The notes beneath the pieces were generated by a model that saw only the letters and a list, made by a program, of their open reading frames with translations, did no database searches and was not told the origin of the DNA. Made by a program: the position numbers and the translations under genes. DNA of 64,000 nt, from positions 1 through 64,000 of IMG/VR virus record IMGVR_UViG_3300028374_000002; one strand, given 5' to 3'. The stretch is from a virus. Below, in pieces: positions 1 to 64,000 of the stretch (positions within the stretch are counted from its first letter, which is position 1; the number at the start of each line of letters is the position of its first letter).

Positions 1-828
1 TTCTTCTAAGTCAGGCATTTCTAAATCGTTATCCCTTATGAAAGTTTCTAATCTATCTAGCATAACAGTATCTCTATTTCTAACTATTTCATAGTCTACA
101 AAGTCTTCTATGAGAAAACTATCAGCAGTTTCGATAAAAGTATATAGTAAGTGATATACTGGATTACTATTTAAGTGTATGTTCCCATTTACTTCTGATA
201 AGTATTCTAAATCCTTTAGTTTATTAAATCTATAATCAAAATTACCACCTACTGTTTTTGGACAACCCTTTAGTGATTTTAACTCATTCCCCGAACATTT
301 GAAGTCACCATCTACTGTTTGTGGACTACCTTCTAATGTTTCTAATTTATTTTCAAAGCAATAGAAATCATGATTTATTGTTTGTGGACAACCTTTTAGT
401 GTCTCTAATTTATTAAAAGAACAACTAAAATACCCACCTACTATACTTGGACCACCTTCTAGTGTTTGTAAATAATTGGTGCTACAATCAAAATTACCAC
501 CTACTGTTTGCGGACAACCTTCTAGTGATTTTAAGCCATTTCCAGGGCAATCAAAATCACCACTTACTCTTTGTGGACAACCTTCTAATGTCTCTAATTG
601 ATTCCCTGGACAACCAAAATAACCACTCACATAATTAAATTTAAGAGGTAAATATTCTAATCTTCTATAAGCTAGATTAACATTACCATCAATATCAATA
701 CTTAAATCATCGTTTATGGTATAATTTTCTATTTCATACCTATTACACACTTCTATAACTTCCTCTCTTGTAGTTGGGAAGTTAGGACTTGTACTTTCGA
801 ATATCTTATAAGGTTTTATGTGTTTCAT
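1..828 (-). CDS. LRR repeat protein, paralogue 1 (C-terminus cut by window edge)
   Basis: First of three tandem leftward paralogues. The gene runs off the window edge; 276 codons are visible and the sister genes suggest about nine are missing. Layout: N-terminal tag MKHIKPYKIFES, a conserved domain to about residue 70 (PNFPTTREEV, then a DDLSID segment), seven 21-residue repeats of the type F-x-C-x-x-N-x-L-x-x-L-E-G-C-P-Q-T-V-x-G, then a conserved C-terminal domain (ADSF.IEDF.DYEIVRNRDTVMLDRL). The repeat resembles bacterial leucine-rich repeats, so protein binding is a reasonable inference; the real role is unknown. It has two more repeats than the 243-residue sisters. No signal peptide is seen. 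Confidence 0.8.
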   Translation of the reverse strand, partial: MKHIKPYKIFESTSPNFPTTREEVIEVCNRYEIENYTINDDLSIDIDGNVNLAYRRLEYLPLKFNYVSGYFGCPGNQLETLEGCPQRVSGDFDCPGNGLKSLEGCPQTVGGNFDCSTNYLQTLEGGPSIVGGYFSCSFNKLETLKGCPQTINHDFYCFENKLETLEGSPQTVDGDFKCSGNELKSLKGCPKTVGGNFDYRFNKLKDLEYLSEVNGNIHLNSNPVYHLLYTFIETADSFLIEDFVDYEIVRNRDTVMLDRLETFIRDNDLEMPDLEE

Positions 829-830
829 GT

Positions 831-1499
831 TTATTCTATTATTTTATAGTGTTTTTTAATATCTTCTAGGTCAGGCATTTCTAAATCGTTATCTCTTATA
901 AAGGTTTGAAGTCTGTCTAGCATAACAGTATCTCTGTTTCTAACTATTTCATAGTCTATAAAATCTTCTATCATAAAGCTATCAGCTTTTTTGATAAAGG
1001 TGTATACTAATAAATTTACTAAATTTCCCCTCATATATACATTACCATTTACTTCTGGGAAGTATTCTAAGTCCTTTAATTTATTATCAGTACAATAAAA
1101 ATAACCACCTACTGTTTGTAGACCACCTTCTAATGTCTTTAGTAAATTACTATGACAATTAAAATTACCATTTACTGTTTGTGGACAATCTTCTAATGTT
1201 TCTAGTTTGTTATTATTACAATAAAAATTCCCATTTACTGTTTGTGGACCACCTTCTAATGTTTTCAATCTATTATTAGAACAACTAAAACCACCACCTA
1301 CGTAGTTAAATTTAAGTGGTAGATATTCTAAGCCATTACTAGTTAAGTTAACATTACCATCAACATCAATACTTAAATCGTCACTAATAGTGTAGTTTTT
1401 TATATCATACCTTTTACACACTTGTATAACTTCCTCTCTTGTAGTTGGGAAGTTAGGACTATTGCTCTCGAATATCTTATAAGGTTTTATGTGTTTCAT
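831..1499 (-). CDS. LRR repeat protein, paralogue 2 (four repeats)
   Basis: 222 residues with the same N-terminal tag and end domains as its neighbours, but only four 21-residue repeats (roughly residues 70-153). The start lies two bases after the stop of the paralogue at 1502-2233, so the array is probably one transcript. The repeats differ from those of its sisters mainly at the variable x positions, as expected if they form a binding face. Function unknown; protein binding is inferred from the repeat type only. Confidence 0.82.
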   Translation of the reverse strand: MKHIKPYKIFESNSPNFPTTREEVIQVCKRYDIKNYTISDDLSIDVDGNVNLTSNGLEYLPLKFNYVGGGFSCSNNRLKTLEGGPQTVNGNFYCNNNKLETLEDCPQTVNGNFNCHSNLLKTLEGGLQTVGGYFYCTDNKLKDLEYFPEVNGNVYMRGNLVNLLVYTFIKKADSFMIEDFIDYEIVRNRDTVMLDRLQTFIRDNDLEMPDLEDIKKHYKIIE

Positions 1500-1501
1500 G
1501 T

Positions 1502-2233
1502 TTATTCTATTATTTTATAGTGTTTTTTAATTTCTTCTAAATCTGGCATTTCTAAATCGTTATCTCTAATAAATGTTTGAAGCCTATCTAACATAACAGT
1601 ATCTCGGTTTCTGACTATTTCATAGTCGTTAAAATCTTCTATCATAAAGCTATCAGCATTTTCAATAAAAGTATACACTAGTAAATATACTGTGTTTTCC
1701 TCTATACCTATAGTTCCATTTACTTCTGGGAAATGTTCTAAGTCTCTTAACTTATTATTATTACACGTAAAATCACCATCTACTGTTTGTGGACCACCTT
1801 CTAATGACGTTAATACATTATGAGAACAATTAAAACCACCATATACTGTTTGTGGACTACCTTCTAATGTCTTTAATTCATTTCTATAACAATTAAAATA
1901 ACCACCTACTGTTTGTGGAGAACCTTTTAATGTTTCTAATTGATTATAATCACATCCAAAGCTACCACCTACTCTTTGTGGACAACCTTCTAATGTCTCT
2001 AATTGATTCTCTGGACAACCAAAATAATCACTCACATAATTAAATTTAAGAGGTAAATATTCTAATCTTCTATAATATAAGTTAACATTACCATCAATAT
2101 CAATACTTAAATCATCGTTTATGGTATAATTTTCTATTTCATACTTTTCACAAACTTGTATAACTTCCTCTCTTGTAGTTGGGAAGTTAGGACTTGTACT
2201 TTCGAATATCTTATAAGGTTTTATATGTTTCAT
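1502..2233 (-). CDS. LRR repeat protein, paralogue 3 (five repeats)
   Basis: 243 residues: tag MKHIKPYKIFES, conserved N-terminal domain, five 21-residue repeats and the shared C-terminal domain ending KKHYKIIE. It is the first gene of the leftward LRR array. A TAATATATAC-type element ends a few bases before its ATG, the same as ahead of the rightward LRR array at 61424. The DNA of its 5' end is nearly identical to that of paralogue 1, which suggests recent duplication or gene conversion. Function unknown. Confidence 0.82.
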   Translation of the reverse strand: MKHIKPYKIFESTSPNFPTTREEVIQVCEKYEIENYTINDDLSIDIDGNVNLYYRRLEYLPLKFNYVSDYFGCPENQLETLEGCPQRVGGSFGCDYNQLETLKGSPQTVGGYFNCYRNELKTLEGSPQTVYGGFNCSHNVLTSLEGGPQTVDGDFTCNNNKLRDLEHFPEVNGTIGIEENTVYLLVYTFIENADSFMIEDFNDYEIVRNRDTVMLDRLQTFIRDNDLEMPDLEEIKKHYKIIE

Positions 2234-2237
2234 AGAG

Positions 2238-2282
2238 TATATATTATTTAGCCATACTTCAATTTCAATTCTTAATATATAC
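2238..2282. promoter_or_regulatory. Divergent pair of ATG-proximal AATATATA promoter-like motifs
   Basis: Two copies of an AATATATAC motif face outward: one just before the leftward LRR gene (ATG at 2233) and one just before the rightward gene (ATG at 2286). The same motif lies 3-40 bases before about 15 genes in the window. By analogy with the short T4 late promoter (TATAAATA) I read it as a candidate late promoter with a very short leader. This is inference from position and recurrence only. Confidence 0.4.
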
Positions 2283-2285
2283 AGT

Positions 2286-2540
2286 ATGAATTATCTTAAA
2301 CTTTTCGAGGATTTTATTGCAAATAACATAGAAGGTAGCTTAATAAAAGTTGATGATGTTATTGAGTGTATTAATAAAAATGGTTTATTATATGCAGAAA
2401 CTATAAATGATTACCCACAACACAACCCAGATGAGGGTTTGAAAGTGTTAGACGTAGATAACGAAGGACTTGTAACAGTAGAAATTGATTCACAAGCACA
2501 TGAAGTATATTTGGATAATATTATAAGACTAGAATTTTAA
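2286..2540 (+). CDS. Small protein with phage N-terminal tag
   Basis: 84 residues starting MNYLKLFEDFI, a variant of the tag seen on the LRR proteins and others. The body (IKVDDVIECINKNGLLYAETI...VEIDSQAHEVYLDNIIRLEF) is acidic and looks like a small beta-rich domain; I do not recognise a family. The ATG is set by the TTAATATATACAGT element directly before it. The 3' end overlaps the convergent gene at 2537 by four bases. Confidence 0.65.
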   Translation: MNYLKLFEDFIANNIEGSLIKVDDVIECINKNGLLYAETINDYPQHNPDEGLKVLDVDNEGLVTVEIDSQAHEVYLDNIIRLEF

Positions 2541-2983
2541 CTAAGCAATTTCTTTATTAGAACTTGTCTTCTTAAACTTTTCATATAACTATTAATCTCA
2601 GAACCTCTATTTATTTCTTCATAAGAATATTTATCTTGTAAATACTCTTTGACTTCTTGGTAAAAATTTGGTCTTTTATCTTTTGACAGTACTAAAATTA
2701 GAATTTTATTTTGATTAACACAATAATCTATAAGCTCCACTATATTACCAAACTCATATATATCAGTATTAAAGTTTATTACTAAGTTTTGTTTAATCTT
2801 AGTCATATCAAACTTCTCTAGTCTATTAAAGCCAAATTTGTTTTTAATAGTAAAATCTTTACCTATGCTTTTTTCGGCACTTCTATATAGTAACAAAGAT
2901 GAATCTAGATTATTAGTAAAGTTGAAGATTTGAACTATTGTTCTTAAATCAAAAAAATTATGTAAATTTAACATATATACCAT
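2537..2983 (-). CDS. Hypothetical protein (148 aa)
   Basis: Unrecognised. Mixed hydrophobic/charged protein with a probable Rossmann-like stretch in the middle (ELIDYCVNQNKILILVLSKDK) and a basic C-terminus (SLRRQVLIKKLLS) of the type shared by several small proteins here. A TATATTTG box lies 16 bases before the ATG. An in-frame ATG at codon 4 could be the true start. Confidence 0.6.
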   Translation of the reverse strand: MVYMLNLHNFFDLRTIVQIFNFTNNLDSSLLLYRSAEKSIGKDFTIKNKFGFNRLEKFDMTKIKQNLVINFNTDIYEFGNIVELIDYCVNQNKILILVLSKDKRPNFYQEVKEYLQDKYSYEEINRGSEINSYMKSLRRQVLIKKLLS

Positions 2984-2999
2984 AATAAATAATTTATAA

Positions 3000-3007
3000 C
3001 AAATATA
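3000..3007 (-). promoter_or_regulatory. TATATTTG -7-like box
   Basis: On the minus strand this reads TATATTTG, matching the Bacteroidota primary-sigma -7 consensus TAnnTTTG, 16 bases before the start of the gene at 2983. The same octamer precedes the leftward genes starting at 9526, 14139, 16217, 19969, 37815, 46427, 47799, 48957 and 50353. A -33 element is not clear at most of them. Confidence 0.4.
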
Positions 3008-3103
3008 CTATTTATTTTTCGACTTTAGAAACTATTGTACCAATTAGTTATATAATATATACAAAGGCTAGGCGGAACAGTTCTTATAAAAACAAAAACA
3101 TAT

Positions 3104-4846
3104 ATGATTATTACAAAAAATGTAGAAATGAAATTAGGTATAAGAAATGCTACTAGGATAATTAGCATGTATGACCTAGACAGTAATTTAAAGCCTGGTG
3201 ATACTGCACTAATACCAGTTAATTTATTATCAAAGTCATCAAATTATAAGATAAAAGTAAGTTGTGATTATTGTGGATTAGAATTATATGTTCCTTATAA
3301 AAGGTATAATAAAAGTACTAGTACTATAAGTAAGTATTCTTGCTCTTCAAAGCAATGCTCTAACCAAAAGATAAAAGAAGTTTGCCAAGCTAAGTATGGT
3401 GTAGATAACCCATTTCAATCAGATGTTATTAAAGATAAGATAAAAAAAACACTAAATGAAAAATATGGAAAAGACCACCCAATGTATGTAGATAAAATAA
3501 AATCTAAGATAAAGGATACATGCTTGAAAAGATATGGTGTTAGTAGCTATACCAAAACTAAAGAATATAAAGAGAAAACTATTAAAACTAATCTAGAAAA
3601 GTATGGTGTTAACTGGCCATTACAAAGTGAAGAAGTAAAAAATAAGGGAATAAAGACTAGTTTGGAAAAGTATGGTGTTAAATATTCACAACAATCATAT
3701 CTTATAAGACAAAAAACAATTAGAACTAATCTAGAAAAGTATGGTGTTAAGTGTAATTTACAATCAGATGATTCTAAAGCCAAGATAAAAAAGACTATTT
3801 TGGAAAAGTATGGCGTTGACAATATAATGGAGAATGATGTGTTTAGAGAAAAATTTAATATAACAAAAGATAATTCATATGTTAGTTATTTATCTGATAA
3901 AATGTCTAGATTTAAATGTGAGAAGGGTCACTATTTTGAAATAAGTTCAGATAATTATATTTCAAGACGAAAGAATAATGTAGATTTATGTACTGTTTGT
4001 AATAGTATAGGAGATTCTAAATCCTTAAAAGAAGAAGAGTTATATAATTTTATAAAAAGTATATATAACGGCAAAGTTGAGCAATCATATAGAGATGGTC
4101 TTGAGATAGATATTTACTTACCAACGCTAAATATAGGATTTGAGTTCAATGGTCTTTATTGGCACTCGGAATCCTACAAAGGAAAGGACTATCATTTAGA
4201 TAAGACTGAACATTTTAAAAATAGAAGAATAAAAATAATACACATTTGGGAAGATGATTGGGTAAATAAGACAGATATCATAAAAAGTCAAATAAATAAT
4301 TGGATTGGGTTAACAAGTAAAAAAATATACGGTAGGAAGTGTTTAGTTAGAGAAATAAGTGATAGCAAAGTAGTTACAAAGTTTTTAGATGAAAATCATA
4401 TACAAGGTAAGGTTAGAAGCAGTTTAAAGCTAGGTTTATATCATATGGATGAATTAGTATCAGTTATGACCTTTAGCCACAATGAAGGACGTAAGAAGAT
4501 GCCTAATAGTGAGTGGAACTTATCTAGGTTCTGTAATAAGTTAGATACAAGTGTTATTGGTGGTGCATCTAAATTATTAAAATATTTTCAAAGAAGTTTT
4601 AAACCAACTAGGATAATTAGTTATGCTGATAAAGATTGGTCAACTGGTGATTTATATTATAATCTAGGCTTTAAACTATCAAACATATCTAGACCAGACT
4701 ATAAATATATCATTAATAATAGAAGAGTTCATAAGTCTAGATTTAGAAAGAATAACCTAAATACTGAATTGTCAGAAAGTCAATATATGAAAAAATCCCA
4801 TATTTTGAAAATATGGGATTGTGGAAAAATTAAGTTTGAGATTTAA
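3104..4846 (+). CDS. Free-standing homing endonuclease, VSR-like (EDxHD type)
   Basis: 580 residues. A DNA-recognition part (about 60-260) carries a Cys-containing module followed by repeated segments of the form LEKYGV...QS..I..KIK.T. A second zinc-type motif (CEKGHYF...LCTVCN) precedes a nuclease domain at about 330-410 with EIDIYLP, GFEFNGLYWHSE, YHLDKTEHF and IIHIWEDDW, the pattern of VSR-fold phage homing endonucleases. The last 150 residues (DENHIQG, ISYADKDWS.GDLYYNLGF) look like a GNAT/Mom-like fold. The gene lies between two leftward genes, against local transcription, as expected of a mobile endonuclease gene. Paralogues are at 6458 and 21441. Confidence 0.8.
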   Translation: MIITKNVEMKLGIRNATRIISMYDLDSNLKPGDTALIPVNLLSKSSNYKIKVSCDYCGLELYVPYKRYNKSTSTISKYSCSSKQCSNQKIKEVCQAKYGVDNPFQSDVIKDKIKKTLNEKYGKDHPMYVDKIKSKIKDTCLKRYGVSSYTKTKEYKEKTIKTNLEKYGVNWPLQSEEVKNKGIKTSLEKYGVKYSQQSYLIRQKTIRTNLEKYGVKCNLQSDDSKAKIKKTILEKYGVDNIMENDVFREKFNITKDNSYVSYLSDKMSRFKCEKGHYFEISSDNYISRRKNNVDLCTVCNSIGDSKSLKEEELYNFIKSIYNGKVEQSYRDGLEIDIYLPTLNIGFEFNGLYWHSESYKGKDYHLDKTEHFKNRRIKIIHIWEDDWVNKTDIIKSQINNWIGLTSKKIYGRKCLVREISDSKVVTKFLDENHIQGKVRSSLKLGLYHMDELVSVMTFSHNEGRKKMPNSEWNLSRFCNKLDTSVIGGASKLLKYFQRSFKPTRIISYADKDWSTGDLYYNLGFKLSNISRPDYKYIINNRRVHKSRFRKNNLNTELSESQYMKKSHILKIWDCGKIKFEI

Positions 4847-6306
4847 TCATGATTTGGATCAATAATTATTTGCTTAACCTTACTATTACTACTTGTAATA
4901 GGAACTTCAACACCAACTGATATCATCAGAATCCTACCTCTTATTTTTGATAGGTCAAGGCTATCACAGTAACCATCGGTTAATACAACTGTATTGTATT
5001 GATTGAATTCATTTACTACATAATCGATTGCTGGTTGTAGCATTGTACCACCTAAACCCTTGATACATATTGTTTCCAATGCTTTTTTGCTTTTTATATT
5101 CTTGACCCATTTTACTTCGGTATCTGCCTCAATCAAATTAACCTCAATATCATTTCTATATATGAAAGATAAGACCTTTTCAAATGTACCACCCATAGAA
5201 CCAGAGGTATCTAGTATACAATTAATTTTAGAACTTACTTTTTTATGACCTTTCAAGCCCTTGATACCTCTTCTATTAGCACGTGTAATAGTCTTTTGTT
5301 TGTTAGTACCAAATATAACATTAGAAATAGATCTTTTTATCTCTCTAAGATAATCCTTTCTTTTCTTACGAAGCTTTCCAAGTGTTTGTTCAATATCACC
5401 ACCTGATAATCCACGAGCTGCTAATCTGTCCATAACATCTTTGACCATTCCCTCTCTCATTTCTTGGGGAACTTCATCTTCAATATGTTTATCTAAGTAC
5501 TCTCCATCACCATTCTCCATATCTTGGAAAATTTGTTCTTTAGACCATGTATCAACAGTACTTCCACTTGAAGAATTTTTACCATAAGGTCCATAAGAAG
5601 GCTTACCTTTAGAATCTTTCCCCTCACCATTACTGTTTCCACTACCTTCACAGTCTGGACAGTCATCTGATTCACTCTTGCCTTCACCATCACCACTTTG
5701 TGGATCACCATCTTTGCCTTCTTCTTCACTCTTATCACCATCACCACTTTCACCACCATCTTCGTCTTTTTTACCAGACCCACCACAAGACTTACACTCT
5801 GATTCTTGTTTCTCTTTCAACCATTTGTCCTTCTCATCTTGCATCCATTCATACAAGTGTTCAAAGATTAGTTCACCATCATATTCTTTAGGTACAAAAA
5901 GTGCCATGTTCTTACCATCACTAGATTTTGGTATCTCAACAAAAGAGTGAGATATATCATCCCATATAATATGGTTGATAATCATATCTTGTACAATATT
6001 CGATAACTTGTGATCAAAATTCCCAGTAACTGTTCTTTTTGGGTGATCAAATAGTAAGTGAAAATCCTCATGGAGAATAATAAAGTTCACTTCTTTTTGT
6101 GACATATCTTGTAGAAACTTAGGAGAGTAGAAAAAATTCATTCCTCTAGATGTTACATTAACTGCACATGTTCCTATTGAATCACGCTCTGTGAAATTGA
6201 CTTGAAGGTTAAACTCACCGTAGTATGGGAGGTTAACCTTCGTGTCGATTAACATTGTTTGCACTCCGTCTACAATTTTTTCGTGAATGTTTTTGTTGAA
6301 TATCAT
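4843..6306 (-). CDS. Metallopeptidase-like / VWA-like protein (DUF2201 type)
   Basis: 487 residues. The N-terminal domain has an HExxH zinc-peptidase motif (HEDFH, residues 79-83, followed by FDHP). A linker at about 165-245 is very rich in Gly, Ser, Asp and Lys and holds two CxxCxGSG-like pairs (CKSCGGSG, CPDCEGSG). The C-terminal domain has the VWA metal site motif DTSGSMGG, a later TDGY and a Thr in GLGGTML. This N-peptidase plus C-VWA layout is that of the DUF2201 family; in bacteria such genes often pair with a MoxR-like AAA ATPase, but none is nearby. The substrate is unknown. A good Bacteroidota promoter precedes it. Confidence 0.78.
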   Translation of the reverse strand: MIFNKNIHEKIVDGVQTMLIDTKVNLPYYGEFNLQVNFTERDSIGTCAVNVTSRGMNFFYSPKFLQDMSQKEVNFIILHEDFHLLFDHPKRTVTGNFDHKLSNIVQDMIINHIIWDDISHSFVEIPKSSDGKNMALFVPKEYDGELIFEHLYEWMQDEKDKWLKEKQESECKSCGGSGKKDEDGGESGDGDKSEEEGKDGDPQSGDGEGKSESDDCPDCEGSGNSNGEGKDSKGKPSYGPYGKNSSSGSTVDTWSKEQIFQDMENGDGEYLDKHIEDEVPQEMREGMVKDVMDRLAARGLSGGDIEQTLGKLRKKRKDYLREIKRSISNVIFGTNKQKTITRANRRGIKGLKGHKKVSSKINCILDTSGSMGGTFEKVLSFIYRNDIEVNLIEADTEVKWVKNIKSKKALETICIKGLGGTMLQPAIDYVVNEFNQYNTVVLTDGYCDSLDLSKIRGRILMISVGVEVPITSSNSKVKQIIIDPNHD

Positions 6307-6329
6307 ATTTTGGATTTTTTATTACAATA

Positions 6330-6359
6330 CAAATGTAAGGCTTTTTATTAGAATACAAA
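6330..6359 (-). promoter_or_regulatory. Bacteroidota-type promoter (TTTG - 18 nt - TACATTTG)
   Basis: Minus strand: -33 TTTG at 6359-6356, 18-base spacer, -7 box TACATTTG at 6337-6330, then 23 bases to the ATG at 6306. This fits the TTTG/TAnnTTTG consensus of the Bacteroidota primary sigma factor apart from a spacer one base short of the usual range. It is the clearest such promoter in the window and suggests transcription by unmodified host polymerase. Confidence 0.55.
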
Positions 6360-6457
6360 TGCCTTTCTCTGTAAAATATATATTTATTTCAAAACCTACC
6401 AAACTATGGTGGGTTTATTGATATAATATATATATTAATGAATGTACCACACATATT

Positions 6458-8074
6458 ATGCTATTAGATAAATATATCGAAGTAAAGATTTCTAAGAAGA
6501 ATATAGAACACTTTTCAAAGTATTATAAAAATATATCTATCAAAGATGTATTAAGGATAAGGACTGATGAACTCCAGAGTGGTTCTAATAAGAGGATTAA
6601 AGTTAAATGTGATAATTGTTATATTGAAAACTTTATAAAATACCAGTCTTATTTTAAGAACATAACTTCATCTGAAAAACATCCAATATACACATGTGTT
6701 AAGTGTTCTCATATTAAAATAAAGTCTACTAACATGGATAAGTATGGTGTTGAATATTATTCTAAAACTGATGAGTATAATGCTAGGTTTAGAAAAACTA
6801 TGAAACAAAGGTATAGTGTGGAATACCCAACACAATCTAAAGAAATTTTAAATAAAATTAAAAATACTAACTTACAAAGATATGGTGTTGATAACATATT
6901 TAAAGATAATTCTTATATAAAAGATAAATTCATAGAAAAGTACGGTGTTGACCATCCTAGTAAAGTAAAAGAAATATATGATAGGGTGAAAGAAAGTAAT
7001 TTAAGGTCAACAGGATATGAATCCCCATTATCATCACCAGAAATAAGGGAGCGAATCAAAGAAACAAATAAGAGACTTTATGGTTCTAATACACCAAGTC
7101 AGTCTAATAGTGATAAAGGCATATCCTTGATGTCTTGTAAGAAGAATCATATATATGAGATAAGTTCGTCAAATTATCATAGTAGAAAACGTGATTGTGT
7201 ACCATTGTGTACTGTATGTAATCCTATCAGTTCTACATCTTCTATAAAGGAAAAGGAATTATATGAGTTCATATCTAGTATGTATAATGGTAGTATTATA
7301 AGGTCATTCAAAGATAAAAGAATAGAGATAGATGTATACATACCAGAATTAAAAATAGGCTTTGAATTTAATGGTCTATATTGGCATTCCGAAGAATATA
7401 AAGATAGAGATTATCATATTAAAAAAACAGAGTATTTTAAGGATAAGGGAATAAGGATTATACACATTTGGGAAGATGATTGGGTAAATAAGACAGATAT
7501 CATAAAAAGTCAAGTAAAAAATTGGCTAGGTTTAACAACACATAAGATATATGCCAGAAAATATATTATTAAGGAGGTTAGTGATATAAAAATTATCAGA
7601 AAGTTTCTTGATGAAAACCACATACAAGGCTTTGTAACATCAAGTAAGAAAATAGGATTATATTATGATGATGTGTTAGTATCTATTATGGTTTTTGACC
7701 ATAGAGAAGGTAGGGATAAAATGAATGATAACCAGTGGAACTTGTCTAGGTTTTGTAATAATAAGAATACTGTAGTCATTGGTGGTGCTTCTAGGCTTCT
7801 TAAATATTTTATGAAGTCTTATAGTCCTGTTAGAATTATAAGCTATGCTGATAGAGACTGGTCAGAGGGCAATGTGTACTATAATTTGGGGTTTGATATG
7901 GTAAAATCTAGTAAACCAGATTATAAATATATTGTCAATAGTAAAAGAGTGCATAAGTCAAGATATAAAAAATCTAATTTAGAAACAAATCTGACTGAGA
8001 ATGATTATATGAAAGCTAATAGTTACAAGAAAATATGGGACTGTGGGAAGATTAAGTTTGAAATTATTATATAG
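6458..8074 (+). CDS. Free-standing homing endonuclease, VSR-like (paralogue of 3104-4846)
   Basis: 538 residues with the same order as the gene at 3104: Cys module (CDNC...CVKC), KYGV...QS repeats, second Cys module, VSR-like nuclease (EIDVYIP, GFEFNGLYWHSE, YHIKKTEYF, IIHIWEDDW) and the GNAT/Mom-like C-terminal domain. About 50 bases around the IHIWEDDW codons are identical to the 3104 gene although the recognition parts differ, which points to recent gene conversion or selection on the core. It is preceded by an AATATATAT element and lies between two leftward genes. Confidence 0.8.
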   Translation: MLLDKYIEVKISKKNIEHFSKYYKNISIKDVLRIRTDELQSGSNKRIKVKCDNCYIENFIKYQSYFKNITSSEKHPIYTCVKCSHIKIKSTNMDKYGVEYYSKTDEYNARFRKTMKQRYSVEYPTQSKEILNKIKNTNLQRYGVDNIFKDNSYIKDKFIEKYGVDHPSKVKEIYDRVKESNLRSTGYESPLSSPEIRERIKETNKRLYGSNTPSQSNSDKGISLMSCKKNHIYEISSSNYHSRKRDCVPLCTVCNPISSTSSIKEKELYEFISSMYNGSIIRSFKDKRIEIDVYIPELKIGFEFNGLYWHSEEYKDRDYHIKKTEYFKDKGIRIIHIWEDDWVNKTDIIKSQVKNWLGLTTHKIYARKYIIKEVSDIKIIRKFLDENHIQGFVTSSKKIGLYYDDVLVSIMVFDHREGRDKMNDNQWNLSRFCNNKNTVVIGGASRLLKYFMKSYSPVRIISYADRDWSEGNVYYNLGFDMVKSSKPDYKYIVNSKRVHKSRYKKSNLETNLTENDYMKANSYKKIWDCGKIKFEIII

Positions 8075-8083
8075 AGTACTTAT

Positions 8084-8269
8084 TTATTTTAATAATTCTT
8101 TTAATCTTTCTGCTCTTAGTTCTTTTTTTATTCTCATTTTTTCAGCTTCAATATCTTCTATTGAAGGCTGAAACATACTAGTCATATTAATGACATTGGA
8201 AACATCCCATTTTGAGATATCAGCATTAGAACTAGTGCAACCTTTAAACCGATTATTTATATTACTCAT
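8084..8269 (-). pseudogene. Remnant of a DUF285 (BspA-type 26-residue repeat) protein
   Basis: 61 residues. Residues 8-34 (NRFKGCTSSNADISKWDVSN, then VINMTSMF) form about one copy of the 26-residue BspA-type surface repeat, which normally occurs in long arrays. It is followed directly by a charged helix ending RAERLKELLK. Either a decayed long repeat protein whose two ends were joined by deletion, or a genuine one-repeat mini-protein. The intact reading frame and the C-terminal motif shared with other small genes leave expression possible. Confidence 0.5.
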
Positions 8270-8310
8270 GTCTATTATACTCTATCCATAGCTATAAGTT
8301 GTTATTATAT

Positions 8311-8354
8311 TAAGAAAAAAATCCTCTAGTAATATAGAGGATTTTTTTCTTAAT
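8311..8354. terminator. Bidirectional intrinsic terminator
   Basis: Long perfect stem: aagaaaaaaatcctct pairs with its complement across a short loop, with A and T runs on both sides so it can act in both directions. It separates the remnant gene at 8084 from the gene starting at 9526. Confidence 0.7.
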
Positions 8355-8362
8355 ATAAGAAT

Positions 8363-9526
8363 TTATTTTTCTGAATTATAAGAATTAGATCCAGACAATT
8401 CATCAAATTTTTCATCTTGAACAAAACCTGTTCTAATCATTTTGTCTACTAGTTGATGCCAGTTTAAATCTCCTTGATATTTTATCTTATTTTTATCTAA
8501 GACAGAAATCTTACCTTTGTAATCTATTGAATTAATAGATTCTAGTGATTCTGTATCTAATTGAAATTCCTTGTTTGATATGTCATCTGACTTAGCAATG
8601 CTTATTTCAAAATATCCCTCTGTTAATTGTTCAAACAAGACCTCTTTTTTAAGATTTATAAGATCAGCTATTTTATCAGCAATTTCTCTATTAGCTTCGG
8701 TAAGTCCAATGTCAGATTTCTTCTCTTCTGATACAAAAAATACTAAACCATTTGGTTCTTGTTTAATATTCATACTATCTAATCTTTTCTCTAAAACAGA
8801 TAGTCCATCTGTTATCTCATCTATTTTTTTATCAAGAACTTTCTTATCAGAGTTGAATCTATTGATATCACTCACAGATTCACTTATTCTTAATTTTAAT
8901 TCTTCTAGTTTCTCTTTTTTGGAACTTTCGAATGATTCTTTAATAAGAGAAGCGTAAGTACTTGTTTCATTACTTTGCTCAATATCTTCCTCAATATCAT
9001 CTACTAAATCTTCTGTAGAGTCTTCACCATCAGTGGTTTCACTATTGAAGTCTTTACTCTCTAATAAAGAAGATAATATAGACTTACTTCTATCGCTCAT
9101 TTCTATTTTTTTATCATCTTCTTCAAATATACTATTGAGCTTGCCCATTGGTGTCTGATGATTAACACCTAGATAACATATAGAACCATCTTCATCTTTA
9201 AACGTGAGGTTATTAACAACATGCTTATGTGAATAGTTAATTACTCCCATATCATCAATCTGGTCAAGAAGCCTTTTAAGCATACCCTTATCAGTTATAT
9301 TAGCATCACCTACTTCTTCGAAATCGACAGTACTATCACTTCTTACAGTTAGCTTTAGGCTAACACCTTCTAACATACCAGATAGGACACCCCCATCAAG
9401 AAATGCGAAATCTCTAAAAAGTCTTACCTTAGAGGTTCTGGAACTAGATAGGAATTTTTCATATTTTCTAGAAGTTTTAAACTCACCAATAACATTTTCT
9501 TCTTTGATATTTTCTACTTTGCTCAT
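8363..9526 (-). CDS. Hypothetical coiled-coil protein (387 aa)
   Basis: Not recognised. The N-terminal 130 residues look globular (SRKYEKFLSSSRTSKVRLFRDF, GGVLSGMLEGVSLKLTVRSD). Residues 150-190 are acidic and Ser/Thr-rich, residues 200-255 form a likely coiled coil (EKLEELKLRISESVSDINRF), and the last 100 residues are acidic alpha/beta. It ends immediately before the 8311 terminator and has a TATATTTG box 28 bases before its ATG, so it appears to be a single-gene unit. No membrane segment. Confidence 0.65.
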   Translation of the reverse strand: MSKVENIKEENVIGEFKTSRKYEKFLSSSRTSKVRLFRDFAFLDGGVLSGMLEGVSLKLTVRSDSTVDFEEVGDANITDKGMLKRLLDQIDDMGVINYSHKHVVNNLTFKDEDGSICYLGVNHQTPMGKLNSIFEEDDKKIEMSDRSKSILSSLLESKDFNSETTDGEDSTEDLVDDIEEDIEQSNETSTYASLIKESFESSKKEKLEELKLRISESVSDINRFNSDKKVLDKKIDEITDGLSVLEKRLDSMNIKQEPNGLVFFVSEEKKSDIGLTEANREIADKIADLINLKKEVLFEQLTEGYFEISIAKSDDISNKEFQLDTESLESINSIDYKGKISVLDKNKIKYQGDLNWHQLVDKMIRTGFVQDEKFDELSGSNSYNSEK

Positions 9527-9596
9527 ATTTATTTATTTTTGATTAATTGAATACAAATATATGAATTAATAATGATTAAGCTACTGAAATTTTTAA

Positions 9597-9962
9597 TTAT
9601 TCTCCTAATATTCTTAAACGACATTCTCTAATACCTTTCTTGTCGTTTATACCTGGTAATTGTTTCCCATATATATCTCTTACAGATTCAATATCTATAA
9701 GTTCATCTTCTGTTTCAATTATTAGTTCAGTTAAATATTTGTTAGTAGTATTCCCCCCATTTAAAAGTTCGTATATATCAAAAGCTTGTTTTCTAAATGG
9801 TAAACAGTTTGATGATACAAAATTATTGTCGTAGTCATGTTTATCAAATGTCATAAGAAGTAGCAAATGAAGTTCTTTATTAGATAATTGTCTCATTGAC
9901 TTTATTCTATTTCTAGTATGGATTGTTAAGAATATATCCACTAGTAAATTACTTACTAACAT
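9597..9962 (-). CDS. Hypothetical protein (121 aa)
   Basis: Unrecognised small protein, largely helical, ending KKGIRECRLRILGE, a form of the basic C-terminal motif shared by several small genes in the window. It follows the methyltransferase gene at 9980 by 17 bases and is probably cotranscribed. The alternative start at codon 23 (MRQLSNKEL) would remove the hydrophobic beginning. Confidence 0.55.
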   Translation of the reverse strand: MLVSNLLVDIFLTIHTRNRIKSMRQLSNKELHLLLLMTFDKHDYDNNFVSSNCLPFRKQAFDIYELLNGGNTTNKYLTELIIETEDELIDIESVRDIYGKQLPGINDKKGIRECRLRILGE

Positions 9963-9979
9963 ATTTTAATTTTTTAGTA

Positions 9980-10897
9980 TTATTTAACTTTAGTTATCCC
10001 CTTTAGTATATGTGCTATTACATCTACTGTCCAACCATTTCCCAACATTCTGTACCGTTCTGTATCAGATACATAATTAGTAAAATTGTCAGGTACTGTC
10101 TGAAGTCTTTCACACTCTATAGGTGTCAGTCTTCTATACATACCCAAAACGTTGAATATTTCTTTAAGAGCTTTGGGATAAAAATTTTTACCAGTACTAT
10201 GTGCTAACTCTGTTGTAAGAGTAGGAACTTTATTACAGACATTATAATTTGGACTCAAAAATTTCATTAAATTTTCTACTCTTTGTGGTTTTATATTATA
10301 TTTTTCGGAAGCATCGCTAATCATTATATCTTTAAGAAATATTTCTTTGTCTAATGGTTGGACTATATTAGGTATATTTGTCCAATATAGTCTTTGTCTG
10401 TTTTGTGCAGACACATTACTACTATTTATTAAAATGGGTTCGACACCAATGGCTTCACTCAAAACAGATTTCCATTTATTACTCATTTTAACGTTTTCTA
10501 ATAAGAAATATTTGGGCTTTATAATTTTTAAAGCATTTATATATTCCCAAAATAGATACGACTGTCCATGAAATTCAAAATCATCGTTTTTTAATTCTAA
10601 ATAATGATTTAAGTCTAATATTTCTATATTGTCCTTAGTACTCATACCCTTTTGTTTACCAGCGAAGGAAAATGATTGACAAGGACTACCACCCATTAAT
10701 AAGTCTATTTTGTCTAATAACTTATAATCAATATGTCTTACATCCCCTAGATGCTTCATATTTGGATAATTTTGTTTTGATACTTTTATACCAGATTTAT
10801 CAATCTCACTAGCAAAATAGTTTTCTACTTTAATACCTAATTTTTCAAGAGCAATTTGACCACAACTCATTCCATCAAACAGACTTAATACATTCAT
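9980..10897 (-). CDS. DNA (cytosine-5)-methyltransferase
   Basis: 305 residues. It transfers methyl from S-adenosylmethionine to C5 of cytosine in DNA. Visible motifs in order: I, LSLFDGMSCGQIAL; IV, GGSPCQSFSFAG with catalytic Cys73; VI, LLENVKM; VIII, QNRQRLYWTN; IX-X, RRLTPIECERLQT...RYRMLGNGWTVDVI. The region between VIII and IX is short, so recognition specificity cannot be guessed. No partner restriction enzyme is adjacent, so an orphan phage enzyme for protection against host restriction, or for control, is likely. It sits three bases after the gene at 10901 in a leftward cluster. Confidence 0.9.
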   Translation of the reverse strand: MNVLSLFDGMSCGQIALEKLGIKVENYFASEIDKSGIKVSKQNYPNMKHLGDVRHIDYKLLDKIDLLMGGSPCQSFSFAGKQKGMSTKDNIEILDLNHYLELKNDDFEFHGQSYLFWEYINALKIIKPKYFLLENVKMSNKWKSVLSEAIGVEPILINSSNVSAQNRQRLYWTNIPNIVQPLDKEIFLKDIMISDASEKYNIKPQRVENLMKFLSPNYNVCNKVPTLTTELAHSTGKNFYPKALKEIFNVLGMYRRLTPIECERLQTVPDNFTNYVSDTERYRMLGNGWTVDVIAHILKGITKVK

Positions 10898-10900
10898 AAA

Positions 10901-12646
10901 TTAAGATTTAAATATATCCATTAGTGTATCTTTTTCTAGACTATCAACTGATAGGTCAATTGTGGATTCATCTTTAGATGTAAACTCTGCACCCAAGTGT
11001 GTGAGTATTTCTTTTAAAGACAATGGATTCTTCCATTGTTGGGTAAGTGCCCTACCAACAGAACTATCCTTAGTTGATACGATAGATTGACCTTGACCAA
11101 AGTTAAGAACACAAAATGATTGGGAGTTTCCCTCTGGTATAAGCATACCTAGAATAGTATTTTTCTGTACTGATTCACATTTTATATCAATTATTAACTT
11201 CTCTGGGTTCATCATATAATCTTCATCTACACTATCACCACCACCAACAATTATTTTATAAGTGGTGTTAGGATCTCCATTATAAACATTATTTAATACT
11301 AAGGTATTATCAGTTAATCCTTTGTTAGCATATAAGTACTCAACTGCTCCATCTCTTGCATCTGTAATATCACCAGAGTATATAAGACTATCACTCTGGT
11401 TATAAGATGAGTCCCAACCAACTTTACCACTTGAGTTTATTCCAGATAAATCTAAATCAGTTGCACCCCAAGAATTTTCCCAATATATACCAACTGCTAG
11501 CTTCTCACCATATATTTTAGTACCTGTTGGTAAATTACCAACAAACATTTTTTCTGATGTAGGAAGTGCATAAGATATATAATCTGGAATATATACTTTT
11601 TCTTTAGATAAATCTATTTTAGTCTTTAGGAAGTCTTTTAAGAATTTAAGATTCTTTATACATATAGACTTATTAGAAAGCTTTTCATCTGTCCATGATT
11701 TACCATTTCTTATTCTATAAGTAAATGTATCTTGACCAACAATACCTCTATTATAACATGATATCATGGCTTTGAAGATAGAATATGTTGTTGCATTATT
11801 TAGCCAATGTAAATCGCTTTGAGTAAGAACTCTCTGTGTTACTAGAGTTAGTGGATTTAATGCCAAAGAAACATGATTAGTCTTTGATAATTTGCCTATT
11901 TTATTTATAGTCTTGCCACACTTATTCTTATATGCAAGAAATAAAGGTTTGAATCTATTGAATATAGTGGATAGTCTTTCCAAGCCAAAATCTTTAAAAG
12001 CCTGAGATGGATTGTATGTGCTACTTTTAATCATATTAATAGAGTCATTGCTTTTTATTAACAATGTACTATTTGTTGACCTAAACACAATATACCTTAG
12101 AAATTCAACTGGATTATCTGGATAAATACCATAATTCTCTGCTATCTTTACAATAGCTTCTTTGTTTATGATACCTTCTTTACCAGTGAATTTGTAATCT
12201 AATTCGTCTGTCAATATTGATATTAAATCATCTACAGTTTCTTCCTTTAATGCTATTCCGCTTTTAAGAATATTCAATGATTTAGTTATAAGCTTCTCTT
12301 TACTATAAGCCTTTATGACTTTAAACTTAACGGATAATCCTTCTATATCTAGAACTTCGAATGGTATATATACTTCTGATTTGAAGTTACTACCATATGT
12401 ACTTAAATAGTGATTTATTTGTTCTAGATATAGTTCATACCTAGAACTACTTAATACTTTGTCCCAAGACTTATGAAAAGTTTTGTTTAGGTCATTTCCG
12501 CTTAGGTATTCTTTATTATAAAAGTCTATAATTCTATCCTTTGCCCACAGAGCATTAGACTCAATGATGAATCCATTTTCTGATACAAATATATTATCTT
12601 CACTTTCTCTAGAAAGTACTGCATTAAATAATTTTAGTGTCTTCAT
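10901..12646 (-). CDS. Tagged large protein with TerD-like C-terminal region
   Basis: 581 residues starting MKTLKLFNAVLSRES, a form of the shared N-terminal tag. Residues 1-350 are mostly helical and unrecognised. From about 365 a beta-rich part follows the TerD/MXAN_6230-like pattern: GTKIYGEKLAVGIYW, then ATDLDLSG, YSGDITDARDGAVEYLY and a later acidic segment. In bacteria such domains bind calcium and occur with tellurite-resistance and stress gene sets; in a phage the role is unknown. The tag would fit a virion-packaged protein, which is inference. No catalytic motif seen. Confidence 0.6.
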   Translation of the reverse strand: MKTLKLFNAVLSRESEDNIFVSENGFIIESNALWAKDRIIDFYNKEYLSGNDLNKTFHKSWDKVLSSSRYELYLEQINHYLSTYGSNFKSEVYIPFEVLDIEGLSVKFKVIKAYSKEKLITKSLNILKSGIALKEETVDDLISILTDELDYKFTGKEGIINKEAIVKIAENYGIYPDNPVEFLRYIVFRSTNSTLLIKSNDSINMIKSSTYNPSQAFKDFGLERLSTIFNRFKPLFLAYKNKCGKTINKIGKLSKTNHVSLALNPLTLVTQRVLTQSDLHWLNNATTYSIFKAMISCYNRGIVGQDTFTYRIRNGKSWTDEKLSNKSICIKNLKFLKDFLKTKIDLSKEKVYIPDYISYALPTSEKMFVGNLPTGTKIYGEKLAVGIYWENSWGATDLDLSGINSSGKVGWDSSYNQSDSLIYSGDITDARDGAVEYLYANKGLTDNTLVLNNVYNGDPNTTYKIIVGGGDSVDEDYMMNPEKLIIDIKCESVQKNTILGMLIPEGNSQSFCVLNFGQGQSIVSTKDSSVGRALTQQWKNPLSLKEILTHLGAEFTSKDESTIDLSVDSLEKDTLMDIFKS

Positions 12647-12670
12647 AATATTTTATAGATATTTATTAGT

Positions 12671-12783
12671 TGGCTTATCAGGATTCGAACTTGAATTTTC
12701 TGCTCCAAGATTTTGTAGGAACATTTTTTATCTTTCGATGAATTGTAAAAAATGCAGACGTGTTACCATTACACCATAAGCCA
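12671..12783 (-). tRNA. tRNA-Gln(UUG)-like gene with a 43-nt insertion in the anticodon loop
   Basis: Minus strand. A perfect 7-bp acceptor stem (TGGCTTA/TAAGCCA, with the U1-A72 pair usual in tRNA-Gln), D arm GTGTAATGGTAACAC, anticodon stem TCTGC/GCAGA, T arm with loop TTCGAAT and one A-C mismatch, discriminator A, no encoded CCA. Between the anticodon-stem strands lie 50 bases instead of 7. Removing 43 bases after two, three or four loop bases leaves loop ATTTGGA with anticodon TTG in every case. The extra segment holds a 9-bp perfect hairpin (CATTTTTTA/TAAAAAATG). Either a tRNA with a tiny intron or a disrupted tRNA; too small for a self-splicing intron. Confidence 0.7.
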
Positions 12784-12788
12784 AATTA

Positions 12789-12852
12789 AAAAAGTAAGAT
12801 GAGAAGTAATTATATATCTAAAGTATTTGTATAGGAACTTCTTTTATCTTAC
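12789..12852 (-). terminator. Hairpin between adenine methyltransferase and tRNA, related to the tRNA insertion
   Basis: Imperfect inverted repeat (agtaagatgagaagt against acttcttttatcttact) with a 33-base loop, followed on the minus strand by six T, so it may end the methyltransferase transcript. The arm at 12823-12852 is about 85% identical by eye to 12707-12735, which lies inside the tRNA insertion. Confidence 0.4.
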
Positions 12853-12870
12853 TCTTAGTTATAGTATTAT

Positions 12871-12895
12871 TTTTTAAATAGTTTAAAAATTTATA
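12871..12895. repeat. 25-bp direct repeat, copy downstream of adenine methyltransferase
   Basis: An exact 25-base copy (core aaatagtttaaaaattt) of the sequence at 13576-13600. The two copies hug the methyltransferase reading frame (12900-13574) on both sides, which suggests that the gene is a cassette that arrived, or could be lost, by recombination between the repeats. Confidence 0.7.
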
Positions 12896-12899
12896 ATAT

Positions 12900-13574
12900 T
12901 TAAAATCCTTTAATAAAAACACTCTCAATAGTTTTATATTTAGCACCTTGCATTTCAACAAGTGGTTTGAAAGGAAGCCAATCAGCCTTTGTATTTTCAC
13001 ATACAATAGCTTGACCATTCCTATTTTCACACCATTTACCAAGTTCTTTAAAGTCAATATTTTTATTACCAAATTTATAATACTGGCCACCAAACTGATA
13101 AGGTGGATCTATGAACCAAGTTGCTTCCTCGTTTTTAGCTTCTCTGAAATCACCTTGCACTATTTCCCAATGTCTTATTTTATCTAGTGTATCGGCTATT
13201 AGATTAAGTTTATAATTTTGAGTATTTGGTCTTATAATCGTTTTCCACTTACTAGCAGTTTTCTTTGGCATAGATGGAGCACCAGTAATTATAAACCCAA
13301 CTAGCCATTTAGCCTCATCACAGTCCCAGTTAAAGTTATCTACATTTTCACCAAACTTTAGTTGTGGTAAATCTAGTATGTCTTTCCTTGAACATAATTG
13401 AAGCCATTTCCATATCTTTACTATTACATCATATTTTTCTATAAGAAGTATATCTCTATCAAAATATTTTAAACTGTATTGTGCAGTCCCTGCAAATGGT
13501 TCTATTATTTTATCAAACTCTGGCTTAGGATATTTATTAACTATTTTACTTTTACTTCCATAATATCCCCACAT
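12900..13574 (-). CDS. DNA adenine-N6 methyltransferase (D12 class)
   Basis: 224 residues. SAM-dependent N6-adenine methylation is inferred from motif X/I near the N-terminus (WGYYGSKSKIV, IIEPFAGTAQYS) and motif IV DPPY (WFIDPPYQFGGQYY, about residues 150-163). It is somewhat shorter than Dam (about 260-280) and diverges from the T4-type Dam at 60576. It lies exactly between two 25-bp direct repeats. The recognition site cannot be read from sequence, and no partner endonuclease is near. Confidence 0.82.
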   Translation of the reverse strand: MWGYYGSKSKIVNKYPKPEFDKIIEPFAGTAQYSLKYFDRDILLIEKYDVIVKIWKWLQLCSRKDILDLPQLKFGENVDNFNWDCDEAKWLVGFIITGAPSMPKKTASKWKTIIRPNTQNYKLNLIADTLDKIRHWEIVQGDFREAKNEEATWFIDPPYQFGGQYYKFGNKNIDFKELGKWCENRNGQAIVCENTKADWLPFKPLVEMQGAKYKTIESVFIKGF

Positions 13575-13575
13575 A

Positions 13576-13600
13576 TTTTTAAATAGTTTAAAAATTTATA
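13576..13600. repeat. 25-bp direct repeat, copy upstream of adenine methyltransferase
   Basis: Exact copy of 12871-12895. It begins two bases upstream of the methyltransferase ATG and overlaps the last codons of the next gene upstream (13596-13883), so one copy supplies both the end of that gene and the methyltransferase leader. Confidence 0.7.
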
Positions 13601-13883
13601 TTCCTAGTTTTTCTAATTTATATGATCTATAATCTTGTTTAGAAACTGATCCTAGTTCATAAGCTCTTTTAAAGAATACTTCAAATAGGTGTATGTGACC
13701 CATTTGTTTAGCAACCATAGCTCTATTAAAAGCCTTTTCTTCTTTGGTTATCTTATATGCTTGTGTCTTTGCATAATTAGTCTGTTTTTCTACATCACCA
13801 TTATACTTATCAACCATTGACTGTATTCTTTCAGAGTTTTTATTAAATTCTCTAGGTGATTGATGTTTGAAGCTTATATCCAT
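13596..13883 (-). CDS. Hypothetical small helical protein (95 aa)
   Basis: Unrecognised, charged and helical (HQSPREFNKNSERIQSMVDK; KEEKAFNRAMVAKQMGHIHL), ending RSYKLEKLGI. It has four bases of spacing from the gene at 13888 and is likely cotranscribed. Its 3' end lies in the repeat that flanks the methyltransferase cassette. Confidence 0.55.
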   Translation of the reverse strand: MDISFKHQSPREFNKNSERIQSMVDKYNGDVEKQTNYAKTQAYKITKEEKAFNRAMVAKQMGHIHLFEVFFKRAYELGSVSKQDYRSYKLEKLGI

Positions 13884-13887
13884 AATT

Positions 13888-14139
13888 TTATCTTATTAAC
13901 TTACTATAGTGACCAATAACCTCAACCGTATCATCATCATTAAAAGTTATGCTATGACCACCATTAACAAGAATACTATTGTAATCACCATAATCGTCTC
14001 TTATGAATATTTGATCTGTGCCAGTAATATCGTAATCAATACCATTTAAATCTTCATTATCTAGACATCCGTTAGATGTGTCAAAATAAAAGATATCACC
14101 ATCTTGTAATTCTTTCCAGTTCTTTGTTGTTTTTTTCAT
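13888..14139 (-). CDS. Hypothetical acidic protein (83 aa)
   Basis: Unrecognised small, acidic, beta-rich protein (DGDIFYFDTSNG, DDYGDYNSILVNGGHSITF). No membrane segment or Cys motif. A TATATTTG box lies 24 bases before the ATG and makes it the first gene of a short leftward unit with 13596. Confidence 0.55.
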   Translation of the reverse strand: MKKTTKNWKELQDGDIFYFDTSNGCLDNEDLNGIDYDITGTDQIFIRDDYGDYNSILVNGGHSITFNDDDTVEVIGHYSKLIR

Positions 14140-14194
14140 TTTGTTTATATAATTATTAGACTACAAATATAGAATTAATAATTAACCATATCTA

Positions 14195-14305
14195 TTAACT
14201 TAACAAACTTATAACTTTCTCTAAATTTTTATTTAACCCATGAGATGTATCAAATACTGGCAACTCACTAGATAAAGATTTTTCTTTTTTTGTTACATAA
14301 CTCAC
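14195..14305 (-). CDS. Candidate small protein with GTG start (36 aa)
   Basis: A GTG start overlaps the TGA stop of the gene at 14302 in a GTGA junction, which suggests translational coupling. The product (KKEKSLSSELPVFDTSHGLN, then KNLEKVISLLS) is unrecognised. The overlap and an uninterrupted frame are the only support. Confidence 0.35.
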   Translation of the reverse strand: MSYVTKKEKSLSSELPVFDTSHGLNKNLEKVISLLS

Positions 14306-15063
14306 TTTAATAAAGAGGATAGTCTTTCACTTCTATTGCTTATAATATTTTTTCCATTGCTATAGAATATTTCCCCATACTCTATAGCAATCAATTTAGG
14401 ATTTTCTATTATAGAATAACCATAATTTATGTTATAACTGTGAGGATTTTGTATGTCTTGTATATAGTCATAACACATTATTATATAATCCCCACTAGGA
14501 TTTTCATCTAATGACACAATGTCACCTTTGCCATATTTCAGTTTTAATATTTCATCACCCTTATCATCATGTCCCCATATTTTTCCAAATATACTTAATG
14601 AATCCTTTATATATGATATTTTTATTAGAATTTCTAGTATTGAGTCGTTAAATACATAGTCAAACCTTATGTATTTTTTGTTTCTTAATTTGTGTTCTGA
14701 TTTTTTTAACTTATATTTTTTTGATGCTTTTATTAGTTCCTCTTTACTACCTGAACTACTTTGAAATTTGAACACATTACTAATATCTCTGTGTGATATA
14801 TCATTATATATGTCTTCAAATTCTTCTAGCATACTCTCACATATTGAGAAAGAAAAGTCATACCTTATTGGCTTTAATAAATTATAATATGGGTGTGTGT
14901 TCATATCTTCATATCTAGGTGTATATCCTAGCATAGATGATGCGTAACTATTTTGTACAATATCTATAGTTATTGAATTATGATTTCCAACACTGAGACC
15001 ATAATTAATTAGTTCCAACCTTCTAGACCATTCATATATTTCTTGCTTTGTAATATGCTTCAT
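14302..15063 (-). CDS. Hypothetical protein (253 aa)
   Basis: Unrecognised. It starts MKHITKQEIYEWSRRLELINYG, has a helical N-terminal half and a beta-rich C-terminal half (KLKYGKGDIVSLDENPSGDY), and ends RSERLSSLLK with a TGA stop. The segment around KYGKGDIVSL resembles the small beta-barrels seen in many phage proteins, but I cannot name a family. It lies three bases after the gene at 15067. Confidence 0.6.
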   Translation of the reverse strand: MKHITKQEIYEWSRRLELINYGLSVGNHNSITIDIVQNSYASSMLGYTPRYEDMNTHPYYNLLKPIRYDFSFSICESMLEEFEDIYNDISHRDISNVFKFQSSSGSKEELIKASKKYKLKKSEHKLRNKKYIRFDYVFNDSILEILIKISYIKDSLSIFGKIWGHDDKGDEILKLKYGKGDIVSLDENPSGDYIIMCYDYIQDIQNPHSYNINYGYSIIENPKLIAIEYGEIFYSNGKNIISNRSERLSSLLK

Positions 15064-15066
15064 ATC

Positions 15067-15345
15067 TTATTTTAATATTTTATTTATTTTTGACTTTCTC
15101 ATTTCACCTATAGTCAAAAAAAACTTTTTCTTAATTTTTTTTCCTATATATGTTATTCTATTAAGATCATCATATAGGTAAATATCATCATTTTCCCAGA
15201 ATATATTATCATGTATATGCTTAATTCCTGTTACTATTTTGTATTTTTTAGACTTAGTAAATACAACAAAATCCTTATCCAACAAGGAGTTATTCCATTG
15301 TTCTATATCAGAATCAAATACAGTTCTCTTACAGTACATTTCCAT
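15067..15345 (-). CDS. Hypothetical protein (92 aa)
   Basis: Unrecognised basic protein of short strands (VFTKSKKYKIVTGIKHIHDN; IYLYDDLNRITYIGKKI), ending EMRKSKINKILK, the recurrent basic C-terminal motif. It is packed between genes at 14302 and 15348 with two- to three-base gaps, so it is part of one transcript. Confidence 0.6.
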   Translation of the reverse strand: MEMYCKRTVFDSDIEQWNNSLLDKDFVVFTKSKKYKIVTGIKHIHDNIFWENDDIYLYDDLNRITYIGKKIKKKFFLTIGEMRKSKINKILK

Positions 15346-15347
15346 TT

Positions 15348-15941
15348 TTACAAATCCTTACTTCTACTGTTTAAAAAGTCTTTTTCATCATCTGATAAAG
15401 TACCTATCCCTTTCTTTGATATCTTATCTAGAATGGCATCAGTATCAAAATCTTTACTTTCTTTGTATTTACTATCCAATGTGTCTTTTACACCCTCGAT
15501 TGATACTATTGAAGAATCTATATCAGGTATTGAGTTCTTGACCTTTTCATTGTCATTATATTCACTCTCTAGTATCATTTTAACTTTAGTTACCTCTGAT
15601 ACTATATCTTTTATAATAGATGGTAATTCCAAGTCTATGTCTAGTATGTCTGATATTGATAGATCATCAATTTTCATTTCTACACTTGCTATCACACTTA
15701 ATAATTCAAATTTAAACCTTTCTTCATATAACATATCTATACACCTGTTATACAAGTCCTCATAATATTTCTCCGATTCATCTTCCTCTGGTGCTAAGAA
15801 GGAATATGTGTAATAAAACGAAATATTATTTTCATTTATTATTTTACCAAACCTTTCCTCAGCTGTTGCTATCCATTCTTTGATTCTAGGCACATCATCT
15901 AAAACCTCTTCTTTTGATATATTTATTGTAAACATTTCCAT
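15348..15941 (-). CDS. Hypothetical protein with ILDKISKKGIGTLS C-terminal motif
   Basis: 197 residues. The helical N-terminal part (EEVLDDVPRIKEWIATAEER) is unrecognised. The last 35 residues carry AILDKISKKGIGTLSDDEKD, a short motif (DUF6576-like) otherwise known to me from the tails of Bacteroidota rhomboid-type membrane proteins. The protein at 17790 has the same tail on a membrane-anchored N-terminus, so the tail is a portable module, perhaps for docking. This supports a Bacteroidota origin. Confidence 0.6.
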   Translation of the reverse strand: MEMFTINISKEEVLDDVPRIKEWIATAEERFGKIINENNISFYYTYSFLAPEEDESEKYYEDLYNRCIDMLYEERFKFELLSVIASVEMKIDDLSISDILDIDLELPSIIKDIVSEVTKVKMILESEYNDNEKVKNSIPDIDSSIVSIEGVKDTLDSKYKESKDFDTDAILDKISKKGIGTLSDDEKDFLNSRSKDL

Positions 15942-15995
15942 AATTATTTTTATACCCTTTATATATAAAAAAATAGTAAAGTCTAAAACTAATTT

Positions 15996-16217
15996 TTAAA
16001 TCTCCGTGTTAAATAACCTTTTAAGTCTATATTCTCTTATTTCTTTTTTGCTTTTTGGTTTTTGATTGAACTTAGCAGAACAAGACTTGGAACAAAACAT
16101 TCCCCATCCCCTCTTTCTATCCCTAATGACAACATTAAATTTATTACCACATTGATAACAATTATCTTCTAACCCTTTTAGATTAGCAATTATCCCATTG
16201 TGATTTATTTTTCCCAT
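15996..16217 (-). CDS. Small zinc-finger protein
   Basis: 73 residues with a four-Cys zinc site: CYQCGNKF, then 18 residues on CSKSCSAKF. The layout resembles small treble-clef or MYM/HNH-associated zinc knuckles. The C-terminal KKEIREYRLKRLF fits the recurrent basic end. It probably binds nucleic acid or protein. A TATATTTG box is 20 bases upstream. Confidence 0.6.
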   Translation of the reverse strand: MGKINHNGIIANLKGLEDNCYQCGNKFNVVIRDRKRGWGMFCSKSCSAKFNQKPKSKKEIREYRLKRLFNTEI

Positions 16218-16367
16218 AGTTGTGTGATTTATTATACAAATATATTAAAATAAACTATTATAGTTATTATATTTAATAGTTTATTAGTGTTATTCACTCA
16301 GAGAGTAAAGAATTTTAATATATATGATTGTATATGAGTATATATTTTAAATAAAAAATTAAAAAAA

Positions 16368-17249
16368 ATGAAAATAAAGCACAAGGTTTTAAAAGAATTT
16401 CACTATGTTACCCCTAATAAAAAGATAGTAATTCTGAATAAGGGAATTATATTAGATGAATTTGTCTATAAGTTCAAGGATGGGGAAGGGAATATAAAAT
16501 TAGATAGGGATATAATCGATAATAATCCAGATTTTTTTGAAGTTGTAGATTGGAAAGCTGAACTATATACGTATATTAAAGCTAATAAGATACCACAACC
16601 TAAGAGTACTAAGGATAAGTTAGAACCATTTATACAAGAAATGATTCTATCCTCTATGGATGAAAGTAATAGTGGTGTGATTGATAAAGATAAGACAAAA
16701 GAACTAGATGATAGAGAACATGATTTAGATAGAAGAGAAAGAAAAGTAGAGGAGAAAGAAGATGAGGTAGGCAGAAGATTAGAACGCCTTTCTACACGTG
16801 AGCAGTATTATAAGAATGACCTAGATGTGTTAGATAGTAAGGAAGATAAGTTAAGAGAAGATTCTAAATTGTCTAGAGAAAGAGAAATAGAACTAGATAA
16901 TAAAGCTTCTGATTTAAAGAAAAGGGAAAGAGAGATAGATAGAACCAAATTAAAGTCATCAGATTTGGATAAAAAATACAAAGATTTACAGACTAGCATA
17001 GATAAAGATATTGAAGAGGTTTCTATAAAAGAAAGCGACCTAGAAAAAAGATTAAAAGAGATAGAAGAATATGATCAGTCGATTAAGAAAAAAGAGTCGG
17101 TAATTGAGCAAGATATTAGAGATATGGAAATTAAGAGGGATGAGTTAGATGATTATAATTCTAATATAAAAAAGGCAGAAAAAGAAATAGAAGAATGGGA
17201 AAATAAGCACTGGAAGTTAAAAAGAATGAAACAACAGAAGAAGGATTAG
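16368..17249 (+). CDS. Coiled-coil protein (293 aa)
   Basis: Residues 1-85 form a small domain (KHKVLKEFHYVTPNKKIVIL, then NKGIILDEFVYKF) resembling SH3-like or tail-fibre-associated start domains. From about 110 to the end the protein is an almost continuous, highly charged coiled coil (DDREHDLDRRERKVEEKEDE). The family is often listed simply as coil-containing in phages of Bacteroidota. It may be a scaffold or structural protein; no sequence motif decides. It ends upstream of a bidirectional terminator. Confidence 0.65.
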   Translation: MKIKHKVLKEFHYVTPNKKIVILNKGIILDEFVYKFKDGEGNIKLDRDIIDNNPDFFEVVDWKAELYTYIKANKIPQPKSTKDKLEPFIQEMILSSMDESNSGVIDKDKTKELDDREHDLDRRERKVEEKEDEVGRRLERLSTREQYYKNDLDVLDSKEDKLREDSKLSREREIELDNKASDLKKREREIDRTKLKSSDLDKKYKDLQTSIDKDIEEVSIKESDLEKRLKEIEEYDQSIKKKESVIEQDIRDMEIKRDELDDYNSNIKKAEKEIEEWENKHWKLKRMKQQKKD

Positions 17250-17287
17250 AAAGGGATTAAAGGAAAATTATTATATTATATTATATG

Positions 17288-17311
17288 TATATCATGATGT
17301 TGCATGTTTTT
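17288..17311 (+). repeat. 24-bp intergenic repeat, copy 1
   Basis: The core catgatgttgcatg, with flanks, matches 35177-35200 exactly over 24 bases but in opposite orientation. Both copies are intergenic, in the two longest unassigned gaps flanking the 17.4-35 kb block. Possible roles include a regulator site, recombination site or remnant of a small gene. Confidence 0.55.
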
Positions 17312-17388
17312 GGACAATAATAAGTACTTAAAAGATCTATTGTATTCGCCTAATTTAAAAAATACATACCTAACACAGTAATAAATAC

Positions 17389-17422
17389 AAAACCCCACTA
17401 GGATGATTTCTAGTGGGGTTTT
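17389..17422. terminator. Bidirectional intrinsic terminator
   Basis: Perfect 12-bp stem aaaaccccacta/tagtggggtttt with a 10-base loop and T-runs on both strands. It ends the rightward coiled-coil gene and the leftward gene at 17440. Confidence 0.8.
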
Positions 17423-17439
17423 TAGTTATATCTAGTAAG

Positions 17440-17790
17440 TTAAATATACTCGTTATTTATCAAATATGTTCTTATGTCTATTAATCTCTTTATTTCCTTT
17501 TCTAATATATAATATTCCTTAGTACCGTAGTTCATAATTTCTAATACATCACACTGTATTTTTATTTGCTTGTTTAAGGTTGATATGTTAAGTGGTATTT
17601 TTTTACTATTAATCCAATCTTCTTGTATATAAGAAGGCATTTTAGAAACTTCATCAAACTGCTCTTTACTATCTTTTATAGAATAGAAATCTTCTGCTTG
17701 ATTAAATATAGTTACCTCATATATAAGTGTTGAGTACTCACTATCTTCTATGTGTATAGAAGATATTATATTTTCTTTTTTAATAAGCAT
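17440..17790 (-). CDS. Hypothetical protein (116 aa)
   Basis: Unrecognised acidic protein with an alpha/beta N-terminal half (IISSIHIEDSEYSTLIYEVT) and a helical end (EKEIKRLIDIRTYLIN). Its start codon shares a base with the stop of the membrane protein at 17790, so the two are translated together and might interact. Confidence 0.6.
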   Translation of the reverse strand: MLIKKENIISSIHIEDSEYSTLIYEVTIFNQAEDFYSIKDSKEQFDEVSKMPSYIQEDWINSKKIPLNISTLNKQIKIQCDVLEIMNYGTKEYYILEKEIKRLIDIRTYLINNEYI

Positions 17791-18434
17791 TAATTATTAT
17801 TGCTATAATAATTAAGATATTCTTTTTCATCTACACTAAGACTGGTTATTCCCTTTTTACTTATCTTATCTAATATCTCATCAATATCATGTTTATCCCC
17901 ATTGTCTTTAACTATATCTTGCATAGAATCTTGGCTACTAACTGTTTTACGACGCTCATACATTTTAACTATTAAATCTTCAAAGCTATCTAACTTCTCT
18001 CCAAAAGCATTCTCAAAAGTTTTTTTATAGAATAATAAACCAAATACATTTATTGTATTATTTATTTCTTCTTTAAAAAATAATTCTATAATATCTATAG
18101 TTTCACTAACAATAGTCTTGTCAACAATCTGTGTAGTGTATATTATTTCATTATTTTTAACTATTGCCAAGTCCTTCTTATCTATTAGGTAAAGTAACTC
18201 TATATCACCTTCACTTGGTATATTTAGTTTTAAGTAGCAAGTATTCATCGTCCTAGATTTAAACCATGACTTCCCTGTGCTTATCTGAACATAAGATTCT
18301 AAGAATTTTCTTCCAACCTTTTCTTTCTCTTCTCTATTTTTTTTATTAGTCACAGAGTTTACATATTTCACACCAAATAACACACCAAACATTATTCCAA
18401 GTATTGAGCATCCAATTATAATTAACATATCCAT
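17790..18434 (-). CDS. Membrane-anchored protein with ILDKISKKGITSLS tail
   Basis: 214 residues. One N-terminal membrane segment (about 4-27, LIIIGCSILGIMFGVLFGV) followed by a basic stretch (NKKNREEKEKVGRK) indicates the C-terminal domain lies in the cytoplasm. The middle is alpha/beta and unrecognised. The tail DEILDKISKKGITSLSVDEK repeats the motif found at the end of the protein at 15348. It follows the nucleotidyltransferase gene by ten bases. Confidence 0.62.
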   Translation of the reverse strand: MDMLIIIGCSILGIMFGVLFGVKYVNSVTNKKNREEKEKVGRKFLESYVQISTGKSWFKSRTMNTCYLKLNIPSEGDIELLYLIDKKDLAIVKNNEIIYTTQIVDKTIVSETIDIIELFFKEEINNTINVFGLLFYKKTFENAFGEKLDSFEDLIVKMYERRKTVSSQDSMQDIVKDNGDKHDIDEILDKISKKGITSLSVDEKEYLNYYSNNN

Positions 18435-18444
18435 AGTTTATTTA

Positions 18445-19536
18445 TTAAATTCTATAAGCCTCTTTTCTCATTCTTACTAATAATTTATGTATTTCATTCA
18501 TATCTAATGATTTTGGTAGGTCAGAATTCTCAAAAACTTCATTTAATAGTTTAATACTATCCTCACTATCATTTATTAACGTTTCCAAATTGACCTTACC
18601 TTTCCTTATATCGATAAGTTCACTTGCATTTGAACGCCTAACATTGATACCTTTGCCTTGACCAATCTCAATAGCCATCTCTATGAGCCTTTTACAGTGC
18701 ATCATATTCTTACCATCAATCTTTTGACCATGTCCCTTAACATCAACCCACCTAGCCATATTCCTTTCGTCTAACCAAGTCTTATAAGAGTTATAATCTT
18801 TGCAATGCATCTGATATCCCTCTTTATTAAAAACTATATTCTTTAAAGGAACTTCACCCTTTGGTATTGATGATAGTTTTAGTTCGTTAGATACTACCTC
18901 ACCATCACTATTGAATTTAACAATTCCTTCATAACCTTCTCCATAGAATAGATTATAGACACCTTTGGCATTTGGTATGCTAGATACTCCACATTTTGAA
19001 TAGTCAAGGCTTTTGTCCTTAAAATATTTCTTAATTGGTAAAGATTTCCCAAGGTCTAATATTTTAACAAAATCTAAAATATCTTTACGACTTACTCTAT
19101 CAACTTCCCAATTCTGCTTTTTGTCTTGACCCTTAGCTTTCTTAATCTGTTGAATTGCATATCCCCCAAAAGAATTAGCACATGCCTTAGTTATAAAACT
19201 TTCAGCACTATCCAATATTGCATCAAAACTATTATCTTTATAAAGAATACAATCCTTTGGTGTATTCAATAGTTCTAATATATTTGGATTATTAGTTGCT
19301 AGTAATTCTAAAAACCTTTTAATCTCATAAATAACAATATCATTAGACTTATCATTTATCTGTTCAACATACTTATTGCCCAAGATATCATCCATACTTT
19401 GTATAAAAACACCAGCATAATCTACATCAGATGTTTCTATATTAGTACCATAAGCATGAGATCCCCTTATTGTAAGAAGCAAGGGCTTTGCCCCTGGACA
19501 CTTATCAGAAATCATTTTTTTTAATTCTTCAACCAT
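18445..19536 (-). CDS. RlaP-type nucleotidyltransferase (DNA polymerase beta superfamily)
   Basis: 363 residues. The N-terminal nucleotidyltransferase core shows RGSHAYGTNIETSDVDYAG (Gly25-Ser26, Asp38/Asp40), the metal-binding motif of the polymerase-beta superfamily, followed by FIQSMDDILG and VIYEIKRFLELL as in the RlaP/COG3541 group. In that group bacterial members sit near RNA ligases and are predicted RNA-repair nucleotidyltransferases. This window also has an Rnl1-type ligase (46579) and an interrupted tRNA (12671), which fits an RNA-repair role; the substrate is unknown. The long C-terminal region includes a conserved-looking NMMHCKRLIEMA helix. Confidence 0.82.
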   Translation of the reverse strand: MVEELKKMISDKCPGAKPLLLTIRGSHAYGTNIETSDVDYAGVFIQSMDDILGNKYVEQINDKSNDIVIYEIKRFLELLATNNPNILELLNTPKDCILYKDNSFDAILDSAESFITKACANSFGGYAIQQIKKAKGQDKKQNWEVDRVSRKDILDFVKILDLGKSLPIKKYFKDKSLDYSKCGVSSIPNAKGVYNLFYGEGYEGIVKFNSDGEVVSNELKLSSIPKGEVPLKNIVFNKEGYQMHCKDYNSYKTWLDERNMARWVDVKGHGQKIDGKNMMHCKRLIEMAIEIGQGKGINVRRSNASELIDIRKGKVNLETLINDSEDSIKLLNEVFENSDLPKSLDMNEIHKLLVRMRKEAYRI

Positions 19537-19554
19537 AATATTTATCTTTAATAT

Positions 19555-19851
19555 TTATTTTAATAACTTTTTAAGCTTTTCTTCCCTTTGCACTTGTGAA
19601 TAAGTTCTAGTAAAGTTTATTTCATCAATCCCAGCACACCTCTGTATATTGTCAACTATAGATTTACAATGTTCACACTTACATTTAATACTACTCTTAT
19701 ATCCTGGTTCTATGTAGTAAACACTCATATTATCAATAGAAAATCCAACTACAATGAACTCCTTGGTGTGTGAGTTACATCCAAACCTAAAAGTACTAGG
19801 CTTGAATGTGAATAAGTCTCCTAATTGTATTTCATTCATCCCAGTATCCAT
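19555..19851 (-). CDS. Small Cys-containing protein (98 aa)
   Basis: Probable zinc-binding protein with CKCEHCKSI and additional Cys upstream and downstream (RFGCNSH, IQRCAG). The first 45 residues form strands typical of small SH3-like folds (IQLGDLFTFKPSTFRFGC). It ends REEKLKKLLK, the recurrent basic end. Unrecognised family. The start overlaps the small gene at 19832. Confidence 0.55.
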   Translation of the reverse strand: MDTGMNEIQLGDLFTFKPSTFRFGCNSHTKEFIVVGFSIDNMSVYYIEPGYKSSIKCKCEHCKSIVDNIQRCAGIDEINFTRTYSQVQREEKLKKLLK

Positions 19852-19969
19852 TTTCTTTATAGAATTCTGCCGAATCTCTCAACTTGTTTAGATTCTCTTG
19901 TCTAGAAGATTCTTTAATAGTCTGAGACTTCTTGGTCATTTTTAAAATATTCTTGATTAAATAAATCAT
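19832..19969 (-). CDS. Candidate small basic protein (45 aa)
   Basis: Open frame that begins with ATG at 19969 behind a TATATTTG box (19988-19995) and overlaps the start of the next gene by 20 bases. The second half, beginning at an internal ATG at 19939 (MTKKSQTIKESSRQENLNKL), is charged and helical. Position after a promoter box and the overlap support it; no family is recognised. Confidence 0.42.
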   Translation of the reverse strand: MIYLIKNILKMTKKSQTIKESSRQENLNKLRDSAEFYKENGYWDE

Positions 19970-20014
19970 AGCTTATTTATTTTTTCACAAATATAGTAAT
20001 TTTAATCAATATTA

Positions 20015-21361
20015 CTAATTGATTTTAAAATTTCTTTTAAGATTTGTCAAATCAGTAAGGTACATATCCTTGGGTAATGTTTTTTTTATAACATCTATCT
20101 CTTCTTTCTTAACTTTTAAATCTGCTTTAAGTTTATCAAATAATTCCTTAGTTAATGAATATATAGGCATTCTAAGTAAATAATCATATGTATTATCTAT
20201 CTTATCTAATCCAAGCTTCCCAATACTAATTATTATATCACTTTTTTTAACATTATTTACTTTTAACTTATTGTCTAGTATAGCTTTTATAAACTTAGCC
20301 CTATTACTTAATACCTTATATTCCCTTTCTAACTTACTAATTAGATATTCTTTCCTTTTGTCATAGTATTTCAGTCTAAAGTCTACAAAATATTTAACTA
20401 TTTCCTTTGAAGATTCAAATAACTTAAGTTCACCATTTTCATCTAATGTTGAGAATATCTCATGGGATGTTTCTTCTAATTTAAGTAATTTTACTATATT
20501 TTCATCTGTTAATTTTTTTAGTTCACTTCTTTTGAATTTAATAGTATAGTCTACATTATCTTTACAATTATCTTCATAAGAAATTATCTCTTTCTTATCA
20601 CATAATTTGTCCAATAAAATTTCATATTTTTCATAAGTCATAGATATAGGAAGTTCATACACTTTAATTGTAGTTGTGTTAATCCTTTCAAAACATCCCC
20701 TAATGTACCACTTCTTATTATTTTCCTCATCTTGTCTATATGATCCGATAAAATTATTTAAAGCAGGTGGAATTTCTTTTATCCCCTTTCCATTCAACAA
20801 TTTCTGACAAGCTGTTATTATATCAACCATATCTCTGTTGAGAATATTTGAAGCAAATCCTACTGCAATACCCTTAGAACCGTTTATGAGAACAGTTGGT
20901 ACAATGGGTAAAAAATATTCTGGTTCTATTATCTCACCCTCTTCTTCCTTATGTTTTAATAATTCGAAGTCCTTGTATATAAGTCTAAAATTATTAGATA
21001 GTTTAGTACCAATATACCTTGATGCACCTGCTTTTGGTGATCTTAAACTACCAAATTGTCCATCCTCATCTAATAGTGATGCATTGTTTTTGAAATGTTG
21101 TGCTACTGTTATTATTGAATTTTCTAGACTTTGATTTCCATGGTGGTAAAAAGCATCTGATGCTATCTTACCAGCAAGTTGAAATACCTTTAAAGATTTT
21201 TCATTACCAGTTTTCCATATTTGGTTAGATACGTGTAAAATCTTTCTATGGCTAGGTTTGAAGCCGTCTATAACCGAAGGAATAGCTCTATTTTCTATGG
21301 TATACATAGCAAATTCTTTATATTCATCTGATAAAAATTCGGTAATACTCTTCTTTTGCAT
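20015..21361 (-). CDS. 52: Type II DNA topoisomerase, medium subunit (T4 gp52-like)
   Basis: 448 residues, the size of T4 gp52. It is the DNA breakage-reunion subunit equivalent to GyrA/ParC: SVIDGFKPSHRKIL, the AQHF...LLDEDGQFGSLRSP segment, and catalytic Tyr116 in GASRYIGTK, followed by the tower/coiled-coil region rich in Lys and ending in a basic tail. It works with the large ATPase subunit encoded at 24081/27189 to manage supercoiling during phage replication. The two subunits are divergently placed and separated by a homing endonuclease and one unknown gene. Confidence 0.93.
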   Translation of the reverse strand: MQKKSITEFLSDEYKEFAMYTIENRAIPSVIDGFKPSHRKILHVSNQIWKTGNEKSLKVFQLAGKIASDAFYHHGNQSLENSIITVAQHFKNNASLLDEDGQFGSLRSPKAGASRYIGTKLSNNFRLIYKDFELLKHKEEEGEIIEPEYFLPIVPTVLINGSKGIAVGFASNILNRDMVDIITACQKLLNGKGIKEIPPALNNFIGSYRQDEENNKKWYIRGCFERINTTTIKVYELPISMTYEKYEILLDKLCDKKEIISYEDNCKDNVDYTIKFKRSELKKLTDENIVKLLKLEETSHEIFSTLDENGELKLFESSKEIVKYFVDFRLKYYDKRKEYLISKLEREYKVLSNRAKFIKAILDNKLKVNNVKKSDIIISIGKLGLDKIDNTYDYLLRMPIYSLTKELFDKLKADLKVKKEEIDVIKKTLPKDMYLTDLTNLKRNFKIN

Positions 21362-21440
21362 ATTCTTATTTATTTAGTTCTATATATTAATTAGGTAATT
21401 GTTTTATCAAACAAATGCTTAATTGTTTAATATATAGTAT

Positions 21441-23273
21441 ATGATTGTTTCAAGCAGTGTGAAAATAAAAGTTAATCCTAACATAAGAAAATATTATATA
21501 AGCAAAGGGTATAGCTGTGTAAATAACGAGATTATTGATGTAAAAACTATTGACTTATCGCCTGGTTCTAATCTACGAATTGATACAGAATGTGATAATT
21601 GCAAAGCTAAAAGTTCATCCATTTTTAACAAGTATTATAAATATACCAACTCCTTCAAAGATAATTACTATTGTAAAAAATGTAAGAAATGTAATTCCGA
21701 AAAAGCTAAAAAAACTAGGAAGGAAAGATATGGGGATGAGAACTACACTAATATAGAAAAGGGGAGAGAAACCAAGAAGAAGAAATATGGCAATGAGAAT
21801 TATAATAATAGAGAAAAGGCTAAGAAAACCACAAATATTAAGTATGGTGTTAATAATGTATCTGAAATAGATTTTGTTAAACAAAAGAAAATAAAAACAT
21901 CACTAGAAAAGTATGGTGTTAACAATCCATTCCAGTCAAGTATAATAAAAGCTAAGATAGAGAATACTTGTACCATCAAATACGGTACTAAGCACTACTT
22001 AACATCCGATGACTATAAAGCTAAATATGAAACGTACTGTGATTCAATGGGTGTTAAGCATTATTCACAAAGTGATGAATTTAAAGATAAGTTCAAAGAA
22101 ACTTGTTTGGTGAAATGGGGGTTTAGTACTAATCTATTAAATGATGAGATAAAGAATAAGATAAAGAAGACAAATATTGAAAGATATGGTGTTGATCACT
22201 GTATGAAGAATAAGGATATTTCTTTACTAAACTCTAAATCTATGATAGAAAATAGGAGTGATTACTTTGATAGCCTAGGATATACATATTTAAGTTATGA
22301 CTTTGATAAGAAACTATACGAATTAAAAAACAAGGACTGTGGTCATAAGTTTCAAATAAATTATGATTTATTCAGAAGTAGAATCAAGTACAGTAATAAT
22401 AGCTGTCTTAAATGCTATCCTAAAAAAGACTTGGTATCAATAAAAGAAAAAGAAATAGTTAATTGGTTAAAAGAATTTGATATAGAAATTATAGAGAATA
22501 CTAGAAATATCATAAGTCCATTAGAACTAGATATATATTTACCAAAACATAACATAGCTATTGAATTCAACGGTCTTTACTACCATTCTGATAAATTTAA
22601 AAAAAAGAAATATCATATAAATAAGACTGATAGATGTGAAGTAGAAGGTATTGAGTTAATTCATGTATGGGAGGATGATTGGATAAACAATAAAGATATA
22701 ATAAAGTCTATAATATTAAATAGACTAGGATTTATAAAAGATAAAGTATTTGGCAGAAAATGTGAGATAAAAGAAGTTAGTGTAAAAGATAGTAGAAATT
22801 TTCTTGATAGTAATCATATACAAGGATATACTAACTCATCAATTAAGATAGGCTTATATCATAATGAGGATTTGGTAAGTCTTATGACGTTTGGATCTAG
22901 ACGAACGAATAATAAAAAAGAATATGAACTTATTAGATTTTGTAATAAATTAAATCTAAGTGTACTAGGTGGTTCTTCAAAATTGTTCAAACATTTTGTT
23001 AAACACTATAAGACATCAAGAGTAATATCATATTCTGACAAATCTATGTTTAATGGGAATATGTATAAAGTGTTGGGCTTTAAAGATGATGGGAACACAT
23101 CCCTTAATTATTATTGGACAGATTTATCAAAAAGATATCACAGATTTAATTTTAATAAGAAAAAGCTGGTAGAGAAAGGCTATGATGAATCACTTACAGA
23201 AAATGAGATAATGAAAAGCATTGGTTTTTACAAGATCTGGTCATGTGGACAAATTAGATGGATTATTGAGTAG
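21441..23273 (+). CDS. Free-standing homing endonuclease, VSR-like (third paralogue)
   Basis: 610 residues. Cys modules near 50-80 (CDNC, CKKCKKC), an extended array of KYG(V/N)-containing repeats (to about 270), a third Cys pair (CGHKF...CLKCYP), then the nuclease core LELDIYLP, AIEFNGLYYHSD, YHINKTDRC, LIHVWEDDW, and the GNAT/Mom-like end (NHIQGYT, VISYSDKS, YKVLGF). It is more distant from the other two than they are from each other. It sits between the two topoisomerase genes, a common target neighbourhood for phage mobile endonucleases. Confidence 0.8.
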   Translation: MIVSSSVKIKVNPNIRKYYISKGYSCVNNEIIDVKTIDLSPGSNLRIDTECDNCKAKSSSIFNKYYKYTNSFKDNYYCKKCKKCNSEKAKKTRKERYGDENYTNIEKGRETKKKKYGNENYNNREKAKKTTNIKYGVNNVSEIDFVKQKKIKTSLEKYGVNNPFQSSIIKAKIENTCTIKYGTKHYLTSDDYKAKYETYCDSMGVKHYSQSDEFKDKFKETCLVKWGFSTNLLNDEIKNKIKKTNIERYGVDHCMKNKDISLLNSKSMIENRSDYFDSLGYTYLSYDFDKKLYELKNKDCGHKFQINYDLFRSRIKYSNNSCLKCYPKKDLVSIKEKEIVNWLKEFDIEIIENTRNIISPLELDIYLPKHNIAIEFNGLYYHSDKFKKKKYHINKTDRCEVEGIELIHVWEDDWINNKDIIKSIILNRLGFIKDKVFGRKCEIKEVSVKDSRNFLDSNHIQGYTNSSIKIGLYHNEDLVSLMTFGSRRTNNKKEYELIRFCNKLNLSVLGGSSKLFKHFVKHYKTSRVISYSDKSMFNGNMYKVLGFKDDGNTSLNYYWTDLSKRYHRFNFNKKKLVEKGYDESLTENEIMKSIGFYKIWSCGQIRWIIE

Positions 23274-23292
23274 TTTACTTAATATATACTAA

Positions 23293-24009
23293 ATGGTAAT
23301 GATTTCAGACACTAACAAAGAAAAAATTAAAGGTTTCATAACGAAGAATGATTTAGACTTCACTATCGTAGATTTAGAAGATGAGATTTCCAAATTCACA
23401 ATAATATCACAAGATGGTATTAATTTCTTTTTCTACACGTATAATGATAAGTTCATACTTGTTAAATACGATTCAGATAAGGATAAGGCTGGGCAAATAT
23501 ATATAAATACACATGAATATTATGAGTTTAAAACCATGATAGAGATGCTAACACAACTCAAATATTATGATGATAATATACCTAAATCATTTTGGGAAGT
23601 GACATTAAACTCGGCAGAAGTTCCCTTCAACAAAGGAAGTTATACAGATGACTGGCATAAAGAATTTCAAAGAGATGCAGAATATACTAGAATAGATTCT
23701 GATGATTTTAATAACTACGAATATATAGTTTACGAAAATCCATTATATTCACCAAATATAAAATCCCCTCATAACACGCTTTCACAAGTAAGTTATATAA
23801 ACTCTGATGAGCAGTCTATAGTTAAAGTCAACAAGCTATACTATGAAATTCATCCAATATCTTGTGAGCCAGGTAGTGAGGAATACTTGTTTAAACTATT
23901 GGCTAATAATGAAGAAACTTTAAAAGAATTCATAAACTACATTGTCCATAAGAAAAAAGGCTTAACTTTGTTGATAAATGATATTTTCAATAACCTATCT
24001 AAAACATAA
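23293..24009 (+). CDS. Hypothetical protein (238 aa)
   Basis: Unrecognised acidic protein with an alternating strand/helix layout (DFTIVDLEDEISKFTIISQD, then NFFFYTYNDKFILVKY). A second ATG two codons downstream is an equally possible start. An AATATATAC element ends just before the ATG. It lies between the homing endonuclease and the topoisomerase large subunit. Confidence 0.6.
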   Translation: MVMISDTNKEKIKGFITKNDLDFTIVDLEDEISKFTIISQDGINFFFYTYNDKFILVKYDSDKDKAGQIYINTHEYYEFKTMIEMLTQLKYYDDNIPKSFWEVTLNSAEVPFNKGSYTDDWHKEFQRDAEYTRIDSDDFNNYEYIVYENPLYSPNIKSPHNTLSQVSYINSDEQSIVKVNKLYYEIHPISCEPGSEEYLFKLLANNEETLKEFINYIVHKKKGLTLLINDIFNNLSKT

Positions 24010-24080
24010 TATAATATAGGAACTACAATTATAAACAATAGCAGTAGTTATTTATATATATCATTAAAATTATATAATTT

Positions 24081-25823
24081 ATGAGTAAAAAAATAGAAGA
24101 CAAGTACAAAATATTATCACATATTGATCATATCTTATTAAGACCACAAACTTATGTTGGATCAAATAAAATAAGAAATGAGCAAAGGTGGGTTGTTGAT
24201 AAAGATAAAATGACTAAAAGTGAGGTATCATATATCCCATCTTTTATTAAAATATTTGATGAAGTAATTACCAATTCTATTGATGAAAGCAAGAGAAATA
24301 AAAAGTTAAATAGAATTGATGTTTGTGTAGATAAAGATAAAATATCTATCAAGGATAATGGTGGTATACCAGTTGTCAAACATAAGGAGTATAAGATATA
24401 TGTTCCAGAGGTTATATTCGGAAATCTTATGTCTGGTACGAATTATGATGATGCAGAGGAAAGAACAGTAGCTGGAGTTAATGGGTTAGGCTCAAAACTA
24501 ACAAACATATTTTCAACTGAATTTAGTGTATCAACTTGTGATGGTAAGAAGTGCTTCAAACAAAAATTCGAAAATAATATGAGAGTTAAGGGAAAGCCTT
24601 CTGTTAAAAAAGGAATTAAAAAACATACACATATAGAATTTAAGCCTGACCTTGAGAAATTTGGGATGAAAGATATAAACAATGACCATTATAAAATAAT
24701 AGAAAAAAGGGTTTATGATTTAGCAGCATGTAATCCAAAAGTTAAAATATATTTCAATGGAAAGCAAGTGAAAATAGACTCTTTTGAAAATTATATAAGT
24801 CTATATGTGTCAGATTATCTATATGAGTCTAATAAAGGGAATGAGTGGGAGGTTGGTGTTGCTTTGTCAGAAGATGGATTTGAACAAATATCATTTGTGA
24901 ACTCAACTGAAACTTATGATGGTGGTACACATGTTGATTATGTGATGAACCAGATAATCACAGAGTTAAGAGCTTATTTTAATAAAAAGCACAAATTTGA
25001 TGTCAAGCCATCAGAACTTAAGCAACACATGTTATTATTATTAAATTGCACAATAATTAACCCATCTTTTTCTTCACAGACAAAGGAAAAGTTGATAACA
25101 GAGGTCAAAGATTTTGGACAAGAGTTTGTAGTTTCTAAGAAATTGATAAACTCTATTTTAAAATCAGAAATAGTTAACTCAGTACTAGATTGGATAGAAC
25201 AAAAGAAACAAGCTGATGAGAATAAACTACAAAGGAAAGTAAATAAAAACTTATCTAAAATAAAAGTAGAAAAGCTAATTGACTCTAAAGGTAAAGACCG
25301 TATAAAACATTCTCTTGGACTTTATGAGGGGGATTGTTTAAGTGAGGATACCGATATAAGAGTTATTAGAGATGGTGATATAATAGATGTGAAAATAAAA
25401 GATGCAAATGTTGATGATTTAGTCATAACACATAATAATACATTTTCAAGTATTTATTCTATGACTAAAAAAATAAAGAAAAAATCAATAATAAAAACAA
25501 AGGATATAGAATTAGTATCTAGTAAAGAACATGAGTGGTATGTATATGATACAGAATTAAATGAGTTTTATTTCGAAAAAACAATTAATATAGATAAAAA
25601 TAAACACAAATTAGTTAAGAATTACCTAGCATTCATAGAATCATTATTAGTTATTGTATATTCGGATGGTAGTACTATTAAATTAGATTCGGGTGATGTT
25701 ATAGACACAAATGATAATCATAGCTTAGCGGTATATGATAAGATTGAAAATAAGTTCAAAATGTGTAGGGCAATTGATATAGATATTAGTAAACATCTAC
25801 TAGTTAATATTTTCAGATTGTAA
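24081..25823 (+). CDS. 39: Type II topoisomerase large subunit, N-terminal part fused to N-intein
   Basis: 580 residues. Residues 1-418 are the GHKL ATPase, transducer and start of TOPRIM: FDEVITNSIDES, IKDNGGIPV, the GTNYDD and VNGLGSKLTNIFS ATP-lid region, and QTKEKL. The chain reaches the TOPRIM motif EGD (416-418) and then changes to Cys419, the first residue of an intein (CLSEDTDIRV block A; SSKEHEWYV block B). The extein continues with SA in the separate gene at 27189, restoring EGDSA. The intein half is 162 residues, long for a split N-intein, with a second TNDNHSLAVYD segment that also resembles block B. A stop follows at 25821. Confidence 0.9.
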   Translation: MSKKIEDKYKILSHIDHILLRPQTYVGSNKIRNEQRWVVDKDKMTKSEVSYIPSFIKIFDEVITNSIDESKRNKKLNRIDVCVDKDKISIKDNGGIPVVKHKEYKIYVPEVIFGNLMSGTNYDDAEERTVAGVNGLGSKLTNIFSTEFSVSTCDGKKCFKQKFENNMRVKGKPSVKKGIKKHTHIEFKPDLEKFGMKDINNDHYKIIEKRVYDLAACNPKVKIYFNGKQVKIDSFENYISLYVSDYLYESNKGNEWEVGVALSEDGFEQISFVNSTETYDGGTHVDYVMNQIITELRAYFNKKHKFDVKPSELKQHMLLLLNCTIINPSFSSQTKEKLITEVKDFGQEFVVSKKLINSILKSEIVNSVLDWIEQKKQADENKLQRKVNKNLSKIKVEKLIDSKGKDRIKHSLGLYEGDCLSEDTDIRVIRDGDIIDVKIKDANVDDLVITHNNTFSSIYSMTKKIKKKSIIKTKDIELVSSKEHEWYVYDTELNEFYFEKTINIDKNKHKLVKNYLAFIESLLVIVYSDGSTIKLDSGDVIDTNDNHSLAVYDKIENKFKMCRAIDIDISKHLLVNIFRL

Positions 25824-25882
25824 CCCCTTCGAGACTATACACTTCCCTCGAAAAGGCATATTTTAATATTAATATATATAGT

Positions 25883-27187
25883 ATGGTATTAAAATATGTG
25901 TATAAGTCTAGTATTTATCAAGTCTCTATAAAATCCATAGAGAAATTAGAATCAGGGTTTAAATTTTCAATAAGGAAGAGGTTAGATATATCAATAAATG
26001 ATTATTTGATATATTTAGGATTTAATGTCGAAAGATGTAGAATTTGTAATATAGGAGATGTTCCTATTGTTTTAGACATTAGTATAATAGAAGGATTTGT
26101 AAAAGTAAATGGGTTTAAATATAAAAAGAGTATTTATTGCTATAGTTCTAATAATAAATGTGATGGTATAAAGATGAACTCTAATTCATTTGAGTTTATT
26201 TCCAAGGTCGAAAATATTTCTATTGAAGAAGCCAATATATTATTGAAAGAAAGAAATAGAAGTCCTTTTTATAAAGAAAATTGGGATTCTGATAAAGAAT
26301 ATAAGAATTCACAGTCTAGAAACATGGAATATTTTACAAAAAAATATGGTGAAAATGGTGATGTTAAGTACAAAGAGTATATAGACAAACTAGCATATTC
26401 GAATTCTGTTGAACGGTATATAGACGAGTTTGGTGAAGTGAAAGGAGAGGAGATGTTTAATATCATTTCTAATAAAAAGGATTCGATGTCTTTTGATTTT
26501 TTCTTAAATAAAAATGACAATGATAAAGAATTAGCATTGGTAGACTATAATGAAAGGTTAAAGCATGTAAATAATTCTCTCGATAATTGGATTTTTAAAT
26601 ATGGTTATGACAAGGCTATCGAAAAACATAAATTAAGAGCTAATAATCAAAGGGAAACTTTTGCTAAAAATCCAAATATAAATGAAATACATAAATCAAT
26701 GGGAATTACTATTAGTAATTTATACAATAAATATGGTGATTATGACTTAGCGGTTAATAAATACAAAGACTGGTTAAGTAAAGTAACAGTACCATTTTCA
26801 AGAGCATCAAAGGAATCATTATTAATATTTACTGATGTTATTAAGTGGTGTATAGATAATAAAATTGAACATAATGATATTTATATAGGTGATAAAGATA
26901 AGAATGAATATTTTATAAGAGATGGTAAAAACATTTTCTTCTACGATTTCACAATAAGAAGTAAACAAATAATTATAGAGTATAATGGTGTAATATTCCA
27001 TCCTAAGAACGAGGATTCGAAATGGGTAAATCCATTTAATAGAAGCATAACACCAAGCGAAGCATATAACAAACAGAAAAATAAGATTAATTTAGCCAAA
27101 ACTAATGGATTTTCTATACTAGAAGTATGGTCAGATGGTGATAATAATTATGACAAGTGTATAAATTTTATTAAAAAAAATATTTAA
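25883..27187 (+). CDS. Free-standing homing endonuclease inside the split intein
   Basis: 434 residues. The N-terminal Cys motif (CRICNIGDVP...CYSSNNKC) is followed by repeated helical segments (YTKKYGENGD-type; ERYIDEFGEVKGEE; WIFKYGYDKAIEKH; LYNKYGDYDLAVNK) and a C-terminal VSR-like nuclease: FFYDFTIRSKQIIIEYNGVI, AYNKQKNKINLAKTNGFSIL, EVWSDGD. It has its own ATG behind an AATATATA element and sits exactly between the N- and C-intein genes, the arrangement of fractured phage genes. It probably spreads the split intein by cutting intein-free topoisomerase genes. Confidence 0.82.
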   Translation: MVLKYVYKSSIYQVSIKSIEKLESGFKFSIRKRLDISINDYLIYLGFNVERCRICNIGDVPIVLDISIIEGFVKVNGFKYKKSIYCYSSNNKCDGIKMNSNSFEFISKVENISIEEANILLKERNRSPFYKENWDSDKEYKNSQSRNMEYFTKKYGENGDVKYKEYIDKLAYSNSVERYIDEFGEVKGEEMFNIISNKKDSMSFDFFLNKNDNDKELALVDYNERLKHVNNSLDNWIFKYGYDKAIEKHKLRANNQRETFAKNPNINEIHKSMGITISNLYNKYGDYDLAVNKYKDWLSKVTVPFSRASKESLLIFTDVIKWCIDNKIEHNDIYIGDKDKNEYFIRDGKNIFFYDFTIRSKQIIIEYNGVIFHPKNEDSKWVNPFNRSITPSEAYNKQKNKINLAKTNGFSILEVWSDGDNNYDKCINFIKKNI

Positions 27188-27188
27188 A

Positions 27189-27908
27189 ATGGTAGAGAAT
27201 TTTTTAGAACTAGTAGACATAGAAGATGTAATTCACACAGAAGAATATGTTAACATGGTTGATATAGCTGTTGATGTTGATCAGAGCTTCTTATTAAGTA
27301 ATGGTATTATATCACATAATTCCGCTGTTGGTGCTTTTAGAAAGTATAGAAACACACAGACAATGGGTGCTTTTGCATTAAGGGGGAAGTTTATGAATGT
27401 ATCTGAGGTAAGTAATGCTAAGTTAGTCAAAAATGCGGAGGTAGTTAATATAATGGCAGCAATTGGATTGAAATTAGGACAACCATTAGATATGAAAAAT
27501 ATAAGATATGGAAAAGTTCTTTTGTATGTAGATTCTGACCATGATGGTAATTCTATTGCTAGTCTGTTATTGAATTTCTTTTATACATATTGGCCAGAGA
27601 TGTTTGATAAAAACATGATATATAAAGTTGAAACACCTATAGTAGTTGCTATACCTAGAAACAATAAACTAAAGAAAATTTCTTTGTATAACCAAAAAGA
27701 GTATAAGCTATGGTCTGATAAACATGATTTAAAGAAATTTGATATAAAGTATAAAAAAGGATTAGCTGCTTTAGTGGGGGATGAATACAATGATATTATA
27801 AATAATCCTAGACTTACACTTATAACCAAAGATATTATGGCTGGTGACTCTTTGAATACTTGGTTTGGGAAGGAATCTGATTTGAGAAAAGATGAATTAT
27901 TGGAATAA
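27189..27908 (+). CDS. 39: C-intein fused to C-terminal part of topoisomerase large subunit
   Basis: 239 residues. Residues 1-44 are a C-intein ending in block F/G (YVNMVDIAVDVDQSFLLSNG, then IISHN) with the terminal Asn44, followed by Ser45 as the +1 extein residue. Residues 45-239 continue TOPRIM: SAVGAF, GKFMNVSEV, then YVDSDHDGNSI (DxD metal site) and the end TWFGKESDLRKDELLE usual for this subunit. Joined to residues 1-418 of the 24081 product this gives a 613-residue subunit. It starts two bases after the endonuclease stop. Trans-splicing must occur to rebuild EGDSA, since the active-site acidic residues lie on different chains. Confidence 0.9.
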   Translation: MVENFLELVDIEDVIHTEEYVNMVDIAVDVDQSFLLSNGIISHNSAVGAFRKYRNTQTMGAFALRGKFMNVSEVSNAKLVKNAEVVNIMAAIGLKLGQPLDMKNIRYGKVLLYVDSDHDGNSIASLLLNFFYTYWPEMFDKNMIYKVETPIVVAIPRNNKLKKISLYNQKEYKLWSDKHDLKKFDIKYKKGLAALVGDEYNDIINNPRLTLITKDIMAGDSLNTWFGKESDLRKDELLE

Positions 27909-27922
27909 TTAACTCTATAACT

Positions 27923-28267
27923 ATGAGAAATCGTGCATGGAGAAGGCATATGAGCGAGAAACATACTAAAAGAAGACTTAAGGAAAAAAATAATATTATT
28001 TTTTCTTTTAGAAATGCTAATGATGTACTGTATTTATGGAACGGTGCAAGATATATAGAACTTTTGAATACTTATTTTTACTACATTGCTAAAGGATGTG
28101 TTTCAACCACACAAGATTCAAGATATAAACAAAAATATTCTAGAAATAATTGTAGAAATAGTTATGCATGGAAAGGAGATAGTAATACTAGAGTAGAAAA
28201 AAGAAATGAACTTAGAAAAATACTTAAAGAAAATGGATTTAGAAGAGGTAATACCACTGGGTTATAG
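27923..28267 (+). CDS. Basic Arg/Lys-rich protein (114 aa)
   Basis: Very basic N-terminus (MRNRAWRRHMSEKHTKRRLK) and a Trp/Tyr/Arg-rich body (NTYFYYIAKGCVSTTQDSRY). I have seen similar MRNRAWRR starts on small unknown phage and bacterial proteins, without a known role; RNA or DNA binding is plausible from charge. The last 60 bases overlap the next gene in another frame if that gene starts at 28206. Confidence 0.55.
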   Translation: MRNRAWRRHMSEKHTKRRLKEKNNIIFSFRNANDVLYLWNGARYIELLNTYFYYIAKGCVSTTQDSRYKQKYSRNNCRNSYAWKGDSNTRVEKRNELRKILKENGFRRGNTTGL

Positions 28268-28769
28268 ATGTGATAAGAAATGGAATATTAGTGGAGAGTA
28301 TCTTAGATATAAAAAATTTGAGAACTTACCACTAGCTTCAATATCAGAATCTAATATAGTAATGGTATATTTAGATCACCGAATGAGAAAAGAGTGTTTG
28401 AGGCTTATTAAACACCTTTTGGAAAAAGATTATAAGTTTTATTTAATACCACCATATTTTACTAACCCAAAGATAAATCAAGAATATGATGATGTTATAG
28501 AGCATTACTTATATACACATTCTGAGCAGTATTTTTTTGATAAGTTTCCAGATATTGGATTTGATTTAGTATCAAACCTAGTTACTTTCTGTAGAGACAC
28601 AGATACAATGACCTCTCTTAAAACTATAGTGGATAATTTTAGAGTCAAAGTTAATGCTACCGAATGGGATATTTATACAAATAAGCTAAGCCATATATAT
28701 AGTGAGGGAATAAGAAATGAGTTCGATACAATGTTTAGAAGTATAAGGTTAAAGTATATTTTGTCTTAG
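28206..28769 (+). CDS. Hypothetical protein (187 aa)
   Basis: Unrecognised alpha/beta protein (SNIVMVYLDHRMRKECLRLI; DVIEHYLYTHSEQYFF) ending MFRSIRLKYILS. The start is uncertain: ATG at 28206 overlaps the previous gene by 62 bases, ATG at 28233 by 35. It is the last gene before an RNase H unit. Confidence 0.55.
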   Translation: MNLEKYLKKMDLEEVIPLGYRCDKKWNISGEYLRYKKFENLPLASISESNIVMVYLDHRMRKECLRLIKHLLEKDYKFYLIPPYFTNPKINQEYDDVIEHYLYTHSEQYFFDKFPDIGFDLVSNLVTFCRDTDTMTSLKTIVDNFRVKVNATEWDIYTNKLSHIYSEGIRNEFDTMFRSIRLKYILS

Positions 28770-28822
28770 TATTCTAAACAAACCTAGTATTTTTTCATAT
28801 ACATATTAAATAATAATCAATT

Positions 28823-29803
28823 ATGTTATGTGATTTAATAGTAGACGGAAATTATATGTTATCTAAATTAGTGTTCACACTACACAAACACAATTTACTG
28901 TTTGGTGCATTAGAGGAATCTCTAGAAAATACATTATCAAACTATCGTAAAATGTTCCCATTTGCAAATACTTACTTAGTAAGTGATTCAAGGGAGAAAT
29001 CTTGGAGAAAAGACTTAACTAATAAATATAAAGCAAATAGGAAAAAATCTAGCGACATTGACTGGGAATTTGTCTATAAAACTTATAATAAGTTTAAAGA
29101 GAATGCAAAGACTTATAAAGTTTTAGAAGCACCAACACTTGAAGGTGATGATTGGATAGCTTATCTAGTAAGTAAAGCTAATTCACAAGGTCGATCTGCT
29201 ATGATAGTATCAAATGATTATGATATAAAACAACTTATAAATTATAACATTGACCCTTTATATATAAATATAATGTCTAATGAGATGCATAATAGACAAA
29301 AAGTATTTATGCCAAGTAATTATAAAGTTTTCTTAAATTCATTAAGTAAATTACCAAATGATGATATATTTAACCTAAATGACAACGCAGAATTTCTAGA
29401 ACTTATTTCTAGTTTTCAAGATAAGTATGATGTTCAAGAGGTTGATTCAGTAATGTCACTGGTAGTTAAATTAATATCTGGTGATAAGAGTGATAATATT
29501 AGTTCAGTGTGGTCTCAAAAAGGCACGACTGGTAAGTTAAGGGGGATAGGTGATGCTGGTGCTAAGACTATATATGCCATGTATCTAGAAGAATTTGGAG
29601 AGGTTGATTTAAAAGATTCTGATTTATTCGAAAATATTGCAGATTTAATTTGTGAAAAGAAAAAGCTAAGTAAAACAAAAATAGAGATAATAATAAATAA
29701 CTTGCATAAAAATTCAAAAGTTATTGACTTAGATTTAGAAAATTTACCAAAACCTGTTTTAGAGAAAATGGAAAGTGTATACAGTGAAGTTATAAGATAC
29801 TAA
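28823..29803 (+). CDS. rnh: T4 RNase H-like 5' nuclease (FEN family)
   Basis: 326 residues, close to T4 RNase H (305). It removes RNA primers and flaps from lagging strands in phage replication. Metal and active-site motifs: LIVDGNYM (Asp8), SDSREKSWRKDL.NKYKANR, LEGDDWIA, IVSNDYDIKQL, then the GDKSDNI and helix-hairpin-helix GIGDAGAKTI of the FEN family. It leads a rightward run with small unknowns, a gp62-like gene and a NusG-like gene. Confidence 0.9.
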   Translation: MLCDLIVDGNYMLSKLVFTLHKHNLLFGALEESLENTLSNYRKMFPFANTYLVSDSREKSWRKDLTNKYKANRKKSSDIDWEFVYKTYNKFKENAKTYKVLEAPTLEGDDWIAYLVSKANSQGRSAMIVSNDYDIKQLINYNIDPLYINIMSNEMHNRQKVFMPSNYKVFLNSLSKLPNDDIFNLNDNAEFLELISSFQDKYDVQEVDSVMSLVVKLISGDKSDNISSVWSQKGTTGKLRGIGDAGAKTIYAMYLEEFGEVDLKDSDLFENIADLICEKKKLSKTKIEIIINNLHKNSKVIDLDLENLPKPVLEKMESVYSEVIRY

Positions 29804-29814
29804 TTAAAAAAATT

Positions 29815-30084
29815 ATGAAAAAGAAAGACGTATTAACTAAAGGAAATGTTATTGTAAATGAGATTAAAGTTGGTGATATACATTATGAGTATTCTTACAA
29901 CATAGGAACAAAATTAGAAGTTGTATCTACGCCAATTAGAATTGATAGTGATGAGAGTTGGGAATGGAATAGTAAAAGAATTAGTGATGGAATGTTAATT
30001 GCCTTTTATGTGAAAGAAGGCCTTGAGTATTATTCTGCCAATATTTATGACTATGAAGCATATAAAGTAAAAGTGATGTTATGA
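29815..30084 (+). CDS. Hypothetical protein (89 aa)
   Basis: Unrecognised small beta-rich protein (KGNVIVNEIKVGDIHYEYSY). Its TGA stop overlaps the ATG of the next gene (ATGA), so the two are coupled. Confidence 0.55.
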   Translation: MKKKDVLTKGNVIVNEIKVGDIHYEYSYNIGTKLEVVSTPIRIDSDESWEWNSKRISDGMLIAFYVKEGLEYYSANIYDYEAYKVKVML

Positions 30085-30695
30085 AGTATTTAAATAATTT
30101 TAAAAAAATATTCTTCACTAGTGATCCTATACCTTACAATATAATGTGTATGGATGATAATTATGTGATAGTTAGTAGAAAACTAGACTTAAAACAGGAT
30201 ATAGACATCTTACAACATAGTGTAGATATGGATGCTTATATTAGCTTAGAGGATGCTTACAGACACAATAAGGACAATCCCATATATTCTATCATAGACA
30301 GGATTAATGAAAAAAGAGGAACTGATAATTTAGTATTTAGAGTAACAGATTATTTTGATACAGAAAGTTGTATAAAATGCTTGTCTGAACTAAATAGTGG
30401 TGTTGTGTCTATATCAAGGAGAACAGAGACATATCTAGATATTGACATAGAGAAAACATTGAATATAAATAAAAAGTTAATAACTTACGAACAAGCAACC
30501 GAAATATCATTAGGTGTGAAATGGAAAACAAGTGAGTGTACAGAAGGCTCATCTTGTTGGTGTAGAATCATAGAGCCAATTATAAAAATAGAAGACCAAA
30601 ATGACAATGAAATATATATAGCAGGTAGTGGATCTATTCCTAAAGGATATGCCGAACACTTAGTTGAATTACATAATAAATCTTTAAATAATTAA
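30081..30695 (+). CDS. Hypothetical protein (204 aa)
   Basis: Unrecognised. It starts MKYLNNFKKIFFTSD, a loose match to the N-terminal tag. The middle has a Cys pair (CIKC) and the C-terminal part CTEGSSCWCRIIEPI. It is translated from an overlapping ATGA start. Confidence 0.58.
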   Translation: MKYLNNFKKIFFTSDPIPYNIMCMDDNYVIVSRKLDLKQDIDILQHSVDMDAYISLEDAYRHNKDNPIYSIIDRINEKRGTDNLVFRVTDYFDTESCIKCLSELNSGVVSISRRTETYLDIDIEKTLNINKKLITYEQATEISLGVKWKTSECTEGSSCWCRIIEPIIKIEDQNDNEIYIAGSGSIPKGYAEHLVELHNKSLNN

Positions 30696-30698
30696 TCT

Positions 30699-31097
30699 AT
30701 GGCAAATTTAAAAGAGGTTGCAGATGCAATGTTTTATAAAAGACATGTATGGGATAAAATATCTGATGAAGATAAGGAGATTAATTTTTTTATATTCAAT
30801 AGATACTTTTCAAAGAAATATCCAGAAAGGTCTTTTTTATTTAATAACAAGAACATAGATAAAGTAAGTTCTATGAATATATGGTATGCTTTTATGGGTG
30901 GTAAAACTTATCCAAAGTGGTTTTGGAGTAAGAATATACCGAATGGCAATAAAGAGAAAGTTTCTAAAAAAGACTTTGAAATTTTAATCATTAAATTAAG
31001 AATAAAAGAGGTTGATTTGAAATATCTTATAGAAAATCATTACGAGTTCGTAAAAGAAGAGTTAACACACTGGAAAAAATTAGAAAAACAGAATTAA
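30699..31097 (+). CDS. Probable clamp-loader small subunit (T4 gp62-like)
   Basis: 132 residues. The pattern F-x-x-N-R-x-F-S...M-N-x-x-x-A-F...YPKWFWSK followed by a helical end matches what I know of gp62 in T4-like cyanophages (F..NR.LS, then R.RF.KW). gp62 is the A subunit of the phage clamp loader. T4 gp62 is longer (187). The gene lies between RNase H and a NusG-like factor, a fitting replication context; the partner gp44 is not in this window. Identification is by motif pattern only. Confidence 0.5.
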   Translation: MANLKEVADAMFYKRHVWDKISDEDKEINFFIFNRYFSKKYPERSFLFNNKNIDKVSSMNIWYAFMGGKTYPKWFWSKNIPNGNKEKVSKKDFEILIIKLRIKEVDLKYLIENHYEFVKEELTHWKKLEKQN

Positions 31098-31101
31098 GAA
31101 T

Positions 31102-31632
31102 ATGGAAAATAAAATGAATTGGTATATAGTTAGAACTATGTCAAGTAAAGAAAATACTGTTAAGGATAGACTAGACAGAGAAATAATTGATGGTGTCTTA
31201 AAAGATAAAGTAAAAGATGTTATAGTACCTATGGAAACCATTTTTACAATAAAGAGTGGTAAGAAAAATAAAAGAGATAGAGTTATGTTCTCTGGTTATG
31301 TCTTTGTTAGTTGTAATGACCTAGGAACATTAAAATCAGAACTGAACAGTATTAGTGGTGCTTCTGGATTTCTTAAATCTAGATCTGGTGAAGTACAAAA
31401 ACTATCACAGATAGAAGTTAATAGAATGATTGGTATAGAAGAAAAATCTAAACTAGATGATGTAGATAATCCATTCGTAGTTGGTGAAGATGTTATTATA
31501 ACAAATGGTCCATTCAATAGCATGAGGGCTATTATTGATAAGATTGATAATAATAAAGTAAAACTATCAGTACTCATATTTGGGAGAAAGACACCATTAG
31601 AATTGGATATAGGACATATATCTAAAAATTAA
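31102..31632 (+). CDS. NusG-like transcription elongation factor
   Basis: 176 residues. NGN domain: WYIVRTMSSKENTVKDRL, VIVPMETI, MFSGYVFVSC and GASGFLKS; then a KOW domain: VGEDVIITNGPFNSMRAIID, LSVLIFGRKTPLELD. These features match NusG/RfaH. It binds RNA polymerase and modulates elongation; in a phage it would redirect host polymerase on phage operons. It ends just before a strong terminator. Confidence 0.88.
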   Translation: MENKMNWYIVRTMSSKENTVKDRLDREIIDGVLKDKVKDVIVPMETIFTIKSGKKNKRDRVMFSGYVFVSCNDLGTLKSELNSISGASGFLKSRSGEVQKLSQIEVNRMIGIEEKSKLDDVDNPFVVGEDVIITNGPFNSMRAIIDKIDNNKVKLSVLIFGRKTPLELDIGHISKN

Positions 31633-31670
31633 TTAAAAAACCTCTGATAATTTAGAGGTTTTTTTAATTA
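31631..31670. terminator. Bidirectional intrinsic terminator
   Basis: aattaaaaaacctct pairs with agaggttttttaatt-type sequence across a short AT loop, directly after the NusG-like gene stop. Confidence 0.75.
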
Positions 31671-31733
31671 ATTTACATTTTGGCTCTATCTCACAATGTT
31701 TTTTTAATATATACTATAAAATATAAATTAATT

Positions 31734-31976
31734 ATGGAAGAACAAGTGAATTATTTTAAGAAATTTTACAATGCAGTTAAGACTTGGGTTGTGAAGAATG
31801 GACTAACTGGTATAGGCGGACTTGCTGCTGGTGTTTTATTATTTATATTTGGATATAAATTTTATTCAGGTGTAGCACTTGGTGTTTTTGCAACCAGAAA
31901 CTGGGATATAATTGTAGACTATATAAAGTCTCTTTTTAGAACTGATGAGGAGGATAATACTGATGAAGAGAAGTAA
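31734..31976 (+). CDS. Small membrane protein (80 aa)
   Basis: One or two membrane segments (GLTGIGGLAAGVLLFIFGYK, then FYSGVALGVFATRNW) after a short amphipathic start, and an acidic end (DEEDNTDEEK). The start was chosen at the ATG at 31734, behind an AATATATAC element (31703-31713), rather than the ATG at 31680, which lies in the terminator/promoter gap. A holin-like or phage membrane-modifying role is possible but not shown. Confidence 0.6.
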   Translation: MEEQVNYFKKFYNAVKTWVVKNGLTGIGGLAAGVLLFIFGYKFYSGVALGVFATRNWDIIVDYIKSLFRTDEEDNTDEEK

Positions 31977-31992
31977 ATAAAATACATAAGAT

Positions 31993-32541
31993 ATGAAAAT
32001 ACAAAGATTTAGTCAATATTCGGAAAAGTTAAATGAGATGAATGATACACCAGAGAGTTATATAGCCACAGCACTTAATAAGCTTAAAAGAAAAGTTGAT
32101 AAAATGTTTGCATATTTGGATGGTAAAACACAAGGTGGTAAGATATTAACACCAGAGGGCTTAGAAAAAGTAGATCCGAAAGATATAACGTTTAAAGATT
32201 TAGGACTTCATTTAGATAGTTCTGAGGTCTCTAAATATTCTAAGTTATATGACTCATTTACTATAAAGTTTAGAGATGCTAACAACGCATATACAATGAT
32301 TGTAATGATTGGTGTTGAGGAGGCTATGCCTGAAGAGTCAGAAGAACAATTTGGACAAGATAATATAGAAAATGCTTATATAAAATTTAAGAAGTATGGT
32401 AGTGAGGGTATGGACTTAATTGGACAAATGGATAAAAATGTGAAAATAAAAGATATTGATGAAGCATTCTTGATAGATTTGAAGATTGAACTAGATGATG
32501 AGTATGATGAAAATGAGGATGAATTCGAAATACAAACATAA
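31993..32541 (+). CDS. Tagged acidic protein (182 aa)
   Basis: Starts MKIQRFSQYSEKLNEMND, a form of the N-terminal tag. The body has an alpha/beta region (YTMIVMIGVEEAMPEESEEQ) and ends in an acidic tail (DDEYDENEDEFEIQT). Unrecognised. Follows the membrane protein by 16 bases. Confidence 0.6.
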   Translation: MKIQRFSQYSEKLNEMNDTPESYIATALNKLKRKVDKMFAYLDGKTQGGKILTPEGLEKVDPKDITFKDLGLHLDSSEVSKYSKLYDSFTIKFRDANNAYTMIVMIGVEEAMPEESEEQFGQDNIENAYIKFKKYGSEGMDLIGQMDKNVKIKDIDEAFLIDLKIELDDEYDENEDEFEIQT

Positions 32542-32549
32542 ATTAAAAT

Positions 32550-33053
32550 ATGGTTATACACGTAGTTACAAACATGCAAATAATAAGTAGTATATCAAAA
32601 TCTAAATACTTTGCTAAGAATTTGGGTTTTGTCTCAACAGTAGAAAAAAATGGAAAAAGAATCCCTAATGATAAAGATAATTTCTCACATCGTTATATGA
32701 ACTTATATAGATCAAGTATATATGCACAGGGTAACGTAGGGAATATAAAGTTTTATACTGACCACTACATAAATGACCAAGTTATGGCAGTTTATTATGG
32801 TGAAGAATTAGAAGAATTTATATTTAATTTTGATAGTGAATTTGTTACAAAGAAAGGCATTGACTCTTTTCTAGGGAAGATACTCAAAGAACTAGAGGAA
32901 AGATATGAAGAAAGGATTAAAACAAAAGAAAGCGAAAAAGTAGTAGAAAAGCCTAGGGGTAACTCTGATAAAATATTTAGTAATCCTGGTGATGTTACCT
33001 ATGAAGATTTAAAAGAGTACCTTCGAAAGAAAAAAGAAGAAAAAGAAATGTAA
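32550..33053 (+). CDS. Hypothetical protein (167 aa)
   Basis: Unrecognised. The N-terminal two thirds are alpha/beta, with a highly charged helical tail (ERYEERIKTKESEKVVEKPR) ending KEEKEM. A later in-frame ATG (codon 9) is possible. Last gene before the terminator shared with dnaK. Confidence 0.55.
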   Translation: MVIHVVTNMQIISSISKSKYFAKNLGFVSTVEKNGKRIPNDKDNFSHRYMNLYRSSIYAQGNVGNIKFYTDHYINDQVMAVYYGEELEEFIFNFDSEFVTKKGIDSFLGKILKELEERYEERIKTKESEKVVEKPRGNSDKIFSNPGDVTYEDLKEYLRKKKEEKEM

Positions 33054-33056
33054 ATT

Positions 33057-33092
33057 AAAAAACCCCTCTTAAATTATTAAGAGGGGTTTTTT
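33057..33092. terminator. Bidirectional intrinsic terminator
   Basis: Perfect stem aaaaaacccctctt/aagaggggtttttt with an AT loop between convergent genes (32550 rightward, dnaK leftward). Confidence 0.82.
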
Positions 33093-33109
33093 GTAATTAC
33101 ACATATTTA

Positions 33110-34978
33110 TTATTTGACTTCTTCAAAATCCACGTCCTCTGTATCATCAGATTCATTCTTTGTGGTTTCTTCCTCATTATTATATAATTTTGAACTTATA
33201 TCATTCCAAGATGTATTGAGTTTTTCAACCTTTTCATCTATTGCCTCTGCTTCTTCTGACTTATACGCATCTTTGAGTTCGTTTAAGCTATTGCTAAGGA
33301 CTTCTTTATCATCGCTTGATAACTTATCATCAAACTCTTTTAACTGCTTCTCTGTTTGGAAAATAAGCGTATCTGCTTTATTCATCTTATCGACTTTCTC
33401 TTTCTCTAGGTTATCAGCCTCTGCATTTGCCTCTGCTTCTTCTTTCATTTTGCTTATCTCTTCCTTAGAGAGTTGGGAACCACCTTCAATTCTTATTTTA
33501 TTTTCCTTACCAGATGCCTTATCTTTAGCAGATACTGATAGAACACCATTTGCATCAATATCTAAAGATACTGTAATCTGTGGAACTCCTCTAGGGGCTG
33601 GCAAAATGCTATCTAGATGAAATCTGCCCAAAGATTTATTATCTTTAGCCATTGGTCTTTCACCTTGTAAGACATGTATCTCAACACTTGACTGGTTATC
33701 TGATGCAGTTGAGAAGGTTTCTTCTTTTGATGTTGGTATAGTTGTATTGCCTTCAATTAGTTTTGATAATATCCCACCCATAGTTTCGATACCTAATGAT
33801 AGTGGTATAACATCTAATAAAAGAACATCATCTATACTTCCTGTTAGTACTGCTCCTTGTATAGAAGCACCAAGTGCTACAACTTCATCGGGATTTACCG
33901 ACTTATTAGCCTTCTTATTTAAAAACTTCTCTAGTGCTTCTTGAATAGCTGGTATTCTTGTTGAGCCACCAACTAATATAATCTCATCAATATCTGATGG
34001 ATTTAGTTTAGCATTTTTAAGTGCAGACTTTGCACAATCTATTGTTCTTTTAACTAAATTAGATGTTAGTTGTTCAAATTTAGCCTTTGTCAAGGTTTTA
34101 ACAAAATGAAGTGGTCCAGAATTACTTACCGTTATATATGGAAGATTTATTTCTGTTGTACTTGAAGAAGATAACTCTACCTTAGCCCTTTCCCCCGCAT
34201 CTTTTAGCCTCTGTAAAGCCATTGGATCTTTAGACAAATCAATAGAGTTTTCTTTCTTAAAGTCATCTACCATCCAATCAATAATAGCATCATCAAAGTC
34301 ATCTCCACCTAAGTGTGTATCACCATCAGTTGACTTAACCTCAAATACACCATCTCCAATTTCTAATACCGATACATCATGTGTCCCTCCACCGCAATCA
34401 AACACTAGAATCTTAGAATCTGCATCTTTCTTATCAAAACCATATGCTAATGCGGCTGCCGTTGGTTCATTAATAATTCTCTCAACCTTTAAACCCGCAA
34501 TTTCACCTGCCTCAATTGTTGCAGTTCTTTCAACATCTCCAAAATATGCAGGTACTGTGATTACTGCTCTAGTCACTTCTTGACCTAAAAAGTCTTCTGC
34601 TGTTTTTTTCATTTTCTGTAAAATCATTGCAGAAAGTTCTTGTGGAGTAAAAGTTCTATCACCTATCTTCACACTAGGTACATCATTACCACTGCTTACA
34701 ACATTGTATGGTACTCTTGATACCTCCTCTTTTAATTTTGAAAAGCTTTTACCCATAAATCTCTTTATAGAATAAATAGTATTCTCTGGGTTAGTTACTG
34801 CTTGTCTCTTAGCAGAGTCTCCCACTTTTCTTTCACCATCACTTGTAAAGGCTAGTATAGATGGTGTTGTTCTTTTTCCTTCTGAATTAGCTATGATTTG
34901 TGGTTCACCACCTTCAACAACTGAAACACAGCTATTTGTAGTACCAAGGTCAATTCCGATAATTACGTCTTTTTTCAT
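33110..34978 (-). CDS. dnaK: Chaperone DnaK (Hsp70)
   Basis: 622 residues with ATG at 34978 ([20 protein letters not shown]); an upstream in-frame ATG at 35038 would add 20 unrelated residues. Full-length: ATPase motifs [41 protein letters not shown], and [11 protein letters not shown]; linker [15 protein letters not shown]; substrate domain; lid; and the C-terminal DVDFEEVK tail for co-chaperones. Two ATPase positions are unusual (FDCGGGTHD, commonly FDLGGGTFD). It would work with the DnaJ (53254) and GrpE (51882) also encoded here. Phage dnaK is rare; a host origin is likely. Confidence 0.93.
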
Positions 34979-35305
34979 ATATTTATTATTTTTTAGTATA
35001 AATAGCCAATAAATATGCCATTTGTTTTTACATGACAAAATGTCATATTTAACTGACTATGTGTTATATAATCAAAAGTTATAAAGTTTAGTAGTTTATA
35101 ATTTTACCTTCTTGTGTCTATGTCTAAATCTTTTTCATTATCAAAATTATCTTCAAATAGTTTAATATATTATGTGAAAAACATGCAACATCATGATATA
35201 TAAATAATAATTAATTAATATTCACGTTAAATAAGCAATATCAATCACTATTCGTGGTAAGTAACTATTATTCATACGACATATATAATAAATAATATAT
35301 ACTGT
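34979..35305. promoter_or_regulatory. Divergent intergenic region of dnaK and the 35306 gene
   Basis: 327 bases without a convincing gene. It holds a palindrome atgacaaaatgtcat (35032-35046), a possible operator; a 24-bp repeat in opposite orientation to the copy at 17288 (35177-35200); and an AATATATAC element directly before the ATG at 35306. A minus-strand frame near 35100-35170 encoding LFEDNFDNEKDLDIDTRR has no start codon and may be the remnant of a tagged gene. Confidence 0.45.
35177..35200 (-). repeat. 24-bp intergenic repeat, copy 2
   Basis: Exact 24-base match, in reverse orientation, to 17288-17311. Confidence 0.55.
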
Positions 35306-36565
35306 ATGAATAATTATTTAAAACGATTTAAAACTTTTGAACTAGTTACCTCTCGTGATGAGTTAAATAGCACAAGAGATAGAAGGTCTAGCCTAGTAGA
35401 ACCAGCACTCATGGAACTAGAAGACTATCTAGAATTACTAGGTGCTAACAAGCAACATCCCTCATCTGCGTATCAATTTAACCTATCCGATTCGGAAAAA
35501 TTTGAAAATAAAGACCTTTATGACTATTTGAACACAAAAAAACATGGCTCTGTGTCAGTAAAATACTATATTAGAAATGATAAAGAGCATAACAATTCCT
35601 ATGTTAAAACAAATGATGAAGGTCATGTAGTACGTGATACAAAGGGTATGGCAGTTTATTTAAATAATGATGAATTAAAGGAAAAAGACCTATTAAATAA
35701 ATATGATAAGAATATAGTAGCTATTCATAATGATATTATAGTTGGGTCTGCTCAAGATGAATGGGGTTGTGTCTTAGTGTATGTGGTTGATGAATTTAAA
35801 GGTATAGGGATAGGTCAAGAATTAGTTGAATATTATAGAAAGATATACCCTGATAAGGTATCTGGAGGCACAACAGAGGATGGTTACAAGAACTTAATTA
35901 AATACTATAAGTATCAAGTTAAATTATACCTAAGAAATGGCATATATTCAGACATGGTCAAAAATGGTGATATTTCTAAAGAAAAAGTCAAGAAGATAAC
36001 AGATAGTGTAAAGGGAACGAAATACACCAAATACAAAGATACTATTTATAGTAAATATTTAAATATTGATAGTTATAATAAAGCTTTTGTTTATTCTGAT
36101 GGTGATATTGTATTAATAAATGATAAAATACTAGATTTCTATAATGATTATGATGGAACTGGTAAAGACTTTTATGAAAAATTCGTGTTTGGACACTCAC
36201 ACATTGTAGACAATGAGTATAATCAAAGATTATACTTTATAGAGGGAAAAAGCAATAAAGATATAGAAAGTGTTATAAAGCATTCACTATGCTTTATAAA
36301 TTCATATTATAAAAAAGATTTTGCTACATATTTTGTAACAGAGAATACATCTGACATAGTTAGAAAGTTTTTCAAGAGTATTGATAAAAATACAGATTTT
36401 AAAGTAGAATGGTATGAGAAAGACAGATGTAAAATATACTTTGACAAATGTGACTCTCTGAAAAAAGATTTATTAACAGGAACTAAATGGTTCTATTCTT
36501 TAGATGATAAATATGATGAAATAAAAAACCAATTAATAGAGAACGTTTACTCAACATTTGAATAA
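35306..36565 (+). CDS. Tagged protein with GNAT-like acetyltransferase motif
   Basis: 419 residues. N-terminal tag variant MNNYLKRFKTFELVTS. Residues 145-190 follow the GNAT acetyl-CoA binding pattern: VLVYVVDEFKGIGIGQELVE, then YYRKIYP. The rest is unrecognised alpha/beta sequence (about 250-419). A GNAT domain would transfer an acyl group to an amine; the substrate is unknown. It has an AATATATAC element at its ATG. The tag, if it is a packaging signal, would make it an injected enzyme, which is inference. Confidence 0.6.
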   Translation: MNNYLKRFKTFELVTSRDELNSTRDRRSSLVEPALMELEDYLELLGANKQHPSSAYQFNLSDSEKFENKDLYDYLNTKKHGSVSVKYYIRNDKEHNNSYVKTNDEGHVVRDTKGMAVYLNNDELKEKDLLNKYDKNIVAIHNDIIVGSAQDEWGCVLVYVVDEFKGIGIGQELVEYYRKIYPDKVSGGTTEDGYKNLIKYYKYQVKLYLRNGIYSDMVKNGDISKEKVKKITDSVKGTKYTKYKDTIYSKYLNIDSYNKAFVYSDGDIVLINDKILDFYNDYDGTGKDFYEKFVFGHSHIVDNEYNQRLYFIEGKSNKDIESVIKHSLCFINSYYKKDFATYFVTENTSDIVRKFFKSIDKNTDFKVEWYEKDRCKIYFDKCDSLKKDLLTGTKWFYSLDDKYDEIKNQLIENVYSTFE

Positions 36566-36569
36566 TAAT

Positions 36570-36830
36570 TTAGTTATTAATCCATTTAAGTATTCTTCTT
36601 AAAAATATAACCTTGCTATCTCTATATGCATTATTTCGCTTATCAAGCTTATGTCTTGTTTCCCCACTTAATTCACTTTTAACCCAATTGGCTATATCTA
36701 ATCTATTTTTTTGAAATAGTGAAATTTTTTCATTATGAAGTTCCATTATATTACTAACTATCTCATCAACATTTGACTTTTGGTCATTAAGTTTAATCAC
36801 TTGTTCTTTTATATTTTGTTCTATACTCAT
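36570..36830 (-). CDS. Small helical protein (86 aa)
   Basis: Unrecognised. A helical, charged N-terminal half (EQNIKEQVIKLNDQKSNVDE) and a basic C-terminal half (SKVIFLRRILKWINN). Convergent with the GNAT-like gene, five bases away. Confidence 0.55.
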   Translation of the reverse strand: MSIEQNIKEQVIKLNDQKSNVDEIVSNIMELHNEKISLFQKNRLDIANWVKSELSGETRHKLDKRNNAYRDSKVIFLRRILKWINN

Positions 36831-36848
36831 TCTTTCTATATTAAAAAA

Positions 36849-37529
36849 TTAATTAAATACTTCTTCATAGACTTCAACATTCTTAATCTTAAATCTTAGT
36901 TTGAATCTTTTTTCACCAGCACCTAAAATAAGTTCAACCCAGTAACCCCTAATTTTTTTAGCTAGACTATATGTAAAGTATACTCTGTCATCTACTTTGA
37001 ACCATACCATCTGTTCTCCCAAAAATGAGAATCTTATGGACAGATACTCTCCTTTGTTATCAGAGAACTCACCCTTACTATTTACATATTTTAGATTAGC
37101 TGAGTGATACCATTTACTCACAGTATTAGGTCTAGTTACCTCACCTACTTGGTGGATAAGCTGTGCATCACCTACTCTTGGTTTGAATATTTGATAGTGA
37201 TTCCAAGCTGGGTTTCTCTGTGCAGACCACATATAAGATAATTTAAATCTATTCCAGGGCGTGGTTGGATAAAGGTTTTTCGCAATGAAAAACCATTCGT
37301 AACCTAAATCATTAGACTTACCATCATTAAGATATATCCATAGTGGAAGAGCTATAAATCTTAATAACATATTATTTGATTCATGATACATCCACCTTAA
37401 CTGTTTTCTTAGAAGATAAGCTAGTGGATATATCACTAGTGCAGTAACTGCAAAAAACCCTGATACTATCATATTTATTAAATATTCTAGTATTGATAAT
37501 GTTTTAATTTTAATACTTGGTTTATACAT
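36849..37529 (-). CDS. Membrane-anchored phage protein (226 aa)
   Basis: One N-terminal hydrophobic hairpin (about 14-40, YLINMIVSGFFAVTALVIYP) followed by a Trp-rich domain (YLNDGKSNDLGYEWFFIAKN; FKLSYMWSAQRNPAWNHYQI) and a beta-rich end. The W..RNP..N element recalls a family of phage inner-membrane proteins of unknown role (DUF7338-like). An AATATATAC element lies about 15-25 bases before the ATG. Function unknown. Confidence 0.6.
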   Translation of the reverse strand: MYKPSIKIKTLSILEYLINMIVSGFFAVTALVIYPLAYLLRKQLRWMYHESNNMLLRFIALPLWIYLNDGKSNDLGYEWFFIAKNLYPTTPWNRFKLSYMWSAQRNPAWNHYQIFKPRVGDAQLIHQVGEVTRPNTVSKWYHSANLKYVNSKGEFSDNKGEYLSIRFSFLGEQMVWFKVDDRVYFTYSLAKKIRGYWVELILGAGEKRFKLRFKIKNVEVYEEVFN

Positions 37530-37608
37530 ATTGTTTCCTTTTTTTTAGTATATATTAATTTATAATTAGACAATAGTCCAACCTTATGTACAAATTGTTT
37601 ATAAAATA

Positions 37609-37815
37609 TCAATTGGAATCAGAGTTTTTTAATTCTTCAACTAAAGATTTAACATCATCGAATTCTATATATTTACCGTAAACCCATTCTGTCTTTGTAC
37701 CATCTTCTTCTATATCAAAGGCTTTAAATTGTAACATATCTAACTTTTCGATAACATCAGACACTTTTAATTTTTTATCTTTTTCCTCTTTCATTTTATT
37801 ATTTTCATTATTCAT
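37609..37815 (-). CDS. Small acidic protein (68 aa)
   Basis: Unrecognised, helical start (NNENNKMKEEKDKKLKVSDV) and a short beta part ending VKSLVEELKNSDSN. A TATATTTG box is 36 bases upstream. First of a run of very small leftward genes. Confidence 0.5.
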   Translation of the reverse strand: MNNENNKMKEEKDKKLKVSDVIEKLDMLQFKAFDIEEDGTKTEWVYGKYIEFDDVKSLVEELKNSDSN

Positions 37816-37923
37816 AACCTCTAATTATATTATTGTTTCTAATTATAAAACAAATATACATCAAATAAATATATTATTAAGTAAAATCATTAGATATATT
37901 TATTTTATATAATTCACCAAGTC

Positions 37924-38118
37924 TCATATATTTCTATAATGGTTATACTTAATTATTATTTCACCATCAACTGAAAACTCATCTAATATTGTTTCTAAAT
38001 TATTATTAAGATATTTTACAGCTTCTATTATATCCTTAAATCCTAAATCTTTATAAACCTCATCATATCTTTTATCGGGTGTCTCTTGATACCATGTTTT
38101 CAATATTATTTCGTACAT
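37924..38118 (-). CDS. Small protein (64 aa)
   Basis: Unrecognised; Trp- and Tyr-containing start (YEIILKTWYQETPDKRYDEV), then a helix and the short strand GEIIIKYNHYRNI. Its first base is the last base of the gene at 38118-38309, so the two are coupled. Confidence 0.5.
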   Translation of the reverse strand: MYEIILKTWYQETPDKRYDEVYKDLGFKDIIEAVKYLNNNLETILDEFSVDGEIIIKYNHYRNI

Positions 38119-38309
38119 TATAAAGTGCTTTTTAATTTATTAATCAAATCATCTATTTCATAAGAATCAACATATTCCCCATTATCGTTATTTTCACGTT
38201 CTGTATCAATGCCATACTCACCCTCTCGATAATTAGTTAAATCGAATCTTTGTAACTTATTTAAAAGTATTATAACACTATGTGTACTATATTCTTTTTT
38301 ATCATCCAT
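38118..38309 (-). CDS. Small acidic protein (63 aa)
   Basis: Unrecognised; ends VDSYEIDDLINKLKSTL, very like the ends of the 37609 product (DVKSLVEELKNSD), so these two short proteins may be paralogues. Overlaps 37924 by one base. Confidence 0.5.
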   Translation of the reverse strand: MDDKKEYSTHSVIILLNKLQRFDLTNYREGEYGIDTERENNDNGEYVDSYEIDDLINKLKSTL

Positions 38310-38323
38310 TCTATTAATGTTTA

Positions 38324-38467
38324 TTAATTAATATTTCTACCACATTTTAAACATAGTGATCTATATCCATTTGTCTGTATTATATCATCTTCTGGGTGAT
38401 CACATAATTTTAATTCAGTATGACTCTTGCTATTTTTTTCTTTAATAAATTCTTTAGTCTTATTCAT
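38324..38467 (-). CDS. Very small Cys/His protein (47 aa)
   Basis: Open frame from the ATG at 38467 to TAA. The product carries CDHPED and CLKCG (one Cys-x-His pair and one CxxC), a likely single zinc site, and ends GRNIN. Short spacing to the gene at 38309 supports it as part of the operon. Confidence 0.45.
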   Translation of the reverse strand: MNKTKEFIKEKNSKSHTELKLCDHPEDDIIQTNGYRSLCLKCGRNIN

Positions 38468-38608
38468 TTTATTCTATTAACTAGGTTAAAATACATTTCT
38501 ATGGGGTAAATATAGTTTAATTTACCTCACTATGGGTAAATTACATTTTGATAGCATAAAATATACTGTTTATGAATTACCATATGTGCTATACAACAAG
38601 TTATTATA

Positions 38609-38947
38609 TTAATTCTTTAAATAATTAACAATCTTAATTGGATTAATTGACTTATTCTTCGTTACAAATGTTGATAAATCACCCACTTTACGCTTAATAT
38701 CATCAATTATATCACTAGAATTAGCACCATCAGGATACTTATTACTAAACCAATCTTTATCCGATATCATTGTATTAACTCATGTTTGTAAAGTCTCAAT
38801 ACCATACTCATCTAATCCTAGTGACGTTAAATACTTATTCTTTGGCATTGGACTACCATGGTGGTCTCCTTTGAATTGTGAAACAAGATCATAATTTTCA
38901 TTTATGAATAATGTAAAGTTTTTTATCTTGCTCTTTGGTGTTTCCAT
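38609..38947 (-). pseudogene. Small gene broken by one in-frame TGA
   Basis: The frame starts at ATG 38947 (METPKSKIKNFTLFINENYD) and reads 55 codons to TGA at 38782-38780, then continues in the same frame for 56 codons to TAA (VNTMISDKDWFSNKYPDGAN; DIIDDIKRKVGDLSTFV). The two parts together form one plausible 112-codon protein, and TGA is a single change from TGG (LQT-W-VNTM). TGA serves as a normal stop in other genes here, so a nonsense mutation, sequencing error or readthrough are the options, not a changed code. Confidence 0.6.
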
Positions 38948-39049
38948 CTATCTTATTATTTTACCTTTATATATAAAATAATAAAAATACATAACCCAAT
39001 ACTATTTAATTATATCCCAACTTTATGTATAGCAAGACTAGGTAATAAT

Positions 39050-39292
39050 TTATCTATTTATCTTCCATTTATCTAATTCTTCATGGGTACACATTTTATT
39101 AGTAAGTCTGCAATGTTCCGAAAATCCTAATACCTCATCAGTAGTAAACAAATCTTTATTAGATGAAACGTTTAAATTAATTACTTCTTCTAGACAAACT
39201 ATATATTTTGAAGTTCGTATTGGTATATTAGGTTTGTCCTTATCTGAATACGTTTTCCATTCACTTAAACTTTTCCCTCTCTTTTTGCTCAT
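39050..39292 (-). CDS. Small Cys-containing protein (80 aa)
   Basis: Unrecognised. Basic start (MSKKRGKSLSEWKTYSDKDK), a strand (SKYIVCLEEVINL), then HCRLTNKMCTHEELDKWKIN with Cys/His residues that could bind a metal. Leftward operon gene. Confidence 0.5.
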   Translation of the reverse strand: MSKKRGKSLSEWKTYSDKDKPNIPIRTSKYIVCLEEVINLNVSSNKDLFTTDEVLGFSEHCRLTNKMCTHEELDKWKINR

Positions 39293-39307
39293 GTCTATTA
39301 ACTGTTT

Positions 39308-39634
39308 TTACTTATGTCTATTAACTGTAGTCCAAAAAGTGCTATTACACTTTGTACAATGCTTGGTATGTTCTATACAATGTCGCCCTTTACAATTAGG
39401 ACAAGTTGGTACATTTTTTTCACTTTTAAAGTCATGTATATTTAAGGCATTTCTAACTATCTGTCTCATTTCATTAGGTCCTTCTTTGTGATCTGGTAAC
39501 CCATACTCATAGGAGTCATATATTAAAGCATACTTATCCAAGTCAGAAACTATTTTATCCAATACATTTGGGGATATGCGACTTATGATATCGCCTATAT
39601 GCAATTCTTCACCATTTTCATTAAATATTTTCAT
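39308..39634 (-). CDS. Small zinc-ribbon protein (108 aa)
   Basis: Helical N-terminal 75 residues (IGDIISRISPNVLDKIVSDL), then a zinc ribbon at 83-104: CPNCKGRHC...CTKCNSTFW. It probably binds nucleic acid or protein. Sixteen bases separate it from the gene at 39050; 20 bases from 39655. Confidence 0.58.
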   Translation of the reverse strand: MKIFNENGEELHIGDIISRISPNVLDKIVSDLDKYALIYDSYEYGLPDHKEGPNEMRQIVRNALNIHDFKSEKNVPTCPNCKGRHCIEHTKHCTKCNSTFWTTVNRHK

Positions 39635-39654
39635 ATGTATATTTTATAAATAAA

Positions 39655-39861
39655 TTAAAGCGTTTCTCTGTAATCACTTATCAAATCACTTGAATACCAA
39701 GTGCTTACTAAAAGACAATCACCACTTTTTATAAGCGAGTATTTATCTTCATTATTTTTAGCAAATTCTATAAACCCATCATACCTAAATAACTTCCTAT
39801 CATTTCTCTTTGATGATAGTTCAGAATATCTTTTTGATATTTTTTCTATTGAATGTAACAT
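39655..39861 (-). CDS. Small protein (68 aa)
   Basis: Unrecognised, basic start (MLHSIEKISKRYSELSSKRN), then a strand-rich part (YSLIKSGDCLLVSTWYSSDL). Leftward operon with the next genes. Confidence 0.5.
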   Translation of the reverse strand: MLHSIEKISKRYSELSSKRNDRKLFRYDGFIEFAKNNEDKYSLIKSGDCLLVSTWYSSDLISDYRETL

Positions 39862-40170
39862 ATTCGTATTTTAGTATTTATAACAACAAACATAAATCAT
39901 GCCTTTATATCTCTTTTTAAATCTAAGTACTCATTCACAAAATATAAAGTCTAAAGTCTTTGTTTTTGGTGTTGATTTACTCCCCACACGAACATATTCA
40001 CATATTAAAATAATTTCTTATAAATAAAACTTCATAATTCTAGTATTTATATTTAATTAGTGAAAATATTATTTGCTATTGGGTTTTAGTAAAATTTGTA
40101 TAATCTACTCAATATATATTGTATAAATGATAGTTCTAATTTATTTCCAATAGTCTCATATCTACTTGTT
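39862..40170. other. Intergenic, 309 bases, no feature seen
   Basis: Very AT-rich. I find no reading frame over 30 codons with a good start, no strong hairpin and no tRNA-like pattern. An AATATATATTG stretch at about 40109-40120 resembles the ATG-proximal motif but no gene follows it. Confidence 0.4.
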
Positions 40171-40500
40171 TTAGTTATGCTCTATAAATTTTTTCGCTAA
40201 TTTATTGAGTCCAGTATCATCTTCATTTATTTCAAACTCACCTCTAATAAAGTCATAGTTTCTAAGCATATGACCACAATAACTTTCTGAGTTAGCTAGT
40301 TCATTAAGCCAAGTCATATAATCTAAGGGCTTGTCATTATCTTCTATATGTTCTGTTCTTAATAAAATTATTTCCATAGACCCATGTCCACTTAGTAACT
40401 TTTTTGTTAAAGCGAAATCCTTTATAGTTCCTTTAAACTCTTTCTTAGTTCCCCATCCAAATTCGGGAAGTTTTTGAAATAGACTAATTAAGTTTTCCAT
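40171..40500 (-). CDS. Hypothetical protein (109 aa)
   Basis: Unrecognised. Contains KLPEFGWGTKKEFKGTIKDF and KLLSGHGSMEIILLRTEHIE, with a helical end (NKLAKKFIEHN). It is the first gene downstream of the structured RNA candidate, about 105 bases away, so that RNA could be its leader. Confidence 0.55.
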   Translation of the reverse strand: MENLISLFQKLPEFGWGTKKEFKGTIKDFALTKKLLSGHGSMEIILLRTEHIEDNDKPLDYMTWLNELANSESYCGHMLRNYDFIRGEFEINEDDTGLNKLAKKFIEHN

Positions 40501-40605
40501 ACCTATTTTTTGTTATGTATAATAACAAATGTTATTAATATTTCTTTATACATCAAAAGTAATCATTATCTATAAGACATACAAGCTTATGTCTAACTAT
40601 TTATG

Positions 40606-40777
40606 ATATTGATTCAAAAAGGGCTACATCTAAACTAACCGATATTCCTTTTGGGTCAAGCCGAAGCCCCCTCGGTAGGAACAGATAACAGGCTTTAGAC
40701 ACCTTCAGTTTTAAAATCTTATCTGTTGTTTGTACACCCACTAAGTATATGCATTTAATCCCTTTTTAAATCAATAA
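40606..40777 (-). ncRNA. Candidate structured RNA with H-type pseudoknot
   Basis: A non-coding stretch of high local GC in an AT-rich genome. The ends pair over 16 positions (40608-40623 with 40760-40775); the one non-Watson-Crick position is G-U on the minus strand but C-A on the plus, so the minus strand is favoured. Inside: a perfect 9-bp stem AACAGAUAA/UUAUCUGUU (40727-40719 with 40688-40680) capped by AGGU/GCCU; then UUCCU (40681-40677) with AGGAA (40649-40645) and ACCGA (40676-40672) with UCGGU (40642-40638) in pseudoknot order, enclosing a C(UUCG)G tetraloop hairpin. No known class recognised. Confidence 0.6.
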
Positions 40778-40790
40778 TAATTTTTTATAA

Positions 40791-41033
40791 TCATAAGGTT
40801 GTGTCTAAAGAGTCCCACTTTTTCCTAGATAGTTCTCGATGCCTTTTATCATCAATTTTTTTATCTACGCTATACCCCCAGGTGAGTACATATTCTAAAG
40901 AAACTAGTTCTTGCCATTCTTTATCAGTCAAGCAACCTTGTGGGTAGTCGAAGTGTTGACTGGTAATATGTGTGTGTAAAAAGCGTTTTATTACCAATTT
41001 AAATCTATTGGGGGTTTTATTTAGTCTATTCAT
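40791..41033 (-). CDS. Hypothetical protein (80 aa)
   Basis: Unrecognised; basic start (RLNKTPNRFKLVIKRFLHTH), then FDYPQGCLTDKEWQELVSLE and a basic end. It lies directly upstream of the candidate structured RNA. Confidence 0.52.
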   Translation of the reverse strand: MNRLNKTPNRFKLVIKRFLHTHITSQHFDYPQGCLTDKEWQELVSLEYVLTWGYSVDKKIDDKRHRELSRKKWDSLDTTL

Positions 41034-41050
41034 TATTCAAATTTATAATC

Positions 41051-41329
41051 CTAACACTTTTCACCACCTTTACCATCAAGACTTTTAAGTAAATGATTTG
41101 ATCCAGCTAAGTCAGTTAGTATTCTTAATTCTTCAAAACTCAAGGTGTTCCTTGCTACTAGTTGACCATCTTTGTGTCTTTCAAGCTGAATTCCTAATGC
41201 AGAAGTCTCTGGTACTATCCTATAGGTTTCATTAGTTTCTGTATTGTGTATATTAGTAATTCCATCAATGTCAGTATAGATATGACACCATTTGTTGGCA
41301 TTTGGTAATTTTTCTCTTGTCTTATTCAT
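41051..41329 (-). CDS. Hypothetical protein (92 aa)
   Basis: Unrecognised beta-rich protein (KWCHIYTDIDGITNIHNTET; TSALGIQLERHKDGQLVARN) ending KGGEKC. Short gaps on both sides; operon member. Confidence 0.52.
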   Translation of the reverse strand: MNKTREKLPNANKWCHIYTDIDGITNIHNTETNETYRIVPETSALGIQLERHKDGQLVARNTLSFEELRILTDLAGSNHLLKSLDGKGGEKC

Positions 41330-41339
41330 TTCTTCTTAT

Positions 41340-41879
41340 TTATAATTTATAATTTTTGAAAATATATCTATGAAACTCATCATAATCCATTGATGGTGCA
41401 ATTTCTCTTATTGGATTAATCTTTATTTCTAAATTTATATTAAGTTCCTTATTCAATATTTTAGCAGCCGAATACCTATGATGACCATCTTCGATATAAA
41501 ACCCCTTCTTGTGCTTATCATCTTGCCAGTAAGAGACATCTATTGGCTCTGATAAATCTATTGTCATTGCCCACTTCTTTTTTGATAAAACACTTTTAGA
41601 TATTTCATATCTTACATTTTCTATATCATCATCCCATCTAATTTTTAAGTATTTTGGTTCTAATGTTTTGATATCACCTTCTGAGAACCCATGTGCTAAC
41701 CTATCTAGTGTTTCGATTGAAATACCACCACCCCTTAATAGTTCTTCATCGGTATCATACTTTGCTAGTTCTTTTTTTAAAGAATCTATAAACTCAGTTT
41801 TTAAATAAACTTTATTGCTTTCTATTTGCTCATTAATATATTCACTTATAGTAGTTGATATAAATTTCCGTGATTTCAT
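41340..41879 (-). CDS. ParB/sulfiredoxin-like domain protein
   Basis: 179 residues. FYIEDGHHRYSAAKILNKEL at about residues 130-150 is the core motif of the ParB/Srx superfamily (G-H-H/R-R-x-x-A), whose members bind DNA, hydrolyse CTP or act as nucleases or kinases. The N-terminal MKSRKFISTTISEYINEQ resembles a start I know from Bacteroidota proteins with short substrate-like beginnings. No DNA-binding helix-turn-helix is visible, so a regulator or nuclease role is open. Confidence 0.65.
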   Translation of the reverse strand: MKSRKFISTTISEYINEQIESNKVYLKTEFIDSLKKELAKYDTDEELLRGGGISIETLDRLAHGFSEGDIKTLEPKYLKIRWDDDIENVRYEISKSVLSKKKWAMTIDLSEPIDVSYWQDDKHKKGFYIEDGHHRYSAAKILNKELNINLEIKINPIREIAPSMDYDEFHRYIFKNYKL

Positions 41880-41971
41880 AGTATTCTATAATTTATTCTA
41901 TATATAAATATTAAATGAACAAAACCCTATGTATTAATGTCTTTGTGTAATTTGTCAATACTTTTTTCTAA

Positions 41972-42055
41972 TTATAAATGTTTATATATTAGCATTCTTA
42001 TTAGACTCCCTTTCGGTAAATCATCATAAAGTTTAGATAACTCTCCCTTATCCAT
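41972..42055 (-). CDS. Possible micro-protein (27 aa)
   Basis: ATG at 42055 five bases after the gene at 42061; product MDKGELSKLYDDLPKGSLIR plus seven residues. Position in the operon and the charged start are its only support. Confidence 0.25.
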   Translation of the reverse strand: MDKGELSKLYDDLPKGSLIRMLIYKHL

Positions 42056-42060
42056 ATAAT

Positions 42061-42315
42061 TTAATGTTTTTCTAACATTTCCTTACAAGCCAAATCTTCA
42101 CACCATTGTGAACATGGATTGTTATATACAAGTGCATCAGATGAAACACAGTAAAAAGAATCAATACTATCGAGTAATATTGATTCTTTATTTAGTTTTT
42201 CAATTGAAGCATCTAGCATAAATTGTAATGTTTCGCTAGGAACTGACATATTCTTCTCTCTTAGAAAAACATACGCTTCTCTAATCTCTTTTTCTAATTG
42301 TTTTTTAGCACTCAT
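42061..42315 (-). CDS. Hypothetical protein (84 aa)
   Basis: Unrecognised. Charged helical N-terminus (SAKKQLEKEIREAYVFLREK) and a Cys-containing end (YCVSSDALVYNNPCSQWCED, then ACKEML). The Cys residues may bind a metal. Confidence 0.52.
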   Translation of the reverse strand: MSAKKQLEKEIREAYVFLREKNMSVPSETLQFMLDASIEKLNKESILLDSIDSFYCVSSDALVYNNPCSQWCEDLACKEMLEKH

Positions 42316-42341
42316 ATCTTTTATAATTAGGATTAAATTTA

Positions 42342-42581
42342 CTATTCTATAATTAACTTGTGTGTAATAGTTTGTTTATTTTTTATCAAAAAATAACCAC
42401 CAATTGCCAAACCACCAATAAGACCTAACCAAATTTGTCCATCAATAGGAGCTGGAACATCTTTTACAGTACCATCACCAGGCAGCATAGGAGGATTTCC
42501 TCCTGCACCAGGTTGGGCTATAAGAGATCCTACTGAAAAAAGTGAGAGGATAAGAATAAAAAGTATTTTTTTAGTTTTCAT
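42342..42581 (-). CDS. Small secreted/membrane protein of flavobacterial type with THKLIIE end
   Basis: 79 residues. Signal peptide (MKTKKILFILILSLFSVGSL, cut after IAQ), a Pro/Gly segment (PGAGGNPPMLPGDGTVKDVP) and APIDGQIWLGLIGGLAIGGY, the PID-x-G plus membrane helix pattern frequent in small flavobacterial proteins. Instead of the usual basic end it finishes QTITHKLIIE, nearly the same as the QTTTHKLIVE end of the neighbour at 42613. The final bases of both genes are also similar. Probably acquired with the neighbour; the role is unknown. Confidence 0.7.
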   Translation of the reverse strand: MKTKKILFILILSLFSVGSLIAQPGAGGNPPMLPGDGTVKDVPAPIDGQIWLGLIGGLAIGGYFLIKNKQTITHKLIIE

Positions 42582-42612
42582 AATTTTGTTTTTATTTATA
42601 TAATTAAAAATA

Positions 42613-45600
42613 TTATTCTACAATTAATTTGTGTGTAGTCGTCTGAGTTTGATAGGTCAGTCTAATTAGATAAACACCAGTGTTCAGACTGCTTGTATTT
42701 AGTTTTAATTCTGATGTAGATATACGTTCATTTTGAATCTCTATATTTTGACCTATGACATTAAAAACTGAAACCTTTAATTCGTTGTTGAAATATGGAT
42801 TATGCGTAATATATACAAATCCCGAATTTGAAGGGTTTGGATAAAGTTGTGTACTTGCTATCCTCTCGTCTTGGGATGTACATAAAGTGCTATCTTGTTC
42901 AAACATAATTTTAAATCTATCTGAATTTACAGAACCTGGTATTGAAGAGTCAATATCAAAAGCAATATCGTTTTCACCTTCATTCAATTGATGATCCTCT
43001 TCAGTGTAAGTATCTCTTAAGAATACATCATAATCTGGCATGTTTTCAACTTCAATATTCATGATATAATCTACATCTCTGTAATTGTCAATCCAAAAGC
43101 TAAATACATCATCGTCTTTAGGAAAAGGTCTTTTTTCGATAGCTAAATAATTTCCATCAGATTGAATTCCGATAGTTTCATCATCATTCCAGAATTTTAA
43201 AGCATCATCAGGACCAGCTTCTTCATTGTAAGTAGCATCAAATTTAAATCTTACACCATCCATCAATTCATTATTAGAGATACTGAAGATATTTAAATCT
43301 ATTTTTGAGGTAGGAACGTCTCTGAAAACTTCATTAGTTGAAGTACTGTCTGTTTTAAATTCTTCTTTAAAAGTCAATGAAGGGGCTTCATTTTCTGGAA
43401 CGACACTATTAGTCTGAACAAATACAGATTGATTGACTTGTAAATAGCGAAATTTTTCTGGACTTATATTAGGAATATTAGGGACGTATTCTATAGGTTC
43501 AGAACTTAAATCAACTGTAACATAACCACCTCTATCACCAATATTTGGTTTATAAGCATAGTAAAACCTTTTGCCCAAATGTGTTGAACTATTTTTTAGA
43601 GTTGCTTTCATATCAACTTCAGCTTGGTATGGATTACCAATTAAAGAAAAACCTTCTGGATTAGGATTTAAATCATCATTTATGTTTACATCACCAGTCA
43701 AAATAGTCCCCAAAGATCTCAATCTTGTATCATCGCCTTTAGCTAAATTATTTAAATACATATTTGTGCCTCTATCACCCCTAATCAAAATTCCGTAGGC
43801 TTTACCAGCTTCTAAAGTGTTTGTGTTTGTATTGGAAATTGTTGACCAAATCCCATTTTGTGAATTCCAAGAAAATAGAGATGGATTTCCAGTGCGTGTG
43901 GCATCAAGTCCATTAGCACCAGTTGTACTGCCTGTAATGTGTGTGCCATAACCAGGATTTGGGTCTTTATTTTCTTCGTAATCATTAACTGTATTGTTAA
44001 CCCCTTCTTGCCAGTTTTCATTTATGGAAGTTGTGGTATTTACAGAAGTGGTCATAAATCTAAAAGCTCTATTTCCCATAGGAATGTAACGTTCAATCAT
44101 AACCTCACCAACTATAGTATTATCATTTTCAATTTCACTAATAATAGCTGTGTGAGTAGCATTAGATTTAAAAGTTACTAGGTTATTATCTGGAATAGCA
44201 TGGTCATAATTTGTGATTAAATCACCAGTTATTAAATTTAAACTACCTAACACATTTACATTACCAGATACTAGATTTAAGCTGTGACCGTTATCGATAG
44301 TCAAGCTGTATACTGAAGTAGTACTATCTGTAGAAAAATTCTGAATTCCAGCTCCTTTAAATGCCAAAGTTGAGTTTCCTGGATTATAGGTACCATTATT
44401 TTCAAAATCACCATAAATATCAATTTGAGATTCATTGGTTTGTGAGACACTAGCACCATTAGCGATCAACAAATTTTTAATTTCTACATTCTCTGAAAAA
44501 ATGGGATCATTTGGTGTGATATTAATCACAATATCACTATTTCTATCAGGGAAGCCATTACTCCAATTGTTTATATTTTCAGCATCAGTAGAAACTACAC
44601 CAATCCAAACGGTTGGCTCTGGTGTACAATCTTCTATACCAACTGTTCCGTTAAACACCCAATTTCTGTCTGGGGGAATTTCTGAGAAACTAGGGATTGT
44701 AATTGCACTTTCATTGTTGGCAGTAATTCTACCTCCCCATCCAGCAACTTCTCCATTTAGGATAATTTTATTACAACCTGAGCTGGATTCTATAAGGCCA
44801 GCATGACTTGTTAAGTTATTAAAAATGATTTCTTCACCGAATTGAATTGTGCCCGTAGAATTGATTACAGTACTTCCAATAATTTCAAAACCAGCATTAG
44901 CTGCAATTTTACCACTCCACACTTTTAAATCACAATTGACAATAAAACTGTTTTCGACAATAAGTTCGGCATTGTTAGAATTGCTTTCTAGATCTCCTAA
45001 AATGGTTAAATCACCAGAAATATTAGCGTATGAATCATTTCTGAATTTTTGAGAGAAATTTATCGTTCCAGAAGAATTGATAGAACCATTACTGTTGGCA
45101 AGATTGTCTTCAAAAGTTGTAGAACCTTCATTATTTAAAGTAAATCCATTGCCCATTTGTTCATACGAACCAGAATTAACATTAAGGACACTACCAGTAT
45201 AAACGTTGATAAGACCACTGTCAAAGTTGGTACCGCCACCAACTAAATTTGTTGATGCCCCATCATAGGAATTTAAAGTACCATTTTGTAATTTTACTAC
45301 AGTAGTAAGTGTACCGTAATTATTTATTACAGAATTATTTTTAATTAAAATCGTAGATTGAGTTCCATGATTAAAATTTCCGTAATTATTAAGTGTTAAA
45401 TTATTTCCGCTATTTGGCCAGTTAAGACCTTGTGAGTTAAATGTTACGCCTTCACCAATACATAATGTTCCATTGTTTCCAATATCTTTCCAATTAGCAT
45501 TGTACGTAAAGTTACCACTTAAACATATTGTTTTATTATTCAAATTACCAGTAGGCCAATCATCATCAGAATCATCAATGACATAATCACAATCGCAATC

Positions 45601-45756
45601 CAAATTTATATCTTGAGAATTTGATTTAATATTAATTAAAACATCACTATTTCTATCAGATTTATTGTTGACTAATTGTTGGTCTTGTGCCATTGAGACA
45701 ATGGATGTCATCAAACCAATTATCAAATAAATCATTACTTTTCTAAATTTATTCAT
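42613..45756 (-). CDS. Secreted repeat protein with type IX secretion C-terminal sorting domain
   Basis: 1047 residues. Signal peptide (MNKFRKVMIYLIIGLMTSIV, SMAQ). Residues 60-380 are made of short strands with N-G-T-L and N-N-Y-G steps that look like a right-handed beta-helix. About 385-480 repeats the start (DRNSDIVINI; GDFENNGTYNPGNSTLAFKG), followed by a long beta-sandwich part. The last 75 residues are a T9SS type A sorting domain (QLYPNPSNSG, KVSVFNVIGQ, NTGVYLIRLTYQ, THKLIVE). Such proteins are carried to the cell surface by T9SS in Bacteroidota. Codon use seems less AT-rich than in neighbouring genes, consistent with recent transfer from the host. Confidence 0.9.
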   Translation of the reverse strand: MNKFRKVMIYLIIGLMTSIVSMAQDQQLVNNKSDRNSDVLINIKSNSQDINLDCDCDYVIDDSDDDWPTGNLNNKTICLSGNFTYNANWKDIGNNGTLCIGEGVTFNSQGLNWPNSGNNLTLNNYGNFNHGTQSTILIKNNSVINNYGTLTTVVKLQNGTLNSYDGASTNLVGGGTNFDSGLINVYTGSVLNVNSGSYEQMGNGFTLNNEGSTTFEDNLANSNGSINSSGTINFSQKFRNDSYANISGDLTILGDLESNSNNAELIVENSFIVNCDLKVWSGKIAANAGFEIIGSTVINSTGTIQFGEEIIFNNLTSHAGLIESSSGCNKIILNGEVAGWGGRITANNESAITIPSFSEIPPDRNWVFNGTVGIEDCTPEPTVWIGVVSTDAENINNWSNGFPDRNSDIVINITPNDPIFSENVEIKNLLIANGASVSQTNESQIDIYGDFENNGTYNPGNSTLAFKGAGIQNFSTDSTTSVYSLTIDNGHSLNLVSGNVNVLGSLNLITGDLITNYDHAIPDNNLVTFKSNATHTAIISEIENDNTIVGEVMIERYIPMGNRAFRFMTTSVNTTTSINENWQEGVNNTVNDYEENKDPNPGYGTHITGSTTGANGLDATRTGNPSLFSWNSQNGIWSTISNTNTNTLEAGKAYGILIRGDRGTNMYLNNLAKGDDTRLRSLGTILTGDVNINDDLNPNPEGFSLIGNPYQAEVDMKATLKNSSTHLGKRFYYAYKPNIGDRGGYVTVDLSSEPIEYVPNIPNISPEKFRYLQVNQSVFVQTNSVVPENEAPSLTFKEEFKTDSTSTNEVFRDVPTSKIDLNIFSISNNELMDGVRFKFDATYNEEAGPDDALKFWNDDETIGIQSDGNYLAIEKRPFPKDDDVFSFWIDNYRDVDYIMNIEVENMPDYDVFLRDTYTEEDHQLNEGENDIAFDIDSSIPGSVNSDRFKIMFEQDSTLCTSQDERIASTQLYPNPSNSGFVYITHNPYFNNELKVSVFNVIGQNIEIQNERISTSELKLNTSSLNTGVYLIRLTYQTQTTTHKLIVE

Positions 45757-45819
45757 TTTTTTTAATTATTTTTATTTCCCGCACTATCAAATACCCTAGT
45801 GTATTAGTGTTCTATGTAA

Positions 45820-46041
45820 CTATATTGGTAGGTATACCCCTACTTTAAAATTAATATCAAAATCTGTCTTATTTATTGTTAGATAAAATTCTTTTGCTTT
45901 ACCTAGCGTTGTTTTTTCTTTTTTACACCAAAGGACTATAATAAAATCATCAACAATCCCTCTTACTTCGCAATATGAAATATTATTTATATTGTTTTCA
46001 TTGTAATACTTTTTAAACTTCAATCCTTTCTTAAGCTTCAT
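45820..46041 (-). CDS. Hypothetical basic protein (73 aa)
   Basis: Unrecognised. MKLKKGLKFKKYYNENNINN, then a strand-rich body (DDFIIVLWCKKEKTTLGKAK) ending KVGVYLPI; the layout could be a small SH3-like fold. Leftward operon with 46061. Confidence 0.5.
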   Translation of the reverse strand: MKLKKGLKFKKYYNENNINNISYCEVRGIVDDFIIVLWCKKEKTTLGKAKEFYLTINKTDFDINFKVGVYLPI

Positions 46042-46060
46042 AATTCAAATATTATTAATA

Positions 46061-46231
46061 CTAACCAAGTAATTGTACACGATAAGTTCTGCCCTTATCA
46101 TCTTCCCAAACACTTCTACAATTAATCATGTTTATTTCATCACCGTGTACATTTCGAACATGTCTTAGGTTCAGGCTTTTTGCCTTCTCTATAGTTATAA
46201 CACAAAATGTTCTTAGATACAAATTAAACAT
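46061..46231 (-). CDS. Small protein (56 aa)
   Basis: Open frame whose ATG overlaps the stop of the gene at 46224 by eight bases. Product MFNLYLRTFCVITIEKAKSL, RHVRNVHGDEINMINCRSVW, ending RVQLLG. Unrecognised; overlap and length support a real gene. Confidence 0.45.
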   Translation of the reverse strand: MFNLYLRTFCVITIEKAKSLNLRHVRNVHGDEINMINCRSVWEDDKGRTYRVQLLG

Positions 46232-46427
46232 ATTGGCTTAATGTATCAATAGCGTTTTCAATTTCCCTTTTACCACTCTCAAGTCCATCAGTTGCTTCAT
46301 CAAAACTCTCTAATAATTCACTAAGCTCACTAAATAAATCACGAAGCTTATCTCTTTCTTTTGAAATTACAATCTTTGATTCTTCAATACCTGATAATAC
46401 CTTGTCTAATTCTTCTTTAGTTACCAT
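46224..46427 (-). CDS. Small coiled-coil protein (67 aa)
   Basis: Almost entirely heptad-patterned helix (KEELDKVLSGIEESKIVISK, then LRDLFSELSELLESFDEA). Unrecognised; may be a dimeric adaptor. A TATATTTG box lies about 62 bases upstream. Confidence 0.55.
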   Translation of the reverse strand: MVTKEELDKVLSGIEESKIVISKERDKLRDLFSELSELLESFDEATDGLESGKREIENAIDTLSQYV

Positions 46428-46578
46428 ATCTAGTTAATACTTTATTTTGCCTACTCTATTAAGTTTTCGGCTTCTCTTATTTAGAGTACAAATATAGCAA
46501 TGTTTTTTGGATTACAGAAAGATTACTATATTTTTTATATTCATTTCTGTGTAATTAGATTCATTTGAAGCATTTGTT

Positions 46579-47799
46579 TTACCATATGTTTTTAAATCCT
46601 CTTTTCATTAACCATTCCCTTGCTAATTCTAACCTCTTAGTCTCATTTATTATAGAACTTACAACTAAGTTATAAGTCTCTCTAGATTCTAAGTATCTCT
46701 TATACTTATCATAAGACTCAAAATTATCTTCGATATCTTCTAAAGACATATCTTTAGCTAAAGAATAGTTTTTCATAGATAATATAAATGGTGCATCTTT
46801 ATTACCTTTGAGGTGATTTACTGCATATTCTTTCAATGATAAGCCCTTATACTTATTATATTCATTTTCTAAATATTCAACTCTGTCTTTTGTATAGGAT
46901 TTTACAACGGAAACCAATCTATCTATTCTATCGATAGATTCTATATCTTCCTCTGGTATCTCTGAGATAAGATCATCTATATCATCATTTAAAATATGTT
47001 TTATAAGGATATTTTCTCTGTATAAATCATCTGTTAAAAGTCCGTGTAAATTTCTATACCATTCAGTTTTAACTTTCAATACTATACCTTCCATTTCAAC
47101 AACCCATCCTTCTTTATTCTCAACAGTCTTGGCTAATTCAATAATATCATCTAATGTATAACATTCAAATTCAGCTTTCTTTATATTAACCCCACTTATA
47201 TCGATATACTCACCAGTCAAGTTGTTACGTAATTTTAGTAGAATAAGTTCTTCTTTCATATATCTTAAAACTATTCTATTAGAAGGTGCTACATATTCAA
47301 ATATAGGAACAATGTCATTGTCTAAACAATCATTTACAAAGTTTTTTATTTCCTCATTATCATTATAAACTCTATTAATCCCATCGGCTTGTGAATTATC
47401 AAATCCTATCTTAGATTTGCCAACTATCTTGCCATTTGGTAGCTTTATAAAGGTGGCTAATGAACCATCTTCTTTATTATTGACATTTATAACATTATAA
47501 TCTTTAACAACATCATATAGAGTCTCTGGAACTTGGTTCAAGTTGAAAAACTTCTTTAGTAGCAAGTATCTTTTAAATAAACTACCATCTTCATTAAATA
47601 CAAATGTTAATCCTCTTAACTCATAGGCACTTATATCTGAATCTTCTCCAAAAGGTTTGGCGAAGTCTGACCATTGTGCTAGTCTATAGTTAAATACAGA
47701 AATATTAAAACCTTCAACATTTACTTTAGTTTCATAAAATGCGGAATCTACTAGATTACACAAATCAACACATTGTTTATAAGTTATTAATTCTGACAT
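46579..47799 (-). CDS. rnlA: RNA ligase 1 (T4 Rnl1-like)
   Basis: 406 residues with the ATG at 47799 (MSELITYKQCVDLC); an upstream TTG start at 47823 is less likely. Nucleotidyl-transferase motifs: Lys109 in NNKEDGSLATF (motif I), YELRGLTFVF before it, VPIFEYVAPSNRIVLRY (III/IIIa), GWVVEMEGIVLKVKTEWY (IV-V), all in the same order as in T4 Rnl1, with the FNYRLAQWSDF start region. It seals 3'-OH/5'-phosphate RNA ends; T4 uses it to repair tRNA cut in the anticodon loop by host anticodon nuclease. No Pnkp gene is in this window. Confidence 0.93.
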   Translation of the reverse strand: MSELITYKQCVDLCNLVDSAFYETKVNVEGFNISVFNYRLAQWSDFAKPFGEDSDISAYELRGLTFVFNEDGSLFKRYLLLKKFFNLNQVPETLYDVVKDYNVINVNNKEDGSLATFIKLPNGKIVGKSKIGFDNSQADGINRVYNDNEEIKNFVNDCLDNDIVPIFEYVAPSNRIVLRYMKEELILLKLRNNLTGEYIDISGVNIKKAEFECYTLDDIIELAKTVENKEGWVVEMEGIVLKVKTEWYRNLHGLLTDDLYRENILIKHILNDDIDDLISEIPEEDIESIDRIDRLVSVVKSYTKDRVEYLENEYNKYKGLSLKEYAVNHLKGNKDAPFILSMKNYSLAKDMSLEDIEDNFESYDKYKRYLESRETYNLVVSSIINETKRLELAREWLMKRGFKNIW

Positions 47800-47867
47800 C
47801 TTTTTATTTTTAGTTGAAAACAAATATACAACTTTTTTATATATAAATTAAATAAAATATACTTATT

Positions 47868-48485
47868 ATGAAATTATACGAATTACTAAAAGAATATGGC
47901 ATACCAGCTAAAGAAGCCAAGCAGAGGTTGGCTAATAAACAAGTTAAAATAAATGGTGAAATAACTGGCGGGGAGTTTAGACTAGGTAATGTGACTGATG
48001 TTTATGACCAAGGATTTTTCTTAGAGGAATTATACTCTAAGACAGATTACTCTAAATATTCTAAACAAATAATATTCTTTGGTTTAGAGAATTTATTTGG
48101 TAGTAACATAGAAAATGAGGTGGTTGACTTTTTAGCAGACTATAAAATGATAGAAATAGCAAAAGAAAATGTTATATTTCTAAAAATAGACAAGGGAATT
48201 CAAAAAACAAGGCTTAACGTAACATACCATATAGAATCAGAATCTAATTTTGATAGAGAGTATGAAATGCCAAAAGAAATAGATGAGTCTGATATACTTA
48301 ATAAGTTAAAGTCTGATCTAGAAAAGGTAGAAACACAATTATCAAATAAAGGATTTGTGGACAATGCACCATCTTTTAAGGTTGAAGCGGCTAGAAAAAG
48401 ACTAGAGAACATAAAATCAAAAATTGACGAAATAACTAAAAATGAGAAAGTATATTCATTTGAAAGATTTAACAAGCTAAAATAA
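47868..48485 (+). CDS. S4-like plus ValRS-type tRNA-arm protein
   Basis: 205 residues. Residues 1-35 (MKLYELLKEYGIPAKEAKQR, LANKQVKINGE) read as an S4-type RNA-binding alpha-L motif. Residues 145-195 (DLEKVETQLSNKGFVDNAPS, KVEAARKRLENIKSKIDEI) match the C-terminal coiled-coil tRNA-binding arm of valyl-tRNA synthetase, including the L-S-N-x-x-F-x-x-x-A-P motif. No catalytic aminoacylation domain is present. It therefore looks like a stand-alone tRNA or rRNA binder. Transcribed divergently from the RNA ligase, 69 bases apart. Confidence 0.68.
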   Translation: MKLYELLKEYGIPAKEAKQRLANKQVKINGEITGGEFRLGNVTDVYDQGFFLEELYSKTDYSKYSKQIIFFGLENLFGSNIENEVVDFLADYKMIEIAKENVIFLKIDKGIQKTRLNVTYHIESESNFDREYEMPKEIDESDILNKLKSDLEKVETQLSNKGFVDNAPSFKVEAARKRLENIKSKIDEITKNEKVYSFERFNKLK

Positions 48486-48514
48486 GAAAACCCACCTATA
48501 ATAAGTGGGTTCTC
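48486..48514. terminator. Intrinsic terminator
   Basis: 7-bp stem aacccac/gtgggtt after the 47868 gene, with a weak T-run; it is weaker than the other terminators in the window. Confidence 0.5.
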
Positions 48515-48540
48515 CATCGAGTAATTAAAACCATTAAAAA

Positions 48541-48957
48541 TTACCCAATCATTTGCTCTAGGTTAGCATTTCTATTTATCATCTTATCACCACCTAATTC
48601 TTTTTTTATCATAGAAACTCTGCATTTTAAATTTCTGTCACTATCACAACTCGTTATAACAGGATATATACTGTTTCTAGGCTTAATATTAGAGATAGTT
48701 CTCTTATGACCGAATCTGTCTGTAAAAGACATTCCAATTACATTTTGTGTAAATCCAACTTTCCTACATAACATTCTTTGTATTTCATAATTTTTACCAA
48801 CATTTTTAGACAATGAGAGTTCGATGTTTATGTTGCAAGATAATACGTTGCTACTATGTTCACTTATTAAATATTCTAGACCTTCTCTTTTTGTAATATC
48901 AGAAATGGCTTTATCTATTTCTTTCTTGATACTGTCAATTTTAATTTTAGTAAGCAT
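48541..48957 (-). CDS. Hypothetical phage protein (138 aa)
   Basis: The C-terminal half follows a pattern often seen in small phage proteins: VIGMSFTDRFGHKRTISNIK, then PRNSIYPVI. Family role unknown. The N-terminal half is helical. A TATATTTG box is 25 bases before the ATG. Confidence 0.55.
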   Translation of the reverse strand: MLTKIKIDSIKKEIDKAISDITKREGLEYLISEHSSNVLSCNINIELSLSKNVGKNYEIQRMLCRKVGFTQNVIGMSFTDRFGHKRTISNIKPRNSIYPVITSCDSDRNLKCRVSMIKKELGGDKMINRNANLEQMIG

Positions 48958-49033
48958 TGTGTATATTTTTTAAGTTGAATACAAATATATAACATAATAT
49001 GGTATATACAAAGTATTTGTGCTATTATTTAAA

Positions 49034-49069
49034 AATACTCCCTTGTTATATCTAAAACAAGGGAGTATT
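49034..49069. terminator. Bidirectional intrinsic terminator
   Basis: 14-bp perfect stem aatactcccttgtt/aacaagggagtatt with a short loop and A/T runs. It ends the M42 peptidase gene on the minus strand. Confidence 0.78.
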
Positions 49070-49074
49070 AGTTT

Positions 49075-50148
49075 TTAGACTATGAAGTCAGATTTTAGTT
49101 CCTTTAGTGTAGCAAGAAATACTTTTATAGCATTATCAACATCATCCTTGTGTGACATCTCAACTGTTGAGTGCATATACTTAAGTGGTGTTGCAATCAT
49201 GGCAGTTTCTATACCTTCTCTAAAAAAAGATAATGTATCATTACCAATAGATCCAATTTCGATTTGTAGTGGTATTTTATTTTCTTTTGCAACATTTCTT
49301 ATCAAAGCATTAATCCTTTTAGAATTCTGGTGTGTATAATGGACACTTGGTCCCTTACCACCTATAACATCACCGTGCTTAGCTTTATTATAAGAAGGTG
49401 TCGTTGTGTTGTGGCAAACATCATGCACTAATGCTAAATTAGGTCTTATTTTCTTGGCCATATGATTTGCACCCTCTAGTCCAACTTCTTCTTGGGAAGA
49501 ATTCACGACATAAAGGTCAAAATCAAGTTGTATTTTTTTACTAACAACAAGCCTTGCTACCTCTGCAATAATAAATCCACCAATCTTGTTATCCACACTT
49601 TTACAAGTGTAGTAATCTCCAATCATAGAGAATTTAGTATCATTTGTAATCAGATTACCCACTTCAACACCACTTTCCAAAACGGCATCCTTATCTTTTA
49701 ATCCTAAGTCAATATAAAGTTCGTGTTGATCAGGGCCATTTTCAACACTATTGTTTCTAGTATGAATAGCAGCCCACCCAAATACACCATTAGAAGTGTT
49801 TCCATTATGGTGGTGTATAATTACTGGTCTTGATGGTGCAATCATATTATCACTACCACCGTTTCTCTTAACTCTTAATAATCCACTATCTTCTATATGT
49901 GAAATCATCCATCCAATTTCATCAACATGTGCCTCTATGACAACTTTTTTTGCATCTGGTTTACCACATCTTATAATGCCATATGAACTATGATAAACAT
50001 CTCTGTGTATGTTTTCTCTGTCTATAAATTTAGACAAATATTCTTCCCATACATCTTGTGCTTCTTTTTCATTACCAGATGGTGAATGTGTGTTTAGATA
50101 ATTCTCTAAAAATCTTTTACTCTTCTTTCTCATTTTTGCTTTTTTCAA
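49075..50148 (-). CDS. M42-family metallo-aminopeptidase
   Basis: 357 residues, the normal size for the family. Two-metal-site residues in order: AHVDEIG (73-79, His and Asp), VDNKIGG (Asp), SSQEEVGLEGA (tandem Glu, the first catalytic), VHDVCHN (Asp) and MHSTVEM (His). The SDN...PSRPVI region forms the second domain. M42 enzymes are large cytoplasmic tetrahedral aminopeptidases that finish peptide breakdown. A phage copy is unexpected; with DnaK/DnaJ/GrpE it may recycle host protein to amino acids. Followed by a terminator; no signal peptide. Confidence 0.88.
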   Translation of the reverse strand: MKKAKMRKKSKRFLENYLNTHSPSGNEKEAQDVWEEYLSKFIDRENIHRDVYHSSYGIIRCGKPDAKKVVIEAHVDEIGWMISHIEDSGLLRVKRNGGSDNMIAPSRPVIIHHHNGNTSNGVFGWAAIHTRNNSVENGPDQHELYIDLGLKDKDAVLESGVEVGNLITNDTKFSMIGDYYTCKSVDNKIGGFIIAEVARLVVSKKIQLDFDLYVVNSSQEEVGLEGANHMAKKIRPNLALVHDVCHNTTTPSYNKAKHGDVIGGKGPSVHYTHQNSKRINALIRNVAKENKIPLQIEIGSIGNDTLSFFREGIETAMIATPLKYMHSTVEMSHKDDVDNAIKVFLATLKELKSDFIV

Positions 50149-50155
50149 TTTATAT

Positions 50156-50353
50156 TTAGTTTAAGTCTTTTAATAATGATTTAGCAGTCTTATACTGCCT
50201 TTCGCTTAGTATTCTTATATTTCGCTTGCCAATATTAACTTTTTCTAAGTATTTATTACTCTTTAATTGCTTTTTTAAGGATGTTAAGAAGGTATTTTCT
50301 CCTTTATAAGTTCTTATTTCTTTATTCAATTCTATCTTTTGTTCCAGTTCCAT
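50156..50353 (-). CDS. Small basic protein (65 aa)
   Basis: Unrecognised, helical and basic (RTYKGENTFLTSLKKQLKSN; LSERQYKTAKSLLKDLN). Seven bases before the peptidase gene; a TATATTTG box lies about 26 bases upstream of the ATG, so it leads that unit. Confidence 0.52.
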   Translation of the reverse strand: MELEQKIELNKEIRTYKGENTFLTSLKKQLKSNKYLEKVNIGKRNIRILSERQYKTAKSLLKDLN

Positions 50354-50463
50354 TATTTGTATGTGGTTAATATTCGTGCAAATATACTAAAAAATATAAA
50401 TAAGAACCTATAATATTAAACTTTTATACCATTTTATGTTATAATATAAAAATAAATACATAT

Positions 50464-50949
50464 ATGAAAATTTTAATTACACCAGATGATATAATAAAAA
50501 GAGGGTGTTGGGATTCCTATGTATATTACATTATTGGTTCAGACAAGGATGCCCATAAATTATTAGAGGACAATGAAGAGATTGATATGTCCGAAAATGA
50601 TGCACTTGTCATCGGTCTTCTAAAAGTTATTGAGACTAACAATCTAATACACAAGTTTAATACATACATAACAGAGATACTTAGCAACAAGTCTTCAAAG
50701 CAAGAAAAAACACTAATGATCAGAAAGAAAACATTAGATTTTGCATTAGAAAAGTTTTTAAACAAATTTCCCGATTATTGGAACCCCAATGATTACTGGT
50801 TAGTACCATTAGGGGAACTCAGAGTTTATATAGATAACATGAAGGTTAAGATAGATAATCTTGAAATTCATACTATATCTGAAAGAAACTTTGTGAGCGA
50901 ATTCTATACAACTAATAACGTTAAAAAGCTTCTAAAATTTAATTACTAA
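50464..50949 (+). CDS. Hypothetical protein (161 aa)
   Basis: Unrecognised. MKILITPDDIIKRGCWDSYV start and a helical body with a conserved-looking DYWNPNDYWLVPLGELRVYI. It leads the rightward thioredoxin reductase/GrpE/DnaJ run, with a one-base gap. Confidence 0.58.
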   Translation: MKILITPDDIIKRGCWDSYVYYIIGSDKDAHKLLEDNEEIDMSENDALVIGLLKVIETNNLIHKFNTYITEILSNKSSKQEKTLMIRKKTLDFALEKFLNKFPDYWNPNDYWLVPLGELRVYIDNMKVKIDNLEIHTISERNFVSEFYTTNNVKKLLKFNY

Positions 50950-50950
50950 T

Positions 50951-51865
50951 ATGGAAAATGAAAAGAGTGTGATAATAATAGGTTCTGGACCAGCAGGATA
51001 TACTGCTGCATTGTATGCAGCAAGAGCTGGTTTAAAACCACTAATGATAACTGGGCAGAAAATAGGAGGGCAATTAACTGATACAAATGATGTTGAAAAC
51101 TTCCCAGGATATAGAGAGCCAGTAACTGGTCCAAAAATGATGGAAGATTTTAGATATCAAGCAGAAAAGTTTGGCACTGAAATCATAGAATCCTATATTG
51201 AATATGTTGACACTTCACAATATCCCTACGTTATAAAAGACCATAGAGGTACAGCATATAAAGCTAAGTCAATAATAATATCAACTGGTGCAGAAACCAA
51301 ATGGTTAGGTATTGAATCCGAGACTAAATATAGAGGAATGGGTGTCTCATCATGTGCAACATGTGATGGGTTCTTTTATAAAGACCTTACAGTTATCGTG
51401 ATTGGAGGCGGAGATACCGCTGCCGAGGAAGCCCTTTATCTTTCTAACATATGCAAGTCTGTGATAGTTTTAGTTAGAGGGAATGATATGAAGGCATCCA
51501 AAATAATGCAAAATCGTTTGTTTGATAATGACAAGATAATAGTTCATTTTAATACACATATTGAAGAAATATTAGGTGAGGAAAATAAGGGTGTTACTGG
51601 TGTAAGGATAGGTTCAGGAGATGTGCTTCAGTGTGATGGTGTCTTTGTTGCCATTGGACATAATCCAAGCACAGAAATATTCAAAAATATAATTGATTTA
51701 GACGATGATGGATACATAATAACTAAGCCTAAAAGTACCGAAACTAGTATAGATGGTGTATTTGCATGCGGTGATGTACAAGACAAAAAATATAGACAAG
51801 CTATAACAGCCGCAGGTACTGGATGTATGGCGGCATTAGATGCAGAAAAGTACCTATCAAAATAA
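50951..51865 (+). CDS. trxB: Thioredoxin reductase
   Basis: 304 residues, standard size. FAD-binding GSGPAGYTAALYAARAG (11-27), redox pair Cys135/Cys138 in SSCATCDGFFYK, NADPH-binding GGGDTAAEEALYLS, C-terminal FAD site FACGDVQDKKYRQAITAAG. It reduces thioredoxin with NADPH to supply electrons to ribonucleotide reductase and other enzymes. It starts the chaperone operon; no thioredoxin gene is in the window. Host-derived acquisition is likely. Confidence 0.93.
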   Translation: MENEKSVIIIGSGPAGYTAALYAARAGLKPLMITGQKIGGQLTDTNDVENFPGYREPVTGPKMMEDFRYQAEKFGTEIIESYIEYVDTSQYPYVIKDHRGTAYKAKSIIISTGAETKWLGIESETKYRGMGVSSCATCDGFFYKDLTVIVIGGGDTAAEEALYLSNICKSVIVLVRGNDMKASKIMQNRLFDNDKIIVHFNTHIEEILGEENKGVTGVRIGSGDVLQCDGVFVAIGHNPSTEIFKNIIDLDDDGYIITKPKSTETSIDGVFACGDVQDKKYRQAITAAGTGCMAALDAEKYLSK

Positions 51866-51881
51866 ATAAAAATAATAAACT

Positions 51882-52406
51882 ATGGAAGATATAACTAAAT
51901 TTTTAAGGGATCGGGGAGTCATAGATGATAACTCAATAAAATTAACTATCATAAAAGATGATGGTGGAGAAATTAACCTTAATGAACTCATAGAGGAATA
52001 CTCTTCTTCTTATAATGAAAAATATATTAGGACACTTGCAGAACTAGAAAATTTCAAAAAACGTGTTAGTAAACAGAAAGAACAACTTAAAAAAGAAGTT
52101 CAATTAAAAACTCTTGAATCTGTTCTTGATATACATAATGAACTATCTATTGCAGTTGAAAAGACTATAAGCGAAGAGGCTAGAAGAAACTTCCAATCAA
52201 TGTTAAAAAAACTTGATAATTCCTTTAAAAGTATAGGTCTTGAAAAGGTTAAGAATAAGCAATATGATGTTGATATACATGAGGTTATAAGTATTGTTGA
52301 TTGTGAAAAGCATGGCATATATGAAGTTGTATCAAATGGTTATATAATGAATGATGAGATAATAAGATATCCTAAGATAATCTTGGGTAAATGTGATGGG
52401 GAATAA
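51882..52406 (+). CDS. grpE: GrpE nucleotide exchange factor
   Basis: 174 residues, near GrpE length. Long N-terminal coiled coil (NEKYIRTLAELENFKKRVSK, motif AELEN(F/Y)KKR) and the four-helix/beta-wing end (YDVDIHEVISIV, VSNGYIMNDEIIRYPKIILG). It releases ADP from DnaK. It follows trxB by 16 bases and precedes DnaJ in the same operon, while dnaK lies 17 kb away. Confidence 0.85.
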   Translation: MEDITKFLRDRGVIDDNSIKLTIIKDDGGEINLNELIEEYSSSYNEKYIRTLAELENFKKRVSKQKEQLKKEVQLKTLESVLDIHNELSIAVEKTISEEARRNFQSMLKKLDNSFKSIGLEKVKNKQYDVDIHEVISIVDCEKHGIYEVVSNGYIMNDEIIRYPKIILGKCDGE

Positions 52407-52409
52407 ATT

Positions 52410-52925
52410 ATGGAAGATTTAGATAAAAGTCAAATGAAAAGGCAAATTATAATAGATTCTTTGTGTACAGGTATTGTAAATACCTCTGACTTCATAGACG
52501 ATATAAACTACTTAATAGATAAAAGGATGTGTGACTTATCTGACGTTTTATATAATATTAGTATATACGATGGTGAAGATGATAAAATCATAGATCTTAT
52601 ATTACCCACATATAGAAAGGTGTGGTCTTCTGTTTATATAAACATTCCAACATATTTCGAATATACATCTAGAGATAGAGATGAAACATTAAAGCTATAT
52701 CAAATAATGTTTAATGCTGATGATTTCTTTGATCATTTTATAGAAGTCATAGATAAGACTAGAGGATCTTTTGAAAGATTTGATTATATAGATAAGACGG
52801 TTACTCATGTTAGTGTTATAGCGGATGATTATATATGCTACTTGATAGATCGTGTCTTAAATTGCAAAGATGTAAAAATGGAGATTAGAAATGCAAAATT
52901 GAAACAAATAAACAGAAGTAAGTAA
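52410..52925 (+). CDS. Hypothetical protein (171 aa)
   Basis: Unrecognised helical, acidic protein (IDSLCTGIVNTSDFIDDINY; DERDETLKLYQIMF-like segment) with a basic end (MEIRNAKLKQINRSK) of the recurrent type. It lies between grpE and dnaJ in one operon, so a chaperone-linked role is possible but unproven. Confidence 0.58.
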   Translation: MEDLDKSQMKRQIIIDSLCTGIVNTSDFIDDINYLIDKRMCDLSDVLYNISIYDGEDDKIIDLILPTYRKVWSSVYINIPTYFEYTSRDRDETLKLYQIMFNADDFFDHFIEVIDKTRGSFERFDYIDKTVTHVSVIADDYICYLIDRVLNCKDVKMEIRNAKLKQINRSK

Positions 52926-52930
52926 CAAGC

Positions 52931-53257
52931 ATGAGCAAACTAAAAAATTGGAAGCTTAAATCAACTAATATTTCTATTAATGATACTACTAGGAAACGTT
53001 GTGAAACTAATGCTGAAATATACATGAATAAGTTTAAAATAATATTTGAAAACTTATTCGAATCGTCTTATTATTGTGGTGGTAATGTACCTACAAAACA
53101 AGAAGTAGAATCCCATTTAAACTCACTTGGATTTAAACTAACTATAAAAAAAGATGGAACTATGGTTTTGAAGTATAGTAGATACTTTGACATAGTACTT
53201 GATAGCAATACAAATTCAATAATAAGAGCAATTAAATTAAAAAATATTTTAAAATGA
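52931..53257 (+). CDS. Hypothetical protein (108 aa)
   Basis: Unrecognised. A basic start (SKLKNWKLKSTNISINDTTR), a short alpha/beta part (LTIKKDGTMVLKYSRYF) and the recurrent end SIIRAIKLKNILK. Its TGA stop overlaps the ATG of dnaJ (ATGA). Confidence 0.58.
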   Translation: MSKLKNWKLKSTNISINDTTRKRCETNAEIYMNKFKIIFENLFESSYYCGGNVPTKQEVESHLNSLGFKLTIKKDGTMVLKYSRYFDIVLDSNTNSIIRAIKLKNILK

Positions 53258-54315
53258 AAGATAACTATTACGAAACACTAGGAATTGACAAAAACGCAAG
53301 TCAAGATGAAATAAAGAAAGCATATAGAAAGATGGCTTTAAAATATCATCCTGATAAAAACCCAGATGATATAGAAGCAGAGGGGAATTTCAAAAAAGCA
53401 GCTGAGGCTTATGATACACTAAAGGATGAATCTAAAAGAAATAATTATGACAGATTTGGAACTAGTGGAAACTCTAATACTGGTCAAAGTTCCAGCCAAG
53501 GCCATGGATTTGGTTTTGAAGACATATTCAATCAATTCGGTGATGTTTTTGGGAATTATTCAAAACAAAGATATAACAATTCTACACAACCTAAAAAGAA
53601 AGGTTCTAATCTTAGACTAAAGGTCAGTTTAACAATAGAAGATATACTAAATGGTGTGAATAAAACATTAAAGTATAATAGAAGGAAACATTGTAACACT
53701 TGTTCTGGTAAAGGTGGTAATGAAAGTTCTTCTTGTAATAAATGTAGTGGTAGTGGATATAAAATAATCATACAAGAAACACCATTTGGTAGTATGAGGC
53801 AACAAGTAATATGTTCTGAATGTGATGGAGATGGTACTCAAATAAAAAACAAGTGTAAAGACTGTGGTGGTCTAGGTACTAAAGAAGAATCAGAAAAACT
53901 AGATGTTGACATACCAGCAGGTGTTACATCTGGTATGAAGATAGGTATGAGTGGGTACGGCAACTATGCTAAGAATGGTATAGCGGGGGATTTACATATT
54001 TTTATTGATGAAATAAAAGAAGATTATTTCACCAGGGATAACAATAATATACTTATAAACAAAGAGATAAATGTAATAGATGCTATACTAGGTAATGAAG
54101 TTGAGGTAAAAACACCAAGAGGCACAATTAAATTAAATATAAACCCAGGTACTAAAGATGGACACGTGGCTAGATTCTCTGGTAAAGGAATACCTGATGT
54201 GAACTATGGTATGGGAAATATGTATGTTAGTATAAAAATAAGAATTCCAGCTGATATAAACGGAGAAGAAAGAAAAGTTTTAGAGAAACTAAAAGGCTCT
54301 GTTAATTTTAAATAA
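53254..54315 (+). CDS. dnaJ: Chaperone DnaJ (type I Hsp40)
   Basis: 353 residues. J domain with His-Pro-Asp at 32-34 (ALKYHPDKNPDD), Gly/Phe-rich linker (GFGFEDIFNQFGDVFGNY), four CxxCxGxG zinc repeats (CNTCSGKGG, CNKCSGSGY, CSECDGDGT, CKDCGGLGT) and the C-terminal substrate domains ending ERKVLEKLKGSVNFK. It stimulates DnaK ATPase and delivers clients. Slightly shorter than E. coli DnaJ (376). Encoded four bases inside the end of the preceding gene. With GrpE and DnaK the phage carries a full Hsp70 system. Confidence 0.92.
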   Translation: MKDNYYETLGIDKNASQDEIKKAYRKMALKYHPDKNPDDIEAEGNFKKAAEAYDTLKDESKRNNYDRFGTSGNSNTGQSSSQGHGFGFEDIFNQFGDVFGNYSKQRYNNSTQPKKKGSNLRLKVSLTIEDILNGVNKTLKYNRRKHCNTCSGKGGNESSSCNKCSGSGYKIIIQETPFGSMRQQVICSECDGDGTQIKNKCKDCGGLGTKEESEKLDVDIPAGVTSGMKIGMSGYGNYAKNGIAGDLHIFIDEIKEDYFTRDNNNILINKEINVIDAILGNEVEVKTPRGTIKLNINPGTKDGHVARFSGKGIPDVNYGMGNMYVSIKIRIPADINGEERKVLEKLKGSVNFK

Positions 54316-54492
54316 TTAAACATCACCTATATCGTTCATATATGAGAAAAGAAGTATAAGACAACTTGAAAATATACAAGCTATCGAAATATTGGTAATT
54401 ACGTTATAACCATTCACAGAGTTACTAGAAATGATAAACCACATAATAGATATGGTGATGAATGTTCTTCTGTATTTTGCTATTCTTTTCAT
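54316..54492 (-). CDS. Small membrane protein (58 aa)
   Basis: Open frame MKRIAKYRRTFITISIMWFI, then a second hydrophobic stretch (SIACIFSSCLILLFSYM). Two predicted membrane helices with a positively charged start inside. It ends where dnaJ ends, convergently. Unrecognised; holin-like or membrane-modifying roles are only possibilities. Confidence 0.45.
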   Translation of the reverse strand: MKRIAKYRRTFITISIMWFIISSNSVNGYNVITNISIACIFSSCLILLFSYMNDIGDV

Positions 54493-54517
54493 AGGATGGT
54501 AAATATACTAAAACTAA

Positions 54518-55153
54518 TTATATAATTGACACTTTAGCCTTTCTTTCGTTTAAAAGTATTTGTAATTCATCTTTTCTAAATGTTTTTAGATAAATATCGT
54601 TCATAGCATCTGTGTTTTGTAAATCCCATTCACTACCATTTGATGTTTGGTATATATATCTCTCATCACCATCAATAATCTCGATACTTCTAGATGTTAA
54701 CTTTTCATAAAACTTTTTAACATCATCATTTACTTTATACATCTTAGCATCTTCCCATCTATCCAAAGAAGAATTCCATGTTTGGAATAACATATAGTCT
54801 GGGTTTTCTAATTCATTAGCATTCATGTCATATATGAACATAAATTTACAGGCTTTATTTAAAAATGTTTGAAAATCATCACTATTCTTAACATCAGACT
54901 TCTTAAGTCCTATGCTAGACAAAGAATTTATAAATTCTATATTATCCGATAGAAATTCAATATCTAAATTATCAACATACACATCTGTTGGTAGGTCTAG
55001 TGTAGTAAATATGTTAACTTCTTCTGCATTTATAGAACTTATTAATGAATCATGCCATATATTTAGTGATTCCATTAAATCATCAAAATGTTCATATTCA
55101 AAATTGAATTGAATTGATTCTTTATAGCTATTGTAGTCCTTGATATATCTCAT
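54518..55153 (-). CDS. Tagged protein (211 aa)
   Basis: Starts MRYIKDYNSYKESIQFNF, a clear copy of the N-terminal tag. The body is acidic alpha/beta (DDLMESLNIWHDSLISSINA; ELENPDYMLFQTWNSSLDRW) and unrecognised. An AATATATAT element lies roughly 25 bases upstream. Confidence 0.62.
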   Translation of the reverse strand: MRYIKDYNSYKESIQFNFEYEHFDDLMESLNIWHDSLISSINAEEVNIFTTLDLPTDVYVDNLDIEFLSDNIEFINSLSSIGLKKSDVKNSDDFQTFLNKACKFMFIYDMNANELENPDYMLFQTWNSSLDRWEDAKMYKVNDDVKKFYEKLTSRSIEIIDGDERYIYQTSNGSEWDLQNTDAMNDIYLKTFRKDELQILLNERKAKVSII

Positions 55154-55239
55154 ATGTATAATTGGTTGTAAAGATATATATTAATTTTTAAAAACAACAA
55201 TGGTATTTTAATATATAAAGAAAACATATTTATAATTAG

Positions 55240-56607
55240 ATGAAATGGATTAGAAATTACGAGATATTCAAAGAGAGTAAATCATATTCAAATAAAAATT
55301 TAGTTAAAGAAATATGTACTTCAATGGTACTTCTTAACAATACGTTTTTAGATGATTTACTAGACAAAGGTATAAAGGCTAGATATTCGTCAAATTCTGA
55401 TGTATTCCTAACTGATTTAAAAAATCTATTAATTACTAAGAATAGATTAGAGTTAGGTAAGTACATTGATGGTAAATGTCAAAAAGATGATGAAATATCC
55501 AAAGTAATCGAACATTTTGAAGGTGTTAAGTTTGATATAGAGAAAGACTGGAAGTTGTTAGTAGATTCAAGAACTACTGCTAGAAGTATTATTGATAAAC
55601 TTTTAGCAGAGGAAAAGCTAGAAGAGAGTAGAATAAAGAAAGTATATTGGTTAGGACCAAACAAGACAGATGAATATGGTGAAGATATCGTTGTTGAGTT
55701 AAATGATGGTAGACAATTCTCTTTCTTCCTTGATAAAAGCTTATCAAAAACAAAAACAGCATCATTTAATAAGCTATCAGAAGAATTAATAGGTAATGAT
55801 TTAGATAATCTATTCAAGGGTGATTATCTTGAAAAATGGTCAATGCTAACACAAGAATGGATTACACTAATTTATGAGAATGTAAATAAAAATATACAAT
55901 CTCATATTGAAAAATTCATAGACACAAAAAATATTGATAAAATAGGATATTTTGATTTCTTTTCGATAAGACACAATGATTCTAGATATAGACACCTTGG
56001 GGAATATATGAAAGAGTTTGATAGAAACATACTTAATCTTTCTGATTTATTAATAGAAGTTTGGAAGGATAAGAAAATGTTTTTTAAAGATGAAGAATTA
56101 GTAACTAAAAAGTGGAATGAGACAAAAGTTGTTTTGCTCAACTCTAAAATACTAGAAAAGTTATTTACTGATTCTTTCAAAGAAAACTATCTAGATGACA
56201 TCGATAAACTAGATAATAATTTCAAACTAGCAACTGGTGAACTGAAAATGAAGTTATTTAAAATAATTGTTGAAAAATTAGGTTGCGAAGAAAGAAATAT
56301 TTATTACTTAGATAAGGGTAAATCATTCGAGATGATACCTTCTAGACAATTCTTTAGAAGATATTTTGATGATTTAGATATAATGTTTGACTATCACGTA
56401 GATTTTACAACTGATTCTGAAGATGATAATAATTTTGGGATTGTTATAAGAGTCGAAATGGATACTGATAAATTATTAGATTTAGACATTGATATAAAGT
56501 TTGCTGGTGGTGAGATGTCTGGTAAATTGAATGCTAAGTATAGTTTTGATATTTCTAAAAATTTTAACTATTTAGTATCTAAAAAGCAAACGTTTAAAGA
56601 ACAATAA
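55240..56607 (+). CDS. Tagged protein (455 aa)
   Basis: Starts MKWIRNYEIFKESKSYSNKN, one of the closest matches to the LRR-protein tag. The rest is long helical segments with alpha/beta parts (ARSIIDKLLAEEKLEESRIK; DDNNFGIVIRVEMDTDKL), unrecognised. Preceded by TTAATATATAAAG 22 bases before the ATG. Likely a virion or injected protein if the tag is a packaging signal, which is inference. Confidence 0.62.
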   Translation: MKWIRNYEIFKESKSYSNKNLVKEICTSMVLLNNTFLDDLLDKGIKARYSSNSDVFLTDLKNLLITKNRLELGKYIDGKCQKDDEISKVIEHFEGVKFDIEKDWKLLVDSRTTARSIIDKLLAEEKLEESRIKKVYWLGPNKTDEYGEDIVVELNDGRQFSFFLDKSLSKTKTASFNKLSEELIGNDLDNLFKGDYLEKWSMLTQEWITLIYENVNKNIQSHIEKFIDTKNIDKIGYFDFFSIRHNDSRYRHLGEYMKEFDRNILNLSDLLIEVWKDKKMFFKDEELVTKKWNETKVVLLNSKILEKLFTDSFKENYLDDIDKLDNNFKLATGELKMKLFKIIVEKLGCEERNIYYLDKGKSFEMIPSRQFFRRYFDDLDIMFDYHVDFTTDSEDDNNFGIVIRVEMDTDKLLDLDIDIKFAGGEMSGKLNAKYSFDISKNFNYLVSKKQTFKEQ

Positions 56608-56611
56608 CTAA

Positions 56612-56995
56612 TTACTGCTCTTGTGAAAACATTTCTATGAATTCTTCATCAAAGTCACCATTATCATCAAAAACTGGGACTTCGTCATAACCTATTTCAC
56701 ACATAAATGGAAAACTTGACTTAGAGTTGTATGTGGTTTTCATAATGACATCCTCTCCATTTACAGTAATATGGTAATTTGATACATAAAGACCATCACT
56801 ACCTAAATCTATTTCAAAAGGCTCACCACTTTCTTCTATGATTATACTTATACCTTCTGGTAATTGATGGTCTAATATTTTAAGAGCTAGGACACCCATA
56901 CATTTAAGTAATTTACTTTCATTAAAGAAATCTCTAGGTATTACTCTTTTGTAGTCACTATTATACGATTCGAATGTTTTTATGTTTTTTTCCAT
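56612..56995 (-). CDS. Tagged acidic protein (127 aa)
   Basis: MEKNIKTFESYNSDYKRVIP, with the tag shifted by three residues (IKTFESY). The body is beta-rich and acidic (SIIIEESGEPFEIDLGSDGL; DDNGDFDEEFIEMF). TTTAATATATATC precedes the ATG by three bases. Unrecognised. Confidence 0.6.
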   Translation of the reverse strand: MEKNIKTFESYNSDYKRVIPRDFFNESKLLKCMGVLALKILDHQLPEGISIIIEESGEPFEIDLGSDGLYVSNYHITVNGEDVIMKTTYNSKSSFPFMCEIGYDEVPVFDDNGDFDEEFIEMFSQEQ

Positions 56996-57005
56996 ATGAT
57001 ATATA

Positions 57006-58298
57006 TTAAATTCTTATAGTAATATTGTTAGAACCATCTGTTCTTGTATATCTAGTATTCTCTGAAAATATCACATTATAAGTTGATCTTAAACCATCTA
57101 ATTCTTCTTCTGATAGACCGATTATCTTCTCCCCATTTGGTAGCTCAACATCAAAGACAACTATATCCTCATTTACATTCTCTTCAAAGTCACCAGATAT
57201 ACCAGTTAAATCTTTAACATTAACTACCACATTATCTAAATTATCTAATTCTTTAAGTAATTCATCTATACTAACTTTTCTCTTAACCTCTCCTAGTGTT
57301 GCTTCTATCTTAGTCTGGTCTATATATTTACCAGTTTTAACAACTTCCCAATCTTCTAATATCCTCTCAACCTCATCTATATCATCCTCATCAACACGCA
57401 CAAAGTCATTATTGGGCAGATATTCCATAGAGCGTAATCTTCTAGCTATTGTTCTAGCCCTTCTACCTTCTTTGTCGCTAGAGGTACTATTTTTTATAGC
57501 TGATATAGCTCTTTTTATAAAATCCTCTATTGAAAGAAGTATAGACAATATAGAATTTTTTAAAATTCTATATAATTTACTTAGTATAGCTGATATAGTG
57601 TTTAGTGCGGCTTCTGAACAAAGAACATTGAGTACAGAAAAAAAGGGGAATATAGATAAAGCATCTAATGCCTTTGATTTTAATGACAAAAGTAGCATTA
57701 TTATATCTAATATCATAGTAATCATACCAGGCACATTAAATGCAAATGGTGCTAACATACCAACACCACCTGATATACTTGTTCCGATTGTAACAACTGC
57801 AAAAGCTATTTCTTTCACGAGTTCTACTACCTTTCTAACAAATTCCATTATTTTTTGTTTTATAGTTGCTTTAAGGCTTCTTGCTTTTTTATAGTATGGT
57901 GAATCTTCTGTAAGTGGATATTGTTTTTGTGTGTCTACTTGTTTTTTTATAGACTCATCAATAAGATTTTTTTTAAAAGGTGTATCACCCAATTCTGATA
58001 GATTAGTTAGTTGGTCTTCACTCTGTGATATTCCTTGTGAGGTAAGACCTAAACTTGGTCTAGAAGCTGTGTCTTGGGCTTCCTCGTCCGTAGCATCTGT
58101 GTTAGTTCCTAGATTTTTAAAACCATCTGTCATAAGTTCTATGTCTGCTGGTGGCATTGCGGGATTTTCGTCAGCTATAAGCTTTTTAACTATTTCTTTG
58201 TCATCTAATAAGAACTGGTTTATATCAAAACCAGGAATAGCTGAGCCTAGCTCCCCTTCTATTGAAGTTATATCTTGTAAAAGTTTATTATATGACAT
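57006..58298 (-). CDS. Multi-domain protein with hydrophobic core region (430 aa)
   Basis: ATG at 58298 (MSYNKLLQDITSIEGELGSA), chosen because AAATATATACAGT ends directly before it; upstream in-frame starts would add a hydrophobic, promoter-overlapping piece. Residues 60-140 are Pro/Ser/Thr-rich and disordered, 160-290 hold basic helices and hydrophobic segments (EIAFAVVTIGTSISGGVGML, MITMILDIIMLLLSL), then an acidic alpha/beta end (IIGLSEEELDGL). The hydrophobic part suggests membrane insertion; a DNA-ejection role is possible but unproven. Confidence 0.6.
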   Translation of the reverse strand: MSYNKLLQDITSIEGELGSAIPGFDINQFLLDDKEIVKKLIADENPAMPPADIELMTDGFKNLGTNTDATDEEAQDTASRPSLGLTSQGISQSEDQLTNLSELGDTPFKKNLIDESIKKQVDTQKQYPLTEDSPYYKKARSLKATIKQKIMEFVRKVVELVKEIAFAVVTIGTSISGGVGMLAPFAFNVPGMITMILDIIMLLLSLKSKALDALSIFPFFSVLNVLCSEAALNTISAILSKLYRILKNSILSILLSIEDFIKRAISAIKNSTSSDKEGRRARTIARRLRSMEYLPNNDFVRVDEDDIDEVERILEDWEVVKTGKYIDQTKIEATLGEVKRKVSIDELLKELDNLDNVVVNVKDLTGISGDFEENVNEDIVVFDVELPNGEKIIGLSEEELDGLRSTYNVIFSENTRYTRTDGSNNITIRI

Positions 58299-58370
58299 AC
58301 TGTATATATTTTTTATGTAACTTCTCCTAAACATTTTAATAAATATGTATATAACAATAAAATATTTATT

Positions 58371-58595
58371 ATGCCAAAAAGTAAAAATAGAAAAGAACAC
58401 AAATCAAAAGTTCATAAAAGAAATTCTAAAAAAGAGCAAGATAAGAAAGATGTAGAGAGACGTAGGGCAAATTACATAAACCAACTCATAGAAAAAGAGC
58501 AAGAAAATGGTGTGTTTGATAATGTAGAGCCTTATGATGAGATAGATAATGATAAAGAAAGTGATGGTGGTCAAGAACAGAAACCGTTAACTTAA
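58371..58595 (+). CDS. Lys-rich small protein (74 aa)
   Basis: Very basic N-terminal half (PKSKNRKEHKSKVHKRNSKK) and an acidic C-terminal half (YDEIDNDKESDGGQEQKPLT). Probably disordered; may bind nucleic acid. Its end overlaps the convergent gene at 58587 by nine bases. Confidence 0.52.
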   Translation: MPKSKNRKEHKSKVHKRNSKKEQDKKDVERRRANYINQLIEKEQENGVFDNVEPYDEIDNDKESDGGQEQKPLT

Positions 58596-58808
58596 TTTAG
58601 GTTTTACTTCTGCCTCTGTCTCTTGGAGTTCTTTTATATCTTCTTCAATATAGTGATTGCTTAATACAATATTCATTTCATGTCTTAGGTAATTTCTGAT
58701 TAAACTTATAGATTTAAAGTTAGAAGATGAAAGACAAGATGATGTAAGAAACCAATTTATTAAAAGAATATAATTAATATCCTTTATGTGCTTTATATCT
58801 TTATCCAT
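58587..58808 (-). CDS. Small protein (73 aa)
   Basis: ATG at 58808 (MDKDIKHIKDINYILLINWF) is preferred over the distant upstream ATG at 58889, which lies in a promoter-like AT region. Helical with one hydrophobic stretch and an acidic end. Unrecognised. Confidence 0.48.
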   Translation of the reverse strand: MDKDIKHIKDINYILLINWFLTSSCLSSSNFKSISLIRNYLRHEMNIVLSNHYIEEDIKELQETEAEVKPKLS

Positions 58809-58911
58809 TTGTGTTATAATTTTAACCTTATATATAAAAACTAAAAAATGAATTTTGACTTTTTTCACAGAATACCTAAACAAATCCAAATATATATATA
58901 TATACGTAAAT

Positions 58912-59238
58912 ATGATTAAAGATTTAAACGATAAGGAATTACTAGACTTTCTTATGAACTCAGACTACGAAGAAGATTTAAAACCAGAAGATTTAACTTA
59001 TTTACTCTTTAGGTTTAAATACTTCTATAGAATCTTACATGGTAGAATGGAAAACGCTAAGAGTGAGAAAGGTGCAGAACTTATGAACTTAAAAGATGAT
59101 TTAAAGTCAATAAGTAAAAAAATGATAGATGTTAAAACGGAACTAGCTGATAAAAAAAACTATATAGACCAATTTGAATCTAGAAAGCTAACACTTTCAG
59201 AGCGTTGGAAAGGTAAACTAAATATTAAAAATAGATGA
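58912..59238 (+). CDS. Helical protein (108 aa)
   Basis: ATG at 58912 follows an AATATATATATA stretch; the upstream start at 58855 would add an unlikely leader. The product (MIKDLNDKELLDFLMNSDYE; LKDDLKSISKKMIDVKTELA) has a coiled-coil second half and a basic tail (SERWKGKLNIKNR). Its TGA stop overlaps the ATG of the membrane protein that follows. Confidence 0.55.
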   Translation: MIKDLNDKELLDFLMNSDYEEDLKPEDLTYLLFRFKYFYRILHGRMENAKSEKGAELMNLKDDLKSISKKMIDVKTELADKKNYIDQFESRKLTLSERWKGKLNIKNR

Positions 59239-60341
59239 AAGTAGAAAAATTTAAAGAATTAGATCAACAGATGAATAACTATAGTTTTAATACTAGTTAT
59301 AGCAACATAAACAAAATAATGAAGGGGTTGTCATACTTTGGTAATATGACATCAATATTCCTTGCTTATTTCTTTATGTCCGATATATTATCTGGGCCAA
59401 TTGGTGATAACCAAGCACTAGTTGTTGCAGCATCGTTAATTATATTAATAGGTGTGGAACTTCTAAAAAGAGATATATTTGACAAGTTTTCCATTCAATC
59501 CCTAAAGGATAATACAATAAAAAAGACTGCCTTACCATTGGCAATATTAAGTGTATTGCTTATATTTTTATCATTTTATTCATCCTTGAGTGGTGCTAAA
59601 AAGTTTTCATTAAAGTCTGATGAAATAGAAGTTAAGACGGTGAATAAACTAGATGTTTATAGAGATAGTTTAACTACTATCTATGATACTAAGATAGGTG
59701 TTATTGAGAATAGGAATAAAATATTGTTTAATCAAAACATAAAATTTGATGAAGAAGCAGCTGAACTACCAGGTAATTATATATCTGCTAAAGAAAATAT
59801 TAGAAGTAACAAAAAGGTAAACTTAGAACAGATTAGTATAAACAAAGAAGAGATAGACGAACTCAAAGAAGAGTTTAAGACTAGGGTAGATGCAAAAAGT
59901 AATTCACTGACTAACAAATCTTCTAAAGAAAAAGAAAAGAATTCAGATAACTCTTTCCTTTTTATCATATTGTCAACATTTATAGAACTTATTATATTAG
60001 GTGGTGTCTATTTCAACCAATACTATAGATTTAGGTCTTATAAAGAATTTAGAAAAAAGATAGAAAAAGATCCAAAATATCAGAAATGGTTATTATATGA
60101 TGAGATACTATCAAATATCGTGTCTAGTGAGACTAAGATGAATGAGAAATTACCATCTAACAAATCAATAATAGACACTTGTAAAGTAAATGATATAATC
60201 ATACTACCCAAGGATATAAAGGACTTTATGAAAGTGTTATTAGGTCTTGGTATAATAAAATCTAGTGGGAGTGCTAGGTATATTATAAAAGAAAGGGAAA
60301 TGGCTAAAGAAACATTAAGAAATCATTTTAATATAAAATAA
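59235..60341 (+). CDS. Four-helix membrane protein with coiled-coil domain (368 aa)
   Basis: Three hydrophobic segments in the first 130 residues (MKGLSYFGNMTSIFLAYFFM; ALVVAASLIILIGVELL; LAILSVLLIFLSFYS), a charged coiled-coil-like domain of about 120 residues (NLEQISINKEEIDELKEEFK), and a fourth segment (SFLFIILSTFIELIILGGVY) before a basic C-terminal domain. Unrecognised; the coupled helical gene before it may be a partner. Confidence 0.6.
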   Translation: MKVEKFKELDQQMNNYSFNTSYSNINKIMKGLSYFGNMTSIFLAYFFMSDILSGPIGDNQALVVAASLIILIGVELLKRDIFDKFSIQSLKDNTIKKTALPLAILSVLLIFLSFYSSLSGAKKFSLKSDEIEVKTVNKLDVYRDSLTTIYDTKIGVIENRNKILFNQNIKFDEEAAELPGNYISAKENIRSNKKVNLEQISINKEEIDELKEEFKTRVDAKSNSLTNKSSKEKEKNSDNSFLFIILSTFIELIILGGVYFNQYYRFRSYKEFRKKIEKDPKYQKWLLYDEILSNIVSSETKMNEKLPSNKSIIDTCKVNDIIILPKDIKDFMKVLLGLGIIKSSGSARYIIKEREMAKETLRNHFNIK

Positions 60342-60343
60342 TT

Positions 60344-60583
60344 ATGGTAAGATACTTTTGTGATAAATGTAAAAAAGATACTAAAGGGAATAGACTATTA
60401 ACTATCCCTATTTATAGACATATTAAAGACGACAATCCTTTAGATGGGTATTCTGTTATTAATGATGATGGTAATCTAGAACAGATTAGTGGAGTGAGTG
60501 ATGATATAGACCTTTGTATCACTTGTTATAATGTTGTGATGAAACCAATGTGGAATTCTATAAAAAATGAAATAAATGGATAA
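60344..60583 (+). CDS. Small CxxC protein (79 aa)
   Basis: CDKCKKDTKG near the N-terminus and CITCYN near the C-terminus, one four-Cys zinc site. Unrecognised; probably nucleic-acid or protein binding. It overlaps the Dam start by eight bases, so the two are coupled. Confidence 0.58.
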   Translation: MVRYFCDKCKKDTKGNRLLTIPIYRHIKDDNPLDGYSVINDDGNLEQISGVSDDIDLCITCYNVVMKPMWNSIKNEING

Positions 60584-61388
60584 TTATATTAAGACACCTT
60601 TTAATTATACAGGTAGTAAATTTAAGATACTAAATCAGATAATACCAGAGATGGATTATAATAAGCCATACTTTTGTGACTTATTTTGTGGTGGTGGTTC
60701 TGTTTATACAAATATACTAGAACATTACGACAAAATATTAGCAAATGATATAATAGAAGATTTAATAGACATACATAAGCTTATATTAGTAGATGATAGC
60801 ATCATAGAAGATACAAAAGCATTATGTCCTGGTAAAGATAACAAAGAAGGATTTCTGTCGCTTAGAAGCTCTTATAATGAACATAAAACACCTTCTAAAT
60901 TATGGGCATTAATGCTATCATCAACAAATAATATGATGAGATTCAATAAGAAATTTCTATACAATCAAACTTATGGGAATAGGGGATGGAATCCTAACAC
61001 AGATAATAAAGTTAATGAGTTCAAAACAGAATTAAGAAAATATGGACATAAGATAAGATATACTTCTAAAAGCTTTAGTGATGTTAAAATATCATCTGAT
61101 AAAGTAATGTTATATTGTGATCCACCATATTCAAATACAGAAGCTGGTTATAATGCTTATTGGGAAAAGGATGATGACCAGAAGCTATATGAATATCTGA
61201 AAAATATAGATTCGAGTGGTTCTTCATTTATGGTTTCTGGTTCTTTAAAACATGATAATAAATCTTGCTTTTTACTAGATGAATTAATAAAGGATGGTTA
61301 TTCAGTAAAAAAGATAGAACACAATTATAACAAAGTATCTAGAAGCGGTAATAAGAAGACAGAGGAAATAATTATAATAAACTACTAG
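60576..61388 (+). CDS. dam: DNA adenine methyltransferase (T4 Dam-like)
   Basis: 270 residues, similar to T4 Dam (259). Motif X/I: PFNYTGSKFKILNQI and DLFCGGGSVYTNI; target-recognition region (WALMLSSTNNMMRFNKKFLY, NQTYGNRGW); motif IV YCDPPYSNTEAGYNAYW. It is likely to methylate N6 of adenine in GATC-like sites, but specificity needs testing. It is the second adenine methyltransferase in the window and unlike the D12 enzyme at 12900. Confidence 0.9.
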   Translation: MDNYIKTPFNYTGSKFKILNQIIPEMDYNKPYFCDLFCGGGSVYTNILEHYDKILANDIIEDLIDIHKLILVDDSIIEDTKALCPGKDNKEGFLSLRSSYNEHKTPSKLWALMLSSTNNMMRFNKKFLYNQTYGNRGWNPNTDNKVNEFKTELRKYGHKIRYTSKSFSDVKISSDKVMLYCDPPYSNTEAGYNAYWEKDDDQKLYEYLKNIDSSGSSFMVSGSLKHDNKSCFLLDELIKDGYSVKKIEHNYNKVSRSGNKKTEEIIIINY

Positions 61389-61409
61389 GGATATATTAAA
61401 TAGTTTAAT

Positions 61410-61420
61410 TTAATATATAC
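61410..61420 (+). promoter_or_regulatory. TTAATATATAC element before the rightward LRR array
   Basis: It ends three bases before the ATG at 61424 and is the same element, with the same TCT spacer, as that preceding the leftward LRR gene at 2233. Candidate late promoter. Confidence 0.42.
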
Positions 61421-61423
61421 TCT

Positions 61424-62155
61424 ATGAAACACATAAAATCTTACAAGATATTCGAGAGTGCTAGTCCTAACTTCCCAACTACAAGAGAGGAAGTTATAGA
61501 AGTTTGTGAAAAATATAAAATAGAAAAATATAGTATTAATGATGATTTAAGTATTGATGTTGATGGTGATGTTTATTTAGATGGTCAAAGCTTAGAATAC
61601 TTACCACTTAAATTTAATTATATAGAGGGTAGCTTTGATTGTCATTTTAATGAATTAAAATCATTAGAGGGTTGTCCAGAAAAAGTGGGTGGAACTTTTA
61701 ACTGTTCTTTTAATCAATTAAAAACATTAGAAGGTAGCCCACGAACAATAAATGGTCGTTTTAGTTGTTCTAATAATGAATTAAAAACATTAGAATTTAG
61801 CCCACAAACAGTAGGTGGTACTTTTCGTTGTATACATAATGAATTAAAGACATTAAAAGGTAGCCCACAAACAGTAGGTGGTAATTTTTCTTGTTCTCAT
61901 AATGAATTAAAAGATTTAGAACATTTCCCAGAAGTAAATAGTAGAATAGACATATTTGAAAACACAGTAAATTTATTAGTGTATACCTTTATTAAAAAAG
62001 CTGATAGCTTTATGATAGAAGACTTTGTAGATTATGAAATAGTCAGAAACAGAGATACTGTTATGCTAGATAGGCTTCAAACTTTTATAAGAGATAACGA
62101 TTTAGAAATGCCTGATTTGGAAGAAATTAAAAAAGAATATAAAATAATAGAATAG
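61424..62155 (+). CDS. LRR repeat protein, paralogue 4 (five repeats)
   Basis: 243 residues. Tag MKHIKSYKIFES, the PNFPTTREEV domain, five 21-residue repeats and the common C-terminal domain. First gene of the rightward array, 35 bases after dam. The repeats contain SFDCHFNELKSLEGCPEKVG-type units. Role unknown. Confidence 0.82.
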   Translation: MKHIKSYKIFESASPNFPTTREEVIEVCEKYKIEKYSINDDLSIDVDGDVYLDGQSLEYLPLKFNYIEGSFDCHFNELKSLEGCPEKVGGTFNCSFNQLKTLEGSPRTINGRFSCSNNELKTLEFSPQTVGGTFRCIHNELKTLKGSPQTVGGNFSCSHNELKDLEHFPEVNSRIDIFENTVNLLVYTFIKKADSFMIEDFVDYEIVRNRDTVMLDRLQTFIRDNDLEMPDLEEIKKEYKIIE

Positions 62156-62156
62156 A

Positions 62157-62888
62157 ATGAAACATATAAAACCTTATAAAATATTCGAGAATAAAAGTCC
62201 TAACTTCCCAACTACAAGAGAGGAAGTTATACAAGTGTGTGAAAAGTATGAAATAGAAAATTATACCATAAACGATGATTTAAGTATTGGTGTTGATGGT
62301 AGTGTATATTTAGAGAAGAAAAAATTAGAATACTTACCACTTAAATTTAATTATGTGAGTGGTACATTTATATGTTCTAGTAATAAATTAAAGTCATTAG
62401 AAGGTTGTCCACAAACAGTAAGTGGTAGTTTTTATTGCTTTAATAATAAACTAGAATCATTAGAAGGTAGTCCACAAACAGTAAATGGGGATTTTTATTG
62501 CTTTAATAATAATTTAAAAACATTAAAAGGGTGTCCACAAACAGTAAATGGTAATTTCAGTTGTGACAATAATGAATTAAAATCATTAAAAGGTTGCCCA
62601 CAAACAGTAAATGGTAATTTTGGCTGTAAAGATAATGAATTAAAAGACTTAGAACATTTTCCAGAAGTAAATGGTATTATAGACATAAGGGGAAATCCAG
62701 TAAATCTCTTAACATATACCTTTATCAAAAATGCTGATAGCTTTATGATAGAAGATTTTAACGACTATGAAATAGTTAGAAATAGAGATACTGTTATGTT
62801 AGATAGATTAAAAACCTTCATAGAAGGATTTGATTTAGAAATGCCTAATTTGGAAGAAATTAAAAAGCACTATAAAATAATAGAATAA
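62157..62888 (+). CDS. LRR repeat protein, paralogue 5 (five repeats)
   Basis: 243 residues with the tag MKHIKPYKIFEN and five repeats, several nearly identical to one another (SGSFYCFNNKLESLEGSPQT; NGDFYCFNNNLKTLKGCPQT), a sign of repeat-level gene conversion. The start overlaps the end of paralogue 4 at one base distance. Confidence 0.82.
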   Translation: MKHIKPYKIFENKSPNFPTTREEVIQVCEKYEIENYTINDDLSIGVDGSVYLEKKKLEYLPLKFNYVSGTFICSSNKLKSLEGCPQTVSGSFYCFNNKLESLEGSPQTVNGDFYCFNNNLKTLKGCPQTVNGNFSCDNNELKSLKGCPQTVNGNFGCKDNELKDLEHFPEVNGIIDIRGNPVNLLTYTFIKNADSFMIEDFNDYEIVRNRDTVMLDRLKTFIEGFDLEMPNLEEIKKHYKIIE

Positions 62889-62890
62889 AC

Positions 62891-63622
62891 ATGAAACACA
62901 TAAAACCTTACAAAATATTTGAGAGTGCTGAGCCTAACTTCCCAACTACAAGAGAAGAAGTTATAAAGGTATGTAGAAGATATAAAATATATAGCTACAC
63001 TATTAATGATGATTTAAGTATTGATGTTGATGGTGATGTTGAATTATATAGTAAAAATTTAGAATACTTACCGCTTAAATTTAATTATGTAAATGGTTAT
63101 TTTAATTGTGATTATAACAACTTAAAAACATTAGAAGGGTGTCCACAAACGGTAGATGGGGTTTTTGATTGCTCTCAAAATGAATTAAAATCATTAAAAG
63201 GTTGCCCACAAACAATAGGAATGGATTTTTATTGTAGCTTTAATGAATTAGAAACACTAGAAGGTAGTCCATCAGTAGTGAATGCTAATTTTCTATGTGA
63301 TGATAATGAATTAACGACATTAAAAGGTTGTCCACAAACAGTAAGTGGTGGCTTTAACTGTAAATTTAATAAATTAACAGATTTGGAACACTTCCCAGAA
63401 GTAAATGGTATTATAGCCATAAGGGGAAATCCAGTAGATTTATTAGTACATACTTTTATCGAAACTGCTGATAGCTTTATGATCGAAGATTTTGTAGATT
63501 ATGAGATTGTTAGAAATGGTGATACTGTTATGTTAGATAGACTTCAGACCTTCATTAGGGATAACGATTTAGAAATGCCTAACTTGGAAGACATCAAAGA
63601 ACACTATAAAATAATAGAATAG
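62891..63622 (+). CDS. LRR repeat protein, paralogue 6 (five repeats)
   Basis: 243 residues; tag MKHIKPYKIFES, five repeats of which several differ from those in the neighbours (TIGMDFYCSFNELETLEGSP). Two bases after paralogue 5. Confidence 0.82.
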   Translation: MKHIKPYKIFESAEPNFPTTREEVIKVCRRYKIYSYTINDDLSIDVDGDVELYSKNLEYLPLKFNYVNGYFNCDYNNLKTLEGCPQTVDGVFDCSQNELKSLKGCPQTIGMDFYCSFNELETLEGSPSVVNANFLCDDNELTTLKGCPQTVSGGFNCKFNKLTDLEHFPEVNGIIAIRGNPVDLLVHTFIETADSFMIEDFVDYEIVRNGDTVMLDRLQTFIRDNDLEMPNLEDIKEHYKIIE

Positions 63623-63623
63623 A

Positions 63624-64000
63624 ATGAAACATATAAAACCCTATAAAATATTCGAGAGTGTTAGTCATAACTTCCCAACTACAAGAGAGGAAGTTGTAAA
63701 AGTGTGTGAATATTACAAAATAGAAAATTACACTATTAATGATGATTTAAGTATTGATGTTGATGGATCTATTGGCTTATATAATAAAAATTTAGAACAC
63801 TTGCCACTTAAATTTAACTATGTAGATGGTGGTTTTCATTGTAATCGTAATAAATTAAAATCATTAGAAGGTTGTCCAAAAACAGTAAATGGTGATTTTT
63901 ATTGCTTTACTAATGAATTAGAGACATTAGAAGGTTGTCCGCAAACAGTAGGTGGTGATTTTTATTGCTTTACTAATGAATTAAAAGACTTAGAACATTT
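63624..64000 (+). CDS. LRR repeat protein, paralogue 7 (cut by window edge)
   Basis: First 125 codons: tag MKHIKPYKIFES, PNFPTTREEV-like domain (HNFPTTREEVVKVCEYYKIE) and about three repeats before the window ends. The array probably continues beyond this window. Confidence 0.8.
   Translation, partial: MKHIKPYKIFESVSHNFPTTREEVVKVCEYYKIENYTINDDLSIDVDGSIGLYNKNLEHLPLKFNYVDGGFHCNRNKLKSLEGCPKTVNGDFYCFTNELETLEGCPQTVGGDFYCFTNELKDLEH

What the first reader, a model, noticed from the sequence alone, without database searches (positions are those of the whole stretch)
24081..27908. Topoisomerase large subunit split by a trans-splicing intein with an endonuclease gene in the gap
Seen: the frame stops being topoisomerase after EGD, continues as an N-intein from Cys419, and ends; an independent endonuclease gene follows; a third gene begins with a 44-residue C-intein ending in IISHN and resumes topoisomerase at SA, restoring EGDSA. 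Known: fractured phage genes with split inteins and VSR-like endonucleases have been described for other enzymes. Inference: the TOPRIM active site exists only after protein trans-splicing, so topoisomerase activity depends on assembling two gene products.
Basis: partly seen in the sequence, partly recalled or inferred. Interest (0 to 1): 0.85.

Follow-up and report, generated by a model that had tools for sequence, protein, structure and literature searches.

The report
Phage topoisomerase rebuilt by split intein
A virus of bacteria carries its DNA-untangling enzyme in two separate genes that each end in half of a self-splicing protein (a split intein), with a DNA-cutting homing gene in between; the same arrangement recurs at the same spot in over a dozen other environmental phage sequences, and shows features not described in the papers I could search.

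Summary
Confirmed. Window 24081-27908 is a fractured gene: topoisomerase II large-subunit residues 1-418 end at EGD and continue as a 162-aa N-intein; an endonuclease gene follows; a third gene gives a 44-aa C-intein (IISHN) and resumes at SA. Joined exteins give 613 aa with the TOPRIM residues divided between the halves. Close relatives have an intact EG[D/M]SA; about 16 distinct phage loci are split at exactly this point. The split state is patchy on the extein tree (9-11 changes), and one pair shares 79% intein but 49% extein identity, so the cassette moves. The general kind (split intein plus EDxHD/Vsr-like endonuclease) is known; this host gene was not found in the papers I could search. 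Further findings: (1) the N-intein carries an extra, duplicated block-B module; (2) the endonuclease keeps one N-terminal Cys4 module on different C-terminal domains; (3) two loci have lost the endonuclease yet stay split; (4) just after the N-intein stop lies an inverted partial copy of the N-extein junction, in nearly all endonuclease-bearing loci and in a split small-subunit gene. It is weak in the window itself. I read it as an endonuclease operator, as in I-TevI (inference). Splicing is untested.

The parts
24081..25334 (+). N-extein: topoisomerase II large subunit residues 1-418 (GHKL ATPase, transducer, start of TOPRIM), ending ...LYEGD
   Evidence: phrog_543 E 4e-118 to residue 418; Pfam DNA_gyraseB; alignment with intact relatives
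25335..25820 (+). N-intein, 162 aa, Cys1 at codon 419; stop codon 25821-25823
   Evidence: gp41-1 intein hit of the family profile, E 2.5e-8; TIGR01445 in 11/18 family members; C1 and H66 invariant in 18 loci
25641..25814 (+). Extra C-terminal module of the N-intein, homologous to the preceding block-B module (tandem duplication)
   Evidence: hhalign module 1 vs module 2: probability 98%, E 2.3e-13, score 60.8 against a maximum of 12.3 in 40 column shuffles; repeated strand pattern in the AF2 model, pLDDT 85
25824..25833 (-). Inverted partial copy of the N-extein junction (CCCCTTCGAG, reverse complement CTCGAAGGGG) directly after the N-intein stop and about 50 bp before the endonuclease start; candidate endonuclease operator
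   Evidence: Weak in the window alone (7/12 nt, p 0.28) but at the position of 10-12/12 matches in 7 relatives; CC[CT]TC after the stop in 15/19 loci against 3/268 after other ORF stops
25883..27187 (+). Homing endonuclease gene, 434 aa: N-terminal Cys4 module (C52, C55, C86, C93) and C-terminal EDxHD/Vsr-like nuclease domain
   Evidence: tblastn to 'VSR endonuclease' of Tenacibaculum phage PTm1, E 5e-9; Foldseek best match I-Bth0305I catalytic domain 3r3p, probability 1.00, E 0.022, then Vsr; invariant Cys in A10
27189..27320 (+). C-intein, 44 aa, ending GIISHN
   Evidence: Alignment of 8 C-inteins: S-H-N and +1 S invariant
27321..27908 (+). C-extein: rest of TOPRIM (SA..., DSDHD) and C-terminal part, 195 aa plus stop
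   Evidence: phrog_543 E 4e-54 from profile position 445; Toprim and TOPRIM_C; 66-68% identical to intact relatives
20015..21361 (-). Partner subunit of the same enzyme (gp52-like topoisomerase II medium subunit), intact here; split by another intein in phage LR756500
   Evidence: Pfam DNA_topoisoIV E 1.4e-87; phrog_551 E 5e-143; split version in L001

Best explanation
A mobile split-intein cassette inserted between the D and S codons of the EGD|SA motif in a T4-type topoisomerase II large-subunit gene. SHOWN: the three-gene anatomy, intein motifs, uninterrupted relatives, recurrence at one codon, patchy distribution, and movement between divergent exteins. INFERRED: the two products associate through the intein halves and trans-splice (Cys1, block-B His, His-Asn, +1 Ser: class 1 chemistry) into one 613-residue subunit, which then works with the gp52-like subunit. 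INFERRED: the endonuclease cuts uninterrupted EGD|SA alleles so that repair copies the whole cassette (homing); the insert destroys the site in its own genome. INFERRED, less certain (about 0.4): the inverted half-site copy after the N-intein stop is an operator to which the endonuclease binds through its recognition domain, limiting its own expression, as T4 I-TevI does. INFERRED: once the endonuclease decays, the gene stays split because precise loss is rare and the pieces still splice.
For: Anatomy and profile continuity. Intein identity. Intact relatives. About 16 distinct split loci at the same codon, always split, never contiguous, in the sample. Split label needs 9-11 changes on a 72-row tree. 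L018-L098: intein 79%, extein 49% identical. Endonuclease related to I-Bth0305I/Vsr nucleases. Endonuclease-less but still split: L018 and L033 keep only a short 3' remnant of the nuclease gene. Inverted copy: combined p about 1e-14 against windows of the same loci, no direct-orientation signal; 15/19 against 3/268; found independently in the split gp52 gene of L001, 19/24 nt; absent in L109, the one split locus without an endonuclease between the halves. I-TevI precedent: operator 15/20 identical to the homing site, upstream of the ORF (PMC2988022).
Against: No experiment: splicing, cleavage and binding are all untested. Block B of the window reads SSKEH, a Ser variant of TxxH. The window's own inverted copy is weak (7/12). 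The copy is still present in endonuclease-less L018 and L033, which an operator alone would not require unless the loss is recent. The tree is the quick version with several long branches. The loci are related, so the p values overstate independence, and the CC[CT]TC pattern was chosen after looking at the data.
Confidence: 0.87

Rival explanations
1. The halves are split but work by non-covalent assembly, and the intein halves are inactive relics, as T4 gp39/gp60 or Aeh1 NrdA-a/b work without splicing.
For: T4 topoisomerase and phage 25/Aeh1 enzymes function as assembled split polypeptides (PMC2988022).
Against: Cys1, block-B His, the terminal His-Asn and +1 Ser are kept across inteins only 25-60% identical to the window's, which implies selection for splicing; in endonuclease-less L018 and L033 the intein halves are also intact. 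An unspliced N half would carry 162 extra residues at the TOPRIM active site.
Confidence: 0.07
2. The inverted copy after the N-intein stop acts at the RNA level: it pairs with the extein junction about 490 nt upstream in the same mRNA and affects stability or translation of the cassette.
For: 12/12 Watson-Crick pairs possible in L010 and L098; copies match their own extein better than other loci's exteins (p 0.003 over all; 0.048 within the FEGD group).
Against: Several loci (window, L001, L110, L140) pair poorly with their own extein, though still carrying the E-G reverse complement. No consistent local hairpin: z-scores near zero in most loci, only L140 clearly stable. Allowing G-U pairs adds no power.
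Confidence: 0.2
3. The inverted copy is a passive scar of how the endonuclease gene first entered the split intein (for example a repair event that duplicated part of the target in reverse).
For: Persists in loci that have lost the endonuclease (L018 10/12, L033 10/12).
Against: A 10-24 nt non-coding scar should have decayed among loci whose inteins are down to about 30-60% identical; it is found again in a different gene with a different endonuclease (L001 gp52).
Confidence: 0.25
4. Assembly error, pseudogene or frameshifted ordinary intein.
For: None found beyond the broken reading frame itself.
Against: Same architecture in many contigs from unrelated metagenomes and in a complete 462-kb phage genome; conserved catalytic residues in all parts.
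Confidence: 0.01

Closest known systems
Fractured phage genes with split inteins and EDxHD/Vsr-like endonucleases (Dassa et al. 2009, doi 10.1093/nar/gkp095, not readable here; described through citing papers PMC12350094 and PMC11923092)
   Same: N-extein plus N-intein gene, free endonuclease gene of the EDxHD/Vsr-like type, C-intein plus C-extein gene, in a phage DNA-metabolism enzyme
   Different: Host gene is the topoisomerase II large subunit at the TOPRIM EGD|SA site; N-intein 162 aa with an extra module, where typical split N-inteins are about 100 aa (PMC11923092); inverted junction copy; exchange of the endonuclease's catalytic domain
Split PolB of Aeromonas phages (Aes509/Aes123) and Tenacibaculum phage PTm1
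   Same: Split intein with a gene annotated VSR endonuclease between the halves
   Different: Different gene; no inverted junction copy visible after the N-intein stop (by eye); Aes N-intein 120 aa (PMC11923092)
gp41-1 split intein
   Same: Sequence relative of the N-intein (6riz, E 2.5e-8)
   Different: Lacks the second block-B module
GyrB inteins of cyanobacteria at the EGD|SA(G) site (e.g. Ssp GyrB; from my own knowledge)
   Same: Same insertion point in the homologous TOPRIM motif
   Different: Contiguous inteins in bacterial gyrase; natural split forms of that site not known to me
T4 genes 39/60 split by the mob endonuclease insertion
   Same: Topoisomerase large subunit split by a homing-endonuclease insertion (PMC2988022)
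   Different: Different split site, no intein, no splicing
I-TevI operator of the T4 td intron
   Same: Copy of the homing site upstream of the endonuclease gene (15/20 nt; PMC2988022)
   Different: Inside a group I intron; orientation inverted here; binding not tested here

Membership tests
Split inteins (class 1) | N-terminal nucleophile Cys/Ser and block-B TxxH-type His in the N fragment | tested here: met
   C1 and H66 invariant in 18 loci; window block B reads SSKEH
Split inteins (class 1) | C fragment ending His-Asn followed by a +1 nucleophile | tested here: met
   SHN|S invariant in 8 loci
Split inteins (class 1) | Host protein uninterrupted in intein-free relatives | tested here: met
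   L002, L003 EGDSA; L007-L009 EGMSA; most of the 80 loci
Split inteins (class 1) | Trans-splicing of the two products | not testable with these tools
   needs co-expression and mass spectrometry
EDxHD/Vsr-like homing endonucleases | Vsr/I-Bth0305I-like catalytic fold | tested here: met
   Foldseek 3r3p probability 1.00, TM-score 0.63 on the target, E 0.022 (above 0.001), then Vsr 1cw0/1vsr; sequence match to Vsr only E about 0.4
EDxHD/Vsr-like homing endonucleases | Site-specific cleavage of the uninterrupted allele | not testable with these tools
   needs purified enzyme
Fractured genes (Dassa type) | Endonuclease gene between the split-intein genes | tested here: met
   25883-27187
T4-type topoisomerase II large subunit | GHKL, transducer and TOPRIM with acidic triad in the joined product | tested here: met
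I-TevI-type autorepression operator | Homing-site-like sequence upstream of the endonuclease gene | tested here: met
   family-wide p about 1e-14; window alone not significant (p 0.28)
I-TevI-type autorepression operator | Overlap with the endonuclease promoter and repression on binding | not tested
   promoters of this phage are unknown
Group I intron | Catalytic intron core in the insert | tested here: not met
   no Rfam intron hit in the window at gathering thresholds

The most novel reading that the evidence does not exclude
Split-intein cassettes carry a conserved cis-element, an inverted copy of their own insertion half-site placed between the N-intein stop and the endonuclease gene, which lets the endonuclease recognise and repress its own gene with the same domain that finds its target. 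The recognition module stays fixed while catalytic domains (Vsr-like, or another HNH-like type) are exchanged, so control and target specificity travel together across genes and phages.
Probability: 0.35. Interest if true: 0.78.

Novelty: new variant of a known kind. Interest (0 to 1): 0.62.

Why it matters
It adds a central replication enzyme to the genes known to be held in pieces by split inteins, at the catalytic TOPRIM motif. In one huge phage (LR756500) both topoisomerase subunits are split by different split inteins, so the complete enzyme would need two trans-splicing events. The family is large and divergent (N-inteins down to 25% identity to the window's), so it offers new natural split inteins with an unusual three-module N fragment for protein engineering. 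The inverted half-site gives a testable hypothesis for how such parasites restrain their endonuclease. The endonuclease-less split loci show that fracture outlives the parasite.

Tried and rejected
(1) Direct search with the N-intein alone found nothing in viral contigs or phages: single-sequence similarity is too low; extein, C-intein and endonuclease alignments worked. (2) Group I intron or known RNA element as the cause of the gap: no Rfam hit there. (3) Local RNA hairpin as the general role of the post-stop element: folding z-scores near zero except L140. (4) The same element in split PolB and UvsX genes with other endonucleases: not seen by eye; other non-topoisomerase inteins L112, L116, L117, L119 scored as background. 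(5) L001 reading EGL instead of EGD looked like a lost active-site residue, but intact relatives read EGM, EGL or EGN at that position, so it is tolerated. (6) Bacterial and archaeal genomes: one weak hit only, in a halophilic archaeon, not this family as far as seen. (7) HNH identity of the second catalytic type is by motif only (DH...N-L); Pfam gives HNH_3 at E 0.22 and the PHROGs are unnamed. (8) The Dassa 2009 paper is not in the library.
Full report
1. Observation. The topoisomerase large-subunit profile phrog_543 aligns to residues 2-418 of the first product up to profile column 445 and resumes in the third product at residue 44, column 445. Pfam finds DNA_gyraseB in the first product and Toprim plus TOPRIM_C in the third. 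The spliced product would be 418 + 195 = 613 residues and reads LYEGD|SAVGAFRKYR.

2. Intein. The family profile of the N-intein matches the gp41-1 split intein (PDB 6riz, 6qaz; E 2.5e-8); 11 of 18 family members match TIGR01445 intein_Nterm. The window's own sequence does not reach it. Cys1 and His66 are invariant in 18 loci. The C-intein ends SHN before Ser in all eight aligned. This is standard class 1 splicing chemistry (established knowledge); splicing itself was not tested.

3. Extra module. The N-intein is 161-173 aa in nearly all loci, against about 100 aa for a typical split N-intein (PMC11923092). Its second part (residues about 103-160) is homologous to the preceding block-B module: hhalign probability 98%, E 2.3e-13, score 60.8 against at most 12.3 after column shuffling. 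The AF2 model (mean pLDDT 85, pTM 0.60) shows the strand pattern repeated; global fold matches are weak (Hedgehog and inteins, E 0.0095 or worse), as expected for half of an intein. L110 and the split gp52 of L001 have single-module N-inteins of 101-102 aa.

4. Relatives. Uninterrupted large subunits were found in complete huge phages LR745206 and LR756502 (61-63% identity on the N half) and in most of 80 IMG/VR loci. Split at the same codon: window, L001 (LR756500, 462 kb), L010, L011, L012, L018, L021, L033, L086, L098, L100, L102/L104, L106, L109, L110, L111, L113, L136/L137/L140. L102/L104 are long, two-subunit-in-one topoisomerases. No contiguous intein at this site was seen in this sample.

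5. Mobility. On a 72-row extein tree the split state needs 9-11 changes (quick tree); the nearest rows to the window are intact. Inteins of L018 and L098 are 79% identical while their exteins are 49% identical; window-L098 65% against 46%. Both point to horizontal movement.

6. Endonuclease. The window's endonuclease resembles genes annotated VSR endonuclease in Tenacibaculum phages. Its model (pLDDT 80, but pTM only 0.36) matches the I-Bth0305I catalytic domain best, then Vsr. Eleven endonucleases from the family share Cys52, Cys55, Cys86, Cys93 and a conserved N-terminal module, but L001, L011, L012 and L106 carry a different C-terminal domain (phrog_5104/23051), HNH-like by motif. I infer a common recognition module with exchanged catalytic domains. 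L018 and L033 keep only the 3' end of the nuclease gene and yet stay split; L109 has no gene between the halves.

7. Inverted junction copy. In the DNA directly after the N-intein stop most loci carry a reverse-complement copy of the last 8-15 nt of the N-extein: L010 12/12, L098 12/12, L018, L021, L033, L086, L100 10/12 each, L106 9/12. Against windows of the same loci the combined p is about 1e-14; the direct orientation shows nothing. The core CC[CT]TC (reverse of Glu-Gly codons) follows the stop in 15/19 loci against 3/268 after other ORF stops. In L001 the unrelated split gp52 gene has its own copy: AGTCTTCATGCTAATAAAAAGCTT against the extein reverse complement AGTCACCATGATGATAAAAAGCTT, 19/24. 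L109, without an endonuclease gene between the halves, lacks it. Copies fit their own extein better than those of others (p 0.003). In the window itself the match is weak (7/12, p 0.28) and is accepted only by position. Caveats: the loci share ancestry and the core pattern was chosen after inspection.

8. Reading of the copy. T4 I-TevI binds an operator upstream of its own ORF that resembles its homing site at 15/20 nt and represses its own transcription (PMC2988022). The present element has the same logic: a partial homing-site copy, upstream of the endonuclease gene, tracking the target. L136 and L140 add a second copy in direct orientation, forming a palindrome. I give the operator reading about 0.4, RNA pairing 0.2, a scar 0.25, and leave the rest open. 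Local RNA structure is not a general feature.

9. Position among known systems. Split inteins with Vsr-like endonucleases in phage genes are known (Dassa et al. 2009, cited in PMC12350094 and PMC7090010). A text search for topoisomerase large subunit with intein and phage returned only PMC2988022, which does not describe this; most subscription papers were not searchable, so novelty of the host gene is provisional. The EGD|SA site is, from my own knowledge, the GyrB intein site. Hence: new variant of a known kind.

Noticed in passing
L001 (LR756500) 9667-12389: The topoisomerase medium subunit (gp52-like) of this huge phage is also fractured by a different split intein with its own Vsr-like endonuclease, so both subunits of the enzyme are split in one genome.
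   Followed up: partly
window 12670-12783 (-): Rfam finds a tRNA of 114 nt (50.6 bits) that ARAGORN misses; it appears to hold an insert of about 40 nt in the anticodon arm.
   Followed up: no
window 46448-46480 (-): DUF805b cis-regulatory RNA motif (Rfam RF02914, 39.4 bits).
   Followed up: no
window 3104-8071 and 21441-23273: Four further homing-endonuclease-like genes (phrog_3339, 559, 1314); one lies between the medium-subunit and large-subunit topoisomerase genes.
   Followed up: no
G000:C1:169539-169616 (-), outside the window: Weak C-intein-like match inside an open frame of 1121 aa, possibly a contiguous intein elsewhere in the same virus (E 0.04).
   Followed up: no
L136 1150-1225 and L140 3874-3950: Palindromic pair of junction copies around an AT-rich spacer before the endonuclease gene; in L140 the RNA fold is clearly more stable than shuffles (z -3.3).
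   Followed up: partly
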